NCBI GenBank assembly: GCA_002110465.1
Contig: NEED01000002.1
Span: 1-64,000 of the forward strand
Direction: 5' to 3'
DNA length: 64,000 nt
From: an unicellular cyanobacterium SU2
Lineage (GTDB): Bacteria > Cyanobacteriota > Cyanobacteriia > Cyanobacteriales > Microcystaceae
Made by a program: the position numbers and the translations under genes. Shown piece by piece: positions 1-64,000 of the stretch; position 1 is the stretch's first letter, and each line of letters starts with the position of its first letter. The notes beneath the pieces are model-generated. The model was not told the DNA's origin. It was given only the letters and a program-made list of their open reading frames with translations, and did no database searches.

Positions 1-202
1 CTACAGGCTCACGAATACCGTCGATATCAACGGGAGGAGCCGCGATGAAAGCGATGATGAAGCAGGTGGTAGCAGTTAAGAGAGTGGGGATCATTAAGAC
101 ACCGAACCAACCTACATAGAGGCGGTTATTGGTGCTGGTGATCCACTGACAAAACTGTTCCCATAGAGAAACGCTTTCGCGTTGCTGTAAGGTAGTAGTC
201 AT
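1..202 (-). CDS. psbA: Photosystem II D1 protein, 5' end only (partial)
   Basis: The minus strand from an ATG at 202 reads into the window edge and encodes the first 67 residues of D1. It begins [20 protein letters not shown] and continues with [18 protein letters not shown]1 is the thylakoid reaction-centre subunit that carries the QB site and most ligands of the Mn cluster. The cytoplasmic N-terminus and the first membrane helix are present, and the rest lies outside the window. An AAGGA motif 16 bases before the ATG could serve as ribosome binding site. The AT-rich leader up to the divergent WD40 gene should hold its promoter. Confidence 0.97.
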
Positions 203-496
203 TTGCTTATGATTCCTTATTTATTTGTCAAGGTACAATTTATTGACACTTCTCAGATTAAGGCATTTTTCAAGATTTGTAAAGAACATTAACGAAAGTT
301 ATTTTTATATGAAATATAACTTTAACTTATTAAATAGTTAGCAATGTAGCTACAAATAGAATTGAGGTGGGTTGTCACCCCGTGAGCTTTACCTCACCAG
401 ACTCAGAACGACTATATGTCCGACTACTTATCCCCCCAATAAGGATTAGCACTCTGATAATGTACAAATTTGGTTCAAATGATGATGTCAGAAGTC
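203..496. promoter_or_regulatory. Divergent intergenic region between psbA and the WD40 gene
   Basis: About 290 AT-rich bases lie between two divergent genes. Reading towards psbA, a TTGACA-like hexamer lies just upstream of the leader and is a reasonable -35 candidate. No further gene or repeat was recognised. Confidence 0.35.
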
Positions 497-1537
497 ATGA
501 AAAAATCAATTAACAAAAAACAATCGTTGTATTTATTTACTTTACTAACAAGTATTAGTTTGGTAGCAACCTTAGGTTATTCTAGTTTAGCGTCTAAAAC
601 AATCGCTCAAGATATTTCTTTTGAACAAATTGCCCAATCTTCTCAACAACGAATTATTGTTAAAGATCTCCAGGGATTTAAAGGAGTTATTAAATCTCTT
701 GCTATTAGTCCTGATGGCAAAATTTTGTTAGTTGGAGTAGGGGATGCAACCATTAATGGAGTTGATCTTGATACAGAAGAAGTTATCTATGCTAAAGCAA
801 GTAAAATCAATAATTATTCATCTATTGTTGTGAGTTTTGATGGAAAAATATTAGCAGTAGGAGAAGATGAAAGTATAAGGATGTTGAGGGTAAGAGATGG
901 TAAAAGAATCAGAATTTTAAGGGGGCATAGTGGCAAAGTAAGTGATTTAGCTCTGAGTCCTGATGATAGAATACTGGTGAGTGTAAGTGGAGAAGATCGA
1001 ACTATTCGGGTTTGGGATTTTGAATCTGGAGACTTACTTGGAACGATAGCAGCAGATATTGGACCGACAACTAATGTTGCTTTTACTCCTGATGGAACTA
1101 TGTTTGTTACTGGGGCTATTGGAGATGATCGCACTTTAAAATTCTGGGATGTTTCAACCTTACAGTTAATCAAGTCTTCTTCACAACAACCAGGGTATAT
1201 TAATGATCTTAAGATTACTCCTGATGGTCAAAAATTAGTAGCCGCCGTGAGAAATTATGTTAAAGTTTGGGATTTAACTACAGGTCAAGAATTGTTGAAT
1301 ATGAAGGGGCCGAGTTTAGAAATTAATGCGATCGCTATTTCCCCAGATAGCCGCTTAGTTGCTACGGCAAATAAAGAAGGAGAGATTATGCTCTTTGATT
1401 TAATTAAAGGTCGCCAATTGACGACCTTAAAAGGACATAAAGGATGGGTTCTGTCTCTAGTTTTTAGTCCTAACGGAGAATATCTGTATAGTGGGGCTGA
1501 AGATAAAATCCTGAAAATTTGGCAACTTTCTCCCTAA
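497..1537 (+). CDS. Secreted WD40 beta-propeller protein
   Basis: The protein begins with a Lys-rich N-terminus and a hydrophobic stretch ending near SLASKTIAQ, a typical cleaved signal peptide, so it should act in the periplasm or outside the cell. The mature part is a run of WD40 repeats with the recurring pattern ISPDGK..L, a small residue, then RVWD, KFWD, KVWD or KIWQ. This predicts one seven-bladed propeller with no extra catalytic domain. WD40 propellers are scaffolds, and no ligand can be inferred. I prefer the ATG at 497 because it gives a compact signal peptide. ATGs at 479, 482 and 485 and a TTG at 470 are in frame alternatives, and no clear ribosome binding site decides between them. 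Confidence 0.85.
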   Translation: MKKSINKKQSLYLFTLLTSISLVATLGYSSLASKTIAQDISFEQIAQSSQQRIIVKDLQGFKGVIKSLAISPDGKILLVGVGDATINGVDLDTEEVIYAKASKINNYSSIVVSFDGKILAVGEDESIRMLRVRDGKRIRILRGHSGKVSDLALSPDDRILVSVSGEDRTIRVWDFESGDLLGTIAADIGPTTNVAFTPDGTMFVTGAIGDDRTLKFWDVSTLQLIKSSSQQPGYINDLKITPDGQKLVAAVRNYVKVWDLTTGQELLNMKGPSLEINAIAISPDSRLVATANKEGEIMLFDLIKGRQLTTLKGHKGWVLSLVFSPNGEYLYSGAEDKILKIWQLSP

Positions 1538-1574
1538 GAGAAATCTAGAACTTCATACTTTTTTTCCATTCTAA

Positions 1575-2753
1575 CTATCTTAAATGGGCTGATTGCACTA
1601 ATAATAATCCCCCGGCACTCAGCCCTAAAATATTAGGAGCCCAAGCCGCTAGAAACGGGGTCAAAATACCCCAAATCCCTAAAGAACTGGTGACGAAAGC
1701 GAGGAGATAATAGCCAAAAATCAACCCAACACAAATTCCAAAACTGGTGGCTCGATTGGTATTTTGGGGTCTAACTCCCATCGCCGCTCCGACTAATCCA
1801 AACACTAAACAAACAAAGGGAAGCGCATACTTTTCTTGGATGCGGACTTGTACCTTACGAACCCGTTTTTCATTACCACTTAGTTTCATCACTTCTAAAT
1901 ATTCTTTAGTCTCACGAATACTCATTTCCGTGAAATTTTGACGACGATTCGCTAAATCCAAAGGAGCGCGGGGTAAAGCTAATTGTTGATGTTGAAAGCG
2001 AACAATATTACGATAGGAGCCATCAGGGGCAATTAAATAAATGGTTCCATTGAAAAAATCCCAGGTATTAGTGGAAATGTTCCAAGTAGCCGACTCAGAA
2101 GTCACAATTTGGTTAACCCCTTCTTGGGTGCGATCAAGGATTGTCAGTCCCTGCATTTGCTCCCCATTAAATTCCTCAGCGTAAAACAGGCGACTTAATA
2201 TGGTCGCTTCATTACCATCTTCTTGTTGAATTGTGCGGTATTCAGGATAGACAATATTCCGTTCTGTAAAATTGGGGCGTTCTTGGTTAACAGCCCTAGC
2301 TAAGGTAACAGCCGCTTCATGAGTAGCCGCAGGAGCAATCCAATCATTCGTAATAAACGCGCATCCTGTCACCACTAAACTAAATAAGACCGAAGGAATG
2401 ACTAAGCGGTAAACACTGACCCCTAAACTCCTCATAGCAATTAATTCACTATCACTCGATAGACGACTATATGCCATCAAAGCAGCCAATAACATAGCCA
2501 TGGGAAAAGCCAAAACTACAAATCCTGGCATTTTCAACACCAGAATTTTTAGGGCTACAGAGAGCAATAAACCTGACTCTGTAACACGACGGACTAGATC
2601 AAATAAAGTACCAATAGCGATACCTAATGAGGTAAAAATCCCCATCCCAAATAAGAAGGGTAATAAAATTTCGATAAACAGATAGCGATCCATAATGGAT
2701 AAGCCAGGAAGTCCTAACTTAACCTTCATTGGTTTAAATTTCCCCATATCCAT
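1575..2753 (-). CDS. LptF/LptG-family permease of the LPS export ABC transporter (YjgP/YjgQ)
   Basis: This 392-residue protein has the family layout: two or three membrane helices at the N-terminus (MDRYLFIEILLPFLFGMGIF onward), a large periplasmic domain at roughly residues 130-300, and three helices at the C-terminus. The motif MRSLGVSVYRLV matches the cytoplasmic coupling region of LptF/G. In cyanobacteria a single LptF/G-type permease is usual, presumably acting as a homodimer with LptB. It lies 20 bp downstream of lptB in the same direction, which supports a role in moving lipopolysaccharide from the inner membrane to the LptA-like bridge. Confidence 0.9.
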   Translation of the reverse strand: MDMGKFKPMKVKLGLPGLSIMDRYLFIEILLPFLFGMGIFTSLGIAIGTLFDLVRRVTESGLLLSVALKILVLKMPGFVVLAFPMAMLLAALMAYSRLSSDSELIAMRSLGVSVYRLVIPSVLFSLVVTGCAFITNDWIAPAATHEAAVTLARAVNQERPNFTERNIVYPEYRTIQQEDGNEATILSRLFYAEEFNGEQMQGLTILDRTQEGVNQIVTSESATWNISTNTWDFFNGTIYLIAPDGSYRNIVRFQHQQLALPRAPLDLANRRQNFTEMSIRETKEYLEVMKLSGNEKRVRKVQVRIQEKYALPFVCLVFGLVGAAMGVRPQNTNRATSFGICVGLIFGYYLLAFVTSSLGIWGILTPFLAAWAPNILGLSAGGLLLVQSAHLR

Positions 2754-2773
2754 CGTGATTTTTAGTCATTTTT

Positions 2774-3502
2774 TTAAAATTGGAAATTTTCCCCTAGGTA
2801 ATACTGTCGCACTAAATCGTTCGTATAAAGTTCTTCAGCACTCCCAGAGGCAAGAATCTGACCATCGCGCATAATGTAGGCACGGTTAGTAATTGCAAGG
2901 GTTTCTCGAACATTATGGTCAGTAATTAGGATACCCATATTGCGATCGCGTAACTGAGCAATCAAGGTTTGGATTTCAGAGACAGCAATCGGATCTACCC
3001 CGGCAAAGGGTTCGTCTAGTAATAGAAATTCAGGACCGTTGAGTCCCACGGCTAAGGCTCTAGCGAGTTCTGTGCGCCGTCTTTCTCCCCCAGAGACTTG
3101 AGAGCCTTGAGTATTGGCGATTTTTTCAAGACGAAATTCAGCCATCAATTGAAAAAGACGGTTAGCCCGTTGACGAAAGGGAACTTCGGTTTGTTCTAGA
3201 GCTAATTGAATGTTTTCACGAACACTCAAATGGCGAAAAATACTCGCTTGTTGAGTCATGTAACCAATTCCTAACCGCGCTCTTTGGTTTAGGGGTAACT
3301 TAGTCACATCTTTTTGATGGAGCCAAACTTTCCCTGTATTAGGCTTAATTAACCCTGTCGCAATATAAAATGTCGTGGTTTTACCTGCCCCGTTAGGACC
3401 GAGAAGTCCCACGATTTCCCCTGGTGCCACCTGTAGGTTCACGCGATTGACCACAAAGCGTTTTCCATAGGATTTATGAATATTATCTAAAACAAGTGTC
3501 AT
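2774..3502 (-). CDS. lptB: LPS export ABC transporter ATP-binding protein LptB
   Basis: The 242-residue protein has a complete ABC ATPase: Walker A LLGPNGAGKTT near residue 33, a Q-loop (YMTQQASIFRHLSVREN), signature VSGGERRR, Walker B FLLLDEPFAGVDP and H-loop ILITDHNVRETL. The text of these motifs, especially GAGKTTTFY and the VSGGERRRTE signature, is that of LptB. It supplies energy for extraction of LPS by LptF/G. Its neighbours are the permease downstream and the LptA-like gene upstream, all on one strand with short gaps, so the three are probably cotranscribed. Confidence 0.95.
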   Translation of the reverse strand: MTLVLDNIHKSYGKRFVVNRVNLQVAPGEIVGLLGPNGAGKTTTFYIATGLIKPNTGKVWLHQKDVTKLPLNQRARLGIGYMTQQASIFRHLSVRENIQLALEQTEVPFRQRANRLFQLMAEFRLEKIANTQGSQVSGGERRRTELARALAVGLNGPEFLLLDEPFAGVDPIAVSEIQTLIAQLRDRNMGILITDHNVRETLAITNRAYIMRDGQILASGSAEELYTNDLVRQYYLGENFQF

Positions 3503-3577
3503 TATTAGGATTTAGTTAGTCATAGCTAAAGGTTAGAAGTGTCATGTTTACACTTCTATCAAACCAGATCATCTAAA

Positions 3578-4087
3578 TTACGGATCTAAAGGAGGAGGTA
3601 AAGGGGCTGGGTTTAAAGGTGGTGCGGGTGCAACCGATGCTGGAGCCGGAGTATTATCCTCTGCTTCTGTCACAAGATAAATAGATTCTACCTGCTCGCT
3701 CGACTCAGGAGTGGCAATAAATCTTCCTTCATCGATGAGATAAGTCATGATTTCTGCTCGCATACTATTACCTTCTTGTAAGACATAAACATTTCCCGTC
3801 AAGACTAGGCGACGTTCTCGACTAAAATATTGTGCCTGGGCTGCGGTTCCTTGAATTTGACGAGCGGGGTAAAAAATTTGTACGTTACCCCTTGCTGTAA
3901 CGACGCCTGTTTCTGAATTGGCTTCTTGAATATCAGAACGAACCGTTAGGGGACTATTCGGGGGGGGCGTTTGAGCGATCGCTGTGGGAGATGTCCCTTT
4001 GAGAGCCACGACTCCTATCATTAGGGTTAGAAGACTCCCTAGAGCTTTTAAAGAATATTTGGGAATTAATGGCCGAACGGACAACAT
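3578..4087 (-). CDS. LptA/OstA-like periplasmic LPS transport protein
   Basis: The 169-residue protein has an N-terminal signal segment (about residues 12-38, ending TAIAQ). It is followed by an OstA/LptA beta-jellyroll region with the typical sequence VRSDIQEANSETGVVTARG, then NVQIFYPARQIQGTAAQAQYF and a GNVYVLQEGNSMRAEIMTY strand pair. The tail is rich in Pro and Ala and is probably disordered. LptA-type proteins form the periplasmic bridge that carries LPS. It is the first gene of the lptA-lptB-lptF/G cluster, 75 bp upstream of lptB. Confidence 0.85.
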   Translation of the reverse strand: MLSVRPLIPKYSLKALGSLLTLMIGVVALKGTSPTAIAQTPPPNSPLTVRSDIQEANSETGVVTARGNVQIFYPARQIQGTAAQAQYFSRERRLVLTGNVYVLQEGNSMRAEIMTYLIDEGRFIATPESSEQVESIYLVTEAEDNTPAPASVAPAPPLNPAPLPPPLDP

Positions 4088-4692
4088 TACTCTCCTAAGT
4101 TTTATTGGTTAAGATTATTGATTTGATTATAGGGGTAAAAAAAACAATTGACTTCAAATTTAAGTGTTATCCAAAATCATCATATTTCAAATTATCCAAG
4201 GATTCTAGTCAACATTAGCTGCTGTTGTCGATGAGTAATCCAGGCAGGTACAAGGGCGCTATTTTTGAAATTTTCTTCTAATTGAGCGATTTATGAGTTA
4301 ACCGTCCGAGCCAATTTACCCAAACTGAGATCTTGCACCTCGTTTAAAATTAGCTAGTGACCGGAGTCAATCCCCCTTACCCCCTTTGAGAAGGCAAAAG
4401 GCTTCGGTGAAGGGTGACGTAGTCTCAAGGCAATACTTCGACAAGCTCAGTAATCAGGCAAAAGCAATAAGATTTGACTTTTACTCCCTCGAAATTGATT
4501 CAGCCTTTTTTAGCCATTTAGTTTTATTGTAGTGGTGAAAGATGTGAGCAAAGAAAACTTTTACCCAGAGAAAACTGAGAAACTTTAGGTTTCTTTTGTC
4601 AATACGTATTTAGCGATCGCTAGGACAGAAACTTTCAAGGCAACGCCGCATCTGGCAACAGTCAATAGAGAGTAAAACTCAAATAAAAGTTT
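4088..4692. other. Intergenic region, no gene recognised
   Basis: About 600 bp between the lptA-like gene and the DUF389 gene. It contains one HIP1 octamer (GCGATCGC near 4613), a C-rich stretch (CCCCCTTACCCCCTTTGAG near 4370) and the phrase TACTTCGACAAGCTCAGTA near 4434, which resembles dispersed cyanobacterial repeats. No ORF, tRNA or convincing terminator was seen. Confidence 0.4.
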
Positions 4693-5793
4693 CTAATTAT
4701 TGCTTATAGTACGATTTTCATTATGAGATTTTAAAATTCTTATAGGAATAATTTTGACTTCTAAATTAATAGGTTTTCCTATTTTGTTTGAAAGTATACC
4801 TTTTAGATAGTCAACTTCAGCTTGAGATAATGAATCAATAGGTGCAGCAAGTTCTATAACTACATCTAAATGTTTTTTTCTAGGTATAACATTAACCGAT
4901 TTTAGCGTAGTATTATCTAAAGTCTCTGCTTCAGCCATAACTACACTTGATATCTCGTAGCGTACATTTTTTTTAATAATCATTTTTCTCATGGATAGGG
5001 TTAGAGGTACACCCAAAATAAACATTATTGCTGTAGACATTGCTAATCCAGATTTGGCACGTTCAATGTTGCCGTAAGAGCCAAACAAAAATACTAAACT
5101 ACCAAAAAATATAATACAAATTAGGTTAGTCAAAAATAGTAACGAAGAACCGATAGCAATTTCTTGGTTTCCCAAGGATAAAGCAATTCCAACAACACTA
5201 AGAGGAGGAACCAAGGCAACAGCAATTGCTACCCCGGGTAAGGCACTTGAAATACTACGGCGAGTATTAGCAAAAGCTCCTGCTGATCCTGCTGCCATCG
5301 CAATTCCAAAATCAATTAAAGTTGGGTTAGTCCGAGAAAGTATTTCAGATTCTATGGTTTTTAACCCAATAATTGAAGTTGTCAACCAAGACATTGTAAT
5401 AGTTAAAATTATTCCTTTTATAACCGTTAAACTAGAGCGATTTAATAGTTTACGATTTCCCATAGCAATCGAGTAAGCCATGCCAACAATAGGGCCCATT
5501 AAAGGGGCAATAATCATTGCTCCGATAATAATAGCTACGCTGTTGTTTAATAGTCCAAAACTAGCAATAATTGCCGATAAAGCTAACATAAAATGAAAAC
5601 TAAAACTAGGAACTGACAGACGCCATAATCTCCTGTTAAGACTAGCTATAGGTGTGGTTTTTTCCTTAATCCAATGCCAGTCCCCAATTTGAAAATTCCA
5701 AAACTGTTTAAAGCGCAGCTTTCGATTAAGTTTTCTCAGAAAATATTTGATATAAATGGTGTATCGAGGATTTAGAATAAATATAAGAAACAT
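4693..5793 (-). CDS. DUF389 (TIGR00341-type) integral membrane protein
   Basis: The 366-residue protein has an N-terminal basic segment, then about six membrane helices from residue 60 to 270. The conserved family phrases are SAIIASFGLLNNSVAIIIGA, MIIAPLMGPIVG, and SSALPGVAIAVALVPPLSVVG. The C-terminal 90 residues form a soluble domain. DUF389 proteins are widespread membrane proteins of unknown function. The gene stands alone, is AT-rich compared with its neighbours and is followed upstream by a small mobile-element remnant. No substrate can be inferred. Confidence 0.85.
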   Translation of the reverse strand: MFLIFILNPRYTIYIKYFLRKLNRKLRFKQFWNFQIGDWHWIKEKTTPIASLNRRLWRLSVPSFSFHFMLALSAIIASFGLLNNSVAIIIGAMIIAPLMGPIVGMAYSIAMGNRKLLNRSSLTVIKGIILTITMSWLTTSIIGLKTIESEILSRTNPTLIDFGIAMAAGSAGAFANTRRSISSALPGVAIAVALVPPLSVVGIALSLGNQEIAIGSSLLFLTNLICIIFFGSLVFLFGSYGNIERAKSGLAMSTAIMFILGVPLTLSMRKMIIKKNVRYEISSVVMAEAETLDNTTLKSVNVIPRKKHLDVVIELAAPIDSLSQAEVDYLKGILSNKIGKPINLEVKIIPIRILKSHNENRTISNN

Positions 5794-5893
5794 AATTATT
5801 ACTTATAAGTAGTAAGTTAATAGAGGAAAATAAAATTAAACAGTTTATATTTTAAATGATTAACAATAATTTTGCTAGATACAAAAATATACT

Positions 5894-5987
5894 TATAGTC
5901 ATTTCAAATAAGAATGATACAAAAATTGAGCTATGAAGACTATTATTACAAGCAGCAGGTGTCTCACTTTTAATTGAAATGACTATA
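5894..5987. mobile_element. 94-bp MITE-like element with terminal inverted repeats (copy 1)
   Basis: The left end reads TATAGTCATTTCAAATAAGA and the right end is its near-perfect inverse, giving terminal inverted repeats of about 26 bp. The element is too short to encode anything. A second element with the same ends and exactly the same length lies at 44938-45031. The ends start and finish with TA, as in IS630/Tc1-type insertions, but no autonomous parent is present in the window. Confidence 0.7.
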
Positions 5988-6446
5988 GTTAAAATTTTAA
6001 CTACAGCAGATTGAGTAATAGAATAAGCAAAAGAAAAAAAATTCCTGTCTCAAATATATTGGAAAAACCAGAAGACCAGTTTTGATAGAAGCAGAAGATA
6101 TGGTGATGAGTCGAAAAAAAATTGAAAGACCGCAGTAATCACTTTATATCATCAAAATAAGAGATCTGATTTAGTTGAAGAAGCTACTATATTTCAGGAA
6201 AATCAAAACTTATTTGCTGAGCATTATCCGCGAAATAAATTCTAACCCTCCCCGCAAAACTCGAATACTCTAAGTGGGTAGACATAATTAGAATTAAAAT
6301 AAAAAAGTTCGTAGTTTAGGCTTGAGCATCGATGGTGCAAAAATTTCAAACTCTCAAGAGCTTACTACAAACCTTCATTTATTTATGCCTATTGACAAAC
6401 GCTAATCTTAGTGTAAGAAGATTAGCGTAATTTATTTTAATTAAAT
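5988..6446. other. Intergenic region with a dispersed repeat and possible gene remnant
   Basis: Between the MITE and the amylase gene. A short open stretch near 6165-6245 (RSDLVEEATIFQENQNLF in one frame) has no start and may be debris of a lost gene. A dispersed repeat occupies 6275-6395. Confidence 0.35.
6275..6395 (+). repeat. Dispersed repeat family A, copy 1
   Basis: This copy begins GTGGGTAGACATAATTAGAA, runs through AAAAAGTTCGTAGTTTAGGC and TTGAGCATCG, and closes near CTTACTACAAACCTTC. Related copies occur at 51431-51553 and 63871-64000, and a diverged inverted copy at 55953-56057. All have GTTCGTAG near one end and a CTACTACAAAC- or CTACGAAC-like sequence at the other, so each can fold into a long imperfect hairpin. 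Confidence 0.6.
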
Positions 6447-7925
6447 TTACCGTTGTGGCACCCAAACTGAAACCGAACCTGCCAAACAAGGAAATTCTGC
6501 CCAACCTTGGTCGTTGGTAATCACAGGTTCTTGGATGTGTTCAGTGAGGTCGATGTAAGTTTGGTTTCCTTGACCTACCTCCATCCATTTCGTCCCTTCT
6601 GCACCATTACTTAACACCACAGCCATCCCTCCTGGGTGTTCTTTGTCTCCAAGACGAGTCCAGCCTATTGTATTGGCATGATCGAAATAATCATACTGCT
6701 CGCCAAAAGCATATTCTTTACGAGCTTGTAAAAATTTATCAATTAGCCACTGATGAGCCTCCATCCAAATTTCGTATTCACCGCCATCATTACCTGTATC
6801 TTTATAATGTGCGCCATAATAGTCTGCATAGAAAATACAGGGATAGCCATCTCTTCTCAAAAGGATTAGAGCATAAGCTAGGGGTTTGAACCAACTTTCA
6901 ACTACAGATTCTAAAGACTGTAAAGGTTGAGAATCGTGATTTTCAACCAAAGTTACTGCCAAAGCGGGCTGCTGCTGCACTAATGTTCCGTCAAATATCT
7001 GACGCATATCATAGTTGTTGCCTGCTTTACTTGCTTCAGTGAAATTGTAGTGTAAAGGTGCATCAAATAAAGCCACACCTCCCCCAGTGACATCGATAAA
7101 ATGATGCAAAGCTTCGATCTCGCTAGACCAATATTCTCCAACAGCAAATAATTGTTTGCCACAATAGCGACGAACGTGATTAAGCCACTCTGGAAAGAAT
7201 CCGGCATTAACGTGTTTTACTGCATCAAATCGAAAACCGTCAACTTTTGTCGTATCTATATACCACTCGCCCCAATACTTGAGTTCATCACTGACTTCTG
7301 GAGATTCCATATCGAGGTCGCAACCCATCAAATAAGCAAACGAACCCTTTTCTAAATCTACTTGATCATCAAATTTTTTATCTTTGAACAAATATATTGC
7401 GTTTGTGTCTCCATCATAGGCATTGTAATCAACTGCATCGAAATGCCACCAATGCCACTCTAAGCTAGAATATTTCCCCTCGCGCCCAGGAAAGGTAAAG
7501 TGTGTCCAAACCTTAACTTTTTGCAAATCTCCGATAGCCTGATGACGATTTTCAGGATCCATGGGTGTTGCTTCAGCTTCTTCTTCTTTGTCGCCACCGA
7601 GTTTATGATTTAAGACAATATCGGCATAAACGTGTATTCCAGCTTCTTTGGCAACTTTAATTGCATTGACATACTCATCTTTTGTTCCGTATTTAGTTCT
7701 AACTGAACCTTTTTGATCGAACTCACCTAGATCGAAAATATCGTAAACTCCGTAACCTACATCATAACCACCACCAATTCCTTTATAGGCTGGAGGTAGC
7801 CATACAGCAGTAATACCAGCTTTAGCTAAATCTGCTGCATTTTCTGCTAATTGATTCCACAGGCTGCCATCAGGCTCATTATACCAGTGGAAATACTGCA
7901 TCATTACCCCATTAAACTCAGACAT
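6447..7925 (-). CDS. Cytoplasmic alpha-amylase (GH13)
   Basis: The 492-residue protein shows GH13 conserved regions in order: DIVLNH (region I), GFRFDAVKHV with the catalytic Asp (region II), AVGEYW with the acid/base Glu (region III) and VENHDSQP (region IV). It lacks a signal peptide and starts MSEFNGVMMQYFHWYNEPDG, typical of liquefying cytoplasmic amylases, so it should act on internal glycogen-derived glucans. I chose the ATG at 7925 because an AGGAG motif precedes it at the right distance and homology starts there. Upstream in-frame codons to 7991 carry no family sequence. It stands alone, flanked by repeats and a long intergenic region. Confidence 0.93.
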   Translation of the reverse strand: MSEFNGVMMQYFHWYNEPDGSLWNQLAENAADLAKAGITAVWLPPAYKGIGGGYDVGYGVYDIFDLGEFDQKGSVRTKYGTKDEYVNAIKVAKEAGIHVYADIVLNHKLGGDKEEEAEATPMDPENRHQAIGDLQKVKVWTHFTFPGREGKYSSLEWHWWHFDAVDYNAYDGDTNAIYLFKDKKFDDQVDLEKGSFAYLMGCDLDMESPEVSDELKYWGEWYIDTTKVDGFRFDAVKHVNAGFFPEWLNHVRRYCGKQLFAVGEYWSSEIEALHHFIDVTGGGVALFDAPLHYNFTEASKAGNNYDMRQIFDGTLVQQQPALAVTLVENHDSQPLQSLESVVESWFKPLAYALILLRRDGYPCIFYADYYGAHYKDTGNDGGEYEIWMEAHQWLIDKFLQARKEYAFGEQYDYFDHANTIGWTRLGDKEHPGGMAVVLSNGAEGTKWMEVGQGNQTYIDLTEHIQEPVITNDQGWAEFPCLAGSVSVWVPQR

Positions 7926-8446
7926 ATCAAAACTCCTGCTATGTTTGCAGAAAAAAACTACGTGTTTTTCAATGTTTATTCTTAAGTTCAATAAATTGGC
8001 AGCGACAGTATTTTTATAGAACTATGGATTTTAGTTAAGTGCTAAAAAAAATCTGCTGTTATTTTATTGCTTCCATAGCTAGTTAGTGTAGCAGTCTCCT
8101 TAAAAATTGTCAATCATTTACCAAACTGACCTGAGTAACAACGTCCAAAATACAATAAAGACTGATTGTAAAGCAATTTACTAGACATTATACTCTAAAA
8201 ATACTATAAAATCAAATTTATTTGCCTTAAAAACCTCCACTTTAAGCTATAAAATTATTTTTATAGCTTTTTGCTAACTATAATCTGTTTTAATTTGACT
8301 TCAATAATTTCGTAAATAATCGAAGCTAGTTAGCCCTTCAGATGTTGCTTCACTAGATTGCACCAAAAGATGTTTTATAGTCTACGAGATACAATAATTA
8401 GTTAACTTTGGCAAAAGTAATTATTAAGGAGTGGAACGGAACATAT
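7926..8446. other. Divergent intergenic region between amylase and shc
   Basis: More than 500 AT-rich bases between two divergent genes. It must hold both promoters. An AAGGAG lies at 8426-8431, before the chosen shc start. No other feature was recognised. Confidence 0.35.
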
Positions 8447-10381
8447 ATGCAAATACAACAAAAAACGAAATCGGTTCAAAAAATTGACCTATCAAACCTT
8501 AGCCATGCCATCACCGCTAGTCAAAACTATTTACTGTCTCTACAACATCCTGATGGATACTGGTGGGCAGAACTTGAATCTAATATTACCCTAACAGCCG
8601 AAACGGTTCTACTGTATAAGATTTGGAACACTGACACAACTCGTCCCCTTCATAAAGTAGAAACCTATCTTCGTCGTCAACAAAATGAACAGGGGGGATG
8701 GGAACTCTTTTATGGAGATGGGGGTGAAATTAGCACCTCTGTTGAAGCATATATGGCCTTGCGTTTGTTAGGGGTTCCTAAAGATGATCCTGCTTTAATT
8801 CGCGCTAGAAAATTTATTCTTAGTCAAGGTGGTATCAGTAAAACCCGTATTTTTACTAAATTTCATTTAGCCTTAATTGGCTGTTATGACTGGCGAGGAA
8901 TTCCCTCTATCCCACCTTGGATTATGTTATTTCCTAATAACTTTTTCTTTAATATTTACGAAATGTCTAGTTGGGCTAGGGAAAGTACGGTTCCTCTCTT
9001 AATTGTTTTTGATAAACAGCCCATTTTTGAAATAGATCCAAGTTTTACCCTCGATGAATTATATTCCGAAGGGATTGAAAACGTAGAATATAATCTTCCT
9101 CGTAACCATAATTGGTCTGATCTTTTTCTGGGATTAGATAAAGTCTTTAAATGGACTCGAAAGCATAATTTAGTTCCTTTTCATCAAAAAAGTCTCCAAG
9201 CAGCTGAAAAATGGGTTTTAAACCATCAGCAAGAAACAGGAGATTGGGGGGGAATTATGCCCCCGATGGTCAACTCATTAATTGCTTTTAAGGTACTCAA
9301 TTATCATGTGGCTGATCCTTGTGTTCAACGAGGTTTTGAAGCCATTGATCGCTTTTCTATTGAGGAAGAAGATAGCTATCGGGTTCAAGCTTGTGTTTCT
9401 CCAGTTTGGGATACTGCCTGGGCTTTAAGATCCCTTGTTGAATCAGGCTTAAAACCCGACCATCAAGCCTTAGTTAAAGGGGGTCAATGGTTGCTCAATA
9501 AACAAGTTCTTGACTATGGTGATTGGGCAATTAAAAATAAACAGGGAAAACCTGGCGGTTGGGCTTTTGAATTTACCAATCGTTTCTATCCCGATCTCGA
9601 TGATTCTGGGGTAGTCGTAATGGCCTTAAATGGCATAAAATTGCCCGATGAAAATCGTAAACAAGCTGCTATTAATCGTTGTGTAGAATGGATGGCAACT
9701 ATGCAATGTAAGCCGGGCGGTTGGGCAGCTTTTGATATCGATAATGATCAAAATTGGATCAATGAGATCCCCTATGGTGACTTAAAAGCGATGATTGATC
9801 CTAATACGGCTGATGTCACTGCTAGAGTCTTAGAAATGTTAGGATCATGCGATTTAAAAATCGATGGCAAGCGTGTTCAAAAAGCCTTAACTTATTTAGA
9901 AAAAGAACAAGAAGCTGATGGTAGCTGGTTTGGACGTTGGGGTGTCAATTATATCTATGGAACCAGTGGAGTTTTATCGGCGTTAGCTGTAATTGCTACT
10001 GATACCCACAAACCCCAAATGGAAAAAGCCGTTAACTGGTTATTAGGTTGCCAAAATACTGATGGAGGTTGGGGCGAAACTTGCTGGAGTTATAATGATC
10101 CTTCCCTCAAAGGAACAGGAGTGAGTACCGCCTCCCAAACAGCTTGGGCGTTAATTGGGTTATTGGATGCAGGGGAAGCGTTAGGCACTTTTGCTAAAGA
10201 TGCTATCAAAAGGGGAATTGACTATTTATTATCAACCCAAACCCTTGAAGGAACTTGGGAAGAAAAGGAGTTTACTGGAACAGGATTTCCCTGTCATTTC
10301 TATATCCGCTATTATCTTTATTGCCACTATTTCCCTTTAATGGCTTTAGGTCGCTATCAAAAATTATTGTCTAATATGTAA
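8447..10381 (+). CDS. shc: Squalene-hopene cyclase
   Basis: The 644-residue protein cyclises squalene to hopene or hopanol, the committed step of hopanoid synthesis, on the inner membrane face. The catalytic DxDD motif (DLDD, residues 383-386) is present, with many QW repeats such as QHPDGYWWAEL, QQNEQGGWELF, CQNTDGGWGET and QTLEGTWEEKEFTGTGFP. Length matches the family. I start at the ATG at 8447 (MQIQQKTKS), preceded by AAGGAG. A TTG at 8408 is in frame but has no such support. It is monocistronic, with a small hairpin just after the stop. Confidence 0.95.
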   Translation: MQIQQKTKSVQKIDLSNLSHAITASQNYLLSLQHPDGYWWAELESNITLTAETVLLYKIWNTDTTRPLHKVETYLRRQQNEQGGWELFYGDGGEISTSVEAYMALRLLGVPKDDPALIRARKFILSQGGISKTRIFTKFHLALIGCYDWRGIPSIPPWIMLFPNNFFFNIYEMSSWARESTVPLLIVFDKQPIFEIDPSFTLDELYSEGIENVEYNLPRNHNWSDLFLGLDKVFKWTRKHNLVPFHQKSLQAAEKWVLNHQQETGDWGGIMPPMVNSLIAFKVLNYHVADPCVQRGFEAIDRFSIEEEDSYRVQACVSPVWDTAWALRSLVESGLKPDHQALVKGGQWLLNKQVLDYGDWAIKNKQGKPGGWAFEFTNRFYPDLDDSGVVVMALNGIKLPDENRKQAAINRCVEWMATMQCKPGGWAAFDIDNDQNWINEIPYGDLKAMIDPNTADVTARVLEMLGSCDLKIDGKRVQKALTYLEKEQEADGSWFGRWGVNYIYGTSGVLSALAVIATDTHKPQMEKAVNWLLGCQNTDGGWGETCWSYNDPSLKGTGVSTASQTAWALIGLLDAGEALGTFAKDAIKRGIDYLLSTQTLEGTWEEKEFTGTGFPCHFYIRYYLYCHYFPLMALGRYQKLLSNM

Positions 10382-10387
10382 TTGTGT

Positions 10388-10406
10388 TGGGTGGGCATTG
10401 TCCACC
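10388..10406. terminator. Possible terminator hairpin between shc and a convergent gene
   Basis: GGTGGGCATTGTCCACC can form a short stem right after the shc stop. It belongs to the GGTGGGCAATGCCCACC type also seen near 47893. There is no strong T-run, so termination is uncertain. Confidence 0.4.
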
Positions 10407-10415
10407 TTTGTAGCT

Positions 10416-10784
10416 TTATCGAAGACAAAGAGTAATTTTTGCTTCTGATGCACTTCCCCTAACCCAAATAATATGCTCTCCCATCAAGGCAGTACGATAA
10501 GAACGCTCAGAAATCGGCGTATCAGCAGGAGAATTAACTTGATAGGGAGCAACTACTTTTCCTTGACGAGTAACAGCAATACTCAAATTACTATTAGCTT
10601 GAATCGTAAGTTGATGTTCGTTTTCAAGGGTCAAAACAAATTGCTTTGCGCTATTAATACTTCCTTGATACACCGCGCAAAAATTTTCAGCAGGAAAATA
10701 CCAACTTGATCGGGTTGCTGCCAAACTCGAAGTTGCCGCAATACCAAGGCATGAAAGTACCAGGGTTGTTAAAGCTATTTTCAA
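10416..10784 (-). CDS. Small secreted protein of unknown function
   Basis: The 122-residue protein has a clear signal peptide (MKIALTTLVLSCLGIAATSSLAA). The mature part has two cysteines, one near the start (ENFCAVYQGS) and one at the very end (KITLCLR), which could form a disulfide. The remainder looks beta-rich. I do not recognise a family. It is convergent with shc. Confidence 0.65.
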   Translation of the reverse strand: MKIALTTLVLSCLGIAATSSLAATRSSWYFPAENFCAVYQGSINSAKQFVLTLENEHQLTIQANSNLSIAVTRQGKVVAPYQVNSPADTPISERSYRTALMGEHIIWVRGSASEAKITLCLR

Positions 10785-10909
10785 AATCCCACCATCTTAT
10801 GTCTTCTATTTCCTTAGAGTGACGTATCACCTTAAAATATGTTGCACTTTAGTTAGAATCAGATGATGAGGTTATCTTCTTGTTTTACTCTTCTCCGAAG
10901 AATTCGTAA

Positions 10910-12316
10910 TTATGAGGGTAACTGGCGAAGTTGTTCGGCTTCTTCTAAGGTTGCTTCGGGATCATTTTGAGCCGATTTTTGCACATAATTAATTTTAATT
11001 TCTTCTAATAATTCAGTCAATAAAGATTGTAATTCAGACTGAGTATTAGGCTTTTGTAATTCTTGACTTAAAGACTGTTTAAATTGTACCGAAAGATGAT
11101 TGAAAAGCTCTCTTCCTTCAAGATCAGCATAGGAATTTGTTAAGATTTCTAGGGTGGATGCGGCTAAATAATCAGCTAACTGCTCAATCACTTCTACAGG
11201 AAGAGATTGAACCCCTGGTATGGTGGCTAATCCTCGATAAACATTAGACTCTTTGAAAGATTCCCGTAAACTATGACGTAACAAGGCTTCTAATTCTGGT
11301 TTGACTTCTGGTAAAACTTTTTCAATGGTCAATTCTAACAAGCGATCGCTAATAGCATCCACTTTATTAGCAGACCCTACTTTAACATAAGAATTAGAAT
11401 CAAATAAACCTTTAATCACTTCTCCACTTTTTACTGAATCTTGAGTTTGATTAATTAATCTTACGAGGAGAAAATTTGAGACTCTGTCTGCTAAATATGC
11501 CGCAGGTTCATAGGTTAATTGGGCTAAAACTCTCTCAAAATTGACTACCCTAGATTGATGCAATCTAGCGGTTACGGGAATAATTCTTAACCAACGCCAG
11601 GTAGGTAATAATAATAGCCAATCATACCATCGACGGAGTAACCTATCCCCAAAACTGACATCCGGTTCATTGACTGAACGCCAAATTGCTTTCCTAAGAA
11701 TTTCTAAAGCAAAAAAGATAATAAATATTCCATCAATGCGCCAAAATTCATCAACGTATAACCCATTTTCATCAATAGGACGAAAATAATTGCTGGCTAA
11801 TAATGAACGTATTTTTTGCTCAAAAAAACCAATAGCTTCTTTTTCTCCTACCGTTTTAAAATAGTCCTGACTCCATAATTGTTTAAAAGCATTCTTAGCA
11901 GATAAGGTGTCAAAATGATGACGCATTAACCGCTTTATTTTTGCTAATGTTCCCAATTTATTAGAAATTAAAAAAGGGTTTTCATCGAGAAGCGTCAAAC
12001 TTTGGCTTTGTAAATCATTAAGTAAATTTTGAGTTGATTTCCCATCTATTCCCTCTTGTTCAATTACTTGGGTTAAAGCATCAACGGTTTCTAAATAATA
12101 AGTTGTTTCTGGATGAGGTTCTATCGCTTTAACAGGATCATACATAGCGACTAAAGCGGGAACTCGTTTAAGGTAAACATCCCGTAGGGGAAGATAACTC
12201 ATATTAAAGAGGACTAAAACAAAATTAACTAAGGCGATAATCGCAACCACTTTAGCCCACCAGCTAGACATCTCTAGCGTTTCAATTAAATTAGTTTTAA
12301 TCTGCCTATTTACCAT
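10910..12316 (-). CDS. Membrane protein of unknown function, downstream of a UbiB-family kinase
   Basis: The 468-residue protein has a membrane helix at about residues 19-42 (VVAIIALVNFVLVLFN) and a second hydrophobic segment near residue 195-215 (IDGIFIIFFALEILRKAIW). Arg- and Trp-rich sequence follows, including RRWYDWLLLLPTWRWLRII. The C-terminal half is helical and charged (ELEALLRHSLRESFKES). It lies 28 bp downstream of the UbiB-type gene on the same strand, so the two are probably cotranscribed. I know of no function. Confidence 0.75.
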   Translation of the reverse strand: MVNRQIKTNLIETLEMSSWWAKVVAIIALVNFVLVLFNMSYLPLRDVYLKRVPALVAMYDPVKAIEPHPETTYYLETVDALTQVIEQEGIDGKSTQNLLNDLQSQSLTLLDENPFLISNKLGTLAKIKRLMRHHFDTLSAKNAFKQLWSQDYFKTVGEKEAIGFFEQKIRSLLASNYFRPIDENGLYVDEFWRIDGIFIIFFALEILRKAIWRSVNEPDVSFGDRLLRRWYDWLLLLPTWRWLRIIPVTARLHQSRVVNFERVLAQLTYEPAAYLADRVSNFLLVRLINQTQDSVKSGEVIKGLFDSNSYVKVGSANKVDAISDRLLELTIEKVLPEVKPELEALLRHSLRESFKESNVYRGLATIPGVQSLPVEVIEQLADYLAASTLEILTNSYADLEGRELFNHLSVQFKQSLSQELQKPNTQSELQSLLTELLEEIKINYVQKSAQNDPEATLEEAEQLRQLPS

Positions 12317-12344
12317 CTTTTACTATCAACTATTAACTATCAAC

Positions 12345-13994
12345 TTATTTAAGTTGTCCTGAACGCAAAATACTAACCACTAACCATAATCCCAAAAAAC
12401 TAGCCACAGCAAACAAAATATTACTTAACCAAAATAATTGAGAACTTTGCGCGCTACCAGAAATATTAGACGCACCCATAATTAAAGCCCCAACAATAAT
12501 ACTAAAAGCAATGCGATTCGCTGAACTGTCTAAACTCTGATGAATTGGCTCAATATTTCTCAGATTAATATTCCATTTTAAGGTTTCAGAGGTGAGGCGA
12601 TCTAACAGTAATTCTACTTGACGGGGCGATCGCAATGATAAACTTTTCAAATCAAGAGCAGTTCTTAAAAAAGTTTCGACGGGATTGTCTCCTAACAATT
12701 GACGACGAAATAAATCTGTCATTAAAGGTTTAATTTGATTTAATAAATTCACTTCTGGATCAAAAGCACGAGCAACCCCTTCTAAATTGGCTAAGGTTTT
12801 AGCATATAATCCCATATTACTCGGTAAACGAATCCGATTATTACGAGCTACTTGTAATACCTCATAAAATACTTCACTAAAGTTAAGTTGGGAGATGCTG
12901 AGATTATAATATTTACGCAACATCCGATCATAATCATTCTCTAAGCGATCTAAGCTTAAAGGTTGCCCGGCTTCAGCCAATTCTAAGGTTAATTGGGCGC
13001 ATCGTTGAGCATCAATATCGACAATAGCCAACAACATTTCGGTTAAAATCTGTTGAGTACGGGGATCTAAACGCCCCACCATACCACAATCTAGAAGAGC
13101 AACCCGACCATCTTTTAAGTAAAATAAATTCCCAGGATGGGGATCTGCATGGAAAAAGCCATTAAGATAAATTTGTTGAAAAAACGCACGAAAAAGAATT
13201 GTGGTAATTTCCCGTCTCTGAGAACTATTTTGTCCGTTAGATTGATTGTCAGGAATTTCAGCCGACAGTAAGGGGGTTCCTTCCAACCAGTCAAGAATTA
13301 AGAGTTTAGGGGTGGTTAATTCCCAATGAACTTGGGGAATGACTAACTTTTCAGGATCAAACCAACGACTTTCAGCTAAATTTGAGCGCAATTGTGTCGT
13401 ATATTCAGCCTCCATCGTAAAGTCTAATTCGGCTTGGAGTGCGGTCGTGAATTCGTCTGCGATCGCTACGATATCGTAATCTTTACCAAAATCCGTTAGG
13501 GAAACTAATTCAGCAATTCCTTTAATAATTTCAATATCTTTGTCAACGATGGTTTCTATCCCAGGACGTTGTACTTTTAAGGCCACTTTTTGCCCGTTTT
13601 GCAATGTAGCACGGTGAACCTGTCCGATGGAACCTGCGGCTATTGAATCCTGTTCAATCTCTTGAAAAATTTCCTGACTCGGTTGCGGAAGTTCTTGTTT
13701 TAGTAAAGTTTCTATCTCTTTCCAAGCAACAGGGGGGACATTAGACTGTAAATCTGATAAGGCTTCAATATAGTTTTTTGGCAATAAATCAGGACGAGTT
13801 GATAGAAGTTGTCCGAGTTTGACATAAACTGGACCTAAATCAATCAAAATATTACATAAGACTTCGGGGGTAGGTAGTCGAGGTTCATCGGTTTGATCTC
13901 CTGTCAATAATCCCCGCATATAATCCCACCCGTTGCGGAAAACCACTTCGAGTATGTCTCGCTGTCGAGAGGTATTTTGAGTTAAAGATAACAT
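12345..13994 (-). CDS. ABC1/UbiB-family atypical kinase (AarF-like)
   Basis: The 549-residue protein carries the diagnostic UbiB motifs: KLGQLLSTRPDLLP (KxGQ motif), the Ala-rich loop AAGSIGQVHRATL replacing the usual P-loop, VALKVQRPG with the catalytic Lys, GFFHADPHPGNLF and LLDCGMVG (the metal-binding DFG equivalent, here DCG). Two C-terminal membrane helices end the protein. Members support quinone and lipid metabolism. Cyanobacteria have several copies, and this sequence alone does not decide which pathway it serves. Confidence 0.92.
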   Translation of the reverse strand: MLSLTQNTSRQRDILEVVFRNGWDYMRGLLTGDQTDEPRLPTPEVLCNILIDLGPVYVKLGQLLSTRPDLLPKNYIEALSDLQSNVPPVAWKEIETLLKQELPQPSQEIFQEIEQDSIAAGSIGQVHRATLQNGQKVALKVQRPGIETIVDKDIEIIKGIAELVSLTDFGKDYDIVAIADEFTTALQAELDFTMEAEYTTQLRSNLAESRWFDPEKLVIPQVHWELTTPKLLILDWLEGTPLLSAEIPDNQSNGQNSSQRREITTILFRAFFQQIYLNGFFHADPHPGNLFYLKDGRVALLDCGMVGRLDPRTQQILTEMLLAIVDIDAQRCAQLTLELAEAGQPLSLDRLENDYDRMLRKYYNLSISQLNFSEVFYEVLQVARNNRIRLPSNMGLYAKTLANLEGVARAFDPEVNLLNQIKPLMTDLFRRQLLGDNPVETFLRTALDLKSLSLRSPRQVELLLDRLTSETLKWNINLRNIEPIHQSLDSSANRIAFSIIVGALIMGASNISGSAQSSQLFWLSNILFAVASFLGLWLVVSILRSGQLK

Positions 13995-14150
13995 TGATAT
14001 TTTTAGTTTAATTTTTAGATGACATTAGTTAAGGTGGTTAATTAACCCCCTATTTCTGATGAATAAAGACTATTGTAGGGGGCAATTAAAAACACTATTT
14101 AGTTTAGTCCCAATGAATCACATTAGCAATGTCATCAGTGGCGAAATAAT

Positions 14151-14627
14151 TTAAGCTTGTTGCCAAAGTTCTTGGATTTTGCCTGGAAGAAATTTAGAAA
14201 TTTCCTGGATACGTTCTTGTGATAATTCGTCTTTAGTAGCCGAAAAAACTGCTTTTATCACGACTTCTCCTGTGGTTGTTGCGGGCATTGCTCCTTCTTG
14301 TTCAACCCGTGTCACAAATAAGCTATCGTCAATGGTAAAAGGGGCAGATCCTTTGAATGGAGGACGAATACGACTTAACCAAGCGACAAGAGGATTGGTA
14401 TCTTTCCAAAGATCAGCTATTTCACCTTGATGGGCTTGTTGATCGGTTTCCAATGTTTTTTTATGTAATTCAGATTCTACGTTATCAATGGTCTGTGTGG
14501 GCATTAAATCCCGCATGGTTCGATAGACAATCTCAGTCAAATCTTTAGCTTCGTAAATATTTTCTAGATTGGCTTTGGCCACAATTTTCTCTAAAAATGA
14601 TAAGTTGGATTGAGTTAAAATAGCCAT
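14151..14627 (-). CDS. DUF2267-family protein
   Basis: The 158-residue soluble protein has the helical pattern of DUF2267, with the phrase AKDLTEIVYRTMRDLMPTQT near residue 27 followed by ELHKKTLETDQQ and then WKDTNPLVAWLSRIRPPF. The function of the family is unknown. It is monocistronic, and a stem built on CCCCCTA and TAGGGGG lies beyond its stop near 14047-14083. Confidence 0.75.
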   Translation of the reverse strand: MAILTQSNLSFLEKIVAKANLENIYEAKDLTEIVYRTMRDLMPTQTIDNVESELHKKTLETDQQAHQGEIADLWKDTNPLVAWLSRIRPPFKGSAPFTIDDSLFVTRVEQEGAMPATTTGEVVIKAVFSATKDELSQERIQEISKFLPGKIQELWQQA

Positions 14628-15085
14628 TATATGTAGTCTTTTTCTCCGTTTACAAAAGTTTACTTCACATTTCTAGTATAAAGTTTGTCAGGGTCTTGTC
14701 CCTCGTAAATAAGATAGATTTCTTCTATGTCTAATGATAGATTGTCGCAGCTTTAAATAAGTTAAAGACATATCTTACACCTTCCCCTTCGATCTAAGTT
14801 TTTTAATCTTCAACGCCAAAATTTCGGTTGTAACTATTTCCTCGGAATTACTTCTTAAGACAGATGTAAGCTTTAACCTGATGGTTTAGCCTAATTATAT
14901 TCAGGATTTATTTTAGAAGTTTAGTAGACCCAATGTTAATCAAAATGTGTTAACCAGGCGCAGGCTAACTTAACTATTTTATTTATATTTTCCCCCTAAA
15001 AATAACAATCCAAAGCAAAAATAAATTTCAAATAAATTTTTGATGTAATCAAGGAGAGAGAGTAATTAGCTCGGAGTTTAAAACA
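14628..15085. other. Intergenic region, no gene recognised
   Basis: About 460 AT-rich bases between divergent genes. An AAGGAGAG motif near 15051 precedes the next start by a long leader. No repeat or RNA gene was recognised. Confidence 0.35.
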
Positions 15086-15595
15086 ATGAAAACTATCAAC
15101 ATTTTTTTCTTAGTAAAAGTATTAACCGTAAGTGTACTCAGTTTTAATTTAGGTCATAATCCTCTGGCTTTATCAGCCTCTGCGAATGAGACACAATCTC
15201 CTAGCACTGAATCTTCTGAATCGATTGAACAAAGCTTAGAAGAAACCCGTCAAAATGCTCAAGAAACTCTCGACTCAGCAGGAGAAGCTACTCAGGAAGG
15301 GTTAAACGCTATTCAAGAAGCCACAGAACCATCCCTTGAAGCTGCTCAACAGGAACTAGAAAAAACTACTCAATCCGCCCAACAAGAAATAGAAAAAACA
15401 GCTCGCTCAGCCCAAGAAACATTAGAAAAAACAATTCAGCAAGGACAAGAAGAAATTAATCAACGTAAAAATTGGGGATGGTTGGGACTTTTAGGACTTT
15501 TGGGTTTATTTGGACTCGTTGGTAAAAGAAAAAGTCCTCAAGAAAATTTACCTCAAAATCAACAAGAACCCATGACTTCAAGCTCTCAACAATGA
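15086..15595 (+). CDS. Secreted coiled-coil protein with WGxxGxxG-type C-terminal anchor
   Basis: The 169-residue protein has an N-terminal signal peptide (ending near LALSASANE) and a central Glu/Gln/Ala-rich helical region with a repeating pattern (EKTTQSAQQEIEKTARSAQE, then TLEKTIQQGQEEI). A short C-terminal segment follows: WGWLGLLGLLGLFGL and the basic stretch GKRK. This tripartite end (motif, hydrophobic helix, basic cluster) is the layout of C-terminal sorting signals and fits WGxxGxxG exactly. The body may be an apolipoprotein-like amphipathic helix. Function unknown. Confidence 0.8.
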   Translation: MKTINIFFLVKVLTVSVLSFNLGHNPLALSASANETQSPSTESSESIEQSLEETRQNAQETLDSAGEATQEGLNAIQEATEPSLEAAQQELEKTTQSAQQEIEKTARSAQETLEKTIQQGQEEINQRKNWGWLGLLGLLGLFGLVGKRKSPQENLPQNQQEPMTSSSQQ

Positions 15596-15776
15596 TTTTT
15601 TCAGATTAAAATTTGAGCATTAATTTAATAATGCTAATTCTAATGAATCAACACAATCAAAGGAGCCAATTAAGGTTAAGCAATTGATAATACTTTTCCT
15701 ATTACTAGCTCCTATTACTCTAACTATACTATGTTAATCGGTAAAGAACAAATTGCTCAGGTTTAGGGATTAATAA

Positions 15777-16199
15777 TTACTTACCAAATAAACTCTTGAC
15801 AGAATCTAACAGATCCTCAGAAGCTTCTTCCAATTCAGAACTAGCATCTTCTAAGCGACTTTTCATTTCACCGACATTTTGCTTTGTTTGCCCTTTAATT
15901 TCTTGAACAGTACCTGTAACTTCCTTTTTTAATTCTTGAGTTTTTCCTTCAACCTCTCCTAGTTTTTTTTCTACAGTTCCCATATCCTCTTCTACCTTAC
16001 CTTCGATTTTGTCTATAGTGCCAGCCCCAACTACCTCATCAATAGGATTGCTATCATCATTGGATGCTACCAGAAAAGGAAGTTCCTTGAAGGTAAATAT
16101 TTCAGGAAAGGCTAGGGAATTACCTGAATTACTAGGGAAAAACCAGCAAAAAGATAATAACATTAATGTGGTTACAATGAGCTTAGATATAATTGACAT
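15777..16199 (-). CDS. Secreted CsbD-like coiled-coil protein
   Basis: The 140-residue protein has a hydrophobic N-terminus of about 30 residues. A Lys/Glu-rich region follows with the repeated pattern DKIEGKVEED, KKLGEVEGKTQELKKEV and TVQEIKGQTKQNVGEMKS. This resembles the CsbD stress-protein motif (KIEGK...GK...), so a CsbD-like or LEA-like role is possible. The C-terminus is a helical acidic segment. It lies convergent to the WGxxGxxG protein. Confidence 0.7.
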   Translation of the reverse strand: MSIISKLIVTTLMLLSFCWFFPSNSGNSLAFPEIFTFKELPFLVASNDDSNPIDEVVGAGTIDKIEGKVEEDMGTVEKKLGEVEGKTQELKKEVTGTVQEIKGQTKQNVGEMKSRLEDASSELEEASEDLLDSVKSLFGK

Positions 16200-16381
16200 T
16201 ATACATTATATTTATCCTAAAGTTTCAACCCAAGGTTGATTTACCTTACTAGAATAAACCTGACTTCAGAAATTTTTCATGTGTCAATTGATAGATTTTT
16301 TAACGGAAATATGGCGCAGGAAGTTCCTAATCTCAGGGTTAGGGAATTAGGGTAGTGAACATTTTCTATGTTCGGAGATAG

Positions 16382-17134
16382 TTACTTCACCAATCCAGAT
16401 CTTAAGGCATGAACTGCCGCTTGGGTGCGATCGTCAACACAAAGCTTATTAAGAATATTTCGCACATGAGTTTTCACGGTTCCTACCGTAATAAATAGTT
16501 TCTCCGCAATTTGGGCATTGTTGCACCCCCCAACAATCAACTCCAAAACATCTAATTCGCGGTCTGTTAGAGGGGAAATATCGATAATTTCTTGATTATT
16601 ATCGATACAGCCAATTTCTGTTGTTTGCTGGTATTCATCTAGATTTCCTTCCTCATTAGTCGGTTGACTAGAAACCGCTATACTAGAGCGAACAGGTTGT
16701 TTAACTTTTTGGAGAACAACCCTAGCAATGTTTGGATCAATCCAAGAATTCCCCTCATAGGTCATGTGAATGGCCTCGACTAAGTGATCGAAATTAACGT
16801 CTTTGAGAAGGTAAGAATCAGCCCCCGCGACAAATGCCGCCAAGACATCTTCTTCACTGGTTTCTGTCGTTAAAATTAAAACTCGTGGAGAAACGGTTTG
16901 AGATTCATTTGGTGATTTTTTGATCCGTTGAGTAACTTCAACACCATCGATATCAGGCAAAGCGAGGGCGACAATAACGAGATCAGGGTTAGTTTCTGCG
17001 ACTATTTGTAATCCTTGAAGACCATTGCTGGCTTCTCCGACAACTTCAATGGCTTCGACTTGTCGCAATGCAGCAATAAGGCCAATGCGGGTTAAGTCGT
17101 TATCTTCTAGCAACACAATATTAATCTTACTCAT
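16382..17134 (-). CDS. LuxR/NarL-type two-component response regulator
   Basis: The 250-residue protein has an N-terminal receiver domain. It includes the acidic pair in LLEDNDLTRIGL, a putative phospho-acceptor region DLVIVALALPDIDG, the conserved Thr region ILTTETSEED and the Lys of SYLLKDVNFD. The phospho-acceptor position appears to read VIVALALPD, where the usual Asp (D-x-x-M/L-P) is replaced by Ala. A LuxR helix-turn-helix follows: LTDRELDVLELIVGGCNNAQ and VGTVKTHVRNIL. I start at the ATG at 17134. The TTG at 17143 is in frame. No histidine kinase is adjacent. Confidence 0.9.
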   Translation of the reverse strand: MSKINIVLLEDNDLTRIGLIAALRQVEAIEVVGEASNGLQGLQIVAETNPDLVIVALALPDIDGVEVTQRIKKSPNESQTVSPRVLILTTETSEEDVLAAFVAGADSYLLKDVNFDHLVEAIHMTYEGNSWIDPNIARVVLQKVKQPVRSSIAVSSQPTNEEGNLDEYQQTTEIGCIDNNQEIIDISPLTDRELDVLELIVGGCNNAQIAEKLFITVGTVKTHVRNILNKLCVDDRTQAAVHALRSGLVK

Positions 17135-17635
17135 TTTTGGCAACGAATAAATATTTAAGGAATCAAACTAAGTTGATATGATCTTTAATAAGACGGTGAG
17201 TCTTACCTTTAGGTAACTCACTCTTTTGACAGAGAGAAGATAGTCTTCAAGTAACCTTACACTAATTTATTTTTCCGTCAATAGTAATAAGATTAGCATA
17301 ACTAACCCCCTTGCGGATGTTTATCAATCACTGAAGCTCTCTCTTAAGTTTGATTTTAGTTTTTTTTCTATTTTTTGATGAGTTAGTGTTATAAATAACC
17401 TCTCGAATGAGAGATGATGATGATAAAGTAAATTATTATTATGTGAGTAGTTAGGTCAAGATACTCTTAAGATTCTCGAAAAAAGTAATACTCAAATATA
17501 ACCAAATTACTTTAACTCGAAACAAGGTCTTTCCCTTGAAATCTACTAGAGATATAGAAATCTAGAAAAAACTCTCTGAGGTTTTAATTAACTATCTTGA
17601 TATTTTTTCTTTCGTTCACATTATAGAGGTTCTAT
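17135..17635. other. Divergent intergenic region, no gene recognised
   Basis: About 500 AT-rich bases between the response regulator and a secreted protein. It must contain both promoters. The sequence TATAGAGGTT just before the next ATG supplies a ribosome binding site (GAGG). No repeat recognised. Confidence 0.35.
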
Positions 17636-18247
17636 ATGATCTCCCTCACACACTCAAAAGCCCTAAAAAAAGTTGGAATTTTAGGAATTGCCAGTAGCCT
17701 ATTTTTAGGAATTCCCCTACTATCATCTTCTACATCGGCTCAAACGATTGTTAAACCCATTTGCCCAGGATTATATTACGAAGAACCCTGGAATAATATT
17801 CTCAAAGCTCCTGTAGGCTGTCCTCCCAACGAAAGGATACTTTACGGTGAGCAATCACAAATTAATGACCCTGACTATGTTGAGCCTACCTACCGTGTCG
17901 TTCCTCCTTTACCGGATACAATAAGCCAACCCGTAGCCTATATTAACCCCACTCAAGAGGGTCAGGTGGACATTATGTTGGATAACGACACTGAGACTTT
18001 AGTAAGCTATCAAATTTTAGGTCATACGGGAGAAAGATGGCTCCGAGGGGGAGATGAGGTAGTTCTTAGAAATCTTCCGACTCCAGTCACAGTAACAATG
18101 GTGAGAGAAGATAATGGCCTATTACAGTTTATGACTACTGGTTCTGACTCAGATTACCTGCACGTTACTTTAGATGAAGATCCCACGTTAGATGATGTAC
18201 AAGGGGTCTTGCGGGTTCAACCCGACGGGGAAGTCTTTATGAACTAG
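17636..18247 (+). CDS. Secreted protein of unknown function
   Basis: The 203-residue protein has a signal peptide (hydrophobic core GILGIASSLFLGIPLLSSS, ending near TSAQ). The mature part contains a Pro/Tyr-rich N-terminal region with two Cys (KPICPGLYYEEPW, APVGCPPNER). A beta-rich domain follows with QVDIMLDNDTETLVSYQILG, then GGDEVVLRNLPTPVTVTM. This could be an Ig-like or cupin-like fold, but I do not recognise a family. GAGG precedes the ATG. Confidence 0.7.
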   Translation: MISLTHSKALKKVGILGIASSLFLGIPLLSSSTSAQTIVKPICPGLYYEEPWNNILKAPVGCPPNERILYGEQSQINDPDYVEPTYRVVPPLPDTISQPVAYINPTQEGQVDIMLDNDTETLVSYQILGHTGERWLRGGDEVVLRNLPTPVTVTMVREDNGLLQFMTTGSDSDYLHVTLDEDPTLDDVQGVLRVQPDGEVFMN

Positions 18248-18395
18248 ACACTTTACCTAAAAACTCTGTACCAGATAGCCCCCATCCTAGTGTATGTTTT
18301 AGGGTGGGAATATTAATCTCTCTTCCATGTCTTATAGTGCTGTATTGGCCAGTAATGGAGCTTTGACACCAAACTAAGGTTTTTCTCGATCAGAA

Positions 18396-18845
18396 TTAAT
18401 AATCTTCGTTATTGTCTAAGTGAACATCCCATTTAGCGGCCAAAACTTGAGTCACCATAGCTTCAATGGTAGCCGCATCCAGGTTGGAGTTAAAGTCTGT
18501 AGATTGAGGAGAATGGGTAATAGGAATTAGCCTGAGACAACGATGATCTTGCATTAGATCAAAATAGGTTTCCTGAGTTGGTGAACGGTGCAATTGTAAA
18601 TAATCAAAGCTTTGAACGTTAAGATAAAGAGAGTGATTAGCAACGATAGTCGCTTGTTGAGGATCGCTAAACACTTCAACAATCCATCCTGCCCCCTCAC
18701 TCTGTATCTGTTCATCCATCGTATGAATATAATGAACACGGCCTAAATCGTTGAGGAGCCTTCGTATATCGTCCCTATTAATGATAACGCCAAAGTCGAT
18801 GATACAAGGAGCAGGTAATGGTTGTGAGGTGTGGTCATGACTCAT
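18396..18845 (-). CDS. Conserved hypothetical soluble protein
   Basis: The 149-residue protein has no signal peptide or membrane segment. The phrases DDIRRLLNDLGRVHYIHTMD and IVEVFSDPQQATIVANHSLY suggest a compact alpha/beta fold. An N-terminal His/Asp/Pro-rich stretch is probably flexible. I do not recognise a family. The gene is monocistronic. Confidence 0.65.
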   Translation of the reverse strand: MSHDHTSQPLPAPCIIDFGVIINRDDIRRLLNDLGRVHYIHTMDEQIQSEGAGWIVEVFSDPQQATIVANHSLYLNVQSFDYLQLHRSPTQETYFDLMQDHRCLRLIPITHSPQSTDFNSNLDAATIEAMVTQVLAAKWDVHLDNNEDY

Positions 18846-19020
18846 GGGAAATTGCCTTCAGGTGTGATTATCAATCCAGCCTAACGGTAGATTTTTGATG
18901 GGTAATAATTTATGAGTAAGAGTGATTCCTTACTATATGATCTTAACCCAAGATCCTATGACCATTCCTTAAAGTTTTGGTGTGATTCGTTGAGATGGAA
19001 AGTCTAGGGAATTATCCTAA
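18846..19020. other. Intergenic leader before a structured region
   Basis: AT-rich spacer. It is followed directly by the first hairpin of the structured region at 19034. If that region is an IscB-type omega RNA, the guide would lie in this spacer. Confidence 0.25.
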
Positions 19021-19729
19021 AACGTACATCTCGTAAGGCTCCCAGCCTTATAACTGTTAGTTAGTTGCCTAAAGGAGGCACGCTCGGATTCAAGGGAAGC
19101 AATTCCTAAGAGCGACAACAATACCCTTCGTTTATAGATTTGTTACCTATGGATGAAAGCAGGGTATAAAGAATCCTGGTTGAAACAGCAATCTAAGTCA
19201 TTCGTGACCTACTCCAGACAGCAATACAAGTATATGCTGCTGGCTTCTCCCACCGAAAGTGTTTTACCACTGGTTATCGGGTTCGAGCTTTTTATAGTGA
19301 GTAAGAGGCCCAGACCCACTTTTAAATTCTTTCCTTTTACCAAAGGACTTGTTTATGACTTTCGTTTCTCGCTTTTCCAGAAAACGTATTCCATCTGTGG
19401 GTTTCTACTCTGTGCGTTGCCCGAAAGGAGGCGTAGTTAACCAAGTTTCGACTTTTATAGTTCAGCTAAAGTTTAACTGCTTGGTTTCGATTCTATTCAA
19501 CCACAAGATTAGAGATTTGACAACTCCTCATACACCTCGCCAGCTCGGTATAAATCGTCGTTATCGGGCTATCCTTCTTCGGTACAGTGCGGGGCTGTCG
19601 CCGTTAGCTCAAGTCAATTGGTCATGGTTAACGAAAGTGAACTATCGGCGGACTGGGAGGGGAAGGAAGCGATTCCTTTCTCGACCCCTAATACCAAGTA
19701 TCACTGGTGGTAACACACAATAGCAATGA
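19021..19729 (+). ncRNA. Putative structured non-coding RNA upstream of cobS (possible HEARO/omega-RNA type)
   Basis: A chain of strong stems with no credible gene. TAAGGCT (19034-19040) pairs with AGCCTTA (19044-19050). TGCCT (19066-19070) pairs with AGGCA (19076-19080). CGCTC (19081-19085) pairs with GAGCG (19110-19114) and encloses GGAA-GCAA-TTCC (19095-19106), a GNRA-capped hairpin. A similar module recurs at 19658-19689: AGGGG with CCCCT around AAGGAA-GCGA-TTCCTT. A related GTTGCCCGAAAGGAGGCG occurs near 19414. The two overlapping ORFs here (19153-19440, 19349-19723) resemble no family. The phrase CTGTTAGTTAGTTGCC and the stem order recall HEARO (IscB-associated omega RNA) from memory only. 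No IscB gene is adjacent. The 3' boundary is uncertain. Confidence 0.4.
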
Positions 19730-20515
19730 ATGTTTCAAAAAATTGTTCAACACATTGAAGATGATTTCCAATCATTCTTAGGGGCGATCACCTTTTATAC
19801 AATTATTCCTCTTCCTTCCCACTGGCCACAGTTATTTAAACAAGTAGCTCGCTGGGCTCCCTTATTAGGACTATTAATGGGAGGAAGCTTAGGATTAACA
19901 GATTTTAGTCTTAACTTTTTGGGATTTCCCATCATGGTTCGCAGTGCTTTGATCATTGCTCTTTGGCTTGCTTTAACCGGAGGATTACATCTAGATGGGG
20001 TCATTGATACGGCTGATGGTTTAGGCGTAACAGATTCGACTCGTCGTCTAAACGTCATGCAAGATAGCGTTACCGGAGCTTTTGGGGTAATGGCTGCGAT
20101 CGTTGTCCTCGGATTAAAAACGATTGCCTTGAGTGAGATAACTAATTATCGTTGGTTAGGATTAATGATAGCTGCAGGATGGGGACGATGGGCGCAAGTC
20201 GTTGCTATTGCTTTCTATCCCTATTTAAAACCTACCGGTAAAGGAGCATTTCACAAACAGAGCATTCGCTTACCCCAAGATTTACTCTTAGGGTTGGGAG
20301 GGCTATTATGCCTGAGTGGATGGCTGATGGTGTCCGATGTCCATCCTTGGTGGTTGGGGGTCGGGGTTGCTTTAACTGGAAGCACCATTGCTCTTTTAAC
20401 AGGATGGTGGTTTAATCAGCATTTAGGAGGACATACGGGAGATACCTATGGAGCGGTGGTAGAATGGACCGAAGCCTTAGTGTTGTGCATTTTAACGTGC
20501 TGGTTTAATTCCTGA
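19730..20515 (+). CDS. cobS: Adenosylcobinamide-GDP ribazoletransferase (cobalamin synthase)
   Basis: The 261-residue integral membrane protein has the CobS signature [18 protein letters not shown] with the Asp residues that bind metal, followed by [20 protein letters not shown]. Six or seven helices are predicted. It joins adenosylcobinamide-GDP to alpha-ribazole phosphate in the last steps of (pseudo)cobalamin synthesis. The ATG at 19730 follows a long structured untranslated stretch. No recognisable cobalamin riboswitch box was found there. Its last 24 bp overlap the 3' end of a convergent gene. Confidence 0.93.
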
Positions 20516-20971
20516 ATTTTTCACAGGACGTAAGCGATTTAATTTTAGAGTAAATTGGCCTCCTCCTGTTTCTCCAAATGCACGGACTCGGATAATATAG
20601 GTTCCACTTTCAGTAATCCGAGCAAATAACAGTGAATTAGTTGAACCATCGGGTCCATCGTCGTTTTCTGCAATGGTAGACCCATCAGAGGCTAACAACA
20701 AGATAACACTATCAAATTCCTCTGACATAAGATCAATAGCTACCTGATCCCCATCTTCAAGTTCCACCGAATAGTCGCGGGCAAACCCCCCTTCTCCTGT
20801 GGGAATATCTTGATCGGAAAGGGTATCTACAATTTCATTATTGGACCTTAAGGGAATGGGATTATACAACTGTCGCTGTCCTTGAACGGGTAAGGTCTTA
20901 AATCCTAAGCCAAGAGACATGGTTGAGAACATCAGTAAGGTAGACCAGTATTTTTTCCAGGAATAGACCAT
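20492..20971 (-). CDS. Secreted PPC-domain protein
   Basis: The 159-residue protein has a signal peptide (about residues 1-31). Almost the whole mature chain is one bacterial pre-peptidase C-terminal (PPC) beta-sandwich: [40 protein letters not shown] and [23 protein letters not shown] domains usually hang on proteases, but here one stands alone, as often in cyanobacteria. The gene is convergent with cobS and overlaps its stop by 24 bp. Confidence 0.85.
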
Positions 20972-21187
20972 AAAAAATCGAGGAGATAATAGATAATCAT
21001 TAAATGGAGCAAACGGACTCTATTATAATAAGTCTTCTATTTGAGAATAGTTGAGGAGTAATGCAACATAAAGAAGGTTATCCCCGTCAATTCACAAGAA
21101 AACTCATCACATATTGATTATTAATCTTTGTCTAAATTCCCTTAACTAACCCCTTGTCCATTATTCAATTGAAACGTCAACGAGATT

Positions 21188-21685
21188 ATGACTGCTGCAC
21201 GTTATTACCCACCTACTCCCGAATCCTCCGGTTTGAAAGAATCACGGAGACGGTTACGTCGTTCTCAGCAAATATCATCAAATACGAAAAATAACGCTAA
21301 AATAAAGCAAATAAACAATAAAATCCCCCATTCTTTACAGTTTCTTTTACTTATTCATAAAAGTTCTGCTACCCTGACTTTTTGTTTGGTGACGATCACC
21401 CTAGCTGTCTACGGATGGACAGTTCAAGCACCGAACCTCTGGAGTCAAGAATTTCAAAAATTAACCAAGCTACAGCGAGATGAACGCCATTTAGTGGGTG
21501 CTAATGAAGCCTTGAAACATCAACTAGCTCAACAAGCCCAAAAACCAATCGTTGGTCTGTCTGACCCCCATCCAAGAGATTTGATTTTTCTCCCAGATGT
21601 TAAAGTTACTCCCTTATCTATTACCAATGCAACAACTTCTACGCCCAAAAAACCCTTTGTGGCTGAAGCTCCTGTGGCTTATTAA
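21188..21685 (+). CDS. FtsL-like bitopic membrane protein upstream of ftsI
   Basis: The 165-residue protein has a basic cytoplasmic N-terminus (ESRRRLRRSQQ, KNNAKIKQ). One membrane helix (SATLTFCLVTITLAVYGWTV, residues 59-78) is followed by a short extracytoplasmic coiled-coil (FQKLTKLQRDERHLVGANEA) and a Pro/Thr-rich tail. This is the architecture of the divisome protein FtsL, and it sits just upstream of ftsI as ftsL does in many bacteria. Sequence similarity to FtsL cannot be judged by eye, so the call rests on topology and context. Confidence 0.65.
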   Translation: MTAARYYPPTPESSGLKESRRRLRRSQQISSNTKNNAKIKQINNKIPHSLQFLLLIHKSSATLTFCLVTITLAVYGWTVQAPNLWSQEFQKLTKLQRDERHLVGANEALKHQLAQQAQKPIVGLSDPHPRDLIFLPDVKVTPLSITNATTSTPKKPFVAEAPVAY

Positions 21686-22131
21686 AAATCACCTTAACTA
21701 GGTGAAGCGAACCATGGGATTGAAAATCTCGTCCGTTTAGGATGGCTTTATGGTAATCTATTGAAAAGTTGTTAACCTTGGGAAAAATAAGAGAAGAAGC
21801 TTGAACCGCAAGCTCAGGCTTCAACGGTGAGGATTAGACATGAACTCAACCGAACTGTGAGAACTGAGCCGATTAAAACTGACTCCAACCGCCAAACAGT
21901 TAAAGGTATCGTAAACATTCAACAGAAACATAGTCATATTATAGTCAAATAACGATAAATCTATTTAGTTAATTTGTACCTAAAGAGAAACTCTTTGACA
22001 AAAATTAATGACTCTGTTGAGTTGTTTAATGGGACAATTAAACCAAACCTTAAATCAAGGACAAATATTTGGATAGTTAATTGATAAATAACTACTCTGA
22101 GCGCATCAAACCAATTTTGACTCCTTAATTT
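21686..22131. other. Intergenic region upstream of a tnpB fragment
   Basis: About 450 bp. The stretch GCTTGAACCGCAAGCTCAGG near 21800 can form a small hairpin, of the kind found at ends of IS200/IS605 elements. No gene was recognised, and the insertion boundary could not be fixed. Confidence 0.3.
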
Positions 22132-22529
22132 ATGAGATTAGTTGAGAGACATATTATTCAAAAAAATCATCGGTTTTATGCTGAAATTGACCGACTGTGT
22201 TTCTTGTCTCAAAATCTCTACAACTATGCTAATTATTTAGTTCGTCAGTCTTTTATATTTGAAAACACTTATCGTAACTATCATGACATTCAAAAGACTT
22301 TACAAAATCAATCCGACTATCAAGCAATACCAGGTAAAGTTTCTCAACAAATTTTGATGATAATTGAGAAAAACTGGAAAAGTTTTTTAGGAGCTAATGA
22401 AGCCGACAAAAAAACCCATCAAAATTTAAAGCCCGTCCTCGTCTTCCTGGATATAAACATAAAATCAAGGGAAGAAATGTGGTGGTTTATACGGCGCAAG
22501 CTATTAGAACATCATGTCTCAATCTCTAA
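22132..22529 (+). pseudogene. Truncated, frameshifted tnpB (IS200/IS605 OrfB)
   Basis: The start is typical of cyanobacterial TnpB: MRLVERHIIQKNHRFYAEID followed by RLCFLSQNLYNYANYLVRQ. At about 22420 the reading frame shifts. The conserved continuation KARPRLPGYKHKIKGRNVVV is read in the +1 frame and runs to a TAA at 22527-22529. The RuvC catalytic core and zinc finger are absent, so at most a quarter of the protein remains and it cannot be active. The remnant lies between the FtsL-like gene and ftsI. Confidence 0.85.
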
Positions 22530-22575
22530 ATCGTCATAATTGTTTGTGTTGTCATGCAAAATTTCCCACAACTCA

Positions 22576-24408
22576 ATGAGTAGATCTAACTTCAAGCGGT
22601 CTTCATCTCGAACTAAACGCCTAGACCAAAAAAGTCGTTCCTCTCGCAAACCAGCCCCATCTGGCCGCAGAAGTCGTTATTCTGAACCAAAGGTGATTTC
22701 TAAAAAACCCGCTACTTTACCTCAATTTAGACTTTTATTAGTTTGGGGAGTTCTGGTAAGTGCAATGATTGGCTTGGGGGGTAAACTATATCAATTACAA
22801 ATCGTTCAAGCACCAGACTTACAAAAAAAAGCGCGATCGCAACAAATAGTCAATATCAGTCCTTATATCCCACGGCGATCAATTATTGACAGTCAGGGTA
22901 ATGTATTAGCGACTGATCGCTTAGCACATATTCTCTACGTCCATCCAATTCAATTCAAAACAACCCAAGAAGACGTGGCTAACCAACTTAGCCCAATCTT
23001 AGAAAATCAAACTCCTCAACAACTAATAGAGCGATTTAAGGAACGTAATACGGGGATTCAGATTGCTCGCGGTTTGACAGAAGGACAAGCGGCTAAAATC
23101 AAAAAATTACGCTTGGATGGGGTTGACGTGAACGAATCCTATACTCGCTTTTATCCTCAAGAAAAGATGGTATCTGAGGTTATCGGTTATGTTGATAGCT
23201 ATCGTCAAGGTCAAGCTGGAATTGAACGAAGTCAAGAAAAGCTATTAGAACGGGAGTTACTGAGTTTAAACGTGCGTCGCACGGCTTTGGGCGAAATCGT
23301 TCCCGCTTTTCTCCCAGAAAATTTGCTCAAGTCCAATGATTTGCGAGTACAGTTAACTTTAGATCTTCGGATACAACGAGCGGCGCGGGTAGCACTTCAG
23401 CAGCAATTAAAGAAATTTAATGCGAAACGGGGGGCTGTCATTATTATGGATGCTACCGATGGCTCCCTGGTATCCTTGGTGTGTGAGCCGACCTTTGATC
23501 CTAATCAATACTATAAATCAAGGATGGAACTGTTTAAAAATTGGACAGTTACGGATCTTTATGAACCTGGATCGACTTTTAAACCGATTAATGTTGCGTT
23601 AGCCCTCACAGCAGGAGTGATTCAGCCAAATACGGTAATTTATGATTCTGGGGTGGTTAAAGTAGATGGTTGGAATATCTATAATGCAACCAAAACCGGG
23701 AACGGAGCAATTAATATTGCCAGAATTCTACAAACCTCTAGTAATATAGCCATGGTTCATATGATGCGGCGATTAAGTCGCCAAGATTATTATGAACGGT
23801 TGCAGCAACTACAAATTAATCAAAAAACAGGAATTGATTTACCAGGGGAAGTACAAGGTTATCTTAAAAGTGAGGAAATATTCACTAGAAGAGGGATTGA
23901 ACTAGCGACAGCTTCCTTTGGACAAGGTTTCTCTCTAACGCCTATCAAGTTAGTTCAGTTACATGGGGCGTTAGCCAATGGGGGGAAATTAGTCACTCCC
24001 CATCTGGTTCGAGGGTTAGTTGATGTTGATGGCCATCTACACTGGAAACCCAAACACGAAGTCGAAGAAATTCTGTCCCCCCAGGTGAGTCAGCAAGTGG
24101 TAGACCTGATGGAAACTGTAGTCACAGACGGGTCAGGGAAAGTCTCTCAAATTTCAGGCTATCGCATCGGAGGGAAGACCGGAACAGCCCAAAAAGCAGG
24201 GCCAAGGGGGGGATATTTGCCCAATGCTAAAATTACGAGTTTTGTAGCGATTTTACCCGTAGATAAGCCCCGTTATGTGGTTTTGGCTGTGGTGGATGAA
24301 CCCCAAGGAGCCAATACCTATGGGTCAACCGTGGCCGCCCCGATCGCTAAAGAAGTCATTGAAGCATTAATTTCTTTAAAAGGCATTCCCCCATCGAAAA
24401 ACAATTAA
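22576..24408 (+). CDS. ftsI: Septal peptidoglycan transpeptidase, class B PBP (FtsI/PBP3)
   Basis: The 610-residue protein has a cytoplasmic Ser/Arg/Lys-rich N-terminus and one membrane helix (LLLVWGVLVSAMIGLGGKLY). A PBP dimerisation domain follows, then a transpeptidase domain with STFK (active Ser about residue 333), SSN and KTGT (Lys about 534). It cross-links septal peptidoglycan with FtsW in division. I start at the ATG at 22576 (MSRSNFKRSS). The TTG at 22540 is upstream in frame but gives an unusual N-terminus and lies in the IS-derived tail. That tail now forms its immediate 5' leader. Confidence 0.93.
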   Translation: MSRSNFKRSSSRTKRLDQKSRSSRKPAPSGRRSRYSEPKVISKKPATLPQFRLLLVWGVLVSAMIGLGGKLYQLQIVQAPDLQKKARSQQIVNISPYIPRRSIIDSQGNVLATDRLAHILYVHPIQFKTTQEDVANQLSPILENQTPQQLIERFKERNTGIQIARGLTEGQAAKIKKLRLDGVDVNESYTRFYPQEKMVSEVIGYVDSYRQGQAGIERSQEKLLERELLSLNVRRTALGEIVPAFLPENLLKSNDLRVQLTLDLRIQRAARVALQQQLKKFNAKRGAVIIMDATDGSLVSLVCEPTFDPNQYYKSRMELFKNWTVTDLYEPGSTFKPINVALALTAGVIQPNTVIYDSGVVKVDGWNIYNATKTGNGAINIARILQTSSNIAMVHMMRRLSRQDYYERLQQLQINQKTGIDLPGEVQGYLKSEEIFTRRGIELATASFGQGFSLTPIKLVQLHGALANGGKLVTPHLVRGLVDVDGHLHWKPKHEVEEILSPQVSQQVVDLMETVVTDGSGKVSQISGYRIGGKTGTAQKAGPRGGYLPNAKITSFVAILPVDKPRYVVLAVVDEPQGANTYGSTVAAPIAKEVIEALISLKGIPPSKNN

Positions 24409-24547
24409 GCCTGATTCATTGAAATACAAAAAAAGATTAAGACGTTATTCGGGTAAGACTTAGATTACCTATACTTAAAGCATCAATAAACTTGAATACA
24501 ATCTAGATTTTAATGACCCAAACTTTGTAATTATTAGAACAAAGACA

Positions 24548-24973
24548 ATGAAATATCAAGAGAAAATTATCACCCTTTGGACAAGCTTTCTCTTAGGAAC
24601 CTTGTTTCACACCCAACTAGGATTAATGCCGTTATTTCATGGACAAGACATTGCTCATTCTCACGATACAGGGGATATAAGCTGGATTTTATGGTTGATG
24701 TTACTTTTTTTTGTCGTTCCAATTTTTGCCATGATAGCTACGGTTTTTTTTAACTCAAAACGGTTAAAAACTGGACATTTTGCTTTAACCATTGTCTATT
24801 CTATCCTCAATTTTATTCACCTAACAGCCGACCTATTGGTTACACCGATTGCTTGGTATCAAATTGTCTTAATGGGAATTGTTTTTGTAATAGGACTGTT
24901 ACTGAATGTAGTAGCCTTCGGGTGGATGAAATATGAAGTGAAATCGAAAAAATTAAGCCATCAGAACCTTTAA
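24548..24973 (+). CDS. Small four-helix membrane protein of unknown function
   Basis: The 141-residue protein has about four membrane helices: WTSFLLGTLFHTQLGLMP, ILWLMLLFFVVPIFAMIATV, FALTIVYSILNFIHLTADLL and IVLMGIVFVIGLLLNVVAF. His residues occur in the first loop (FHGQDIAHSHDTGD) and could bind metal. No family recognised. It stands alone between ftsI and pilB. Confidence 0.7.
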   Translation: MKYQEKIITLWTSFLLGTLFHTQLGLMPLFHGQDIAHSHDTGDISWILWLMLLFFVVPIFAMIATVFFNSKRLKTGHFALTIVYSILNFIHLTADLLVTPIAWYQIVLMGIVFVIGLLLNVVAFGWMKYEVKSKKLSHQNL

Positions 24974-25070
24974 GACTCTCACGGTCAATTTTGCTGATTC
25001 AAGATAGTGATTTTTGAGCAGACATAGGGAATACTGATAAATATTATAGTAACAGCCATGATTAAGCCCT

Positions 25071-27095
25071 ATGACCTATACGTCTGCCTCAAAGCGATCG
25101 CGGCTACCAGCCCTGCGTAATTATTTTTCCCCATTTGGGAATAAGCTGATCGAAACAGGTTATATTAAACCCGATCAGATGAAGCAAGCGTTGATTGAAA
25201 CCCGCCGAAGAAACCTTCCGCTGACAGAAGTTGTCCAACAACTCACGGGTCGTCAACTCCCCCCAGATTTAGTCCGGCAATATAAAAAAAATCAATTATT
25301 TGAACTTAAAATTGTCTATGGTGTTGATTCAGTCGATCCAGAAGTAACACCAGTGGCTGATCGGGAAATGGCCCAATTAATTAATTCGTTAATTCCCTTT
25401 GATATCTGTCGTCGCCATAAACTCTTACCCATTTCTAGAGATGATCATGGTGAGTCTCCTTCTGTCTTAGTTGCTCTGGTTGATCCCGACAATTTGGCTG
25501 CTCAAGATGACCTCAATCGGATTTTACGGGCTAAAGGGCTAACCTTAAGGCGATTAGTAATCACTCAAGAAGATTATGAAAAACTATTAGAACAGTATCA
25601 TGAATTAAAGACAGAACTAGACAAAGAACAGGAACGTTTAGACAAAGAAGAAGCTCTCGATAAGCTGGTAGATATCACCAAGATCGTAGACAACATGAGT
25701 ACAGTCGCTCAAGCACAGGAAGAAACGGCTGATGCTCTTGATGCAGAAGATCCTGATCAAGCACCGATTATCAATCTGGTTAACAAAATTCTCGCAAAAG
25801 CTTTACAAGAAGGGGTTTCCGATATTCACATAGAACCCCAAGAAGAATCTCTGCGAATTCGCTTCCGTAAAGATGGAGTCCTACAAGAAGCCTTTCCGCC
25901 TCTACCCAAACACATTATTGCTTCAGCCGTAGCAAGATTCAAAATTATGTCAGACCTTGATATTGCTGAACGCCGTTTGCCCCAGGATGGAAAAATTCGC
26001 CGAATGTACCAGGGACGAAAAGTGGACTTTCGGGTGAATACCCTACCGAGTCGCTACGGGGAAAAAGTCTGTCTGCGGATTTTAGATAACTCTGCGACCC
26101 AATTGGGATTAGATAAATTAATCACTAATCAAGAAACCCTAGGAATTGTTAGAGACTTAGCCAGTCGTCCCTTTGGCTTAATTCTAGTAACAGGACCGAC
26201 CGGAAGTGGTAAATCGACCAGTCTCTACTCAGTTTTGGCTGAACGTAACAACCCAGGAGTCAACATTAGTACCGCCGAAGATCCCATCGAATATTCTTTA
26301 CCTGGAATTACTCAAGTCCAAGTAATTCGGGAAAAAGGCATGAACTTTGCCTCTATTTTACGGGCATTTATGCGACAAGATCCCGATGTGATTCTGGTGG
26401 GGGAAACCCGAGACGCAGAAACCGCAAAAACCGCCATTGAAGCCGCCTTAACCGGTCACTTAGTTTTAACCACCCTTCACACCAACGACGCAGCCGGGGC
26501 GATCGCCCGTCTTGATGAAATGGGGGTAGAACCCTTTATGATTTCGGGGGCTCTACTTGGGGTATTGGCACAACGATTGATGCGACGAGTCTGTAGCGAA
26601 TGTCGAATTGCTTACACTCCCACTAAAGAAGAATTAGCCCATTTTGGGTTATCAGCCTCCAATCAAGAACAAATAACGATTTACAAAGCCCATAAATTGA
26701 CCCCAGATGAAATTAATCAAGCTAAAGCCAAGGGAACCCTTTGTCCAAAATGTAATGGTAGTGGCTACAAAGGACGGGTCGGGGTTTATGAGGTGATGCG
26801 TAATACCGAAAAGATTCAAACCCTGATTAACGAAGGGGCGACCACTGATCGCATTAAAGAAACGGCAGTCGAGGAAGGAATGGTAACAATTCTGGCTTAT
26901 AGTCTGCAACTGGTACAAGAAGGATACACGACCCTCGAAGAAGTCGAACGGGTTACCTTTACCGATACGGGACTTGAAGCCGAATTAAAAGCCAAACGAA
27001 AAAGTTCCCTAGAATGTCGAACCTGTGCAGCCCAATTACAACCGGAATGGATGGATTGCCCTTATTGTCTCACGCCAAGATTTGTCAACAACTAA
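25071..27095 (+). CDS. pilB: Type IV pilus assembly ATPase PilB
   Basis: The 674-residue protein has an N-terminal MshEN-type domain and a central GspE/PilB ATPase. Walker A is GPTGSGKST (about residue 375), the Asp box IEYSLPGITQVQV follows, and Walker B is DPDVILVGETRD. A Cys4 zinc site is built from CSECRIAY and CPKCNGSG. It has an extra C-terminal zinc ribbon (CRTCAAQL...CPYC), a cyanobacterial feature. PilB drives pilus extension on the cytoplasmic face. The first gene of pilB-pilT-pilC, it is followed 24 bp later by pilT. Confidence 0.95.
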   Translation: MTYTSASKRSRLPALRNYFSPFGNKLIETGYIKPDQMKQALIETRRRNLPLTEVVQQLTGRQLPPDLVRQYKKNQLFELKIVYGVDSVDPEVTPVADREMAQLINSLIPFDICRRHKLLPISRDDHGESPSVLVALVDPDNLAAQDDLNRILRAKGLTLRRLVITQEDYEKLLEQYHELKTELDKEQERLDKEEALDKLVDITKIVDNMSTVAQAQEETADALDAEDPDQAPIINLVNKILAKALQEGVSDIHIEPQEESLRIRFRKDGVLQEAFPPLPKHIIASAVARFKIMSDLDIAERRLPQDGKIRRMYQGRKVDFRVNTLPSRYGEKVCLRILDNSATQLGLDKLITNQETLGIVRDLASRPFGLILVTGPTGSGKSTSLYSVLAERNNPGVNISTAEDPIEYSLPGITQVQVIREKGMNFASILRAFMRQDPDVILVGETRDAETAKTAIEAALTGHLVLTTLHTNDAAGAIARLDEMGVEPFMISGALLGVLAQRLMRRVCSECRIAYTPTKEELAHFGLSASNQEQITIYKAHKLTPDEINQAKAKGTLCPKCNGSGYKGRVGVYEVMRNTEKIQTLINEGATTDRIKETAVEEGMVTILAYSLQLVQEGYTTLEEVERVTFTDTGLEAELKAKRKSSLECRTCAAQLQPEWMDCPYCLTPRFVNN

Positions 27096-27119
27096 CTTAA
27101 TATCCCAGGAGAATTAACC

Positions 27120-28244
27120 ATGGCTATGGATGTAATGATCGAAGACTTGATGGAACAATTGGTGGAAATGGGTGGCTCAGATATGCACATCCAAGCCGGC
27201 GCACCTATCTATTTCCGCATTAGTGGTAAACTCGCTCCCATTGGAGAGGAAGCCCTCTCACCCCAAGAAAGTCAAAAACTAATTTTTAGTATGCTCAATA
27301 ACTCCCAACGCAAGGAATTAGAGCAAAATTGGGAACTAGATTGTTCCTATGGCGTTAAAGGGTTAGCTCGGTTTCGGGTGAATGTCTATAAAGAACGGGG
27401 CTGTTATGCAGCTTGTTTACGGGCTTTATCTTCTAAAATTCCTAACTTTGAACAATTAGGATTACCGACAATTGTTCGGGAAATGGCTGAACGTCCCAGG
27501 GGAATGGTCTTAGTTACCGGACAAACCGGTTCAGGAAAAACAACCACTCTAGCAGCTATTTTAGATCTGATTAATCGCACCAGAGCAGAACATATCCTAA
27601 CGGTAGAAGATCCCATTGAATACGTCTTTCCTAACGAGAAAAGCTTGTTTCATCAACGTCAAAAAGGAGAAGACACGAAATCCTTTGCTAATGCCTTAAA
27701 AGCATCTTTACGGGAAGATCCTGATATTATCTTAGTGGGGGAAATGCGGGACTTAGAAACCATTAGTCTAGCCATTACTGCTGCAGAAACCGGTCACTTA
27801 GTGTTTGGAACCTTACACACCAACTCTGCCTCGAGTACCGTTGATCGGATTATTGACGTATTTCCTGCTAATCAACAGGCGCAAATTCGAGCAATGCTCT
27901 CTAATTCTTTACTAGCTGTTTTTAGTCAATGTTTAGTCAAAAAGCAAAATCCTAAACCAGGGGAATTTGGACGGGCAATGGCTCAGGAAATTATGGTGAT
28001 CACTCCAGCGATCGCTAACCTAATTCGTGAAGGAAAAGCCTCTCAAATCTATTCTGCTATTCAAACCGGTATGAAACTAGGAATGCAAACTATGGAACAG
28101 GCGTTAACTAATTTAGTCGTTAGTGGAGTCATCTCCTTTGAAGAAGCGATTTCCAAAAGTGGGAAACCCGATGAATTACAGCGTTTGATCACTGGCGCAG
28201 GTGCTGGATTAGGAGCCAATCGCAAAGCCAAAGTCCGCCGCTAA
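27120..28244 (+). CDS. pilT: Type IV pilus retraction ATPase PilT
   Basis: The 374-residue protein has the PilT start MIEDLMEQLVEMGGSDMHIQ, Walker A GQTGSGKTT (about residue 134), Walker B DPDIILVGEMRD and the PilT-specific AIRNLIREGK-like segment (AIANLIREGKASQI). It depolymerises the pilus for twitching and phototaxis. An AGGAG motif lies 9 bases before the ATG. It is the middle gene of the pilBTC cluster. Confidence 0.95.
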   Translation: MAMDVMIEDLMEQLVEMGGSDMHIQAGAPIYFRISGKLAPIGEEALSPQESQKLIFSMLNNSQRKELEQNWELDCSYGVKGLARFRVNVYKERGCYAACLRALSSKIPNFEQLGLPTIVREMAERPRGMVLVTGQTGSGKTTTLAAILDLINRTRAEHILTVEDPIEYVFPNEKSLFHQRQKGEDTKSFANALKASLREDPDIILVGEMRDLETISLAITAAETGHLVFGTLHTNSASSTVDRIIDVFPANQQAQIRAMLSNSLLAVFSQCLVKKQNPKPGEFGRAMAQEIMVITPAIANLIREGKASQIYSAIQTGMKLGMQTMEQALTNLVVSGVISFEEAISKSGKPDELQRLITGAGAGLGANRKAKVRR

Positions 28245-28332
28245 ATCAGTGATTGAGTAGGGGTCAATCTCCCTTGCTCTCTCCTGTTTATTAATTATTA
28301 ATTATTCACTATTAACTATTAACTAGAAAGCT

Positions 28333-29547
28333 ATGCCTACATTTGTTGCTCGTGTTAAAAATGCCAGAGGAAAGGTCTCTAATGCTAAAGTTCAAGCCGC
28401 ATCCATTGAGCAAGCGAGATTTATGCTCAGACAACAATATCCAGCCATTGGAAAAATTACCAAGTCAGGGATGGATATTGACTTATCAGGTATTGAATTA
28501 GCCCTGAGTACCGTTACAGTTAAGGATAAAGCGGTCTTTTCCCGTCAGTTTTCGGTAATGATCAACGCGGGGGTAGCTATCGTTCGTTGTTTGGGGGTTT
28601 TAGCCGAACAAGCTAGTAATCCTAAAATGAAAAGGGCTTTAGAAGCTATTAGTGCTGAAGTTCAACAAGGGGTTAGCTTATCCGAAGCGATGAGTAAACA
28701 TAACGAATGCTTCGATGAATTGTATGTGAGTATGGTTGAAGCGGGAGAAACCGGGGGGGTTCTTGACGAAGTGCTTAACCGCTTGGCAAAACTTCTCGAA
28801 GATATGGCCCGACTACAAAATCAAATTAAATCTGCGATGGCTTATCCTGTTGCGGTAGGAGTGTTAGCAGTAGTCGTTTTCTTTGGGATGACGATTTTTT
28901 TAATTCCAGTTTTTGCGAAGATTTTCCAAGATTTAGGGACAGAACTACCGGCGTTAACCCAATTTATGTTGACCCTCAGTGGGATTATGCGTAGTTGGAA
29001 AATTTTGATCCCTATTGTGGGTTTTATGGGGACAACCTTTGGGATTAGACAGTATTACAAAACCCCCATGGGACGGTTACAAATTGATCAATTAATGCTG
29101 AAACTTCCCTTATTTGGTGATTTGAATGAAAAATCAGCAGTAGCTCGTTTCTGTCGTGTCTTTGGAACCTTAACCCGTTCTGGGGTTCCTATTATGAGTT
29201 CTCTAGAAATTGTTTGTAATACCGTTGGGAATAAAGTCATTGCTAATGCGATCGACGGAGCCAAGACAGAAATTCAACAAGGCGGTATGATGAGTTTGGC
29301 TTTGCAACAAGCGAATGTGTTTCCCCAATTAGCGATTCAAATGATTAGTATTGGCGAAGAAACGGGAGAACTCGACGCAATGATGATGAAAGTAGCAGAT
29401 TTTTATGAAGATGAAGTAGAACAGGCCATTAAAGCCCTAACCAGTATTCTTGAGCCTCTGATGATGGTAGTCATTGCGGGGATGGTGGGGGTCATTCTCC
29501 TCTCGATGTATTTACCGATGTTCAAAATCTTCGATGCCCTGGCTTAG
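28333..29547 (+). CDS. pilC: Type IV pilus inner-membrane platform protein PilC
   Basis: The 404-residue protein consists of two GspF/PilC cytoplasmic domains (FSRQFSVMINAGVAIVRCLG; FCRVFGTLTRSGVPIMSSLE) and three membrane helices, ending EPLMMVVIAGMVGVILLSMY and LPMFKIFDALA. It anchors PilB and PilT at the inner membrane. It lies 88 bp after pilT and completes the pilBTC operon. Confidence 0.95.
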   Translation: MPTFVARVKNARGKVSNAKVQAASIEQARFMLRQQYPAIGKITKSGMDIDLSGIELALSTVTVKDKAVFSRQFSVMINAGVAIVRCLGVLAEQASNPKMKRALEAISAEVQQGVSLSEAMSKHNECFDELYVSMVEAGETGGVLDEVLNRLAKLLEDMARLQNQIKSAMAYPVAVGVLAVVVFFGMTIFLIPVFAKIFQDLGTELPALTQFMLTLSGIMRSWKILIPIVGFMGTTFGIRQYYKTPMGRLQIDQLMLKLPLFGDLNEKSAVARFCRVFGTLTRSGVPIMSSLEIVCNTVGNKVIANAIDGAKTEIQQGGMMSLALQQANVFPQLAIQMISIGEETGELDAMMMKVADFYEDEVEQAIKALTSILEPLMMVVIAGMVGVILLSMYLPMFKIFDALA

Positions 29548-29775
29548 AAACTCGAATAGGGAAAATTATGGAGATATTTGACCGTTCTTTGAAGAGGAAA
29601 AGGCTGAACCAGAACCTATGTCTGGCTTTTAGACTTTTTTATCAATTTTTCACCCTCTACCATACCGATGAAAGAGGGTTATTCAACCAATTTCAAGGAG
29701 TCGGGAATAGTGTTACATCAATTATGATACCCTTATTCGTGTGTATAAAAATCCGTTTACATCTTGTTGGGTAGT

Positions 29776-30816
29776 ATGTCTGAACCATCGCCTTCGCTTG
29801 ACTTGAAATCTAAAATTTTAGTCGTTATCGTTAACTACCGAACACCAGATCTCACCATTGATTGTTTACATTCTCTTGTTCCTGAACGTCAATTGGTAGA
29901 AGGGTTACAAGTAGCGGTTGTAGATAATGACAGTGGTGATTGCTCAGTCACTAAAATTGAACAGGTAATCAAAACAGAAGGATGGGAAGACTGGGTGTCC
30001 TTGATGCCATCGGGTTATAATGGAGGTTTTGCCTTTGGAAATAACTATGCCATTCGTCCGGCTCTCTCATCGTCTCACCCTCCTGACTATATTTTATTAC
30101 TTAATCCTGATACTGTTATTCGTCCTCAAGCTATCAAAATCTTAGTTGATTTTATGGAAACCCATTCAGACGTAGGGATTGCTGGGAGTCGCCTTGAAGA
30201 TCCTGATGAAACCCCTCAATGTTCGGCTTTTCGCTTTCATACCCTAATGAGTGAAATCAATGGAGGATTGCGCTTAGGAATAATATCCAAGTTATTAAAT
30301 AAATGGGTGATTGCTCCTCCTGTTTCCGATATTACTTGCCAAACTGATTGGGTTGCTGGTGCAAGTATGATCATCCGTCGAGAGGTTTTTGATGCCATTG
30401 GATTGATGGACGAAAATTATTTTATGTATTACGAAGAGACTGATTTTTGCTTACAAGCGAAGAAAGCAGGATGGAGTTGTTGGTACGTTCCCACGAGTCG
30501 TGTTGTCCATTTCGTGGGACAGAGTTCGGGGGTAACCAATACTAAAGTTATACCCAAACGATTACCGAAATATTGGTTCGATTCTCGTCGACGCTATTTT
30601 GTGAAAAACTATGGAATTTTTTATACTGCGCTAGCAGATTTACTATGGTTATCGGCATTTTCTCTATGGAGAATTAGGCGAATTATTCAGCAAAAAGAAG
30701 ACAGAGATCCCCCTAGACTTATGGGAGATTTTATTGCTAATAGTATTTATGCCTCAAAGAACTTTGAATCAGGTCTTAAATTAGCTTTATCTTCTCAACA
30801 AAAGAGTAACCCCTAA
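29776..30816 (+). CDS. Family 2 glycosyltransferase (rhamnosyltransferase-like)
   Basis: The 346-residue protein has a GT-A fold. It starts with LVVIVNYRTPDLTIDCLHSL, has VAVVDNDSGD and the donor motif LLLNPDTVIRP. DWVAGASMIIRREVFDAIGL and YFMYYEETDFCLQAKKAGW mark the acceptor side of the rhamnosyl/GT2 group. It should add a sugar to a lipid-linked or exported glycan at the membrane. ATG 29776 is chosen over the TTG at 29764. The acyltransferase 34 bp downstream is probably in the same operon. Confidence 0.88.
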   Translation: MSEPSPSLDLKSKILVVIVNYRTPDLTIDCLHSLVPERQLVEGLQVAVVDNDSGDCSVTKIEQVIKTEGWEDWVSLMPSGYNGGFAFGNNYAIRPALSSSHPPDYILLLNPDTVIRPQAIKILVDFMETHSDVGIAGSRLEDPDETPQCSAFRFHTLMSEINGGLRLGIISKLLNKWVIAPPVSDITCQTDWVAGASMIIRREVFDAIGLMDENYFMYYEETDFCLQAKKAGWSCWYVPTSRVVHFVGQSSGVTNTKVIPKRLPKYWFDSRRRYFVKNYGIFYTALADLLWLSAFSLWRIRRIIQQKEDRDPPRLMGDFIANSIYASKNFESGLKLALSSQQKSNP

Positions 30817-30850
30817 AACTATTTAATTATTCTTAAATTGAATTGAGTCT

Positions 30851-31429
30851 ATGAATACTGACCTTGGAAATTCTATTAAAAGTCCTGAAATTAATTTTCA
30901 GGACAATCCCCAAAATCCTATTGGTAATCTATGGGAACAAATTAAAGAAGATTGGATTGCTCACGGTAAAGATTGGACAAAACCAGGGTTTCGTGCGGTT
31001 GCTGTCCAACGTTTTGGGGTATCAAGAATGTCAATTAAACCTAAACTGTTGCGTGCGCCCTTTAGCTTAATTTATCGCGCATTGTATCGCTATGTTCGTA
31101 ACATTTATGGTATTGACTTACCCTATACAGTGAAACTAGGTCGTCGGGTCGTCATTGAACATCAAAGCTGCATTATTATTCACGGCTATTGTGTTATTGG
31201 GGATGATTGTATTTTACGTCAGGGTGTGACACTGGGGAACCGATATATTGACCGTCCATTAGAAGCACCTCGATTAGGCAATCGCGTTAACGTAGGAGCA
31301 GGGACAAAAATTTTGGGCAATATAACCATTGGTAATGATGTTAATATTGGTGCTAATGCAGTGGTTTTAAAAGATATTTTAGATGGTCAAACTGCAGTCG
31401 GAATTCCGGCTAAAGTGATTAAGGGTTAG
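30851..31429 (+). CDS. Hexapeptide-repeat acyltransferase (serine acetyltransferase-like)
   Basis: The 192-residue protein has a helical N-terminus and a left-handed beta-helix from about residue 95. Hexapeptide repeats include IIHGYCVIGDDCILRQGVTL, GNRVNVGAGTKILGNITIG and NVNIGANAVVLKDI, ending GIPAKVIKG. The catalytic His region is present (VIEHQSCIIIHGY). It resembles CysE and the acetyltransferases of polysaccharide clusters. Next to a glycosyltransferase, modification of an exported glycan is the more likely job than cysteine synthesis. Confidence 0.82.
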   Translation: MNTDLGNSIKSPEINFQDNPQNPIGNLWEQIKEDWIAHGKDWTKPGFRAVAVQRFGVSRMSIKPKLLRAPFSLIYRALYRYVRNIYGIDLPYTVKLGRRVVIEHQSCIIIHGYCVIGDDCILRQGVTLGNRYIDRPLEAPRLGNRVNVGAGTKILGNITIGNDVNIGANAVVLKDILDGQTAVGIPAKVIKG

Positions 31430-31661
31430 GGGAACTTTGGAGACAATCTTTAGCTTCAATGTGTTGGTTAAAAATCAACTATTTTGATAGAAGATTATCA
31501 AAACAATAGCAGACTCAACTGAGAACTTGATCAAACCCTCCTCTAGTGTGATCCTAAAGAAAAACAAAAGATCCGTTGAAGATCTCATAAAGATACCAAC
31601 CATTTCCAGAAGGATGTCTTACCGTTGATAAGTAGCGAATCGTATATCCTTATCAACAACC
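31430..31661. promoter_or_regulatory. Leader of the cytochrome oxidase operon
   Basis: About 230 bp before ctaC with a GATTATCAAAACAATAGCAG stretch. No terminator or operator could be identified with confidence. Confidence 0.25.
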
Positions 31662-32597
31662 GTGAAGATTCCCAGTAACATCATCACCTTAATTGTTGGT
31701 GTCGTAATCACTCTAATTAGCCTCTGGTATGGTCAAAATCACGGACTCATGCCAGTAGCTGCTTCTTACGATGCCACACAAGTAGACGGTATTTTCAATT
31801 TTATGATGACTATTGCCACCGGCCTCTTCTTGCTAGTAGAAGGGACCCTAGTGTTTTGTCTGATTAAATTTCGCCGTCGTCCTAACGATCAAACTGACGG
31901 GCCACCCATCGAAGGTAATGTCCCATTAGAAATTTTTTGGACAGCTATTCCTACTGTTATCGTCTTCATTCTTGCTCTTTATAGCTTTGAAGTCTATAAC
32001 ACCATGGGAGGACTCGATCCGGTCATTTCCCGTGACACCCCGCCTCAGCAAATTGCGATGGATGGCACTCATAAACAAGTTGCCTTGGGGATTGGAACCT
32101 CTGTTGAGGAAAGCGGAGACATTGCTCCCCTAATGGTAGAGGTTCAAGGAATGCAATATGCTTGGATTTTTACCTATCCTGAAACAGGAATTATTTCAGG
32201 AGAACTCCATGTTCCGAAAAATCGCCCTGTTCAGCTAACTATCGCTGCAACTGATGTCCTCCACGCCTTTTGGGTTCCTCAACTACGTCTCAAGCAAGAT
32301 GCGATTCCTGGGCGAGATGCCACTTTAGCATTTACTGCAAACCGAGAAGGAGACTATCCCATTATCTGCGCTGAACTGTGTGGAGCTTACCATGGTGGGA
32401 TGAAATCTGTTCTCTACGTCGAAGATGAAGAAACCTATGCCCAGTGGGAAGAAACCAATAAACCGGTTCAAGAAGCCAGCCTGGATGAGACAGTGGCGGT
32501 TAACCCCAAAAAACTCTCTGATGGAGAATTCCTTAGTCCCTACGCCCAGGAAATGGGCATTCACAAGGAAATATTAGCTCAGGTACACCATCACTAA
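31662..32597 (+). CDS. ctaC: Cytochrome c oxidase subunit II
   Basis: The 311-residue protein has two N-terminal membrane helices and a cupredoxin domain carrying the CuA motif CAELCGAYHGGM (Cys236, Cys240, His244, Met247). An upstream His lies in DVLHAFWVPQLRLKQD. It accepts electrons from plastocyanin or cytochrome c6 in thylakoid or cytoplasmic membranes. The start is GTG at 31662. It opens a ctaC-ctaD-ctaE operon. Confidence 0.95.
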   Translation: MKIPSNIITLIVGVVITLISLWYGQNHGLMPVAASYDATQVDGIFNFMMTIATGLFLLVEGTLVFCLIKFRRRPNDQTDGPPIEGNVPLEIFWTAIPTVIVFILALYSFEVYNTMGGLDPVISRDTPPQQIAMDGTHKQVALGIGTSVEESGDIAPLMVEVQGMQYAWIFTYPETGIISGELHVPKNRPVQLTIAATDVLHAFWVPQLRLKQDAIPGRDATLAFTANREGDYPIICAELCGAYHGGMKSVLYVEDEETYAQWEETNKPVQEASLDETVAVNPKKLSDGEFLSPYAQEMGIHKEILAQVHHH

Positions 32598-32720
32598 AGT
32601 GAAAGGTAAAAGGCAAAAAACGGTCAAGTTTTTATCTGAGCGTTGAGTACAATCTAGCCCAAAACCTATCATGCGACCTGGATTATTTCTAAGCATTGTT
32701 AAAGCACCATTCAATTTCCT

Positions 32721-34388
32721 ATGACAACAGTAGTCGAATCAAATCATACGGCACATAAAGAAAGGAAGTGGACGGATTATTTTACCTTCAGCACCGATCA
32801 TAAGGTGATTGGGATTCAATATCTCGTTACTTCTTTCGCCTTCTACTTCATCGGTGGGGCTTTTGCGGAAGTCCTTCGCACGGAATTAGCCACCGCCGAT
32901 CCCGATTTTATTACCCCGGCCTTATATAACCAATTCATGACCATCCACGGAACCATTATGATCTTCTTGTGGATCGTTCCGGCCGGGGCTGCCTTTGCTA
33001 ATTATCTGATTCCCCTAATGATCGGGGCTGAAGATATGGCCTTTCCCACCCTCAATGCGGTGGCGTTTTGGTTAACCCCTCCAGGGGGTATCCTCTTGCT
33101 GGCCAGCTTTTTTGTTCCTCAGGGGGCAGCCCAGTCGGGTTGGACTTCCTATCCGCCTCTTAGCTTAGTTAGCGGGGTGTGGGGGGAAGAAATCTGGATT
33201 TTGAGCGTTTTATTGGTGGGAACCTCCTCAATTTTGGGGGCAATTAATTTTGTTACCACCATTTTCAAAATGCGGATTCCAGATATGGATCTCCACAGTA
33301 TGCCTCTGTTTTGCTGGTCGATGTTAGCGACTTCAGCTTTAATTCTGCTTTCTACCCCTGTTTTAGCTGCGGCGTTAGTCCTTCTCTCTTTTGATCTCAT
33401 TGCCGGGACTGCTTTCTTTAACCCCACAGGAGGAGGAGATCCAGTCGTTTACCAGCATATGTTCTGGTTCTACTCCCATCCGGCGGTATATATCATGATT
33501 TTGCCCTTCTTTGGGGTGATTTCTGAAGTATTACCTGTCCACTCCCGCAAACCGATTTTTGGCTATCGAGCGATCGCCTATTCTAGTTTAGCCATCAGCT
33601 TCCTAGGGTTAATTGTTTGGGCGCACCATATGTTCACGAGTGGAACCCCTGGCTGGTTGCGAGTCTTCTTTATGGCGGCTACCATGCTGATCGCCGTTCC
33701 CACAGGTATTAAAATCTTTAGTTGGTGTGCCACTCTCTGGGGTGGAAAACTGAACCTCAATACCGCCATGTTATTTGGGGTTGGGTTTATTGCAACCTTC
33801 GTTATGGGTGGCTTAACGGGAGTTATGTTATCTTCCGTTCCCTTTGATATCCACGTCCACGATACCTATTTTGTGGTGGGACATTTCCATTACGTCCTCT
33901 TCGGTGGCGCAGCGATGGGACTGTTTGCCGGATTTTATCATTGGTTCCCCAAAATGACGGGACGGATGATTAATGAACCGTTGGGCAAACTTCACTTTAT
34001 TTTGCTGTTCATTGGGTTAAATATTACCTTCCTACCCATGCATAAACTTGGGTTAATGGGAATGAACCGTCGTATTGCCCTTTATGATGTACAGTTTGAA
34101 CCCATCAACCTGATCTGTACCATTGGGGCTTATATTCTCGCCGTTTCTAGTCTTCCTTTTGCAATTAATATTCTCTGGAGTTTAGTTAAAGGGGAAAAAG
34201 CAAGTCGGAACCCTTGGCGCGCCTATACCCTAGAATGGCAAACGTCTTCTCCTCCCATCATTGAAAACTTTGAAGAAGAACCCGTGTTATGGGCAGGCCC
34301 CTACGACTACGGTACGGATTCAGAATCGGTCGATGAAGAGGAAACCGTCGAAGATATGTTAGCAGAAGTCGGTTCTCAATCGAAATAA
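32721..34388 (+). CDS. ctaD: Cytochrome c oxidase subunit I, A2-type
   Basis: The 555-residue, twelve-helix protein holds heme a and the heme a3-CuB centre. Ligand motifs seen are MTIHGTIMIFLW, the CuB region WFYSHPAVYIMILP with His-Tyr, WAHHMFTSG and HDTYFVVGHFHYVLFGG. The proton-channel Glu of canonical aa3 oxidases (HPEVY) is Ala here, and the preceding YS gives the YSHP form that defines A2-type oxidases, normal for cyanobacteria. ctaC lies upstream and ctaE downstream. Confidence 0.96.
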   Translation: MTTVVESNHTAHKERKWTDYFTFSTDHKVIGIQYLVTSFAFYFIGGAFAEVLRTELATADPDFITPALYNQFMTIHGTIMIFLWIVPAGAAFANYLIPLMIGAEDMAFPTLNAVAFWLTPPGGILLLASFFVPQGAAQSGWTSYPPLSLVSGVWGEEIWILSVLLVGTSSILGAINFVTTIFKMRIPDMDLHSMPLFCWSMLATSALILLSTPVLAAALVLLSFDLIAGTAFFNPTGGGDPVVYQHMFWFYSHPAVYIMILPFFGVISEVLPVHSRKPIFGYRAIAYSSLAISFLGLIVWAHHMFTSGTPGWLRVFFMAATMLIAVPTGIKIFSWCATLWGGKLNLNTAMLFGVGFIATFVMGGLTGVMLSSVPFDIHVHDTYFVVGHFHYVLFGGAAMGLFAGFYHWFPKMTGRMINEPLGKLHFILLFIGLNITFLPMHKLGLMGMNRRIALYDVQFEPINLICTIGAYILAVSSLPFAINILWSLVKGEKASRNPWRAYTLEWQTSSPPIIENFEEEPVLWAGPYDYGTDSESVDEEETVEDMLAEVGSQSK

Positions 34389-34403
34389 TGCTTACAAATA
34401 AAA

Positions 34404-34436
34404 GCGATCGCGTCTAAACAGATTAACCGCGATCGC
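34404..34436. promoter_or_regulatory. Hairpin built from two HIP1 octamers between ctaD and ctaE
   Basis: GCGATCGCG at 34404-34412 is followed 15 bases later by CGCGATCGC at 34428-34436. The stem is nine perfect base pairs and each arm contains a HIP1 octamer. It could modulate the ratio of ctaD to ctaE message. No T-run follows, so it is not a typical terminator. Confidence 0.45.
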
Positions 34437-34487
34437 CTCTTCAATTATTCATTTACTCTGTCATTATTATTTCATCAAACAATAGTT

Positions 34488-35105
34488 ATGCAAGGATCAG
34501 CGATTGAACAGTCACAAGGGACTGTTAACATTCACTCAGAAGCAGGCGGCCATCATGGTGGTCATCCCGATCATCGTCTTTTTGGTATTGCCCTTTTCTT
34601 ATTAGCAGAAAGTTCGATTTTTATGGGGCTATTTGCTGCCTTTTTAATCTATCGCACGGTTATTCCTGTTTGGCCTCCTGAAGGGACTCCAGAACTCGAA
34701 TTATTATTACCTGGGGTTAACACAATTATCCTCGTTTCTAGTAGTTTTGTGATGCACAAAGGCCAGAATGCTATTAAGAAAAATGATGTTTCTGGCTTAA
34801 AATTGTGGTTTGGTATTACAGCCGTTATGGGGATTATTTTCCTTATTGGTCAAATGTATGAATACTTCCATCTTGAGATGGGATTAACCACTAATTTATT
34901 TGCCAGTTCTTTCTATGCTTTAACGGGATTTCATGGACTTCATGTTACCTTTGGTTTGTTGTTAATCCTCGCTGTATTGTGGCGTTCACGGGAAGAAGGA
35001 CATTATTCTAGTGAGTCTCATTTTGGGGTTGAAGCAGCCGAACTTTACTGGCACTTTGTGGATGTAGTTTGGATTATCCTTTTTATCTTGGTTTATCTTT
35101 TGTAA
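34488..35105 (+). CDS. ctaE: Cytochrome c oxidase subunit III
   Basis: The 205-residue protein has five predicted helices and family motifs LFGIALFLLAESSIFMGLFA, then FYALTGFHGLHVTFGLLLIL and AELYWHFVDVVWIILFILVY. The five-helix form is the short version seen in cyanobacteria. A His-rich N-terminus (AGGHHGGHPDHR) precedes the first helix. It is the last gene of the ctaCDE operon and is followed by a good terminator. Confidence 0.95.
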   Translation: MQGSAIEQSQGTVNIHSEAGGHHGGHPDHRLFGIALFLLAESSIFMGLFAAFLIYRTVIPVWPPEGTPELELLLPGVNTIILVSSSFVMHKGQNAIKKNDVSGLKLWFGITAVMGIIFLIGQMYEYFHLEMGLTTNLFASSFYALTGFHGLHVTFGLLLILAVLWRSREEGHYSSESHFGVEAAELYWHFVDVVWIILFILVYLL

Positions 35106-35135
35106 AGTCCAAGACAATCTTAATTTATCTTAATT

Positions 35136-35173
35136 AACTGGGTTTTATGAATTTCTTAATGACCCAGTTTTTT
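35136..35173 (+). terminator. Rho-independent terminator after ctaE
   Basis: AACTGGGT (35136-35143) pairs with ACCCAGTT (35162-35169) around an 18-base loop, followed by a run of T residues. It lies 30 bp after the ctaE stop. Confidence 0.75.
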
Positions 35174-35342
35174 AATATGGCAATAAGCAACTATAAGAAT
35201 AAATTATGTTCCATGAGGCATGAATACTGGGTCGTTAGACTACATTCGAGGACATCTTTTTGATCTTAAAGACATGACCATTATGGTGGACAAAAAAACA
35301 GGAGCTAATAAATAATATTTGTTTGAACGATTAGAAGCATAA

Positions 35343-35473
35343 TTAAGTAGGTAAGCAAAATTAATTGTCTGTTTGTAGTGAGTCCTTTAGGACTGATGTG
35401 ATAGGACTAAAGTCCTTACTACGAACCTTAAAAAAATGAACAAAAAATACACAGATAATTTTGCCTTGGTACT
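35343..35473 (+). repeat. Repeat family B, plus-strand copy
   Basis: About 131 bp beginning TTAAGTAGGTAAGCAAAATT, with an internal palindromic part (AGTCCTTTAGGACT; GGACTAAAGTCCTTACTACG) and ending ATTTTGCCTTGGTAC. An inverted copy of nearly the same length and about 88 percent identity lies at 44777-44908. The short open reading starting MNKKYT.NFALVL occurs in both and is a by-product of the repeat. Confidence 0.75.
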
Positions 35474-35528
35474 GATAAATACTTCAATCTTTTTGATAAA
35501 GAGTAACGTTGTAGCTAATCTAAACTGG

Positions 35529-35756
35529 TTAAGTTTTATCCATTCCCGTTATGTACTTGAGAATGGTGTCAATTTTCCCATTGACTTCTTTAACCTCTCG
35601 CTTAACTTCATCGATGTCTTTATCAAGTAATTCAAAGGCTTCTCCTATCCAACCTTTGGGATCTACCACATCATCTAATTCCTGATAACCATCCTTTAAT
35701 TTCTTGATGTCTCGCTCAACGGCTGACAACCTTCTATGAAAATCGAAGTCTGACAT
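35529..35756 (-). CDS. Small coiled-coil protein
   Basis: The 75-residue charged protein (DFHRRLSAVERDIKKLKDGY, then DIDEVKREVKEVNGKIDTIL) is almost entirely helical. An AGGAG motif 9 bases before the ATG makes it likely to be expressed. No family recognised. It is divergent from a ribbon-helix-helix gene and shares its intergenic region. Confidence 0.65.
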   Translation of the reverse strand: MSDFDFHRRLSAVERDIKKLKDGYQELDDVVDPKGWIGEAFELLDKDIDEVKREVKEVNGKIDTILKYITGMDKT

Positions 35757-35845
35757 GAGTTAAACTCCTAAGTAGATATATTTTTGTGATGTTCCCTTGG
35801 TTGCCGCCAGGGGACTGCTTTCATTTTATGCCCTGTTTAACTCTT

Positions 35846-35865
35846 TGTGTACACAGTGCTATAGT
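35846..35865 (+). promoter_or_regulatory. Palindromic operator and -10 candidate before a ribbon-helix-helix gene
   Basis: TGTGTACACA at 35846-35855 is a perfect 10-bp palindrome and TATAGT at 35860-35865 is a good -10 box. The palindrome would overlap the spacer, so a bound protein would block transcription. Autoregulation by the adjacent protein is plausible. Confidence 0.4.
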
Positions 35866-35884
35866 GAAAATAAACTATTGAGTT

Positions 35885-36115
35885 ATGAACATGGATAAGT
35901 TAAGCAACGGGTGTGTGATTGACCCGAAAACTAAGCGATTTTTACCCACCGATAAGGAAAAAACCACTACTATTACCATTCGGCTCCCTGAGAGCATGGC
36001 CTCACAGATAAAAGCTATCCCCAATAGACAAGACTGGTTAAGGGAAGTTTTGAGTCAGGCACTAGAGGACAGAGCTTCGGACTATTCTGTTAAAATAGGG
36101 TTTAAAGCGGAATAA
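35885..36115 (+). CDS. Ribbon-helix-helix DNA-binding protein (antitoxin-like)
   Basis: The 76-residue protein carries a ribbon-helix-helix fold: beta strand TTTITIRLPESMASQIKAIP and helices RQDWLREVLSQALED. The fold is common in CopG/MetJ-like repressors and antitoxins. Its 3' end overlaps a convergent M48 protease gene by 34 bp. No toxin gene follows it. It may act alone or with the divergent coiled-coil protein. Confidence 0.7.
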   Translation: MNMDKLSNGCVIDPKTKRFLPTDKEKTTTITIRLPESMASQIKAIPNRQDWLREVLSQALEDRASDYSVKIGFKAE

Positions 36116-36876
36116 TTACCAACTTTATACTGTTGCTGTTTAATCAATTTTTGGAGTCTTTTAACGCGCTTTTCTGAGGCAGGATGACTGGAAAAAAAAT
36201 CCCAGTTTAACTTCTCTTTTTCTTTGAGGTTATTAAAAAAATCTGTTGCCCCTGCTACATGACCATAGGTTTTATTTAATAATATTAAACCAAATTCATC
36301 GGCTTGATATTCTTGAGACTGGGAGTAGGAGGTATTGCTAATGGTTTCAATGATAACACCAGCACTATTGGCTAGACTACCATTATCTCCAAAAATACTA
36401 GCGATCGCTACTCGAATGGCTAAGGTTCTCCCTAACCCCCGAAGATGATCTCGATGGGCAAAATGTCCTAATTCATGACCTAAAATCATCATCAATTCAT
36501 TTTCTGATTTCACTTCTTTCACTAACCCTTCAAAAATCCCAATAACATCCCCAGGAATTGCAAAAGCGTTAACGGTTTTTTCGGGAATATAAATAACTCG
36601 ATAATCTCTTTTTTCTGATGCTTGATCATCTAATTGAGACTCTAGACGATCTAATAGATTATTTAAAATTTCTTGTTGAGGAGAAGCTTTAGCTTTTTCT
36701 TCATAAATTGGGACTATTATTGAGCCTAATTTTTGTTCCCAACTCACGGGAATATTGGTAATTACCCAATCAACTAAAAGAGAGGCAAAACCAATAATTA
36801 TAGCAATAATAAAAGTAAAAATTCCTAATAAAATTAAGAGTTGACGATTACTTGGTGGGGGATTGCGATCGCTCAT
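36082..36876 (-). CDS. M48-family membrane-anchored metalloprotease
   Basis: The 264-residue protein has one membrane helix (about residues 13-37) and an M48 peptidase domain with zinc motif HELGH (134-138) and the third ligand in EYQADEFG (189-193). It resembles HtpX/Oma1-type quality-control proteases facing the periplasm or lumen. It lies 30 bp downstream of an AIM24-family gene. Confidence 0.9.
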   Translation of the reverse strand: MSDRNPPPSNRQLLILLGIFTFIIAIIIGFASLLVDWVITNIPVSWEQKLGSIIVPIYEEKAKASPQQEILNNLLDRLESQLDDQASEKRDYRVIYIPEKTVNAFAIPGDVIGIFEGLVKEVKSENELMMILGHELGHFAHRDHLRGLGRTLAIRVAIASIFGDNGSLANSAGVIIETISNTSYSQSQEYQADEFGLILLNKTYGHVAGATDFFNNLKEKEKLNWDFFSSHPASEKRVKRLQKLIKQQQYKVGNYSALNPILTE

Positions 36877-36906
36877 AATTCTGATTAATAATTAACCCGA
36901 AAAACC

Positions 36907-37605
36907 TTAATCACTACTTTTTTTAGGACGGAAGGGACGTAAGAAGTTTAATAGGGGATAAATGGCGCGACTTTGAATCCATAAACGACCTTGACCACTA
37001 AATCGACAGACTAACCCTTCCCCTCCTAAAATTCCTGTTCTCAAACTCTTAAATGATAGCCCCCCAATCATCTCTACATTATAATTTAGGGTATCTTCAA
37101 AAGCGACAATATAACTGGTATCTACTACATAACCTTCTTCCACAGGAATTTCTAAAATAGCCCCATAGGAACTAAACCAAAAATCTCCTCTTCCTGTAGC
37201 CCGTAATAAAAACAAAGATTCCCCACTAAAAAACCCTTTAAACCCTTGAAATTGAGTATCTATTTCTACCGTATCACTACAGGCAACAAACCCTGATGAT
37301 TGAACCATTAAACCACAACGATTTTCGATAAAATAGTGTTGAATATCACCTGGAACCCCAGGGGAAACATACAATCTTCCTGATTGTTTTTGGGCAGTAA
37401 ATTGATTAATAAATAAAGATTCACCCCCCAACATTCTACCGAGTCCTTTCATTAAACCGCCTTTAACCTTAGATTGCATTTTAATGGAGGTATCCATCGC
37501 CGCCATCGCTGAAGCTTCTACTAATACGGTTTGTTGCGATCGCAAATTAAGAATTAATGAAGCATAAGCTGGAGAATGTTCAATTTTATAAGCAATTTCT
37601 GACAT
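36907..37605 (-). CDS. AIM24/TIGR00266-family protein (paralogue 1)
   Basis: The 232-residue beta-rich protein has the AIM24 pattern: VLVEASAMAAMDTSIKMQSK, GGLMKGLGRMLGGESLFINQ, and a C-terminal GILGGEGLVCRFSGQGRLWI. Members are soluble beta-prisms of unknown function. Two further paralogues lie at 43028-44383 on the same strand, so this gene belongs to a triad now split by the retron island. Confidence 0.88.
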   Translation of the reverse strand: MSEIAYKIEHSPAYASLILNLRSQQTVLVEASAMAAMDTSIKMQSKVKGGLMKGLGRMLGGESLFINQFTAQKQSGRLYVSPGVPGDIQHYFIENRCGLMVQSSGFVACSDTVEIDTQFQGFKGFFSGESLFLLRATGRGDFWFSSYGAILEIPVEEGYVVDTSYIVAFEDTLNYNVEMIGGLSFKSLRTGILGGEGLVCRFSGQGRLWIQSRAIYPLLNFLRPFRPKKSSD

Positions 37606-37746
37606 ATCTAGTAGTCCTATTTGAGGGATGAATACTAAGCTTAATGCTTTATAGTAATTTTAATTTATTTATATCTACTGACTTAACTGAAAAATTGTAT
37701 CATTATTATACTTTTTAAGTAGTTTTATCTAGTAGTATGATCAAGC

Positions 37747-39801
37747 TTAATCTGAGTGATAGACTTTAGCAATCGCTTCTCCTTTATTCTGAATTATTTT
37801 CATCAACTCCGATGGTTGTACTACCTTCACCTGACCCCCAAATCCCAAAATCCAGCGATGCAAGTCTACATCATCTAAAGACCACTTGGGTAAGGTTACT
37901 TGAAAACGGTTAGGAAAATTTTTATCTTCAGTTTGAGGCAAGATAAACGGGGGTTTTCCTACTTTAGACTGTTTTCCTTCTAGGGGATAAGACATCTTCA
38001 TCTGTTTGAGGGGAAAGCGTTTTGTTCCCTCACTAATGAATCGAAAAATATAATCATTACACCATATTTCAAGAGTTATTTCTGCTTTTTTTCGCTGGCA
38101 AAAATCACGACTCAGGTAACTTTTTTGTATTTTTGGATCATTTCCTAAAAATATCCCTCCACTCGATTCATACAAGGTTTTTAAGTTATATAGAGATTTT
38201 TCTTGTTCTTTGCGTTGACGGGTTTTTGATTGAGGTTTTCCTAAAAATAAACGGTCTAAACGTTCAAAACGCAATAAACCATGATTTTTACCCCCTTCAC
38301 ATTCAAATCCTAAATACCAACCAATATTATGAAAAACAATTTGAAGAGGAAAGGCCAGAAAAAATTCGTCAGGTTGCTCGGAAAACCGTCCCCCTCCCTT
38401 GATACGATTTAATTCTAATAGTCTTCCTTCTTCAATTGCTCTTTCTACTTGGTCAATTTTTTTTACCAGTGCAGTTTCAGGTACAGTTTCTAGATCAATA
38501 ATAGTTCTGTTATTGATAGCTCGTACAGGGTAAGCTTGAGGTGAGGCTATTTTTGACTGTTGTATCCGTTCTTTGAAGGTTTCATAAACTTGTAATGCTA
38601 AGGGATCTTCTAAACTTTTTGCTTGAGCTTCAAGTAAGCGATAAACTTGGATTAGGTCAGTTTCAGAAAGTATAGCAGTGCCAGCAAAATAACCTCGTTT
38701 CATAGAAAAATTTGGTAAAATTTTAAAGGGTTTTAAGACTTTCTCAATGTCTTTGCGAATACTATCAGTACAGTCTCCCATCAATAGGTGCTGTTGTTGC
38801 ATCTCAGACACCAGAGAATTAAGGGTTCCTTGATCTTGATACCAGGTCAAAGGATGATGCAAAATGAAGCGAATGGTCTGTATAAGACGTTTAAAGGGTT
38901 CAATATCAGAATAAGGATGAGTGATGAGATCGGGGTTATCAATGACAGATAAATTAATGTCAATTTGATTGTTCCATTGTCCAATAATACCATTGGTTTC
39001 TAACCAGTGAAGGTCTTGGGCGATCGCTTCTTCTTTAGCATAGATTGGGTGTGCGTATTTTCCTAATGCTGCACAAATTTCTTGTAGGGAGGTATCAAAA
39101 GTGAGGTTTTCCCCTAATAGTTGTTCTAGTTGTTGAGGATTAGTGGTTTGTAAATTTCCTATCCCTGGATAATGTAACAATAGACTAATGAGGTGCATCA
39201 GGCGATCAAAGTCTATTAATTGTGAATAGGAATGAAGGGTTAAATTTTTGTTTTGGGTACGGTTTTGGCGATTAATGAGAGTGCGAGAAAGTTTCGCAAT
39301 TTTGTTGTTAATTTGTTCAATAGCAGACTTTTCTTGTGAAGGGTTGATAGAATAAACAACAGTAAATCCCTCTGCTTCGATAGGGGAAAATTGTTTAAGG
39401 GTTTGGTGCATCTGTTCGATAATATTTATGGGAACTTGACGCTGACGTTGTTCATTCCAAGTTTTGCAAGTTGCTAAGGGTGTTTTAAGATACCAACCAA
39501 TCCACTGAATATTTGAGTATTTTTGTAGCTTTTTAAGTAAAGTGATGCGCCAAGGACGTTTAGCGTTGGTAGCATCATAAATGATAGGGTTTCCTGCTTC
39601 TATATTTTCTTGGATTTGTCTGAATACTTCTGTTTCAATTTGTTCCCAATTTCCTTGAAAAGTTTCGTCTCCAAAAAGTTGTTGGCGAATATTATCTGTT
39701 GAAACGATACGGTAATTACTGTCACTCTTAAGCATCTGAGTAGCAAGAGTGGATTTTCCGCTACCAGGACAACCGATTAAAATGTGACAGATATTAAACA
39801 T
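37747..39801 (-). CDS. P-loop kinase-like and WYL-domain fusion protein
   Basis: The 684-residue protein starts with an AAA_33/polynucleotide-kinase-like P-loop (LIGCPGSGKSTLA near residue 8; IIYDATNAKRPWR with the lid Arg residues). The middle is helical and unrecognised (about 170-420). From about 440 it has a WYL-like region (AFPLQIVFHNIGWYLGFECE; HGLLRFERLDRLFL) and ends with a WCX-like stretch. WYL proteins often sense nucleic-acid ligands and regulate phage-defence systems. It lies 50 bp downstream of the RRM gene on the same strand, so it may be the last gene of the retron operon, but a stand-alone role is equally possible. Confidence 0.75.
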   Translation of the reverse strand: MFNICHILIGCPGSGKSTLATQMLKSDSNYRIVSTDNIRQQLFGDETFQGNWEQIETEVFRQIQENIEAGNPIIYDATNAKRPWRITLLKKLQKYSNIQWIGWYLKTPLATCKTWNEQRQRQVPINIIEQMHQTLKQFSPIEAEGFTVVYSINPSQEKSAIEQINNKIAKLSRTLINRQNRTQNKNLTLHSYSQLIDFDRLMHLISLLLHYPGIGNLQTTNPQQLEQLLGENLTFDTSLQEICAALGKYAHPIYAKEEAIAQDLHWLETNGIIGQWNNQIDINLSVIDNPDLITHPYSDIEPFKRLIQTIRFILHHPLTWYQDQGTLNSLVSEMQQQHLLMGDCTDSIRKDIEKVLKPFKILPNFSMKRGYFAGTAILSETDLIQVYRLLEAQAKSLEDPLALQVYETFKERIQQSKIASPQAYPVRAINNRTIIDLETVPETALVKKIDQVERAIEEGRLLELNRIKGGGRFSEQPDEFFLAFPLQIVFHNIGWYLGFECEGGKNHGLLRFERLDRLFLGKPQSKTRQRKEQEKSLYNLKTLYESSGGIFLGNDPKIQKSYLSRDFCQRKKAEITLEIWCNDYIFRFISEGTKRFPLKQMKMSYPLEGKQSKVGKPPFILPQTEDKNFPNRFQVTLPKWSLDDVDLHRWILGFGGQVKVVQPSELMKIIQNKGEAIAKVYHSD

Positions 39802-39851
39802 TTATAAAATAAAATTTTTTTTAGTTATTTTAGGAAAAATCAATAATCATT

Positions 39852-40517
39852 TCAATCTGGGTTATTAGTTTTCTTGTATTCGTTTTGTGAGGTCATATCA
39901 ATATTGCTTAAATGTCTACATAGTTCAAAGATAAATGATGTCACAGTGTCAATTACTAATTCACAATCACGGTTTTCATAAAACTCATGTAAGTCACTAG
40001 AATTATTATCATGGTTCGCAATACCTCCGAAAGATTTAGTCTTCGATGATTCCTTTTTTTCCATTGAGAGACTGTTTTGTTCTTTGATTTCTTTTAAACT
40101 TTTGATTTTATCATAAAATTTTAAATCAGCTAATTTTATTTGTATTTCTTCTCCATGCCATTCTACTCCATTTAATTTATCTATAATATTTTGAGCATCC
40201 TTATAACTTACTATATCAACAAAAGCATGTTTAAAAGCATATTTATAAGACTTTAGTAATCTAATAGATTTTTTAGGATTATCAATTTTACCTAAGTTTC
40301 CAATTTTCTCTTTGATATCATCTGTAGTAGTATTTTCAGGAATATTTGTTATTCGTATTTCGTGTTTAGTTCTTAGCTTGAATTTCCAGTTTTTATTAGA
40401 AATTAGGTCTTTTTCATTTAGTCTTTTTTCAATTTTTTCTTTTGCTTCTTCTTCCTGGTCTAAATTTTCAAAATCGTCATCTTTTGTATACTGTGGTAAA
40501 AGAGTGGTAATAACCAT
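39852..40517 (-). CDS. RRM-type RNA-binding protein in the retron operon
   Basis: The 221-residue protein has an acidic N-terminal helix (about residues 11-35) and one RNA recognition motif at about 53-131. RNP2 is IRITNI, RNP1 is KHAFVDIVS, and the last strand region is GEEIQIKLADL. The C-terminus is Ser/Asn-rich then helical (VIDTVTSFIFELCRHL). Cyanobacterial Rbp proteins have an RRM but are about 100 residues, so this is a different and longer protein. It starts 24 bp after the HEPN gene. Binding of the retron RNA or of the HEPN target is an inference. Confidence 0.8.
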   Translation of the reverse strand: MVITTLLPQYTKDDDFENLDQEEEAKEKIEKRLNEKDLISNKNWKFKLRTKHEIRITNIPENTTTDDIKEKIGNLGKIDNPKKSIRLLKSYKYAFKHAFVDIVSYKDAQNIIDKLNGVEWHGEEIQIKLADLKFYDKIKSLKEIKEQNSLSMEKKESSKTKSFGGIANHDNNSSDLHEFYENRDCELVIDTVTSFIFELCRHLSNIDMTSQNEYKKTNNPD

Positions 40518-40541
40518 TACTATCTTAAGAAAGAAAGAGAA

Positions 40542-41126
40542 TTAATTAGGAATTTTTTTAATACGAGATTCAACATCATCACCTAAAGCATCTCGATGAC
40601 TTGCAATATTTCTTAACTTCATGATTTTCTTTATAGAATTTTTCATGTTTTCTTTAGTGATATTTGCCAAATCAATGCAGAATTCTAGTTTTTCTAGGTT
40701 AGTTCCTTTGTAACTTTTTGAAGAACCCTCAGTTCTGTCATTGATTTCAATCTTATCTATAGCACCCCATTGGTTTCTTGTAACTGTTATATTTTGATCA
40801 GAGCTATCAACTACTTTAATGAATTCATCCACCATTAATTCTATTTGAAGATTGGCATAACGGCAAAATTCAAGAAAATCATCTTTTATCATAGCCCTTA
40901 ACATCATCCTAAAATCATACTCAAGCTGTTCTTTAAGGGCAGTGTTTTTATTCAAATAGTCTATGGATGAATAGCGAGATTTTTCTATATATTTATTAAT
41001 TCTTTTATAGTCTTCATATCCAATAACTTTAATGTAATTTTCCAATTTAGAAATAGTTTTAGATAATTCTTCTAATTTTTTTTGATCTTGCTTGTCCATA
41101 TTTTTAACAGCAATTTTAGTTGACAT
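40542..41126 (-). CDS. HEPN-domain protein, putative retron effector RNase
   Basis: The 194-residue, almost all-helical protein ends with KKIMKLRNIASHRDALG. R172 and H177 form an Rx4H motif, the catalytic signature of HEPN RNases. The N-terminal third is coiled-coil-like. The ATG overlaps the RT stop by 11 bp, which implies coupled translation. HEPN proteins commonly act as abortive-infection toxins that cut tRNA or mRNA. Assigning it as the toxin of this retron is an inference from position and motif. Confidence 0.8.
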   Translation of the reverse strand: MSTKIAVKNMDKQDQKKLEELSKTISKLENYIKVIGYEDYKRINKYIEKSRYSSIDYLNKNTALKEQLEYDFRMMLRAMIKDDFLEFCRYANLQIELMVDEFIKVVDSSDQNITVTRNQWGAIDKIEINDRTEGSSKSYKGTNLEKLEFCIDLANITKENMKNSIKKIMKLRNIASHRDALGDDVESRIKKIPN

Positions 41127-42246
41127 TTAGAGTAAAATAAGAAAGATCCTGATATTTCTTCAAAAATGCTTGATAAATTGAATCATCTTTACCTTTAACC
41201 ATCCCAATAAACTCGATTTTACCTCGAAGCACTTGCTTAAAAGCCGGATTTCCTTTAGCAGGGAATCGTGATTTAGTGCCATACTTCTGTTGATATTCTT
41301 TTTCTGCTGCCTCTAAACCGAACTTAGCCCAAGCATGGAGCATAGCACGAACCTGACGAACAAAACGACGGTCAACATTGGGAAATTGATTAACTGTTAA
41401 ACCTGTTACCTCTTGATGATTCTTGTTCGTTTGTAGCCTAACCTTTTTATCATTCACCTTAAAGCCATTCTGGTCAATAATAGTTAACAAAGGTTCACCT
41501 AAAATAATGCTTTCCCCTTCTTCTACTGTAACAATTTTTGCCAATGCTTCAGGAAAATTAGGGCGCGTTGTAGAAAAAGTAATATCATCAGCATACCGTG
41601 TATAAGTTGCGCTACACTCCTTCGCTAAACGCTGAAACTGACTATCCATTTTTGCACACAACATATTAGTAATGATAGGGGAAGTCGGCGCACCTTGGGG
41701 AAGTTGATTGTCATGACAACAAATCTGTGCTAAAACTGTTGCTACATCAGGATTTAATCCATAAGGAACCCCCATAAACATTCCCCTAACTCGACCATAA
41801 TTAATAGAGGGAAAAAAGTCCTTGAGATCAAGATTTAAAACGTAACGTTTCTTGGCATGAGCTTGAGCATTTGTAACAATATTTTTTCCAGGAACAAAAC
41901 CATGTGCTGAAGGTTTTGGTTGATAGACAGCTTGTAAAACTTGATTGAGTTTCCATTGAAGAATTTTAATAGCAGTTACTGGGGTTGAGATTTGACGATT
42001 TCCCCCAGATTTTTTCGGTATTTCAAATGTTTTGTAACGATTAGGCTCGGGAACAAGATAAATATGATAAGCAAGACGATTATAGGAAATATCTAATAGC
42101 TTAGAAACATCTTGAGGCGTTTTGAGAGTATAGAAGCGATCGCGTAAAACTTCAGGGCTATAATTGAGAAGTAAAGAAGAACTTTTTTCCTCTCTCTTAG
42201 TCGGTTTCTGGCTGATTTGTTGTCCTTTAGAAAAATCAACTGTCAT
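41116..42246 (-). CDS. Retron reverse transcriptase
   Basis: The 376-residue RT has the retron-specific NAQAH (126-130, NAxxH motif of region X) just before NLDLKDFF, then LPQGAPTSP, the catalytic YADD (218-221) and VTG (280-282, region Y). Group II intron maturase and endonuclease domains are absent. The C-terminus has no obvious extra domain. It would synthesise multicopy single-stranded DNA from the RNA encoded just upstream. I use the ATG at 42246 (MTVDFSKGQQ). A GTG at 42279 is in frame. Neither has a strong ribosome binding site. Confidence 0.92.
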   Translation of the reverse strand: MTVDFSKGQQISQKPTKREEKSSSLLLNYSPEVLRDRFYTLKTPQDVSKLLDISYNRLAYHIYLVPEPNRYKTFEIPKKSGGNRQISTPVTAIKILQWKLNQVLQAVYQPKPSAHGFVPGKNIVTNAQAHAKKRYVLNLDLKDFFPSINYGRVRGMFMGVPYGLNPDVATVLAQICCHDNQLPQGAPTSPIITNMLCAKMDSQFQRLAKECSATYTRYADDITFSTTRPNFPEALAKIVTVEEGESIILGEPLLTIIDQNGFKVNDKKVRLQTNKNHQEVTGLTVNQFPNVDRRFVRQVRAMLHAWAKFGLEAAEKEYQQKYGTKSRFPAKGNPAFKQVLRGKIEFIGMVKGKDDSIYQAFLKKYQDLSYFTLNVN

Positions 42247-42293
42247 ACTGCTTTGTGCCAAGATATAGTTTAGTCTCACTTAGAAAAAAAACA

Positions 42294-42445
42294 AATCACT
42301 TGCCGGAGTATTCTAACTTATGCGCCTCTAAAAGAAAATAAGTAAGTTGCCGTCCAAGAAACTATAGAGTTCTTAGTAAAGCTAACCGTAAAATACACCG
42401 TCGCAGGATCAACAACGGAAATCAATACTTATCCCGCAAGTGATT
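42294..42445 (-). ncRNA. Retron msr-msd RNA, copy proximal to the RT
   Basis: On the minus strand the a1 arm (42445-42424) starts AATCACTTGC and the a2 arm (42312-42294) ends GCAAGTGATT, giving a 10-bp perfect stem continued by GGA/TCC and GTATT/AATAC pairs. The msr half holds the stem CCGTTG/CGACGG (42418-42413 with 42403-42398) and a UUU-loop hairpin TGTA-TTT-TACG. The msd half holds a bulged hairpin at 42356-42374 and a stem AACTTA/TAAGTT (42315-42320, 42343-42348). The a2 arm ends 47 bases before the RT ATG. Confidence 0.78.
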
Positions 42446-42543
42446 AAATTAGACTGGTTAATTGATTAACCATATCCTTAGAATATCCCACAACTCGATC
42501 AAAGCAAAGGACTTTAATGCGAATAACAAATGCTAGTTAGGAT
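42377..42543 (-). repeat. Direct repeat covering promoter, a1 and msr (proximal copy)
   Basis: 167 bp that recur at 42822-42988 with an exact 445-bp offset and about six differences. Within the RNA part (42377-42445) 68 of 69 bases agree. The upstream part contains a 16-bp palindrome GGTTAATTGATTAACC (42456-42471), kept in both copies and lying just before a1. Confidence 0.9.
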
Positions 42544-42692
42544 TTTTAACCCATTGGACTATCTCAACTAAAATGAGAAAATAGCTTAAGTTTATTATTG
42601 GGGTTGAGTCCTAAAGGACTTACTACTAACCTATATTTTGACCTCCTGAACAATAAGCTGAGATCTTTAACTCAGGAAAGGAGAAAAGAACA
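42544..42692. other. Spacer between the two retron RNAs
   Basis: About 150 bp with the palindromic piece AGTCCTAAAGGACT (near 42607) from the family B-type repeats and no gene. Confidence 0.4.
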
Positions 42693-42890
42693 AATCACTT
42701 GCAGGAGTATTAATCAGTTATGCCAAAAAAAAGCATTTTGCCGGCCTATTTATTCCTTATTACTCCTCGGACTCTAATAACTCCTAGAACTCCTATGACT
42801 TCTATGACTGCTAGAACTCCTTAAAGCTAACTGTAAAATACACCGTCGCAGGATCAACAACGGAAATCAATACTTATCCCGCAAGTGATT
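42693..42890 (-). ncRNA. Second, distal retron msr-msd-like RNA with a different msd
   Basis: The a1 arm (42890-42869) is identical to the proximal copy and the a2 arm (42711-42693) differs from it at one base outside the core pairing. The msr half is 68/69 identical. The one change turns the UUU-loop stem TGTA/TACG into TGTA/TACA, replacing a G-U pair by A-U, which supports the fold. The msd half (about 42712-42821) has no similarity to the proximal copy and is largely a 9-bp tandem repeat. No RT gene lies between the two copies. Confidence 0.72.
42762..42824 (+). repeat. Degenerate 9-bp tandem repeat in the distal msd
   Basis: Seven units of 9 bp, among them ACTCCTCGG, ACTCCTAGA, ACTCCTATG, ACTTCTATG and ACTGCTAGA. 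The array fills most of the msd half of the distal retron RNA. Confidence 0.85.
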
Positions 42891-42988
42891 AAATTAGGCT
42901 GGTTAATTGATTAACCACATCCTTAGAATATCCCACAACTGGATCAAAGCAAAGGACTTTAATGCGAATAACAAATATTAGTTAGAAA
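42822..42988 (-). repeat. Direct repeat covering promoter, a1 and msr (distal copy)
   Basis: The second copy of the 167-bp unit described at 42377-42543. It contains the same 16-bp palindrome at 42901-42916. The presence of the upstream flank implies that the promoter was duplicated together with the RNA. Confidence 0.9.
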
Positions 42989-43027
42989 TTGTCATGTCTA
43001 AATGAACTGCTTTCAATCAGTTATGAA

Positions 43028-43705
43028 TTATCTAGGAGGTAATTGGGAACCAACCATAGAACCAAAACTTCCTGGATTATGAGTTTGACAATAAACTTTA
43101 CCTCGGCCATGAAACCGACAGACAAACCCTTCACCGCCAAAAAATGCCCCCAACCAACTCTTATTCGCTTTATCAATCCTAAAATCTAAACTTCTTTCAA
43201 AGGCGACAATATGACCCGTATCCACAACATAATCACCGTTAACATCTATTTCATAAATTCCGCCAAACGACGTTAAAATTACTGAACCAAAACCCGTAAT
43301 ACTTAACCAAAAAATTGATTCTCCTGAGAATAAAGATTTCATTCCTTGAAACCCTAAATCAAGGTCAACCTCATTAGCAGAAGCAAGATAAGAAGCTGCT
43401 TGGACAACTAATTCTTGACCCCTCATTTCATAAACGAGGATGTCTCCCATAAATCTAGGGGCGAGAAAAACTTCACCGTCAGGGGTCGGGGAACGAAACA
43501 CACTTAAAAATAGGGATTCACCCCCTAACATTCGTTTAAATCCTCCCATAATTCCCCCGCCTTTTCCTTTTCTGAGGGTGGTACTGGTATTGATAAATCC
43601 ACTCATCGCCACCATTGCCCCTGCTTGGGCGACGATTTCTTCCCCTGCATTTAAGCTAACTTTAGCGATCGCGCTATCAGGTTGATGTATTAGTTGAATA
43701 TCCAT
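43028..43705 (-). CDS. AIM24/TIGR00266-family protein (paralogue 2)
   Basis: The 225-residue paralogue has the family motifs EIVAQAGAMVAMSGFINTST, GGIMGGFKRMLGGESLFLSV and FFGGEGFVCRFHGRGKVYCQ. It lies 15 bp downstream of paralogue 3 and on the other side of the retron island from paralogue 1. Confidence 0.9.
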   Translation of the reverse strand: MDIQLIHQPDSAIAKVSLNAGEEIVAQAGAMVAMSGFINTSTTLRKGKGGGIMGGFKRMLGGESLFLSVFRSPTPDGEVFLAPRFMGDILVYEMRGQELVVQAASYLASANEVDLDLGFQGMKSLFSGESIFWLSITGFGSVILTSFGGIYEIDVNGDYVVDTGHIVAFERSLDFRIDKANKSWLGAFFGGEGFVCRFHGRGKVYCQTHNPGSFGSMVGSQLPPR

Positions 43706-43720
43706 AATTTATTAAACGTT

Positions 43721-44383
43721 TTAACGGACTTTGGGACGTAAAAATCGAACTAAACCGCTAACACTACGAGATTGCAAATAAATAACCCCATTCCCTTTAA
43801 GTCGGTTAACTAATCCTTCTCCAGATGTTACCGAACCAATTAAACTTCCTGATAACCCAATACTCATTTTAATATTGGGACTGTAGGCAACTAAATGGCT
43901 ATTATCAACGATAAATTCTCCGGTAATATTTTGTTTACTTAATCCTCCATAAGCCCCAAAAAAGACTTGTCCTATACCACTAACTTTTAACTTAAATAAC
44001 CCTTCTCCTGCGAACCAACTAGCAAACCCCGCCCAACCTACTCCTAGCTTAACTTTCGGACTACTGGCGATATAAGCCCCTGGTTGAAAATACATCTGGT
44101 TTCCCCTTAATTCTAAACATTCAATATCTCCAATAACTGATTGGGTAAAGGTAACATTCAAGCGTTGGGATGTTTTGTTCTTAAAGACATTAATAAAGAG
44201 GGATTCACCCCCTAAAAATTTCCTTAATAATGCTTGGAAAAAGCCCCCAGAAAATTCAGTTTTCATGGATAAGCGACCATCCATACTGGTCATAGCTCCT
44301 GCTTCAGCTATAATACTTTCACCAGGGTCTAAGGTGACAAAAATAGCAGCAAAGGCTGGTTTATATCGGATGTCATATTTCAC
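43721..44383 (-). CDS. AIM24/TIGR00266-family protein (paralogue 3)
   Basis: The 220-residue paralogue has ESIIAEAGAMTSMDGRLSMK, FLGGESLFINVFKNKTSQRL and VTSGEGLVNRLKGNGVIYLQ. It is the first gene of the triad. The three copies differ enough to be old duplicates, and their functions are unknown. Confidence 0.9.
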   Translation of the reverse strand: MKYDIRYKPAFAAIFVTLDPGESIIAEAGAMTSMDGRLSMKTEFSGGFFQALLRKFLGGESLFINVFKNKTSQRLNVTFTQSVIGDIECLELRGNQMYFQPGAYIASSPKVKLGVGWAGFASWFAGEGLFKLKVSGIGQVFFGAYGGLSKQNITGEFIVDNSHLVAYSPNIKMSIGLSGSLIGSVTSGEGLVNRLKGNGVIYLQSRSVSGLVRFLRPKVR

Positions 44384-44776
44384 GGCTGATAATTAGGGAT
44401 AAGGATTTTTATAGGGATACCATTCCTTTGTTATCAGAAAATAAGACTTTTTTCACTGTTTTTTCTTATTTTTTAAGGTTTGTTCATAATTGAGGAATTT
44501 TGACAATTTATTTCTTTTTATTAACATGACTATGGTTAAGAAGGGCTTTAAGAGGGAGTTTAAATAAATCAGGCGCATGGTATTTATGTGATATGTTAAT
44601 GCCTAAAGCTGTTTTGATAAGATACATATAATAAAGTAAGGATAAAATAAATAATCCTTTGAGAAATCGGGAGTAAAACATATTCCATAACCCTCAATAA
44701 TTTCTCTATTATCTCACTTAGGATTGACAGATCGATGACGTTAAGATGTAATCTGTGTGGCAACCTAAAGGGGTTA
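44384..44776. other. Intergenic region, no gene recognised
   Basis: AT-rich region upstream of the AIM24 pair. It must contain their promoter. An open reading frame entering from the adjacent repeat is not credible. Confidence 0.35.
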
Positions 44777-44908
44777 AGTACCAAGGCAAAATTATTTGTG
44801 TATTTTTTGTTCATTTTTTCAAAGTTCGTAGTAAGGACTTTAGTCTTATCACATCAGTCCGATCATGACTCACTATAAACATACAATTAATGTTGCTTAC
44901 CTACTTAA
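44777..44908 (-). repeat. Repeat family B, minus-strand copy
   Basis: The inverted partner of 35343-35473, starting AGTACCAAGGCAAAATTATT on the plus strand and ending CTACTTAA. Together the two copies bracket the segment with the RHH, M48, AIM24 and retron genes. Confidence 0.75.
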
Positions 44909-44937
44909 AATAAGAGACTGCTAGTTAATCGTTATTG

Positions 44938-45031
44938 TATAGTTAATTCAAATAAGAATGAGATAAAATCAATCCCGTAATCCTTATTCATCCGTTTAGT
45001 AGGTATCTCAAACTTAATTAAAACGACTATA
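44938..45031. mobile_element. 94-bp MITE-like element (copy 2)
   Basis: The left end TATAGTTAATTCAAATAAGA and the inverted right end match copy 1 at 5894-5987. Both are exactly 94 bp, and the inner right part (AGTAGGTATCTCA versus AGCAGGTGTCTCA) is also related. It is non-autonomous. Confidence 0.7.
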
Positions 45032-45304
45032 TAAGGGCTAAAGCCCCAACTACAAACTTGGATATTTATGGTTAAAGTATAGGAGAAGTTTTCTCTAATA
45101 ATTAACTAGAAAAATTTTATAAATCTTTGAGTTATAGAATTGAAAGTTAAACCTTTTCCTTCTTGAGTTTATAGGAGTTTGAAGTATTTACTATAAATTA
45201 CTGATGTTTTAGAGAAATTTAATCTAAAGTTAAAACCAAAGACAGGAACTAAATCCCATCTTTGGTCATTACTCTTATTTGACGAAGACTCTTAACTTCG
45301 ATTT
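45032..45304. other. Intergenic region with a repeat fragment
   Basis: Contains GGGCTAAAGCCCCAACTACA (near 45034), a fragment of the dispersed palindromic repeats, and otherwise AT-rich DNA. No gene seen. Confidence 0.4.
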
Positions 45305-46498
45305 CTAAACTTTGCTGGGAATACTATCACTAAAGCGAATTTTTAAGTAATCTTCTTCCATTTTTGCTCCTGAAGGTTTCAAAGCAGCTAATGCTTGAGG
45401 TAAGACTAAATTACGGCGATGGTTGCCAATACGAATATTCAACTCATCTCCTGTTTTATTAAGTTGAATTTGTTCTTTGGGAATTCCTGGCAAGTACAAT
45501 TCTAGGCTATAGCTATCTTTGTTTTGAAGGACTTTAATGGTATCTTCTTTGTAGTAAACCTGAGCCGGATCTTCATCTTTATATAAGGTTTCTTTAAGCC
45601 TTTCTAAAGCCTCTAACCCACACATTTCCTCAGAATATAGAGGAACTTCTTTTACGGGTAACGGATGAAAATTCTCATGAATTTCTTGTTTGTAAATTTG
45701 TTGATTTTCTTTCCATCTTTGGAAGAAACCATCTGTCACGGTATCAGGAATAATGCGGTTAGCCACCACTAAATCAGTAGACACATTATACAAACTCAAA
45801 TAAGCATGGGCGCGTAATGATTCCTTAATCACCATTTTTTCAGGGTTAGTGACTAAACGGACTGTGGTTTGATTATTATCGGTTAAAACCTTTTCCAACT
45901 CCTCAATTTGTTCATAGAATTCATAGGGTGCGTCCATCACTTCTTTATCTGGTAAAGAAAACCCTGCAATGGGTTTAAATAACGGTTCTACCAACGGTCT
46001 TAAGGCCACAGACATTCCCTGTAACGGTTTGTAAAAGCGTCTCATATACCACCCCCCTACTTCGGGGATACTTAATAGCCTCAACGCTGTTCCTGTAGGG
46101 GCTGAGTCAATAATTAAAACGTCATATTCCCCTTCGTCATAGTGGCGTTTCATCCGCACTAACCCGAAAATTTCATCCATTCCAGGCAAAATTGCTAATT
46201 CTTCGGCTTGAACGCCATCAAGTCCTCTGGCTTGTAACACTTGGGTGATATAGCGTTTAACTGCCCCCCAGTTGCCTTCTAACTCCATGAGTGCATCCAA
46301 TTCTGCCCCCCAGAGGTTAGGACGCACTTTACGGGGATCGTGGCCTAATTCTAAATCAAAGCTATCGGCAAGGGAATGGGCGGGATCGGTACTTAATACG
46401 AGGGTTTTATAGCCTAATTCTGCACATCGCAGTCCAGTAGCCGCAGCAACGGAGGTTTTACCGACTCCTCCTTTACCAGTCATGAGGATTACACGCAT
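45305..46498 (-). CDS. ArsA/Get3-type ATPase with C-terminal alpha-crystallin-like extension
   Basis: The 397-residue protein has the deviant Walker [10 protein letters not shown] (residues 8-16), the switch [11 protein letters not shown], and [14 protein letters not shown]. The last 75 residues ([20 protein letters not shown], then [16 protein letters not shown]) resemble a small-heat-shock domain, a fusion seen in cyanobacteria and plastids. Get3-like members handle tail-anchored proteins. Without an arsenic operon nearby, arsenite export is unlikely. It is followed upstream by a DUF2358 gene 35 bp away. Confidence 0.9.
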
Positions 46499-46533
46499 GG
46501 GTTCTCTAAGAAAGTTTACATTACTTATCTTTA

Positions 46534-46920
46534 TTATGAGGGATCGGGAGAGAAATGTTGCTTAATCACATCCCAACGAGAACAATTCCAGTAGTCAATG
46601 TGAGAGATAATCAGGTTTTTCTCATTTACCACTAACTCGCTTCTTCCTGGAATAGCGATGGGAGGTTTCCAAGGAAGAGGGGTTATCCAATGGAGAGTCC
46701 ATTCCGTATGGATGGTATCTTGAGAACGGTAAATTTTATGTAAATCAAGTTTAATTTCTTTAAACCAAGTTCCCATAAATTGAATCATCTTTTGATAGCG
46801 TTTTATTCCCCGAAATTCATTGAGAGGATCTTTGAAATAAACATTATCAGCATAAATTGAGTAAGTTTGATCAATGGGAAATTTTTGATAGTCGGTTTTG
46901 ATTATTTCAAAGATATCCAT
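46534..46920 (-). CDS. DUF2358-family protein
   Basis: The 128-residue protein matches DUF2358 by [20 protein letters not shown] and [20 protein letters not shown]. The fold is NTF2/SnoaL-like. No function is known. It is 35 bp upstream of the ArsA-type gene in the same direction. Confidence 0.8.
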
Positions 46921-47046
46921 GGGAATTCTTGGCTTTATTTGGAGAAAAATAGGTTATAAATATCTTTATTATTTTAACAGTCGGGAACAATTGTACAATA
47001 GGTTAGGTCAATTTATTAAATGTCTATTAAGGGAGTCACTTAAACC

Positions 47047-47301
47047 TTGGCATTCACCATTATTCGCCCTACTCCAGGACCGACAACCACCCAACAAATT
47101 CAAGAATTAATCTTAACTCATCCTCAAGGAATTACTGTAAAAAAGTTGAGCGATCGCCTAAATCGTCCCGTTTCAATGGTACAATATTGCCTCAAATCTC
47201 TTTTAGCTGTTAAAGTCATTAAAGCTAAGCGATCGCCCCATACTCAGCAATGGATCTATTATCCGATTTGTATTTCCTCTCTCCAATCTAATCAGAATTA
47301 A
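47047..47301 (+). CDS. Small helix-turn-helix protein
   Basis: The 84-residue protein is a winged-helix/MarR-like domain: TTTQQIQELILTHPQGITVK, LSDRLNRPVSMVQYCLKSLL and QQWIYYPICIS (wing). The only in-frame start near the domain is TTG at 47047, preceded by AAGGGAG at 47028-47034. It is divergent from the DUF2358 gene. HIP1 octamers lie inside it. Confidence 0.65.
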   Translation: MAFTIIRPTPGPTTTQQIQELILTHPQGITVKKLSDRLNRPVSMVQYCLKSLLAVKVIKAKRSPHTQQWIYYPICISSLQSNQN

Positions 47302-47394
47302 GTTGGTAGTTGAGGCTTTAGCCTTAAAAAACATAGAGTTTCTAGCAATATTTTAGCTTTCGTTGTTTTCCTAATTAATCCTTTTAGATTGTTA

Positions 47395-47757
47395 TTAGCT
47401 ACAAACCCATTCCCTAGCTTGACTAAATTGATCATTGTTAAAAACTTTGACGGGACAGGGTATGATAAACCCAAAGATTTTTGTCAGTATTTGCATCCAT
47501 TTAATATCAGAAACAAGGGCAATTTTTTCCCAGTTTTTTAAATGTTGAAATCCCACCTTAGCATCATCCCAGAGGGCTTTTAGTTCAAACCCAGAATACT
47601 CACCCCCAATATAATACAATAAACGGACTTTCTTCTCTTTTTCTAATTTGGCCTCAACTGCGGGAATAATGACTGATTCATAGTCATCCCCTGTAATCAT
47701 TCCTTCTGCGGAGAAAGCAAGGACATTTTCTGGGTAATCTGTAAAAAGTTTAATCAT
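47395..47757 (-). CDS. SpoIIAA-like (STAS/DUF3478) protein
   Basis: The 120-residue protein fits the SpoIIAA-like family: NVLAFSAEGMITGDDYESVI, KKVRLLYYIGGEYSGFELKA and HLKNWEKIALVSDIKWMQIL. The alpha/beta fold is expected to associate with membranes or anti-sigma-like partners. Function unknown. It is monocistronic. Confidence 0.8.
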   Translation of the reverse strand: MIKLFTDYPENVLAFSAEGMITGDDYESVIIPAVEAKLEKEKKVRLLYYIGGEYSGFELKALWDDAKVGFQHLKNWEKIALVSDIKWMQILTKIFGFIIPCPVKVFNNDQFSQAREWVCS

Positions 47758-47891
47758 TTTTAGCTCTCCTATTCAATTGTTTTCAGCTTAAACAGGTTAC
47801 TTATCTGTAGAGAGAGATAGGCAATTCATTACTTACTCCAATTTTAACATTTATTGATCAATTAAATCAAATATAAGAAAAACAACCATAA

Positions 47892-47911
47892 GGTGGGCAA
47901 TGCCCACCCTA
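47892..47911. terminator. Hairpin downstream of ilvD
   Basis: GGTGGGCAATGCCCACC forms a seven-pair stem just past the ilvD stop on the minus strand. A T-rich stretch follows about ten bases later. The same type of inverted repeat occurs at other gene ends in these genomes, as at 10388. Confidence 0.5.
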
Positions 47912-47915
47912 CAAT

Positions 47916-49601
47916 TTAGAACAAATCTAAATCCGTGACTGCCCCCAAACTACTCGAAGAAACTAACTTAGCATACTTGCCTAAAACTCCTCGTTGATAA
48001 CGGGGTTGTGGCGCAGTCCAATTCTCACGACGTTGGGCTAATTCCTCCTCAGAAACATTCAATTGTAATAACCGTTTTTCTGCATCAATCGTAATACTAT
48101 CTCCCTCTTTGACTAAGGCAATAGTTCCCCCGACAAAAGCCTCTGGGGCTACATGACCTACTACCAAACCATAGGTTCCGCCAGAAAAGCGACCATCTGT
48201 AATTAAGCCTACCGAATCTCCTAAGCCTGCGCCAATAATTGCAGAAGTTGGGGCTAACATTTCCCGCATTCCAGGGCCGCCTTTGGGACCTTCATAGCGA
48301 ACAATAATGATATCCCCTGCCTTAATTTTTCCGGCTAAAATGGCATCTAAACAGTTTTCTTCTGATTCAAAAACTTTCGCAGGTCCAGTAATTTTAGGAT
48401 TTTTAACTCCACTAATTTTAGCAACCGCCCCTTCAGAGGCTAAATTCCCTTTAAGAATGGCTAAATGACCTTCTTTATACACAGGGTTACTCCAAGGACG
48501 AATCACATCTTGATTGGTTGGGGGTTCATCGGGAACATCTTGTAAAATTTCAGCGATAGTTTGTCCCGAAATAGTTAAAGCATCCCCATGCAATAATCCC
48601 TGAATTAATAACATTTTCATCACTTGAGGAATGCCCCCAGCCTGATGTAAATTGGTGGTAACGTAGCGTCCTGATGGTTTTAGATCACACAATACCGGAA
48701 CCTTTTTCCGAATGGTTTCAAAGTCATCTAAGGTCAACTCAACCCCAATGGTATTAGCAATAGCTAATAGATGTAAGACTGCATTGGTAGACCCGCCCAC
48801 TGCCATAACGACAGTAATGGCATTTTCAAATGCTTTACGGGTCAAAATTTGACTGGGTAGAATTTGGTTACAGATAGCATCTACTAAAACAAAAGCTGAT
48901 TTTTCCGTACTATCTGCCTTCTCTGCATCCTCAGCCGCCATTGTAGACGAATAGGGTAAACTCATTCCCATTGCTTCAAAAGCCGATGACATGGTATTGG
49001 CGGTAAACATTCCCCCACACGAACCCGCCCCAGGACAGGCATTCCGTTCAATAGCTAATAATTTGTTATCGTCTATCTTACCGGCGCTGTATTGTCCTAC
49101 TGCTTCAAAGGCACTAACAACGGTTAAATCTTCCCCTTGATAATGTCCAGGTTTGATGGTTCCCCCATAAACAAAGATAGCAGGAATATTCATCCTGGCC
49201 ATGGCAATCATTGCCCCGGGCATATTTTTATCACATCCCCCAATAGCAAGGACTCCATCCATACTTTGACCATTACAGGCGGTTTCAATAGAGTCAGCAA
49301 TCACTTCCCGTGAGACAAGAGAATACTTCATCCCTTCGGTTCCCATGGAGATACCATCACTAATGGTAATTGTACCGAACATTTGGGGCATGGCTCCCGC
49401 AGTTTTTAAGCCAGCTTCAGCCCGTTTAGCTAAGTCATTAATACCTATATTGCAGGGGGTGATGGTACTATATCCATTGGCTAATCCCACAATAGGTTTA
49501 GTGAAATCATTATCTTCAAACCCTACCGCCCTCAACATAGCGCGATTTGGGGTTCGTTGACTTCCTTGAGTAACGACGCGACTTCTAAGGTTATCTGACA
49601 T
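47916..49601 (-). CDS. ilvD: Dihydroxy-acid dehydratase
   Basis: The 561-residue enzyme dehydrates 2,3-dihydroxy acids to 2-keto acids in valine, isoleucine and leucine synthesis. Iron-sulfur ligands are visible in [20 protein letters not shown] and [20 protein letters not shown] and [16 protein letters not shown]. The C-terminal swivelling domain has [12 protein letters not shown] and [14 protein letters not shown]. Full length for the family. It is monocistronic and ends in a hairpin. Confidence 0.97.
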
Positions 49602-50028
49602 TTATATGGTTCTCCTGATGACAATAGCACTTCTTCTATTGTCTATGGTTGGTTGGAGTTCAGGTTGTTAAATGTCACAAAAATTTTATAGTTGTACAAA
49701 TTTTTTATAAGTATACCTAAAATTATATTTTTGATGTCTTATTTTCCTAATTTAAAAGTTACCAAACTATAACAAAAATGATTGATATTATTGCCTGAGT
49801 TATAAATTCCTAGTCAGGTTTTATCGAAAGTTATAAGTTGCGTGATTTTTCGGATTGATATATCATGTGATCTTGGCAATAATAAAAAAGATAAAAGTCA
49901 AAGGTAAACGCAAATTGTGATCAATTTATCTCCTAAACTACCTAAAATATATAAGGTTTTAGTTCTGTTTAGTGGATTTTGATCTCAGAAATAGTTTATC
50001 TGACAAAACATATTAGGATAATAAATAA
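49602..50028. other. Upstream region of ilvD, no gene recognised
   Basis: About 430 AT-rich bases between divergent genes. No repeat, attenuator or RNA gene could be recognised. Confidence 0.35.
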
Positions 50029-50379
50029 ATGTTATTAGATTTGATTTCTTTTGGTTATGATAGTTGTAGTCAGAAATCGGTGAGAAATATTTTCCAAAAA
50101 GCGGTTGATATTGGAAAGCCATTAAATAGAGTGTTATTAATCGCTCTTAGTTCTGGATATAACAGCCAACAGATTTTAAAATCCGTTAAATATTATCGTC
50201 AAGAATTCAATCAAAATCATAGTTTAAGCAATTTTCAGGAGGTCTCTTCCAAAAATTATCATGTCATGGAAATAAGTTGGGTAAATCTCCGAGAAAAAAT
50301 GAAGATAAAAAGGAAATATCCTAAAAAAATTACTGGCAAAAAGTACCAACAAAATTTTCTAAGAAGGAAACTCACTTGA
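50029..50379 (+). CDS. Small hypothetical protein
   Basis: The 116-residue basic protein (SGYNSQQILKSVKYYRQEFN; NLREKMKIKRKYPKKITGKK) has no signal peptide or recognised domain. It ends 3 bp before the convergent coaX. Composition is like coding DNA of its neighbours, but no family supports it. Confidence 0.5.
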   Translation: MLLDLISFGYDSCSQKSVRNIFQKAVDIGKPLNRVLLIALSSGYNSQQILKSVKYYRQEFNQNHSLSNFQEVSSKNYHVMEISWVNLREKMKIKRKYPKKITGKKYQQNFLRRKLT

Positions 50380-50382
50380 TGA

Positions 50383-51141
50383 TTAGAAAAAGAGTTTTCT
50401 TACGCCCAAAAAAATTAGATTACTATCTTGTTGTAAGTGATGGGCAACATTATCGTTTCCAAGTGTTAAATAAGTTAAAATTTGTTGGGAATCTCCCCCT
50501 GTCAGGATCACTTTACTGTTGGAAAATTTATTCAGCCAATCTTTGACAAATGTGTCAATTCCTGCTAGAAAGGTATGAATAATGCCACTTTGAATGGCAT
50601 CAGCAGTTGTGGTTGCCCAAAAAGTAGGTAAACTCGTCGGTAAAACTAATTCGGGTAAAGCAGCCGTATTACTAGCTAGAGACTTAAATTGTAACCGCAA
50701 TCCAGGTAAAATAGCTCCCCCAACTAAAGTGCGATCGCCATCAACTCCTGTAAAAGTTAATGCAGTTCCCGCATCAATCACTAAGCAAGGAAACCCATAA
50801 GTTTCCCCTGCACCCAAAACCGCTAAAGCCCGATCAATTCCTAGGGTTGGATAAACTTTTTTTAAGGGAATTTGTGATAAGGTTATTTTGTTTATTCTTG
50901 GATAAGTTTCCCATAATTTGGTTTGGGAAGGAACCACAGAGGCAAAATAAATAGGTAAGTCATCGGGTAATTGGGGAAGCAACAAATGTTGGGGTAATGT
51001 ATCAGTTGTAATGGGATTCAATAAATGAGGAGTATCCCAAGTCTTGTGTAGTGTTCCTTGTTGAAAATATCCCCAATGGAGACGGGAATTCCCAACTACT
51101 AAGGTAAAATATTGGGAAGAATTGAAAGAATTAATAGTCAT
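50383..51141 (-). CDS. coaX: Type III pantothenate kinase
   Basis: The 252-residue protein has the ASKHA-type motifs of CoaX: VGNSRLHWG at the start, CLVIDAGTALTFTGVDGD in the middle and VILTGGDSQQ near the end. It phosphorylates pantothenate in the first step of coenzyme A synthesis. The N-terminal Asp of the usual DxGNT phosphate loop is replaced (LVVGNSR), as seen in cyanobacterial members. Confidence 0.9.
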   Translation of the reverse strand: MTINSFNSSQYFTLVVGNSRLHWGYFQQGTLHKTWDTPHLLNPITTDTLPQHLLLPQLPDDLPIYFASVVPSQTKLWETYPRINKITLSQIPLKKVYPTLGIDRALAVLGAGETYGFPCLVIDAGTALTFTGVDGDRTLVGGAILPGLRLQFKSLASNTAALPELVLPTSLPTFWATTTADAIQSGIIHTFLAGIDTFVKDWLNKFSNSKVILTGGDSQQILTYLTLGNDNVAHHLQQDSNLIFLGVRKLFF

Positions 51142-51430
51142 TTAATTGTGAAAAACGGTATTCTCTGTTATTCTCTCATTAATCGTTTAAGCTTGTCAGC
51201 CAATCGTCAATCTTTTAGCCACAATAACCATTTAAGATTGTTGTTTAAGCGAAATTTTTGTTGAGGTGAAAATGAATAATAAATGAAAAGTTATTTTTCT
51301 TAATTACCGTTTTTTTACGGAGAATCTTTTTTGAATTGTCCAGTCGAATTTCTGTAATATTTCAGTGTTTTTTTCTTAGGAGTTAAGCTAAACTAAATTA
51401 ACAACTAAAGACATTCAAAGTGAATCTAAA
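51142..51430. other. Intergenic region, no gene recognised
   Basis: AT-rich region upstream of coaX, continuous with a dispersed repeat. No gene seen. Confidence 0.35.
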
Positions 51431-51553
51431 TGAGTAGGCATAATTAAACATATAACATAAAAGTTCATCATCAGGGCTTGAGAATCGGTAAAACAAAGAT
51501 TTTAAGTTAAGGACTTACGACACACTTAGCAGTATTTTTTGTCTATCTACTCA
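51431..51553 (+). repeat. Dispersed repeat family A, copy 2
   Basis: Starts TGAGTAGGCATAATTAAACA, continues AAAAGTTCATCATCAGGGCT and TTGAGAATCGG, and closes with CTATCTACTCA, the inverse of its start. It is homologous to 6275-6395 and 63871-64000. Confidence 0.6.
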
Positions 51554-51625
51554 TACTCAATCACAAAAAGATTCATTTAACCTAATACCATTCCTTTGCT
51601 TAAAAATAAAAATCTGATTAAAACC

Positions 51626-51832
51626 ATGAATAATCCTCAACTTATTACTAATTTTCTGCAATTTCTCCGTCAAGACCTAGCGATGTGTGATGATTCTTTA
51701 GATTTCATTAGAAGACATTTAGACGTAAATCAAGGGAATCTACCGATGTTATTGTGGCAATATGGATTAATTACCCTACCTCAGTTAGACTCTATTTTTG
51801 ATTGGATCGAGCACACGGGTTGCCTTATTTAA
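51626..51832 (+). CDS. DUF2949-family small protein
   Basis: The 68-residue helical protein matches DUF2949, known only from cyanobacteria: LIQFLRQD-like start (FLQFLRQDLAMCDDSLDFI) and LPMLLWQYGLITLPQLDSIF. Function unknown. I use the ATG at 51626 rather than the TTG at 51596. Confidence 0.8.
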   Translation: MNNPQLITNFLQFLRQDLAMCDDSLDFIRRHLDVNQGNLPMLLWQYGLITLPQLDSIFDWIEHTGCLI

Positions 51833-51961
51833 CAGAACTACATAATTTATCTGACTCGAACAGAGATCACTTTTTGGATATACAAATTTTGGATATACAA
51901 ATTAATTCAAAATAAATCATAAAATGATAGAAATAGTGGCACTCAAGGAAATTTGTTAGGA

Positions 51962-52222
51962 ATGTTACCACAGCCAATTATTGCAGGGTTAATTTCTAGT
52001 TTACTTGTCGCGATTGGATGGTGGCGTTTACAGCAAGATAAACCCGAAAAAAGCTTTTTTTGGCTGATGTTTGCCCTCACCAATTTTTTCTTAGCAGTGG
52101 TAGCCTATTATTTTCCCGTGGGTTTAGCGATCGCTTTTTCTGTTTGTTTTCCTTTAACCTTTGGCCTCAAAAATCTTTCTCAACTAATATTTGCATTTGA
52201 TAGAAAAAAAGATATTTTTTAG
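51962..52222 (+). CDS. Small membrane protein
   Basis: The 86-residue protein has two or three membrane helices (IIAGLISSLLVAIGWW; FFWLMFALTNFFLAVVAYYF; GLAIAFSVCFPLTFGL). An AAGGAA lies 11 bases before the ATG. It is separated by 9 bp from the next small membrane protein and probably forms an operon with it. No family recognised. Confidence 0.65.
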   Translation: MLPQPIIAGLISSLLVAIGWWRLQQDKPEKSFFWLMFALTNFFLAVVAYYFPVGLAIAFSVCFPLTFGLKNLSQLIFAFDRKKDIF

Positions 52223-52231
52223 GCAATCTTG

Positions 52232-52522
52232 ATGCAGTTTTGGGTTCCTTTGATGCTTTTTGGCACATTTGGTACGTTATTTTTGCTCGATCACGGTAGT
52301 ATTAACTGGTTAGTTTCTCTTCCTTTGGCGGCTAGTGTTAGTTGGTTTAATGCTATTAACTGGCACAAATACCTAATCATTAGTAGAGGAGGGGGCAGCA
52401 GTAGAAGCAGTTATGGCGGTAGTTATGGTGGTAGCAGTGGTAGTGGTAGTAGTGGCGGTGATAGCGGCGGTGGTTTTGGTGGCGGTTCAACACATGGTGG
52501 CGGTGATGGTGGCGGTTGGTAG
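52232..52522 (+). CDS. Small membrane protein with Gly/Ser-rich tail
   Basis: The 96-residue protein has two hydrophobic helices (VPLMLFGTFGTLFLLDHG; WLVSLPLAASVSWFNAINW) and a tail of about 45 residues made almost only of Gly and Ser (GGSSRSSYGGSYGGSSGSGS), ending GGGDGGGW. Such tails occur in TPM-domain and YgcG-like membrane proteins, but the TPM domain is absent. Function unknown. Confidence 0.65.
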   Translation: MQFWVPLMLFGTFGTLFLLDHGSINWLVSLPLAASVSWFNAINWHKYLIISRGGGSSRSSYGGSYGGSSGSGSSGGDSGGGFGGGSTHGGGDGGGW

Positions 52523-52553
52523 GGGCGCAATGCTTGCGCCTCAGCTTAACTTG

Positions 52554-53477
52554 TTACATTTTAGGAACCACATCTGTTAAGGCTTGCTTCAGGTTAGGAT
52601 ATTGATACTCAAACCCAATAGATTGAGTTTTATTGGGTAAAACTTGTTGACCTTCTAACACCACTTTTGATGCTTCTCCTAACAATAATTCTAAAGCAAA
52701 ATCTGGAACAGGTAGCCAAGAGGGACGGTGCATAATTTCCCCTAAAGTTTCACACAGTTTACTCATCCTAACAGGGTTAGGAGATGTAGCATTAAATGTC
52801 CCTTCGATATCGTTTCGCTTAAGAGATTCAACAATTAACTTAACCAAATCATCTCGATGAATCCAAGAAAACCATTGACGACCTTTTCCTAATGGTCCCC
52901 CTGCAAATAATTTAAAGGGAGGAATCATTTTTGCTAATGCCCCTCCATTCCCCAAAACAATACCTATGCGTAGAATAACTAAGCGAACGTCTGCTTGTTT
53001 TACCTGGTTAGCTTCTGTTTCCCATGCTTGACAAACTTCCGCTAAAAAATCATCTCCTGGGTTACTATTTTCATCAAATATTCCTGTTTCACTTGTCCCA
53101 TAATAACCAACGGCTGAGGCATTAACTAGAACAGATGGTTTAACTTCAGCTTGAGTAATTGCTTCAACAATTTTTCGGGTTCCCAACTGACGACTTTCTA
53201 AGATAGCTTTTCTATGTTCTGGAGTCCACCGTTCTGCGATAGGTTCCCCAGCTAAATTAACCACTCCATCACAACCAGAAATAGCTTGTTGCCATTCTCC
53301 TGATTCTGTCGGTTGATAAGCAATAATTTCTAAATTTGGAAAGCGAGAAGCGGGATAAAGTCGTTGAGCGCGGTTAGCATTGCGAGTGAAAATTAATAAT
53401 TGATGTCCGTCATCTTTTAACTTTTCAACTAATCGACTACCAACAAATCCAGTGGCTCCAGTAATGGCAATTTTCAT
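52554..53477 (-). CDS. TIGR01777-family NAD(P)-binding oxidoreductase (SDR epimerase type)
   Basis: The 307-residue protein has the extended SDR nucleotide-binding motif ITGATGFVGSRLVEKL, the active-site region VNASAVGYYG with Ser and Tyr, and a C-terminal DUF1731-like part (LPVPDFALELLLGEASKVVL). Cyanobacterial members have been called SulA-like cell-division inhibitors. That name is not demonstrated here, and the substrate is unknown. Confidence 0.9.
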   Translation of the reverse strand: MKIAITGATGFVGSRLVEKLKDDGHQLLIFTRNANRAQRLYPASRFPNLEIIAYQPTESGEWQQAISGCDGVVNLAGEPIAERWTPEHRKAILESRQLGTRKIVEAITQAEVKPSVLVNASAVGYYGTSETGIFDENSNPGDDFLAEVCQAWETEANQVKQADVRLVILRIGIVLGNGGALAKMIPPFKLFAGGPLGKGRQWFSWIHRDDLVKLIVESLKRNDIEGTFNATSPNPVRMSKLCETLGEIMHRPSWLPVPDFALELLLGEASKVVLEGQQVLPNKTQSIGFEYQYPNLKQALTDVVPKM

Positions 53478-53517
53478 AAAAAATATGGGTGATAAACAAC
53501 TAATTTTCTAACAAGTT

Positions 53518-53898
53518 TTAACTTTTTTGGGTGTCTTGATAACCCATCCCATTCGCTTCAGCATAACGGTGCATAAAGCGCATAAAACGTTCCCAATGAT
53601 CATCTTGTTCGATGTCAAATCCACATTCAACCTGTTTTAACTCATCTCCTTCATCTCCACCCCAAATAATTTTTAGAGAAGAAGGTTTAATACTAATCTC
53701 ACCTTCAGAATCAATCAAACGTAAATCTCCATAGGTTTGTTCCCTAAAACTTCTAAATTGTTCTAGAGATTTTAGGTTTTCAAATACCATCAAAACATTA
53801 CGAATGCCGGTTTGTTTACCACGACGTAAACTAACATTACTCAATTCTTCTTTAATACCGACAAAAAATTCTATTGAAGGGCTGATAGGCTCAGTCAT
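53518..53898 (-). CDS. Photosystem II assembly protein, Psb28 family (Psb28-2-like)
   Basis: The 126-residue protein has the Psb28 pattern: IEFFVGIKEELSNVSLRRGK, LRLIDSEGEISIKPSSLKII and the C-terminal signature HWERFMRFMHRYAEANGMGY. It binds assembly intermediates of photosystem II, near CP47. Substitutions at otherwise common positions suggest the Psb28-2 paralogue rather than Psb28-1. petM lies 101 bp upstream on the same strand. Confidence 0.85.
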   Translation of the reverse strand: MTEPISPSIEFFVGIKEELSNVSLRRGKQTGIRNVLMVFENLKSLEQFRSFREQTYGDLRLIDSEGEISIKPSSLKIIWGGDEGDELKQVECGFDIEQDDHWERFMRFMHRYAEANGMGYQDTQKS

Positions 53899-53999
53899 GA
53901 CTCATCAATAATAAAATTATTAAACAAATTTCCCGAAGTTTATGGGGATGAGGGATAATCAAATTATCTGGTTTTTTATCCCTCAGTTAAAACTGAAAC

Positions 54000-54113
54000 T
54001 TATTCAGCTTCTCCTCCTTGAATTTTAAGGATAAGAAATCCCCAAGCTAAACCAACTAATACGAGAACAATACATAAAATTGCTCCGTTAAACATCATGC
54101 TTTCTGCCGTCAT
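54000..54113 (-). CDS. petM: Cytochrome b6f complex subunit PetM
   Basis: A 37-residue reading frame begins [20 protein letters not shown] and ends [15 protein letters not shown]. This is the single-helix subunit VII of cytochrome b6f in the thylakoid membrane. AAGGAG lies 9 bases before the ATG. The gene is too short for many ORF callers and is upstream of the psb28-type gene on the same strand. Confidence 0.93.
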
Positions 54114-54281
54114 TTTTGTAACTCCTTTAATAATCTAAAAACATTGATTTTTGTCAGATTTTAGCTAATAGCAAGTCCCCTAATTTGACCTAATTCTTGG
54201 TAGATAGGGACACTTACAAAAGTTAAGCTGAAATTGACCCATTATCGGTATCATTGTAGAACACTAAGGCGACATTGTGAG

Positions 54282-55421
54282 ATGCAACCTCTCAACTTGA
54301 CAACTCCATCAACGGATAAAACCATCAACTCCTCTGACTCCTACCGTCCCCATTTAGCGGTAACTATGGGTGATCCTAGGGGAATTGGGGCAGAAATTAT
54401 CCTGAAAGCATTAGCTGATCCGTCAATCACGAAAAATTGTCGTTTAACGGTGATTGGGACGCGATCGCTGCTAGAAAAAACCTACCAATTATTACAAAAT
54501 ACACAAGAATCCTTAGCTGATCCTGATTCTTTGTCTATTGTTGACATTGCCCTCGATCAAACAACCCTATCCCAGATTACCCTAGGACAAGGCAATCAAG
54601 CCAGTGGAAGGGCGAGTTTTGCTTATTTGGAGACAGCTATTGATCGTACCCTAAAAGGGGAGTTTCAGGGCATTGTCACTGCCCCGATTGCTAAATCCTG
54701 TTGGAAGATGGCAGGATATGATTACCCTGGACAAACGGAGGTATTAGCCCAAAAAGCGGGGGTTGAGAAGTTTGGGATGTTATTTGTAGCGCGATCGCCC
54801 TATACCGGTTGGACGTTACGAACCCTATTAGCTACCACCCATATTCCTTTATCCCAAGTTGCTAGGACTTTAACCCCAGAATTAATGACCTTAAAATTAA
54901 GGTTATTAATCAACTGTTTACAAGAAGATTTTGCCATCAAAAACCCTAAAATTGTGATTGCGGGATTAAACCCTCATAGCGGGGAACAAGGACAGTTAGG
55001 AACTGAAGAAAAAGACTGGTTATTCTCTTGGCTAGATACTCAACAAAAACAATATCCTGATGTTGAATTAGTGGGGTTAGTTCCCCCTGATACCATGTGG
55101 GTTAAACCTGGAAAAGCTTGGTATGGAAATCAATTAGAATTAATGCAAATGGGAGATGCGTCGCGCGATCGCTCGACGTTAACGATGGAAAATCCAGGGG
55201 ATGGTTACTTAGCTTTATATCATGATCAAGGGTTAATTCCAGTTAAATTAATGGCGTTTGATCAGGCAATTAATACCACTATTGGATTACCTTTTATAAG
55301 AACTTCTCCTGATCATGGAACAGCTTTTGATATAGCGGGTAAAGGCATTGCAAGGGCTGCAAGTATGAAAGCAGCAATTAACTTAGCTGCTGAGTTAACT
55401 TATTGTCGGTTGAATCAATGA
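54282..55421 (+). CDS. pdxA: 4-hydroxythreonine-4-phosphate dehydrogenase
   Basis: The 379-residue enzyme acts in pyridoxal phosphate synthesis (DXP-independent branch absent; this is the PdxA/PdxJ route). Motifs: [20 protein letters not shown] at the N-terminus, [20 protein letters not shown], metal-binding His in [23 protein letters not shown] and [15 protein letters not shown] use the ATG at 54282 (MQPLNLTT). The upstream TTG at 54234 has no family sequence after it. Confidence 0.93.
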
Positions 55422-55490
55422 TAGTTTTAGACTAATTTCTGGGAATCCTGTCATTAATCTAATACCTCCTTCTTGTATAAAAATGTATTA

Positions 55491-55601
55491 ATTCTAACCA
55501 ACGGATTTACTTAAAAAACTCAAAAAACCCCTTCTCAAGAAATTAACCTAGCAAAACAGAGAAGACGAGATTATTTAAACAGGAGATTAAATCATGAGTG
55601 A
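55491..55601 (+). pseudogene. Remnant of a HigB/Gp49-like toxin
   Basis: In one frame the sequence reads ILTNGFT, a stop, then KTQKTPSQEINLAKQRRRDY and LNRRLNHE, stopping 8 bases past the antitoxin start. The phrase KKTQKTP..EI.LA..RR..Y is the C-terminal signature of phage-derived Gp49-like (HigB) toxins. The expected Lys codon AAA is TAA, and the N-terminal part is missing, so no toxin can be made. Confidence 0.7.
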
Positions 55602-55869
55602 TATTGAACAATATATCAATCAAAGAAAACAACAGGATTCTCAATTTTATGAAAACTTTGAATCTGGCTATCTTAGTTTTAAATTAGGATTTATATTAGC
55701 ACAAGCTAGAGAAAAATCTGGGATCATAGTAGAAGAATTGGAACAACAATTAAACTGGAAGAAAGGAACAGTTGATAGAATAGAAAATAATAGCAAATCG
55801 GTTGATATAATGACTCTTGAAAAGTATATTAAAGCTTTAGGTAAAGAACTGATTATAGAAATAAGATAA
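55594..55869 (+). CDS. XRE-family antitoxin-like protein (orphan HigA type)
   Basis: The 91-residue protein has an N-terminal linker and a helix-turn-helix of the XRE type (LAQAREKSGIIVEELEQQLN; WKKGTVDRIENNSKSVDIMT), ending LEKYIKALGKELIIEIR. AGGAG precedes the ATG. Its start overlaps the toxin remnant by 8 bp, the usual HigB-HigA layout, so it is what remains of a toxin-antitoxin pair. Confidence 0.8.
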   Translation: MSDIEQYINQRKQQDSQFYENFESGYLSFKLGFILAQAREKSGIIVEELEQQLNWKKGTVDRIENNSKSVDIMTLEKYIKALGKELIIEIR

Positions 55870-56128
55870 GAAGATTTTGTTTTTTCCTTTGAGTGATGGG
55901 GTTAATTAATTAAGTCGGTCAATAATCACTATCTAGAACTTCTTCAAAATTCAAGTTTGTAGTAAGCCCTTTAGGGCTTAAAATCCTTATTTCATAAATG
56001 GGCTAAAGCCCCAACTACGAACTTTTATGTTTTACGTTTAACTAAACCTACTTACTTAAGTAATTTATTTAGCAACGATCTATAATCTAAATTAAGACTA
56101 ATTTTTTGACTAATTTATATATTAACCT
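55870..56128. other. Intergenic region with a dispersed repeat
   Basis: Contains a repeat at 55953-56057 and otherwise AT-rich DNA that must hold the promoter of the MscS-type gene. Confidence 0.35.
55953..56057 (-). repeat. Dispersed palindromic repeat (family A/B relative)
   Basis: AGTTTGTAGTAAGCCCTTTA and GGGCTAAAGCCCCAACTACG are inverted, and the right part (CGAACTTTTATGTTTTACGT, then TTAACTAAACCTA) is the inverse of the start of copy 63871-64000. Confidence 0.6.
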
Positions 56129-58054
56129 ATGTTTTACCGTCCCAATCATTGGAAACTCATTTGGCTAAGTTTATTGACTTTAGTCCTAACGTGGTTTCCC
56201 CTATCAATTTCAGCCCAAAATTCTATCATTGAGCCTCCACAAAAAGATCCAATTGTTGTCGATGGTCGTGTCTTATTTCAAGTTGGTTCCATTAATAATT
56301 TTACCGCCCAACAACGAGCTAATATCATTAACAAGACCCTAGCGCAAGAAGTACAAGCTACTGAAACCTTTGATTTATTCGTCTTTCAAGAAAATCAGCA
56401 GACAGTCATTCGTAACGAAACGACTCAACGCCATCTACTCAGTGTCACTGAAGCTGATGTAATTACCGCCAGCAATACTTTTGAACAAGCCCTTATTTGG
56501 AAAAAAGAACTAGAAGAAGCCTTGGAAAGAGGTCAATTCGAGCGATCGCCTTCCTATTTACATCGTGCCGGTTTATTAATTTTGGCTGTAGTTTTAGGAG
56601 CAAGTATCATACATTGTGGGTTGATTTTCCTGGGAGTTTGGAGTGAGAAAAAATGGTTTCCAGCTTGGAATAATCCTACCTCAAATTTTTATTCTTGGAA
56701 AACCTTACTCAAACCCATATGGCGTATTTTTTTATTAGTTAGTCCTATTGTTCTTTGGCTTGGCGTACTTTCCTATGTCTGTTATCTGTTACCCCAAGCA
56801 CGAAGCGGACTCTATCAAATCAGGATGCTGTTGGGACAACCCATTTTTACCCTGGGAAAAAATAGTTATTCTGCCACACAATTATTATTACTTTTAGCCC
56901 TTAGTGTCGGCTTATGGTTTTTAATAAAAGGCTTTGTTTTCTTTTTGAAATCTTATCTTTTAAATCGCTTGGGAGCTAATCGAAGTGTTCAAGAAGTTGT
57001 TGCGGTTTTATCCCAATATATTTTACTTTTTTTGGGGTTAATTGTTTTATTGCAACTTTGGGGACTTGATATCAGTGCTTTGGCTATTATAGCTAGTGTT
57101 TTGGGGGTCGGGATTGGTTTTGGACTACAAAGTATTGCTAATAATTTTATTAGTGGTTTAATTATCACCCTAGAAAGACCAATTCAAGTAGGAGATTTTA
57201 TTAAGTTAGGGGAATTAGTCGGAACAGTACAAAGCGTAGGAGCTAGAAGTACCCAAATTAAAACCTGGGATGGGATTTCTATTATTGTTCCTAATTCCCG
57301 TTTTTTGGAAAGTGAGGTGATTAATTGGACTCATGGAGATTCAACTTCAGCTATTCGTATTCCTATTGGTGTTGCTTACGGATCTGATATAAAGAGAGTT
57401 AGAGTCGCTTTATTACAAGCAGCTAGGGATCATCAAGAAGTATTAGTTACTCCTCGTCCCAAGGTGTTATTTCAAGAGTTTGGGGATAGTTCTTTAAACT
57501 TTGAATTAAGGGTGTGGCTTAAAGAACCTAGACATCAATTTCGCATCAAAAGTGATCTCAATTATGCTATTGAAAAAAACCTCCGTTATTATGGAATTGA
57601 AATTCCCTTTCCTCAACGAGATCTTCATCTAAAGTCTCCTCACTTAAAACAGTTAATTCAAGGGGTGTTACCAACAACAAATATAAGTTCTTCTCCTACC
57701 CCCAATGAACTTCATGAAGTCTCAGAAGATTTCGTTAATTCTGTGTTAGATAATGGACTAGATCCTTTAGAAGATCGGTTGACTGATGAGGATCTGAAAA
57801 GATTAGTAAAAAAAATGCGATCGCCTGGAGGAATTAACATTCAAGATCGTCGCTATCGTCTTAATATTTATCCAGCCTGTTTTGTTGGTTCAGAGGCAGT
57901 AAATTGGTTAGTTGAACATCAAAACTATACACGAGAAGAAGCCATTGAATTAGGTCAAATATTACTAGAAAGAGGGATTATTCATCATGTTTTAGATCAA
58001 CATCCTTTTAAAGATAGTTATTTATTTTATCGTTTTTGCGATGATGAAAAGTAG
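56129..58054 (+). CDS. MscS-family mechanosensitive channel with a C-terminal DEP domain
   Basis: The 641-residue protein starts with a signal-like segment and an extracytoplasmic domain (about 30-130). Membrane helices follow, with the MscS pore/beta region ASVLGVGIGFGLQSIANNF, then ISGLIITLERPIQVGDFIKL and the C-terminal alpha/beta vestibule. From about residue 545 there is a DEP domain (GINIQDRRYRLNIYPACFVG; SEAVNWLVEHQNYTREEAIE). MscS-like channels release solutes on hypo-osmotic shock. The DEP tail suggests membrane or protein contacts that tune it. Confidence 0.9.
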   Translation: MFYRPNHWKLIWLSLLTLVLTWFPLSISAQNSIIEPPQKDPIVVDGRVLFQVGSINNFTAQQRANIINKTLAQEVQATETFDLFVFQENQQTVIRNETTQRHLLSVTEADVITASNTFEQALIWKKELEEALERGQFERSPSYLHRAGLLILAVVLGASIIHCGLIFLGVWSEKKWFPAWNNPTSNFYSWKTLLKPIWRIFLLVSPIVLWLGVLSYVCYLLPQARSGLYQIRMLLGQPIFTLGKNSYSATQLLLLLALSVGLWFLIKGFVFFLKSYLLNRLGANRSVQEVVAVLSQYILLFLGLIVLLQLWGLDISALAIIASVLGVGIGFGLQSIANNFISGLIITLERPIQVGDFIKLGELVGTVQSVGARSTQIKTWDGISIIVPNSRFLESEVINWTHGDSTSAIRIPIGVAYGSDIKRVRVALLQAARDHQEVLVTPRPKVLFQEFGDSSLNFELRVWLKEPRHQFRIKSDLNYAIEKNLRYYGIEIPFPQRDLHLKSPHLKQLIQGVLPTTNISSSPTPNELHEVSEDFVNSVLDNGLDPLEDRLTDEDLKRLVKKMRSPGGINIQDRRYRLNIYPACFVGSEAVNWLVEHQNYTREEAIELGQILLERGIIHHVLDQHPFKDSYLFYRFCDDEK

Positions 58055-58065
58055 ATTATCTCAAT

Positions 58066-58090
58066 AAAAAAAGGTGGGAAATACCCACCT
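58066..58090 (-). terminator. Rho-independent terminator of groES-groEL
   Basis: On the minus strand AGGTGGG pairs with CCCACCT (58084-58090 with 58072-58078) around a five-base loop, followed by seven T residues. It lies 27 bp past the groEL stop. The convergent channel gene ends 12 bp away on the other side. Confidence 0.8.
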
Positions 58091-58117
58091 GACTTAACCA
58101 TCTAAAAAGATTCAGAT

Positions 58118-59830
<1,713 letters not shown>

Positions 59831-59885
59831 CTACCCTGACTGACTTTAATGAATCGACGGGTTATAGATTACCCTTGCTTTGGGC

Positions 59886-60197
59886 TTAGGCAACTGCCGC
59901 TAAGATATCTTTTTCAGATAACAAGACATAATCTTCACCACCAAGTTTGATGTCAGTTCCAGCGTATTTGGAATAGAGAACTTTATCGCCGACTTTGACT
60001 TCAACTTCAGAACGACTTCCGTCATCATTGCGTTTGCCAGGACCTACGGCAACGATTTCACCGATTTGGGGCTTTTCTTTGGCGGTTTCGGGGAGTAAGA
60101 TGCCTCCAGCCGTCTTTTCTTCCGATGCACTGACTTTAACAAAGACGCGATCGCCAAGGGGCTTAACGGTTGAAACGTTGATGCTGATTGCTGCCAT
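59886..60197 (-). CDS. groES: Co-chaperonin GroES
   Basis: The 103-residue protein begins [17 protein letters not shown]-like ([20 protein letters not shown]) and has the mobile loop [20 protein letters not shown] and the roof [15 protein letters not shown]. It caps GroEL. First gene of the operon, 64 bp downstream of the CIRCE element. Confidence 0.97.
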
Positions 60198-60260
60198 GTA
60201 TAAATCCTCTAGGGTGTGATTTAAGGTTAAATCTAAGGGAAAGTGATGTCTCCCAAAAAG

Positions 60261-60287
60261 TTAGCACTCTCACCTTACGAGTGCTAA
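60261..60287 (-). promoter_or_regulatory. CIRCE operator (HrcA binding site)
   Basis: TTAGCACTC, nine bases and GAGTGCTAA form a perfect CIRCE inverted repeat upstream of groES. HrcA is expected to repress groESL here and release it on heat shock. Confidence 0.95.
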
Positions 60288-60608
60288 TTTAGCGAAATAG
60301 AGGCGATCGTGGCAACAGGTGGTTGTGTACGGGTTCCCGAACTTATCTGAAGAATCTGTTTGAACAACTATCAGTCGTGGTGAGGGGATCAGTTGTTGAT
60401 TAGTCTTTCTTTATTTTTCTAAATAATTCCCTGTCATTTCCTGAAATCCGCTTAAACGATGACTATCTTGAATTTCAATCAGGATTTTTGGGGCTTAATT
60501 CCATTAAAGCTACGACAAAACCCCTTTAAGGTTCGAGTTTCCTCGTCCAAATCCTGTGACTGGTACTGGCGTTAAGTGGTCACTCCCTGTGCTAGAGAGG
60601 CTTAAGAT
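60288..60608. other. Intergenic region upstream of groES
   Basis: Contains the groES promoter region. AAACCCCTTTAAGGTTCGAG (near 60518) and its surroundings look like a possible IS end, but no inverted partner could be found. No gene seen. Confidence 0.3.
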
Positions 60609-60839
60609 TCAATCATTCCACTCTCCTCTTGGGGGTAGGGGAGGATTTCTTCTAAAGGTACGGGTTAGATCATCATCTCGTCCCCTTTCTCCTTCGAGCC
60701 AGTGTTTAATGGCAGTTTCGATTATCCGACTCGGATCGTTCGTCAGATGCTTAAGTTGCTCTAATACTTCTGAATCAAGGTGAATTGATATTTCTACTTT
60801 TTCAGTTGTTCGCTGAGTAGAGACTGCATTATCGTTCAT
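60609..60839 (-). CDS. CopG/ribbon-helix-helix protein
   Basis: The 76-residue protein has a ribbon-helix-helix core: KVEISIHLDSEVLEQLKHLT followed by RIIETAIKHWLEGERGRDDD. A basic Pro-rich tail ends it (RTFRRNPPLPPRGEWND). It is probably a transcriptional repressor or antitoxin, but no toxin gene is beside it. Confidence 0.65.
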   Translation of the reverse strand: MNDNAVSTQRTTEKVEISIHLDSEVLEQLKHLTNDPSRIIETAIKHWLEGERGRDDDLTRTFRRNPPLPPRGEWND

Positions 60840-61084
60840 AGATACTCTTCGATTGTTCTACTTACTATATTACAGGGAACAGGGAACTGATAGAACTGAT
60901 TGATGCAAAATTCAACAGTCGTCAGTCTGTGTTTCTTAACCTAACCTAGAGAGGTTTGATCTATTTTGGTATTTCGCAACGATAACAATTTTAAGAAATT
61001 CTAAGAATTCAGATGAAAAGTCAATAAATTTCACAATCCCGTTGAATGATAAAATCATAGACAATTGACTATCAACTAACACGA
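60840..61084. other. Intergenic region, no gene recognised
   Basis: AT-rich DNA between the CopG-like gene and a disrupted gene. No feature seen. Confidence 0.3.
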
Positions 61085-61630
61085 ATGGCTCATTTTTACC
61101 CTGAACTAACCCCTGAATTAAAACTCTTTATCCAAGAACAAAAAATTTTCTTTACCGCGAGGGCTCCTACACAAGGACGGATTAACCTTTCCCCTAAAGG
61201 AATCGATAGCTTTCGGTGACTAGACAATCAAACAGTTGGTTATCTTGATTTAACAGGAAGTGGCAATGAGACGGCGGCTCATTTAGAAGAAAATAAGCGT
61301 ATAACCCTTATGTTTTGTAGTTTTTCAGAACAACCTTTAATTCTTCGTCTTTATGGCCAAGGAACAGTAATTCGCCCCAGAGATCAACGCTGGAATGATT
61401 TTTCTTCTTTATTTCCTTCCTTAGCTGGTGAACGACAAATTATTATTTTAGACATTGCATCTGCTCAAACTTCCTGTGGTTTTGGGGTTCCTATTTATGA
61501 ATTAAAAGAAGAGCGGCAAACTTTACTTGAATGGTCGGAAAAAAAGGGGGAAGAAGGTATTCGTAATTATTGGGGGAAAAATAATCAGTATAGTATTGAT
61601 GGCTTACCTACTAAAATTTTCAAAGATTAA
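61085..61630 (+). pseudogene. Pyridoxamine-phosphate-oxidase-like FMN-binding protein with one premature stop
   Basis: The frame from the ATG at 61085 reads MAHFYPELTPELKLFIQEQK and continues as a PPOX-type split barrel (SPKGIDSFR, then LDNQTVGYLDLTGSGNETAA). At codon 45 the TGG (Trp) expected in SFRWLD is TGA (61217-61219). The rest stays open to 61630 with conserved sequence (ITLMFCSFSEQPLILRLYGQ; GYGVP-like CGFGVPIYEL). One base change would restore it. A truncated product from a later start is possible but would lack the FMN-binding N-terminal part. Confidence 0.85.
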
Positions 61631-61890
61631 TTATATATGTTTTTTTGTTCTACGGTATCAGTTATGGTAAACTAGCATAAATAATGGACTTGAACTCGTT
61701 AAGAGTTAAGCTATACAAACAAAGATTGCTTGCGCAACCTATTAATTTAGTTAGTCCGTAAAGGCGGACTTTTTCTTCGTAGAATCAGGCTTGAGTCTGT
61801 TGTTAATTTTTAGTTTGGCGACCTGAGTTTGGATAAATTCTGGTCTTTTTTAAATTGTCCCAAAAAGATGATATTTATTGTGATAAGTAG
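61631..61890. other. Intergenic region with a terminator; possible short RNA
   Basis: A -10-like TAAACT near 61668 and a hairpin terminator at 61753-61775 could frame a short RNA of about 100 nt. No known sRNA was recognised. Confidence 0.3.
61753..61775 (+). terminator. Rho-independent terminator
   Basis: AGTCCG, a six-base loop and CGGACT are followed by a T-run. It lies 120 bp after the disrupted FMN-binding gene and just before the amidase gene. Confidence 0.75.
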
Positions 61891-63687
61891 ATGATGATTA
61901 AACTGTTAAAAATGGCTACTGTAAGTATTGTTATTTTGGAAAATTACATGGGAGACATTTCTAGTGCTAATGCTCAGCAACCTTTATATTTAGCTTATCC
62001 TCCCAATAATCATCAAACGACTTCTGATAAAATTTTTTTAATCGGGACAGCGTCTTCGGAAGGGAAACTATTTATTAATGGTCAAGAAATAAACCGCAAT
62101 CAAGCTGGACATTTTGCTCCTAGTTTTCCGTTAAACGTTGGCAAAAATCATTTTATTATACGCTACAAAAAAGAAGAAATAAAACTAACAATTAATCGAA
62201 TTTCTCTTATTCCAGAAATTCCTCAAGGGGTAACTTTTGCTTCTCAATCTTTAACCCCTAAGAAAAATATTGCTAGATTACCAGGTGAAAAAGTTTGTTT
62301 TAGTGCGATCGCTCCTAAAGATGCTACAGTTTTGGTGAAAATAAGTAATCAAGTTGTGTCTTTAATTCCTGAAAAAAATAGTCTTGATTTACCGCCGAAT
62401 TCTGGTGTTTTAATTGACCAAAACTTACCTATTTTAACGAATACGAATAAGTACAAAGGATGTACCGTCTTTTCGGAATTTGGGCAACAAGGAACGCCAC
62501 TTTTTGAATTGAGCTTAAACAATCAAACTATGACAAAGTCTGGAGTGGGTACAGTTGAAATTCTATCACCTTATCAAACTAAAATAGTTGAAATCACTGC
62601 CAACCAAGGAGTAGCAAGAACCGGACCTAGCACAAACTATTCTAGAATGACTCCATTGCCAAAAGGAACCATTGCAGCCATAACAGGAAAGGAAGGAGAA
62701 TGGTTTCGTCTTGATTATGGAGCTTGGATTAAACGTGATGAAACAAGGGTTTTAGGGATTTCTAGTCCTCCCAAAACTTTGATCAAAAGTATTAAATCCG
62801 AGGTCACCGAACAAGGAACAAAAATTATTTTTCCCTTACAAATTCCAGTTCCTCTTACTGTTCACCAAGAATCGAATAAAATCGTTCTAAGCTTATATAA
62901 TACTATCGCTCAAACCGATATCATTAAATTTCCTCTTACTTCTTTCATAAATAACTTTACTTGGCAACAAGTGACTCCAACTCAAACCGAATACACTTTT
63001 GAATTAACTTCAAATCAACAATGGGGATATGATCTTCAATATGAAGGAACAAATTTAATTTTTTTATTACGAAATCCGCCAAAAATTGAACTAGCAAATA
63101 ATCGACCCCTAGTCGGAATTAAAATTTTGCTAGACCCTGGTCATGGAGGAGAAGAGTTAGGCGCAAAAGGACCCAATGGTTATCCAGAAAAGTCTGTTAA
63201 TCTTACTATTTCTAAGTTACTAAAAAATGAATTAATTAAACGGGGAGCAACAGTTTACACCACCAGAGAAACCGATAAATTTGTCTCTTTACAAGAGCGA
63301 GTTAATTTGATTAATCAGTTAAAACCAACTTTATCTTTATCAATCCATTATAATGCTTTACCTGATGGTGGTGATGCTCTTAATACTGCTGGAATAGGGA
63401 TGTTTTGGTATCATCCCCAAGCTCAAAATTTATCAGTCTTTTTGCATAATTATTTAACCCAGAAATTGAACCGCCCATCTTATGGTGTGTTTTGGAATAA
63501 TTTGGCTTTAACTCGTCCCCATATCACCCCTTCTATCCTACTAGAATTAGGGTTTATGATTAATCCTGATGAATTTGAATGGATAATAAATCCCACAGAA
63601 CAAGAAAAACTTGCTCAAACGTTAGCTGATGGAATAACTGAGTGGTTTCGTCACCTTTACTCTAGGGAAAAAATGGTTATTGAGTAA
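61891..63687 (+). CDS. N-acetylmuramoyl-L-alanine amidase with SH3b domain
   Basis: The 598-residue protein has a signal segment ending near SANAQQ and N-terminal beta domains (about 40-220). A bacterial SH3 domain follows (NQGVARTGPSTNYSRMTPLP; EWFRLDYGAWIKRDE), then an AMIN-like beta domain. The C-terminal Amidase_3 catalytic domain has the zinc ligands in LDPGHGGEELG, EKSVNLTISK and SIHYNAL, with the catalytic Glu in ILLELGFMIN. It cuts the peptide from the glycan in peptidoglycan, probably in daughter-cell separation. Confidence 0.92.
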   Translation: MMIKLLKMATVSIVILENYMGDISSANAQQPLYLAYPPNNHQTTSDKIFLIGTASSEGKLFINGQEINRNQAGHFAPSFPLNVGKNHFIIRYKKEEIKLTINRISLIPEIPQGVTFASQSLTPKKNIARLPGEKVCFSAIAPKDATVLVKISNQVVSLIPEKNSLDLPPNSGVLIDQNLPILTNTNKYKGCTVFSEFGQQGTPLFELSLNNQTMTKSGVGTVEILSPYQTKIVEITANQGVARTGPSTNYSRMTPLPKGTIAAITGKEGEWFRLDYGAWIKRDETRVLGISSPPKTLIKSIKSEVTEQGTKIIFPLQIPVPLTVHQESNKIVLSLYNTIAQTDIIKFPLTSFINNFTWQQVTPTQTEYTFELTSNQQWGYDLQYEGTNLIFLLRNPPKIELANNRPLVGIKILLDPGHGGEELGAKGPNGYPEKSVNLTISKLLKNELIKRGATVYTTRETDKFVSLQERVNLINQLKPTLSLSIHYNALPDGGDALNTAGIGMFWYHPQAQNLSVFLHNYLTQKLNRPSYGVFWNNLALTRPHITPSILLELGFMINPDEFEWIINPTEQEKLAQTLADGITEWFRHLYSREKMVIE

Positions 63688-63870
63688 CCCTTAAACTTAT
63701 TTGGGTCTACCGAACTTGCCATACAAAATGAATAAATTAATACAGGCTAAAGTCTTATTCTACAAAGACAAAGGCTGTCTACACAGCCTAATTATAAGCC
63801 GGGGTCGCACCCGCTTTGTTCGTATCGCTTAACTCCTGTCGGGTTTAAAACTGTAATTTTCACTTATTTA
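63688..63870. other. Intergenic region with a small hairpin
   Basis: AGGCTGT (63772-63778) pairs with ACAGCCT (63783-63789), with no T-run. No gene seen. Confidence 0.35.
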
Positions 63871-64000
63871 TAGGTGTAATTAAACGTAAAATATAAAAGT
63901 TCGTACTGAGCGAAGCCGCAGTACCCAGTCGTAAGGGTTTGAGCATGGCATTATAAAAAGCTTTCTCGCCCTAAAGGAAACCTACTACAAACTTATCTGT
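63871..64000 (+). repeat. Dispersed repeat family A, copy 3 (runs to the window edge)
   Basis: Starts TAGGTGTAATTAAACGTAAA, then ATATAAAAGTTCGTACTGAG, TTTGAGCATGG and CCTACTACAAACTT. Homologous to 6275-6395 and 51431-51553. Confidence 0.6.

What the first reader, a model, noticed from the sequence alone, without database searches (positions are those of the whole stretch)
42294..42890. Two tandem retron RNAs upstream of one RT, same msr but unrelated msd
Both units have the a1/a2 arms and the msr parts are 68/69 identical at an exact 445-bp offset, while the msd parts share nothing obvious. The single msr difference changes a G-U into an A-U pair in the UUU-loop hairpin, supporting that both are folded RNAs. 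The duplicated unit includes about 95 bp upstream of a1, so each RNA may have its own promoter. One RT could thus make two different msDNAs, a way to diversify the sensing element.
Basis: partly seen in the sequence, partly recalled or inferred. Interest (0 to 1): 0.9.

Follow-up and report, generated by a model that had tools for sequence, protein, structure and literature searches.

The report
Retron with a duplicated template RNA
A cyanobacterial retron carries two copies of its template RNA gene in a row, with the same scaffold but different DNA-coding parts; the copy next to the enzyme looks normal, while the outer copy has lost a start signal kept by its near relatives, so two different products are possible but unproven.

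Summary
On the minus strand two retron ncRNA units (distal 42890-42693, proximal 42445-42294) precede one RT (42279-41116). Their msr is 68/69 identical at offset 445, and 93 of 100 nt upstream match; the msd parts are not clearly alike. The RT is a retron RT of the XI/XII/I-C lineage, unfused. In 24 relatives the ncRNA fits the Eco2 plan: a1/a2 stem, priming-type G, AUUU, one stem-loop. Next to a2, 48 of 54 units keep A.G...G(AAT-like), the predicted start of reverse transcription: the proximal unit does, the distal does not. Adjacent pairs are rare: 2 of the 38 order genomes with a unit, among 388 searched: the window, and G046, whose two units both keep arms, stem-loop, priming-type G and start motif. 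Dissimilar msd on a near-identical msr is usual between genomes (125 of 191 pairs). Verdict: a duplicated retron ncRNA. Two msDNAs from one RT is plausible for G046 and doubtful for the window's distal unit.

The parts
42891..42990 (-). distal copy of the duplicated upstream block (putative promoter region)
   Evidence: 93/100 identical to 42446-42545; holds TTCGCATTAAA, an element also found in 6 of 17 other upstream regions
42693..42890 (-). distal ncRNA unit, a1 to a2 (198 nt)
   Evidence: a1/a2 paired, SL1 intact, R1 80.6 bits; start motif absent
42868..42868 (-). distal priming-type G (ATTG)
   Evidence: this G is invariant in the 24 rows of A1; homology with the Eco2 branch G is inferred
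42843..42863 (-). distal msr stem-loop SL1
   Evidence: identical to proximal; 3 of its 7 pairs show double-sided change in 24 relatives
42712..42821 (-). distal msd-specific part, with direct repeats of about 9 nt at 42762-42821; predicted first template base 42712 is T
42446..42545 (-). proximal copy of the upstream block
42294..42445 (-). proximal ncRNA unit, a1 to a2 (152 nt)
   Evidence: a1/a2 paired with one mismatch, SL1 intact, start motif kept, R1 80.4 bits
42423..42423 (-). proximal priming-type G
   Evidence: as distal
42398..42418 (-). proximal msr stem-loop SL1
42313..42376 (-). proximal msd-specific part; predicted first template base 42313 is G
42604..42637 (.). interspersed repeat between the two units, with matches on three other contigs
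   Evidence: L002-L004
41116..42279 (-). retron reverse transcriptase, 387 aa (GTG start; most relatives align from about residue 30)
   Evidence: RVT_1 3e-22; PADLOC RT-Protease_XI 2e-140, RT-TIR_XII 9e-133
40542..41126 (-). 194-aa ORF overlapping the RT gene; HEPN-like only by an invariant R-x4-H motif; candidate effector
   Evidence: R172 and H177 invariant in 8 of 8 rows of A4; no family, fold or PDB-sequence confirmation
39852..40517 (-). 221-aa ORF with an RRM domain
   Evidence: RRM_1 4e-8; relatives downstream of the RT in L016 and L017
37747..39801 (-). 684-aa ORF with AAA_33 (kinase-like) and a WYL-type match
   Evidence: relatives downstream of the RT in L053, L054, L082, L086, L087, L088

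Best explanation
This is a retron of the RT XI/XII/I-C lineage with an Eco2-like msr, whose ncRNA gene was duplicated in tandem together with its upstream region. The scaffold (a1, priming-type G, stem-loop, a2) stayed nearly identical, while the msd of at least one copy was replaced or expanded, the distal one with short tandem repeats. Shown: duplication, scaffold, family, and absence of the start motif in the distal copy. Inferred: the RT uses the proximal unit as its normal template; the distal RNA is probably made and bound, but its altered start site makes it a poor or inactive template now, a paralogue in transit. In G046 a comparable pair keeps both start sites and may make two msDNAs.
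For: Duplication and scaffold. Family CM matches in 19 of 388 class genomes and 38 of 388 order genomes, adjacent pairs only in G000 and G046. Extended a1/a2 helix up to the priming-type G: 24 of 24 at three positions, 20 of 24 at the next two, double-sided change at the first in two rows (the rows are L054 and L042). Start motif in 48 of 54 units, proximal included, distal not. Distal MFE pairs the priming-type G. Direct repeats in the msd beyond shuffles at p<=0.01 in 7 of 54 units, the distal one included. Eco2 anatomy: complementary ends, branched rG15, A16-U19, a single stem-loop (PMC12405507, section 6 read).
Against: The distal unit is not plain debris: a1/a2 pairs better than in the proximal unit (score 32.5 against 28), SL1 is untouched, a helix CAGUUA/UAACUG forms in its msd, and its full-unit fold z is -5.2 (msd part alone -1.8), inside the range of the single-unit relatives folded with it (full -2.0 to -6.9). 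One difference in 69 nt of msr against 7 in 100 upstream hints at constraint, Fisher p 0.14. A retron stem may contain the priming G (PMC6868368 passage), so helix extension alone does not exclude function. Eco2 starts with dT, so the first template base differs between retrons, and five other units also lack the motif.
Confidence: 0.55

Rival explanations
1. One RT makes two different msDNAs from two ncRNAs with a shared scaffold, widening what the system can sense.
For: Same scaffold and arms in both units; upstream element in both; a second genome with a pair in which both units keep the tested elements; dissimilar msd on a near-identical msr is usual between genomes (125 of 191 pairs), so msd content seems free to vary; a terminator-like site follows the distal a2 (42675-42658).
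Against: The distal unit lacks the start motif kept by 48 of 54 units; only 2 of the 38 order genomes with a unit have an adjacent pair; the RT tree does not group the two cases (two changes; one origin not ruled out); no expression or msDNA data.
Confidence: 0.3
2. The distal unit acts as RNA only: it binds the RT through the shared msr without being copied, as a decoy or dosage control, or it folds with the proximal unit in one long transcript through the interchangeable a1/a2 arms.
For: a1 is identical in both units, so the arms can cross-pair (inverted repeats I2 and I6); SL1 is identical; start motif lost while the scaffold is kept.
Against: No relative with evidence for such a role was found; nothing here measures binding or transcripts.
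Confidence: 0.1
3. The distal unit is a decaying relic without any role. This is the extreme form of the best explanation; its odds are part of that 0.55.
For: Start motif lost, msd with tandem repeats, interspersed repeat in the spacer; a decayed lone unit near a truncated AAA-type ORF exists in G043.
Against: Arms, SL1 and the upstream element are intact and the msr has changed less than its flank, though not significantly; the G043 relic has lost its arms (best duplex 6 bp).
Confidence: 0.25

Closest known systems
Retron-Eco2 (Ec67), type I-C, structure in PMC12405507 (section 6 read)
   Same: related RT (NCBIfam retron_Ec67_fus 361 bits, under its cut-off of 450); complementary ends, branch G, 4-nt A..U linker, one msr stem-loop
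   Different: Eco2 has one ncRNA and an RT-Toprim fusion; here two ncRNAs and an unfused RT with separate downstream ORFs. That Eco2 is type I-C is recalled
Retron types XI (RT-protease) and XII (RT-TIR) of PADLOC
   Same: best RT-domain matches
   Different: no fused protease or TIR domain found; RT of 387 aa with RVT_1 only
Retron-Nex1 (Ne160) msr/msd repeats, as told in PMC6868368 (passages)
   Same: duplicated msr and msd sequences at one locus
   Different: there no RT within a kilobase; here both units lie directly upstream of the RT, with the upstream region duplicated and the msd different
Type IX retron-Kva2 (HEPN plus winged helix), PMC13405049 (passages)
   Same: a HEPN-like protein beside a retron RT
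   Different: the paper finds no canonical HEPN motif in Kva2; this ORF has R-x4-H, though with N or D where the paper's canonical motif has a hydrophobic residue; RRM and AAA/WYL ORFs instead of a winged helix; type IX not among the 25 best of 62 RT models

Membership tests
retron | reverse transcriptase of retron type | tested here: met
retron | msr-msd ncRNA with complementary a1/a2 ends beside the RT | tested here: met
   both units and 24 of 24 relatives exceed shuffles
retron | priming G at the end of the a1/a2 stem | tested here: met
   ATTG in both units; pairs -1 to -3 kept in 24 of 24 relatives. That this G is branched is inferred from Eco2
retron | reverse-transcribed msDNA | not testable with these tools
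   needs msDNA extraction
retron | effector gene in the operon | tested here: inconclusive
   HEPN-like motif only; no profile or fold match
retron type XI / XII / I-C | RT fused to protease, TIR or Toprim | tested here: not met
   387-aa RT; matches end with the RT part of the models
retron type IX | HEPN plus winged-helix partner and type IX RT | tested here: not met
   RT models XI/XII/I-C rank first; the neighbours match RRM and AAA/WYL, no winged helix found
dual-ncRNA retron (the finding's claim) | both units carry the elements kept in relatives | tested here: not met
   window distal unit lacks the start motif; in G046 both units have it
dual-ncRNA retron (the finding's claim) | two msDNA species made | not testable with these tools
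   no RNA or msDNA data at hand

The most novel reading that the evidence does not exclude
Some cyanobacterial retrons carry two ncRNA genes on a common, RT-recognised scaffold with interchangeable msd inserts, so one RT and one effector set read out two different msDNA sensors. msd inserts turn over by replacement and short tandem duplication, and tandem duplication of the ncRNA gene lets a new msd be tried while the old one stays in use. G046 would be the working example and the window a recent or failing one.
Probability: 0.33. Interest if true: 0.78.

Novelty: new variant of a known kind. Interest (0 to 1): 0.52.

Why it matters
How retron msd sequences diversify, and whether one RT can serve several msDNAs, is open. 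A natural locus with one RT, two same-scaffold templates and different msd inserts, beside dozens of single-template relatives, makes both questions testable. The family alignment also gives a concrete rule (priming-type G facing a template G, A.G...G motif next to a2) that predicts which template is used.

Tried and rejected
UUU hairpin in the msr: rejected, not conserved. Competing helix UGUAUU/AAUACA of the close-relative fold: 17 to 21 of 24 at each pair, against 24, 24, 24, 20, 20 of 24 for the a1-extension helix. Chance repeat: rejected. Assembly duplicate: unlikely, since the msd parts differ. Residual msd homology between the two units: not established and not excluded. HEPN by fold: AF2 model of moderate confidence (pLDDT 74, pTM 0.61); Foldseek had no hit at E<=0.001 (that the weak hits 1wty and 2q00 are HEPN-type is my recall). 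PDB sequence search gave nothing convincing. Viral contigs: no relative of the RT by the patterns used, no exact match of the core pattern. Phage records: no DNA match. Plasmids: two records with a DNA match, each with one unit (L053, L054). Prior description of two ncRNAs for one retron RT: the listings (titles and starts of abstracts seen; one search returned nothing) showed none apart from Ne160 (passage); the library lacks most subscription papers and the 2020 typing paper, so this is no proof of absence. Close strains of the window's species could not be examined: the genome set holds one genome per species.

Full report
OBSERVATION. The two copies are as described. A 169-nt direct repeat at 42377-42545 and 42822-42990 (offset 445, 95%) and a 28-nt repeat holding a2 (42285-42312, 42684-42711) frame two units on the minus strand. 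The a1+msr block is 68/69 identical; the other 7 of 8 differences fall in the 100 nt upstream (Fisher p 0.14 for the contrast). The msd parts (64 and 110 nt) are not significantly alike (p 0.19 and 0.44) and borderline (p 0.05). A covariance model from 24 relatives, with no window sequence, gives the units 80.6 and 80.4 bits and no other match in the genome (E<=0.001, E<=0.01; model).

WHAT IT IS. The RT's best PADLOC matches are types XI, XII and I-C, but it is unfused. The next ORFs are a 194-aa protein with an R-x4-H motif invariant in 8 of 8 rows (also in 8 of 8 rows of a wider, weak alignment), HEPN-like but not confirmed by profile, fold or PDB search; an RRM protein; and an AAA_33/WYL protein. 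Relatives lie downstream of related RTs: of the 194-aa ORF in L014, L016, L017, L053, L082, L084 and L086; of the RRM ORF in L016 and L017; of the AAA ORF in L053, L054, L082, L086, L087 and L088. The set sits between two AIM24 genes whose relatives are neighbours in G036 and G038 of the same genus, where homology runs to the stop of one and resumes at the start of the other. The distal unit's duplicated block begins 37 nt beyond that stop codon, so both units belong to the inserted cassette (inference).

ANATOMY FROM RELATIVES. In 24 relatives (A1) the G of ATTGAT is invariant and the stem-loop CCGUUGU-loop-GCGACGG is strongly conserved; 3 of its 7 pairs show changes on both sides. The a1/a2 arms differ between groups but pair beyond shuffles in 24 of 24 and in both window units (26 of 26 at p<=0.05). 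The helix continues to that G: positions -1, -2 and -3 pair with +1, +2 and +3 of a template G in 24 of 24, with a double-sided change in two rows. This fits Eco2: complementary ends, branched rG15, A16-U19, one stem-loop (PMC12405507, section 6). [quoted passage not shown] That the G here is the branch point is inferred.

THE TWO UNITS COMPARED. 48 of 54 units keep A.G...G(AAT-like) just 5' of a2. The six without are the window's distal unit, L036, L037, L038, L050 and L055. In the RT tree L037 and L050/L055 lie outside the window's group; L036 and L038 were not in it. The proximal unit reads ATAAGTTA[G]AATAC, the distal one ATAACTGAT[T]AATAC. In A1 the priming-type G faces a G, not a standard pair, in 24 of 24; in the distal unit it faces U, and the predicted helix GUAUUGAU/AUUAAUAC runs through it. 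Against decay: distal arms pair better than proximal ones, SL1 is intact, and a 35-nt upstream stretch with TTCGCATTAAA is unchanged between the copies. That element occurs in L053, L054, L086, L107, L108 and L113 and is absent in its exact form from 11 of 17 other upstream regions. The promoter scan is uninformative; of 6 terminator-like sites (0.6 expected) four are the two SL1 stems themselves and one follows the distal a2 (42675-42658).

HOW COMMON. Among 388 class genomes 19 have a unit, two of them an adjacent pair. Among 388 order genomes 38 have a unit; two have an adjacent pair (the window's and G046), and G708 has two units 0.9 Mb apart. In the family 7 of 50 have a unit. The sets overlap. 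Searches of more than 40 genomes use strict filters and may miss weak second units; 19 loci with about 1.5 kb flanks, searched without filters, showed no second unit (one 15.9-bit match at E 0.66). In G046 the units are 328 nt apart; both keep arms, SL1, priming-type G and start motif, but the distal one differs from the family after SL1 and scores only 48.8 bits. The RT tree puts the window and G046 apart but unresolved (two changes; 0% of bootstrap trees with one; one origin not ruled out).

msd TURNOVER. Among 28 close units, 191 pairs have an msr block at least 90% identical, and in 125 of these the msd cores are not alike (p>0.05); at 95.5% it is 20 of 71. Cores are short (32-100 nt), so power is low, and pairs are not independent. 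The window pair is itself at p 0.05 and is not among the 125; it resembles the pattern without being a clean case. Its flanks are 93% identical, so point changes alone can hardly explain its msd difference; replacement or expansion is needed (inference). Direct repeats within the msd exceed shuffles at p<=0.01 in 7 of 54 units (about 0.5 expected) and at p<=0.05 in 8 (2.7 expected), the distal unit (9-nt period) and the G046 proximal unit among them; L087 and L088 are related, so about six lineages.

MECHANISM, COMMITTED. Most likely the RT reads the proximal unit as its template. The distal RNA is probably transcribed and bound through the same scaffold, but is a poor template now. Dual msDNA is put at about 0.3 for the window and 0.5 for G046; both numbers are judgement. 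The downstream proteins would be held by the RT-msDNA complex until phage infection, as stated for retrons in general in the abstract of PMC12548924 (listing); not tested here.

NOVELTY. Duplicated msr/msd repeats are known from Ne160, without an RT within a kilobase (PMC6868368 passages). Nothing in the listings describes two ncRNAs for one retron RT; titles and starts of abstracts were seen, in an open library only.

Noticed in passing
window 36907-44383: The retron cassette interrupts a run of three AIM24 genes whose relatives are uninterrupted in G036 and G038 of the same genus; no integrase match among the seven ORFs scanned.
   Followed up: yes
window 42604-42637: The spacer between the units holds a short interspersed repeat with matches on three other contigs (L002-L004).
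   Followed up: partly
L053, L087, L088, L089, L091, L082 (proximal unit), window distal unit: Short direct repeats inside the msd beyond shuffled expectation, in about six lineages: a possible route of msd diversification.
   Followed up: partly
window 42712-42722 and 43015-43025: 11-nt direct repeat AATCAGTTATG at the msd end of the distal unit and just outside the duplicated block (seen); may be chance or a recombination scar.
   Followed up: no
L090 (G043): A lone weak unit without pairing arms near a 185-aa ORF that matches only residues 8-152 of the AAA_33/WYL protein: a relic of the same system in the genus of G046.
   Followed up: partly
L083 (G145): RT with a stop inside while the ncRNA beside it looks intact.
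   Followed up: no
window 39852-41126: HEPN-like plus RRM ORFs beside an unfused XI/XII-lineage RT, neither with a PADLOC match; the pair recurs in L016 and L017.
   Followed up: partly
L082 upstream of the distal unit: The distal unit of G046 has CGTTCGCAT upstream, as in L054; the proximal unit does not, so the pair may share one promoter.
   Followed up: no
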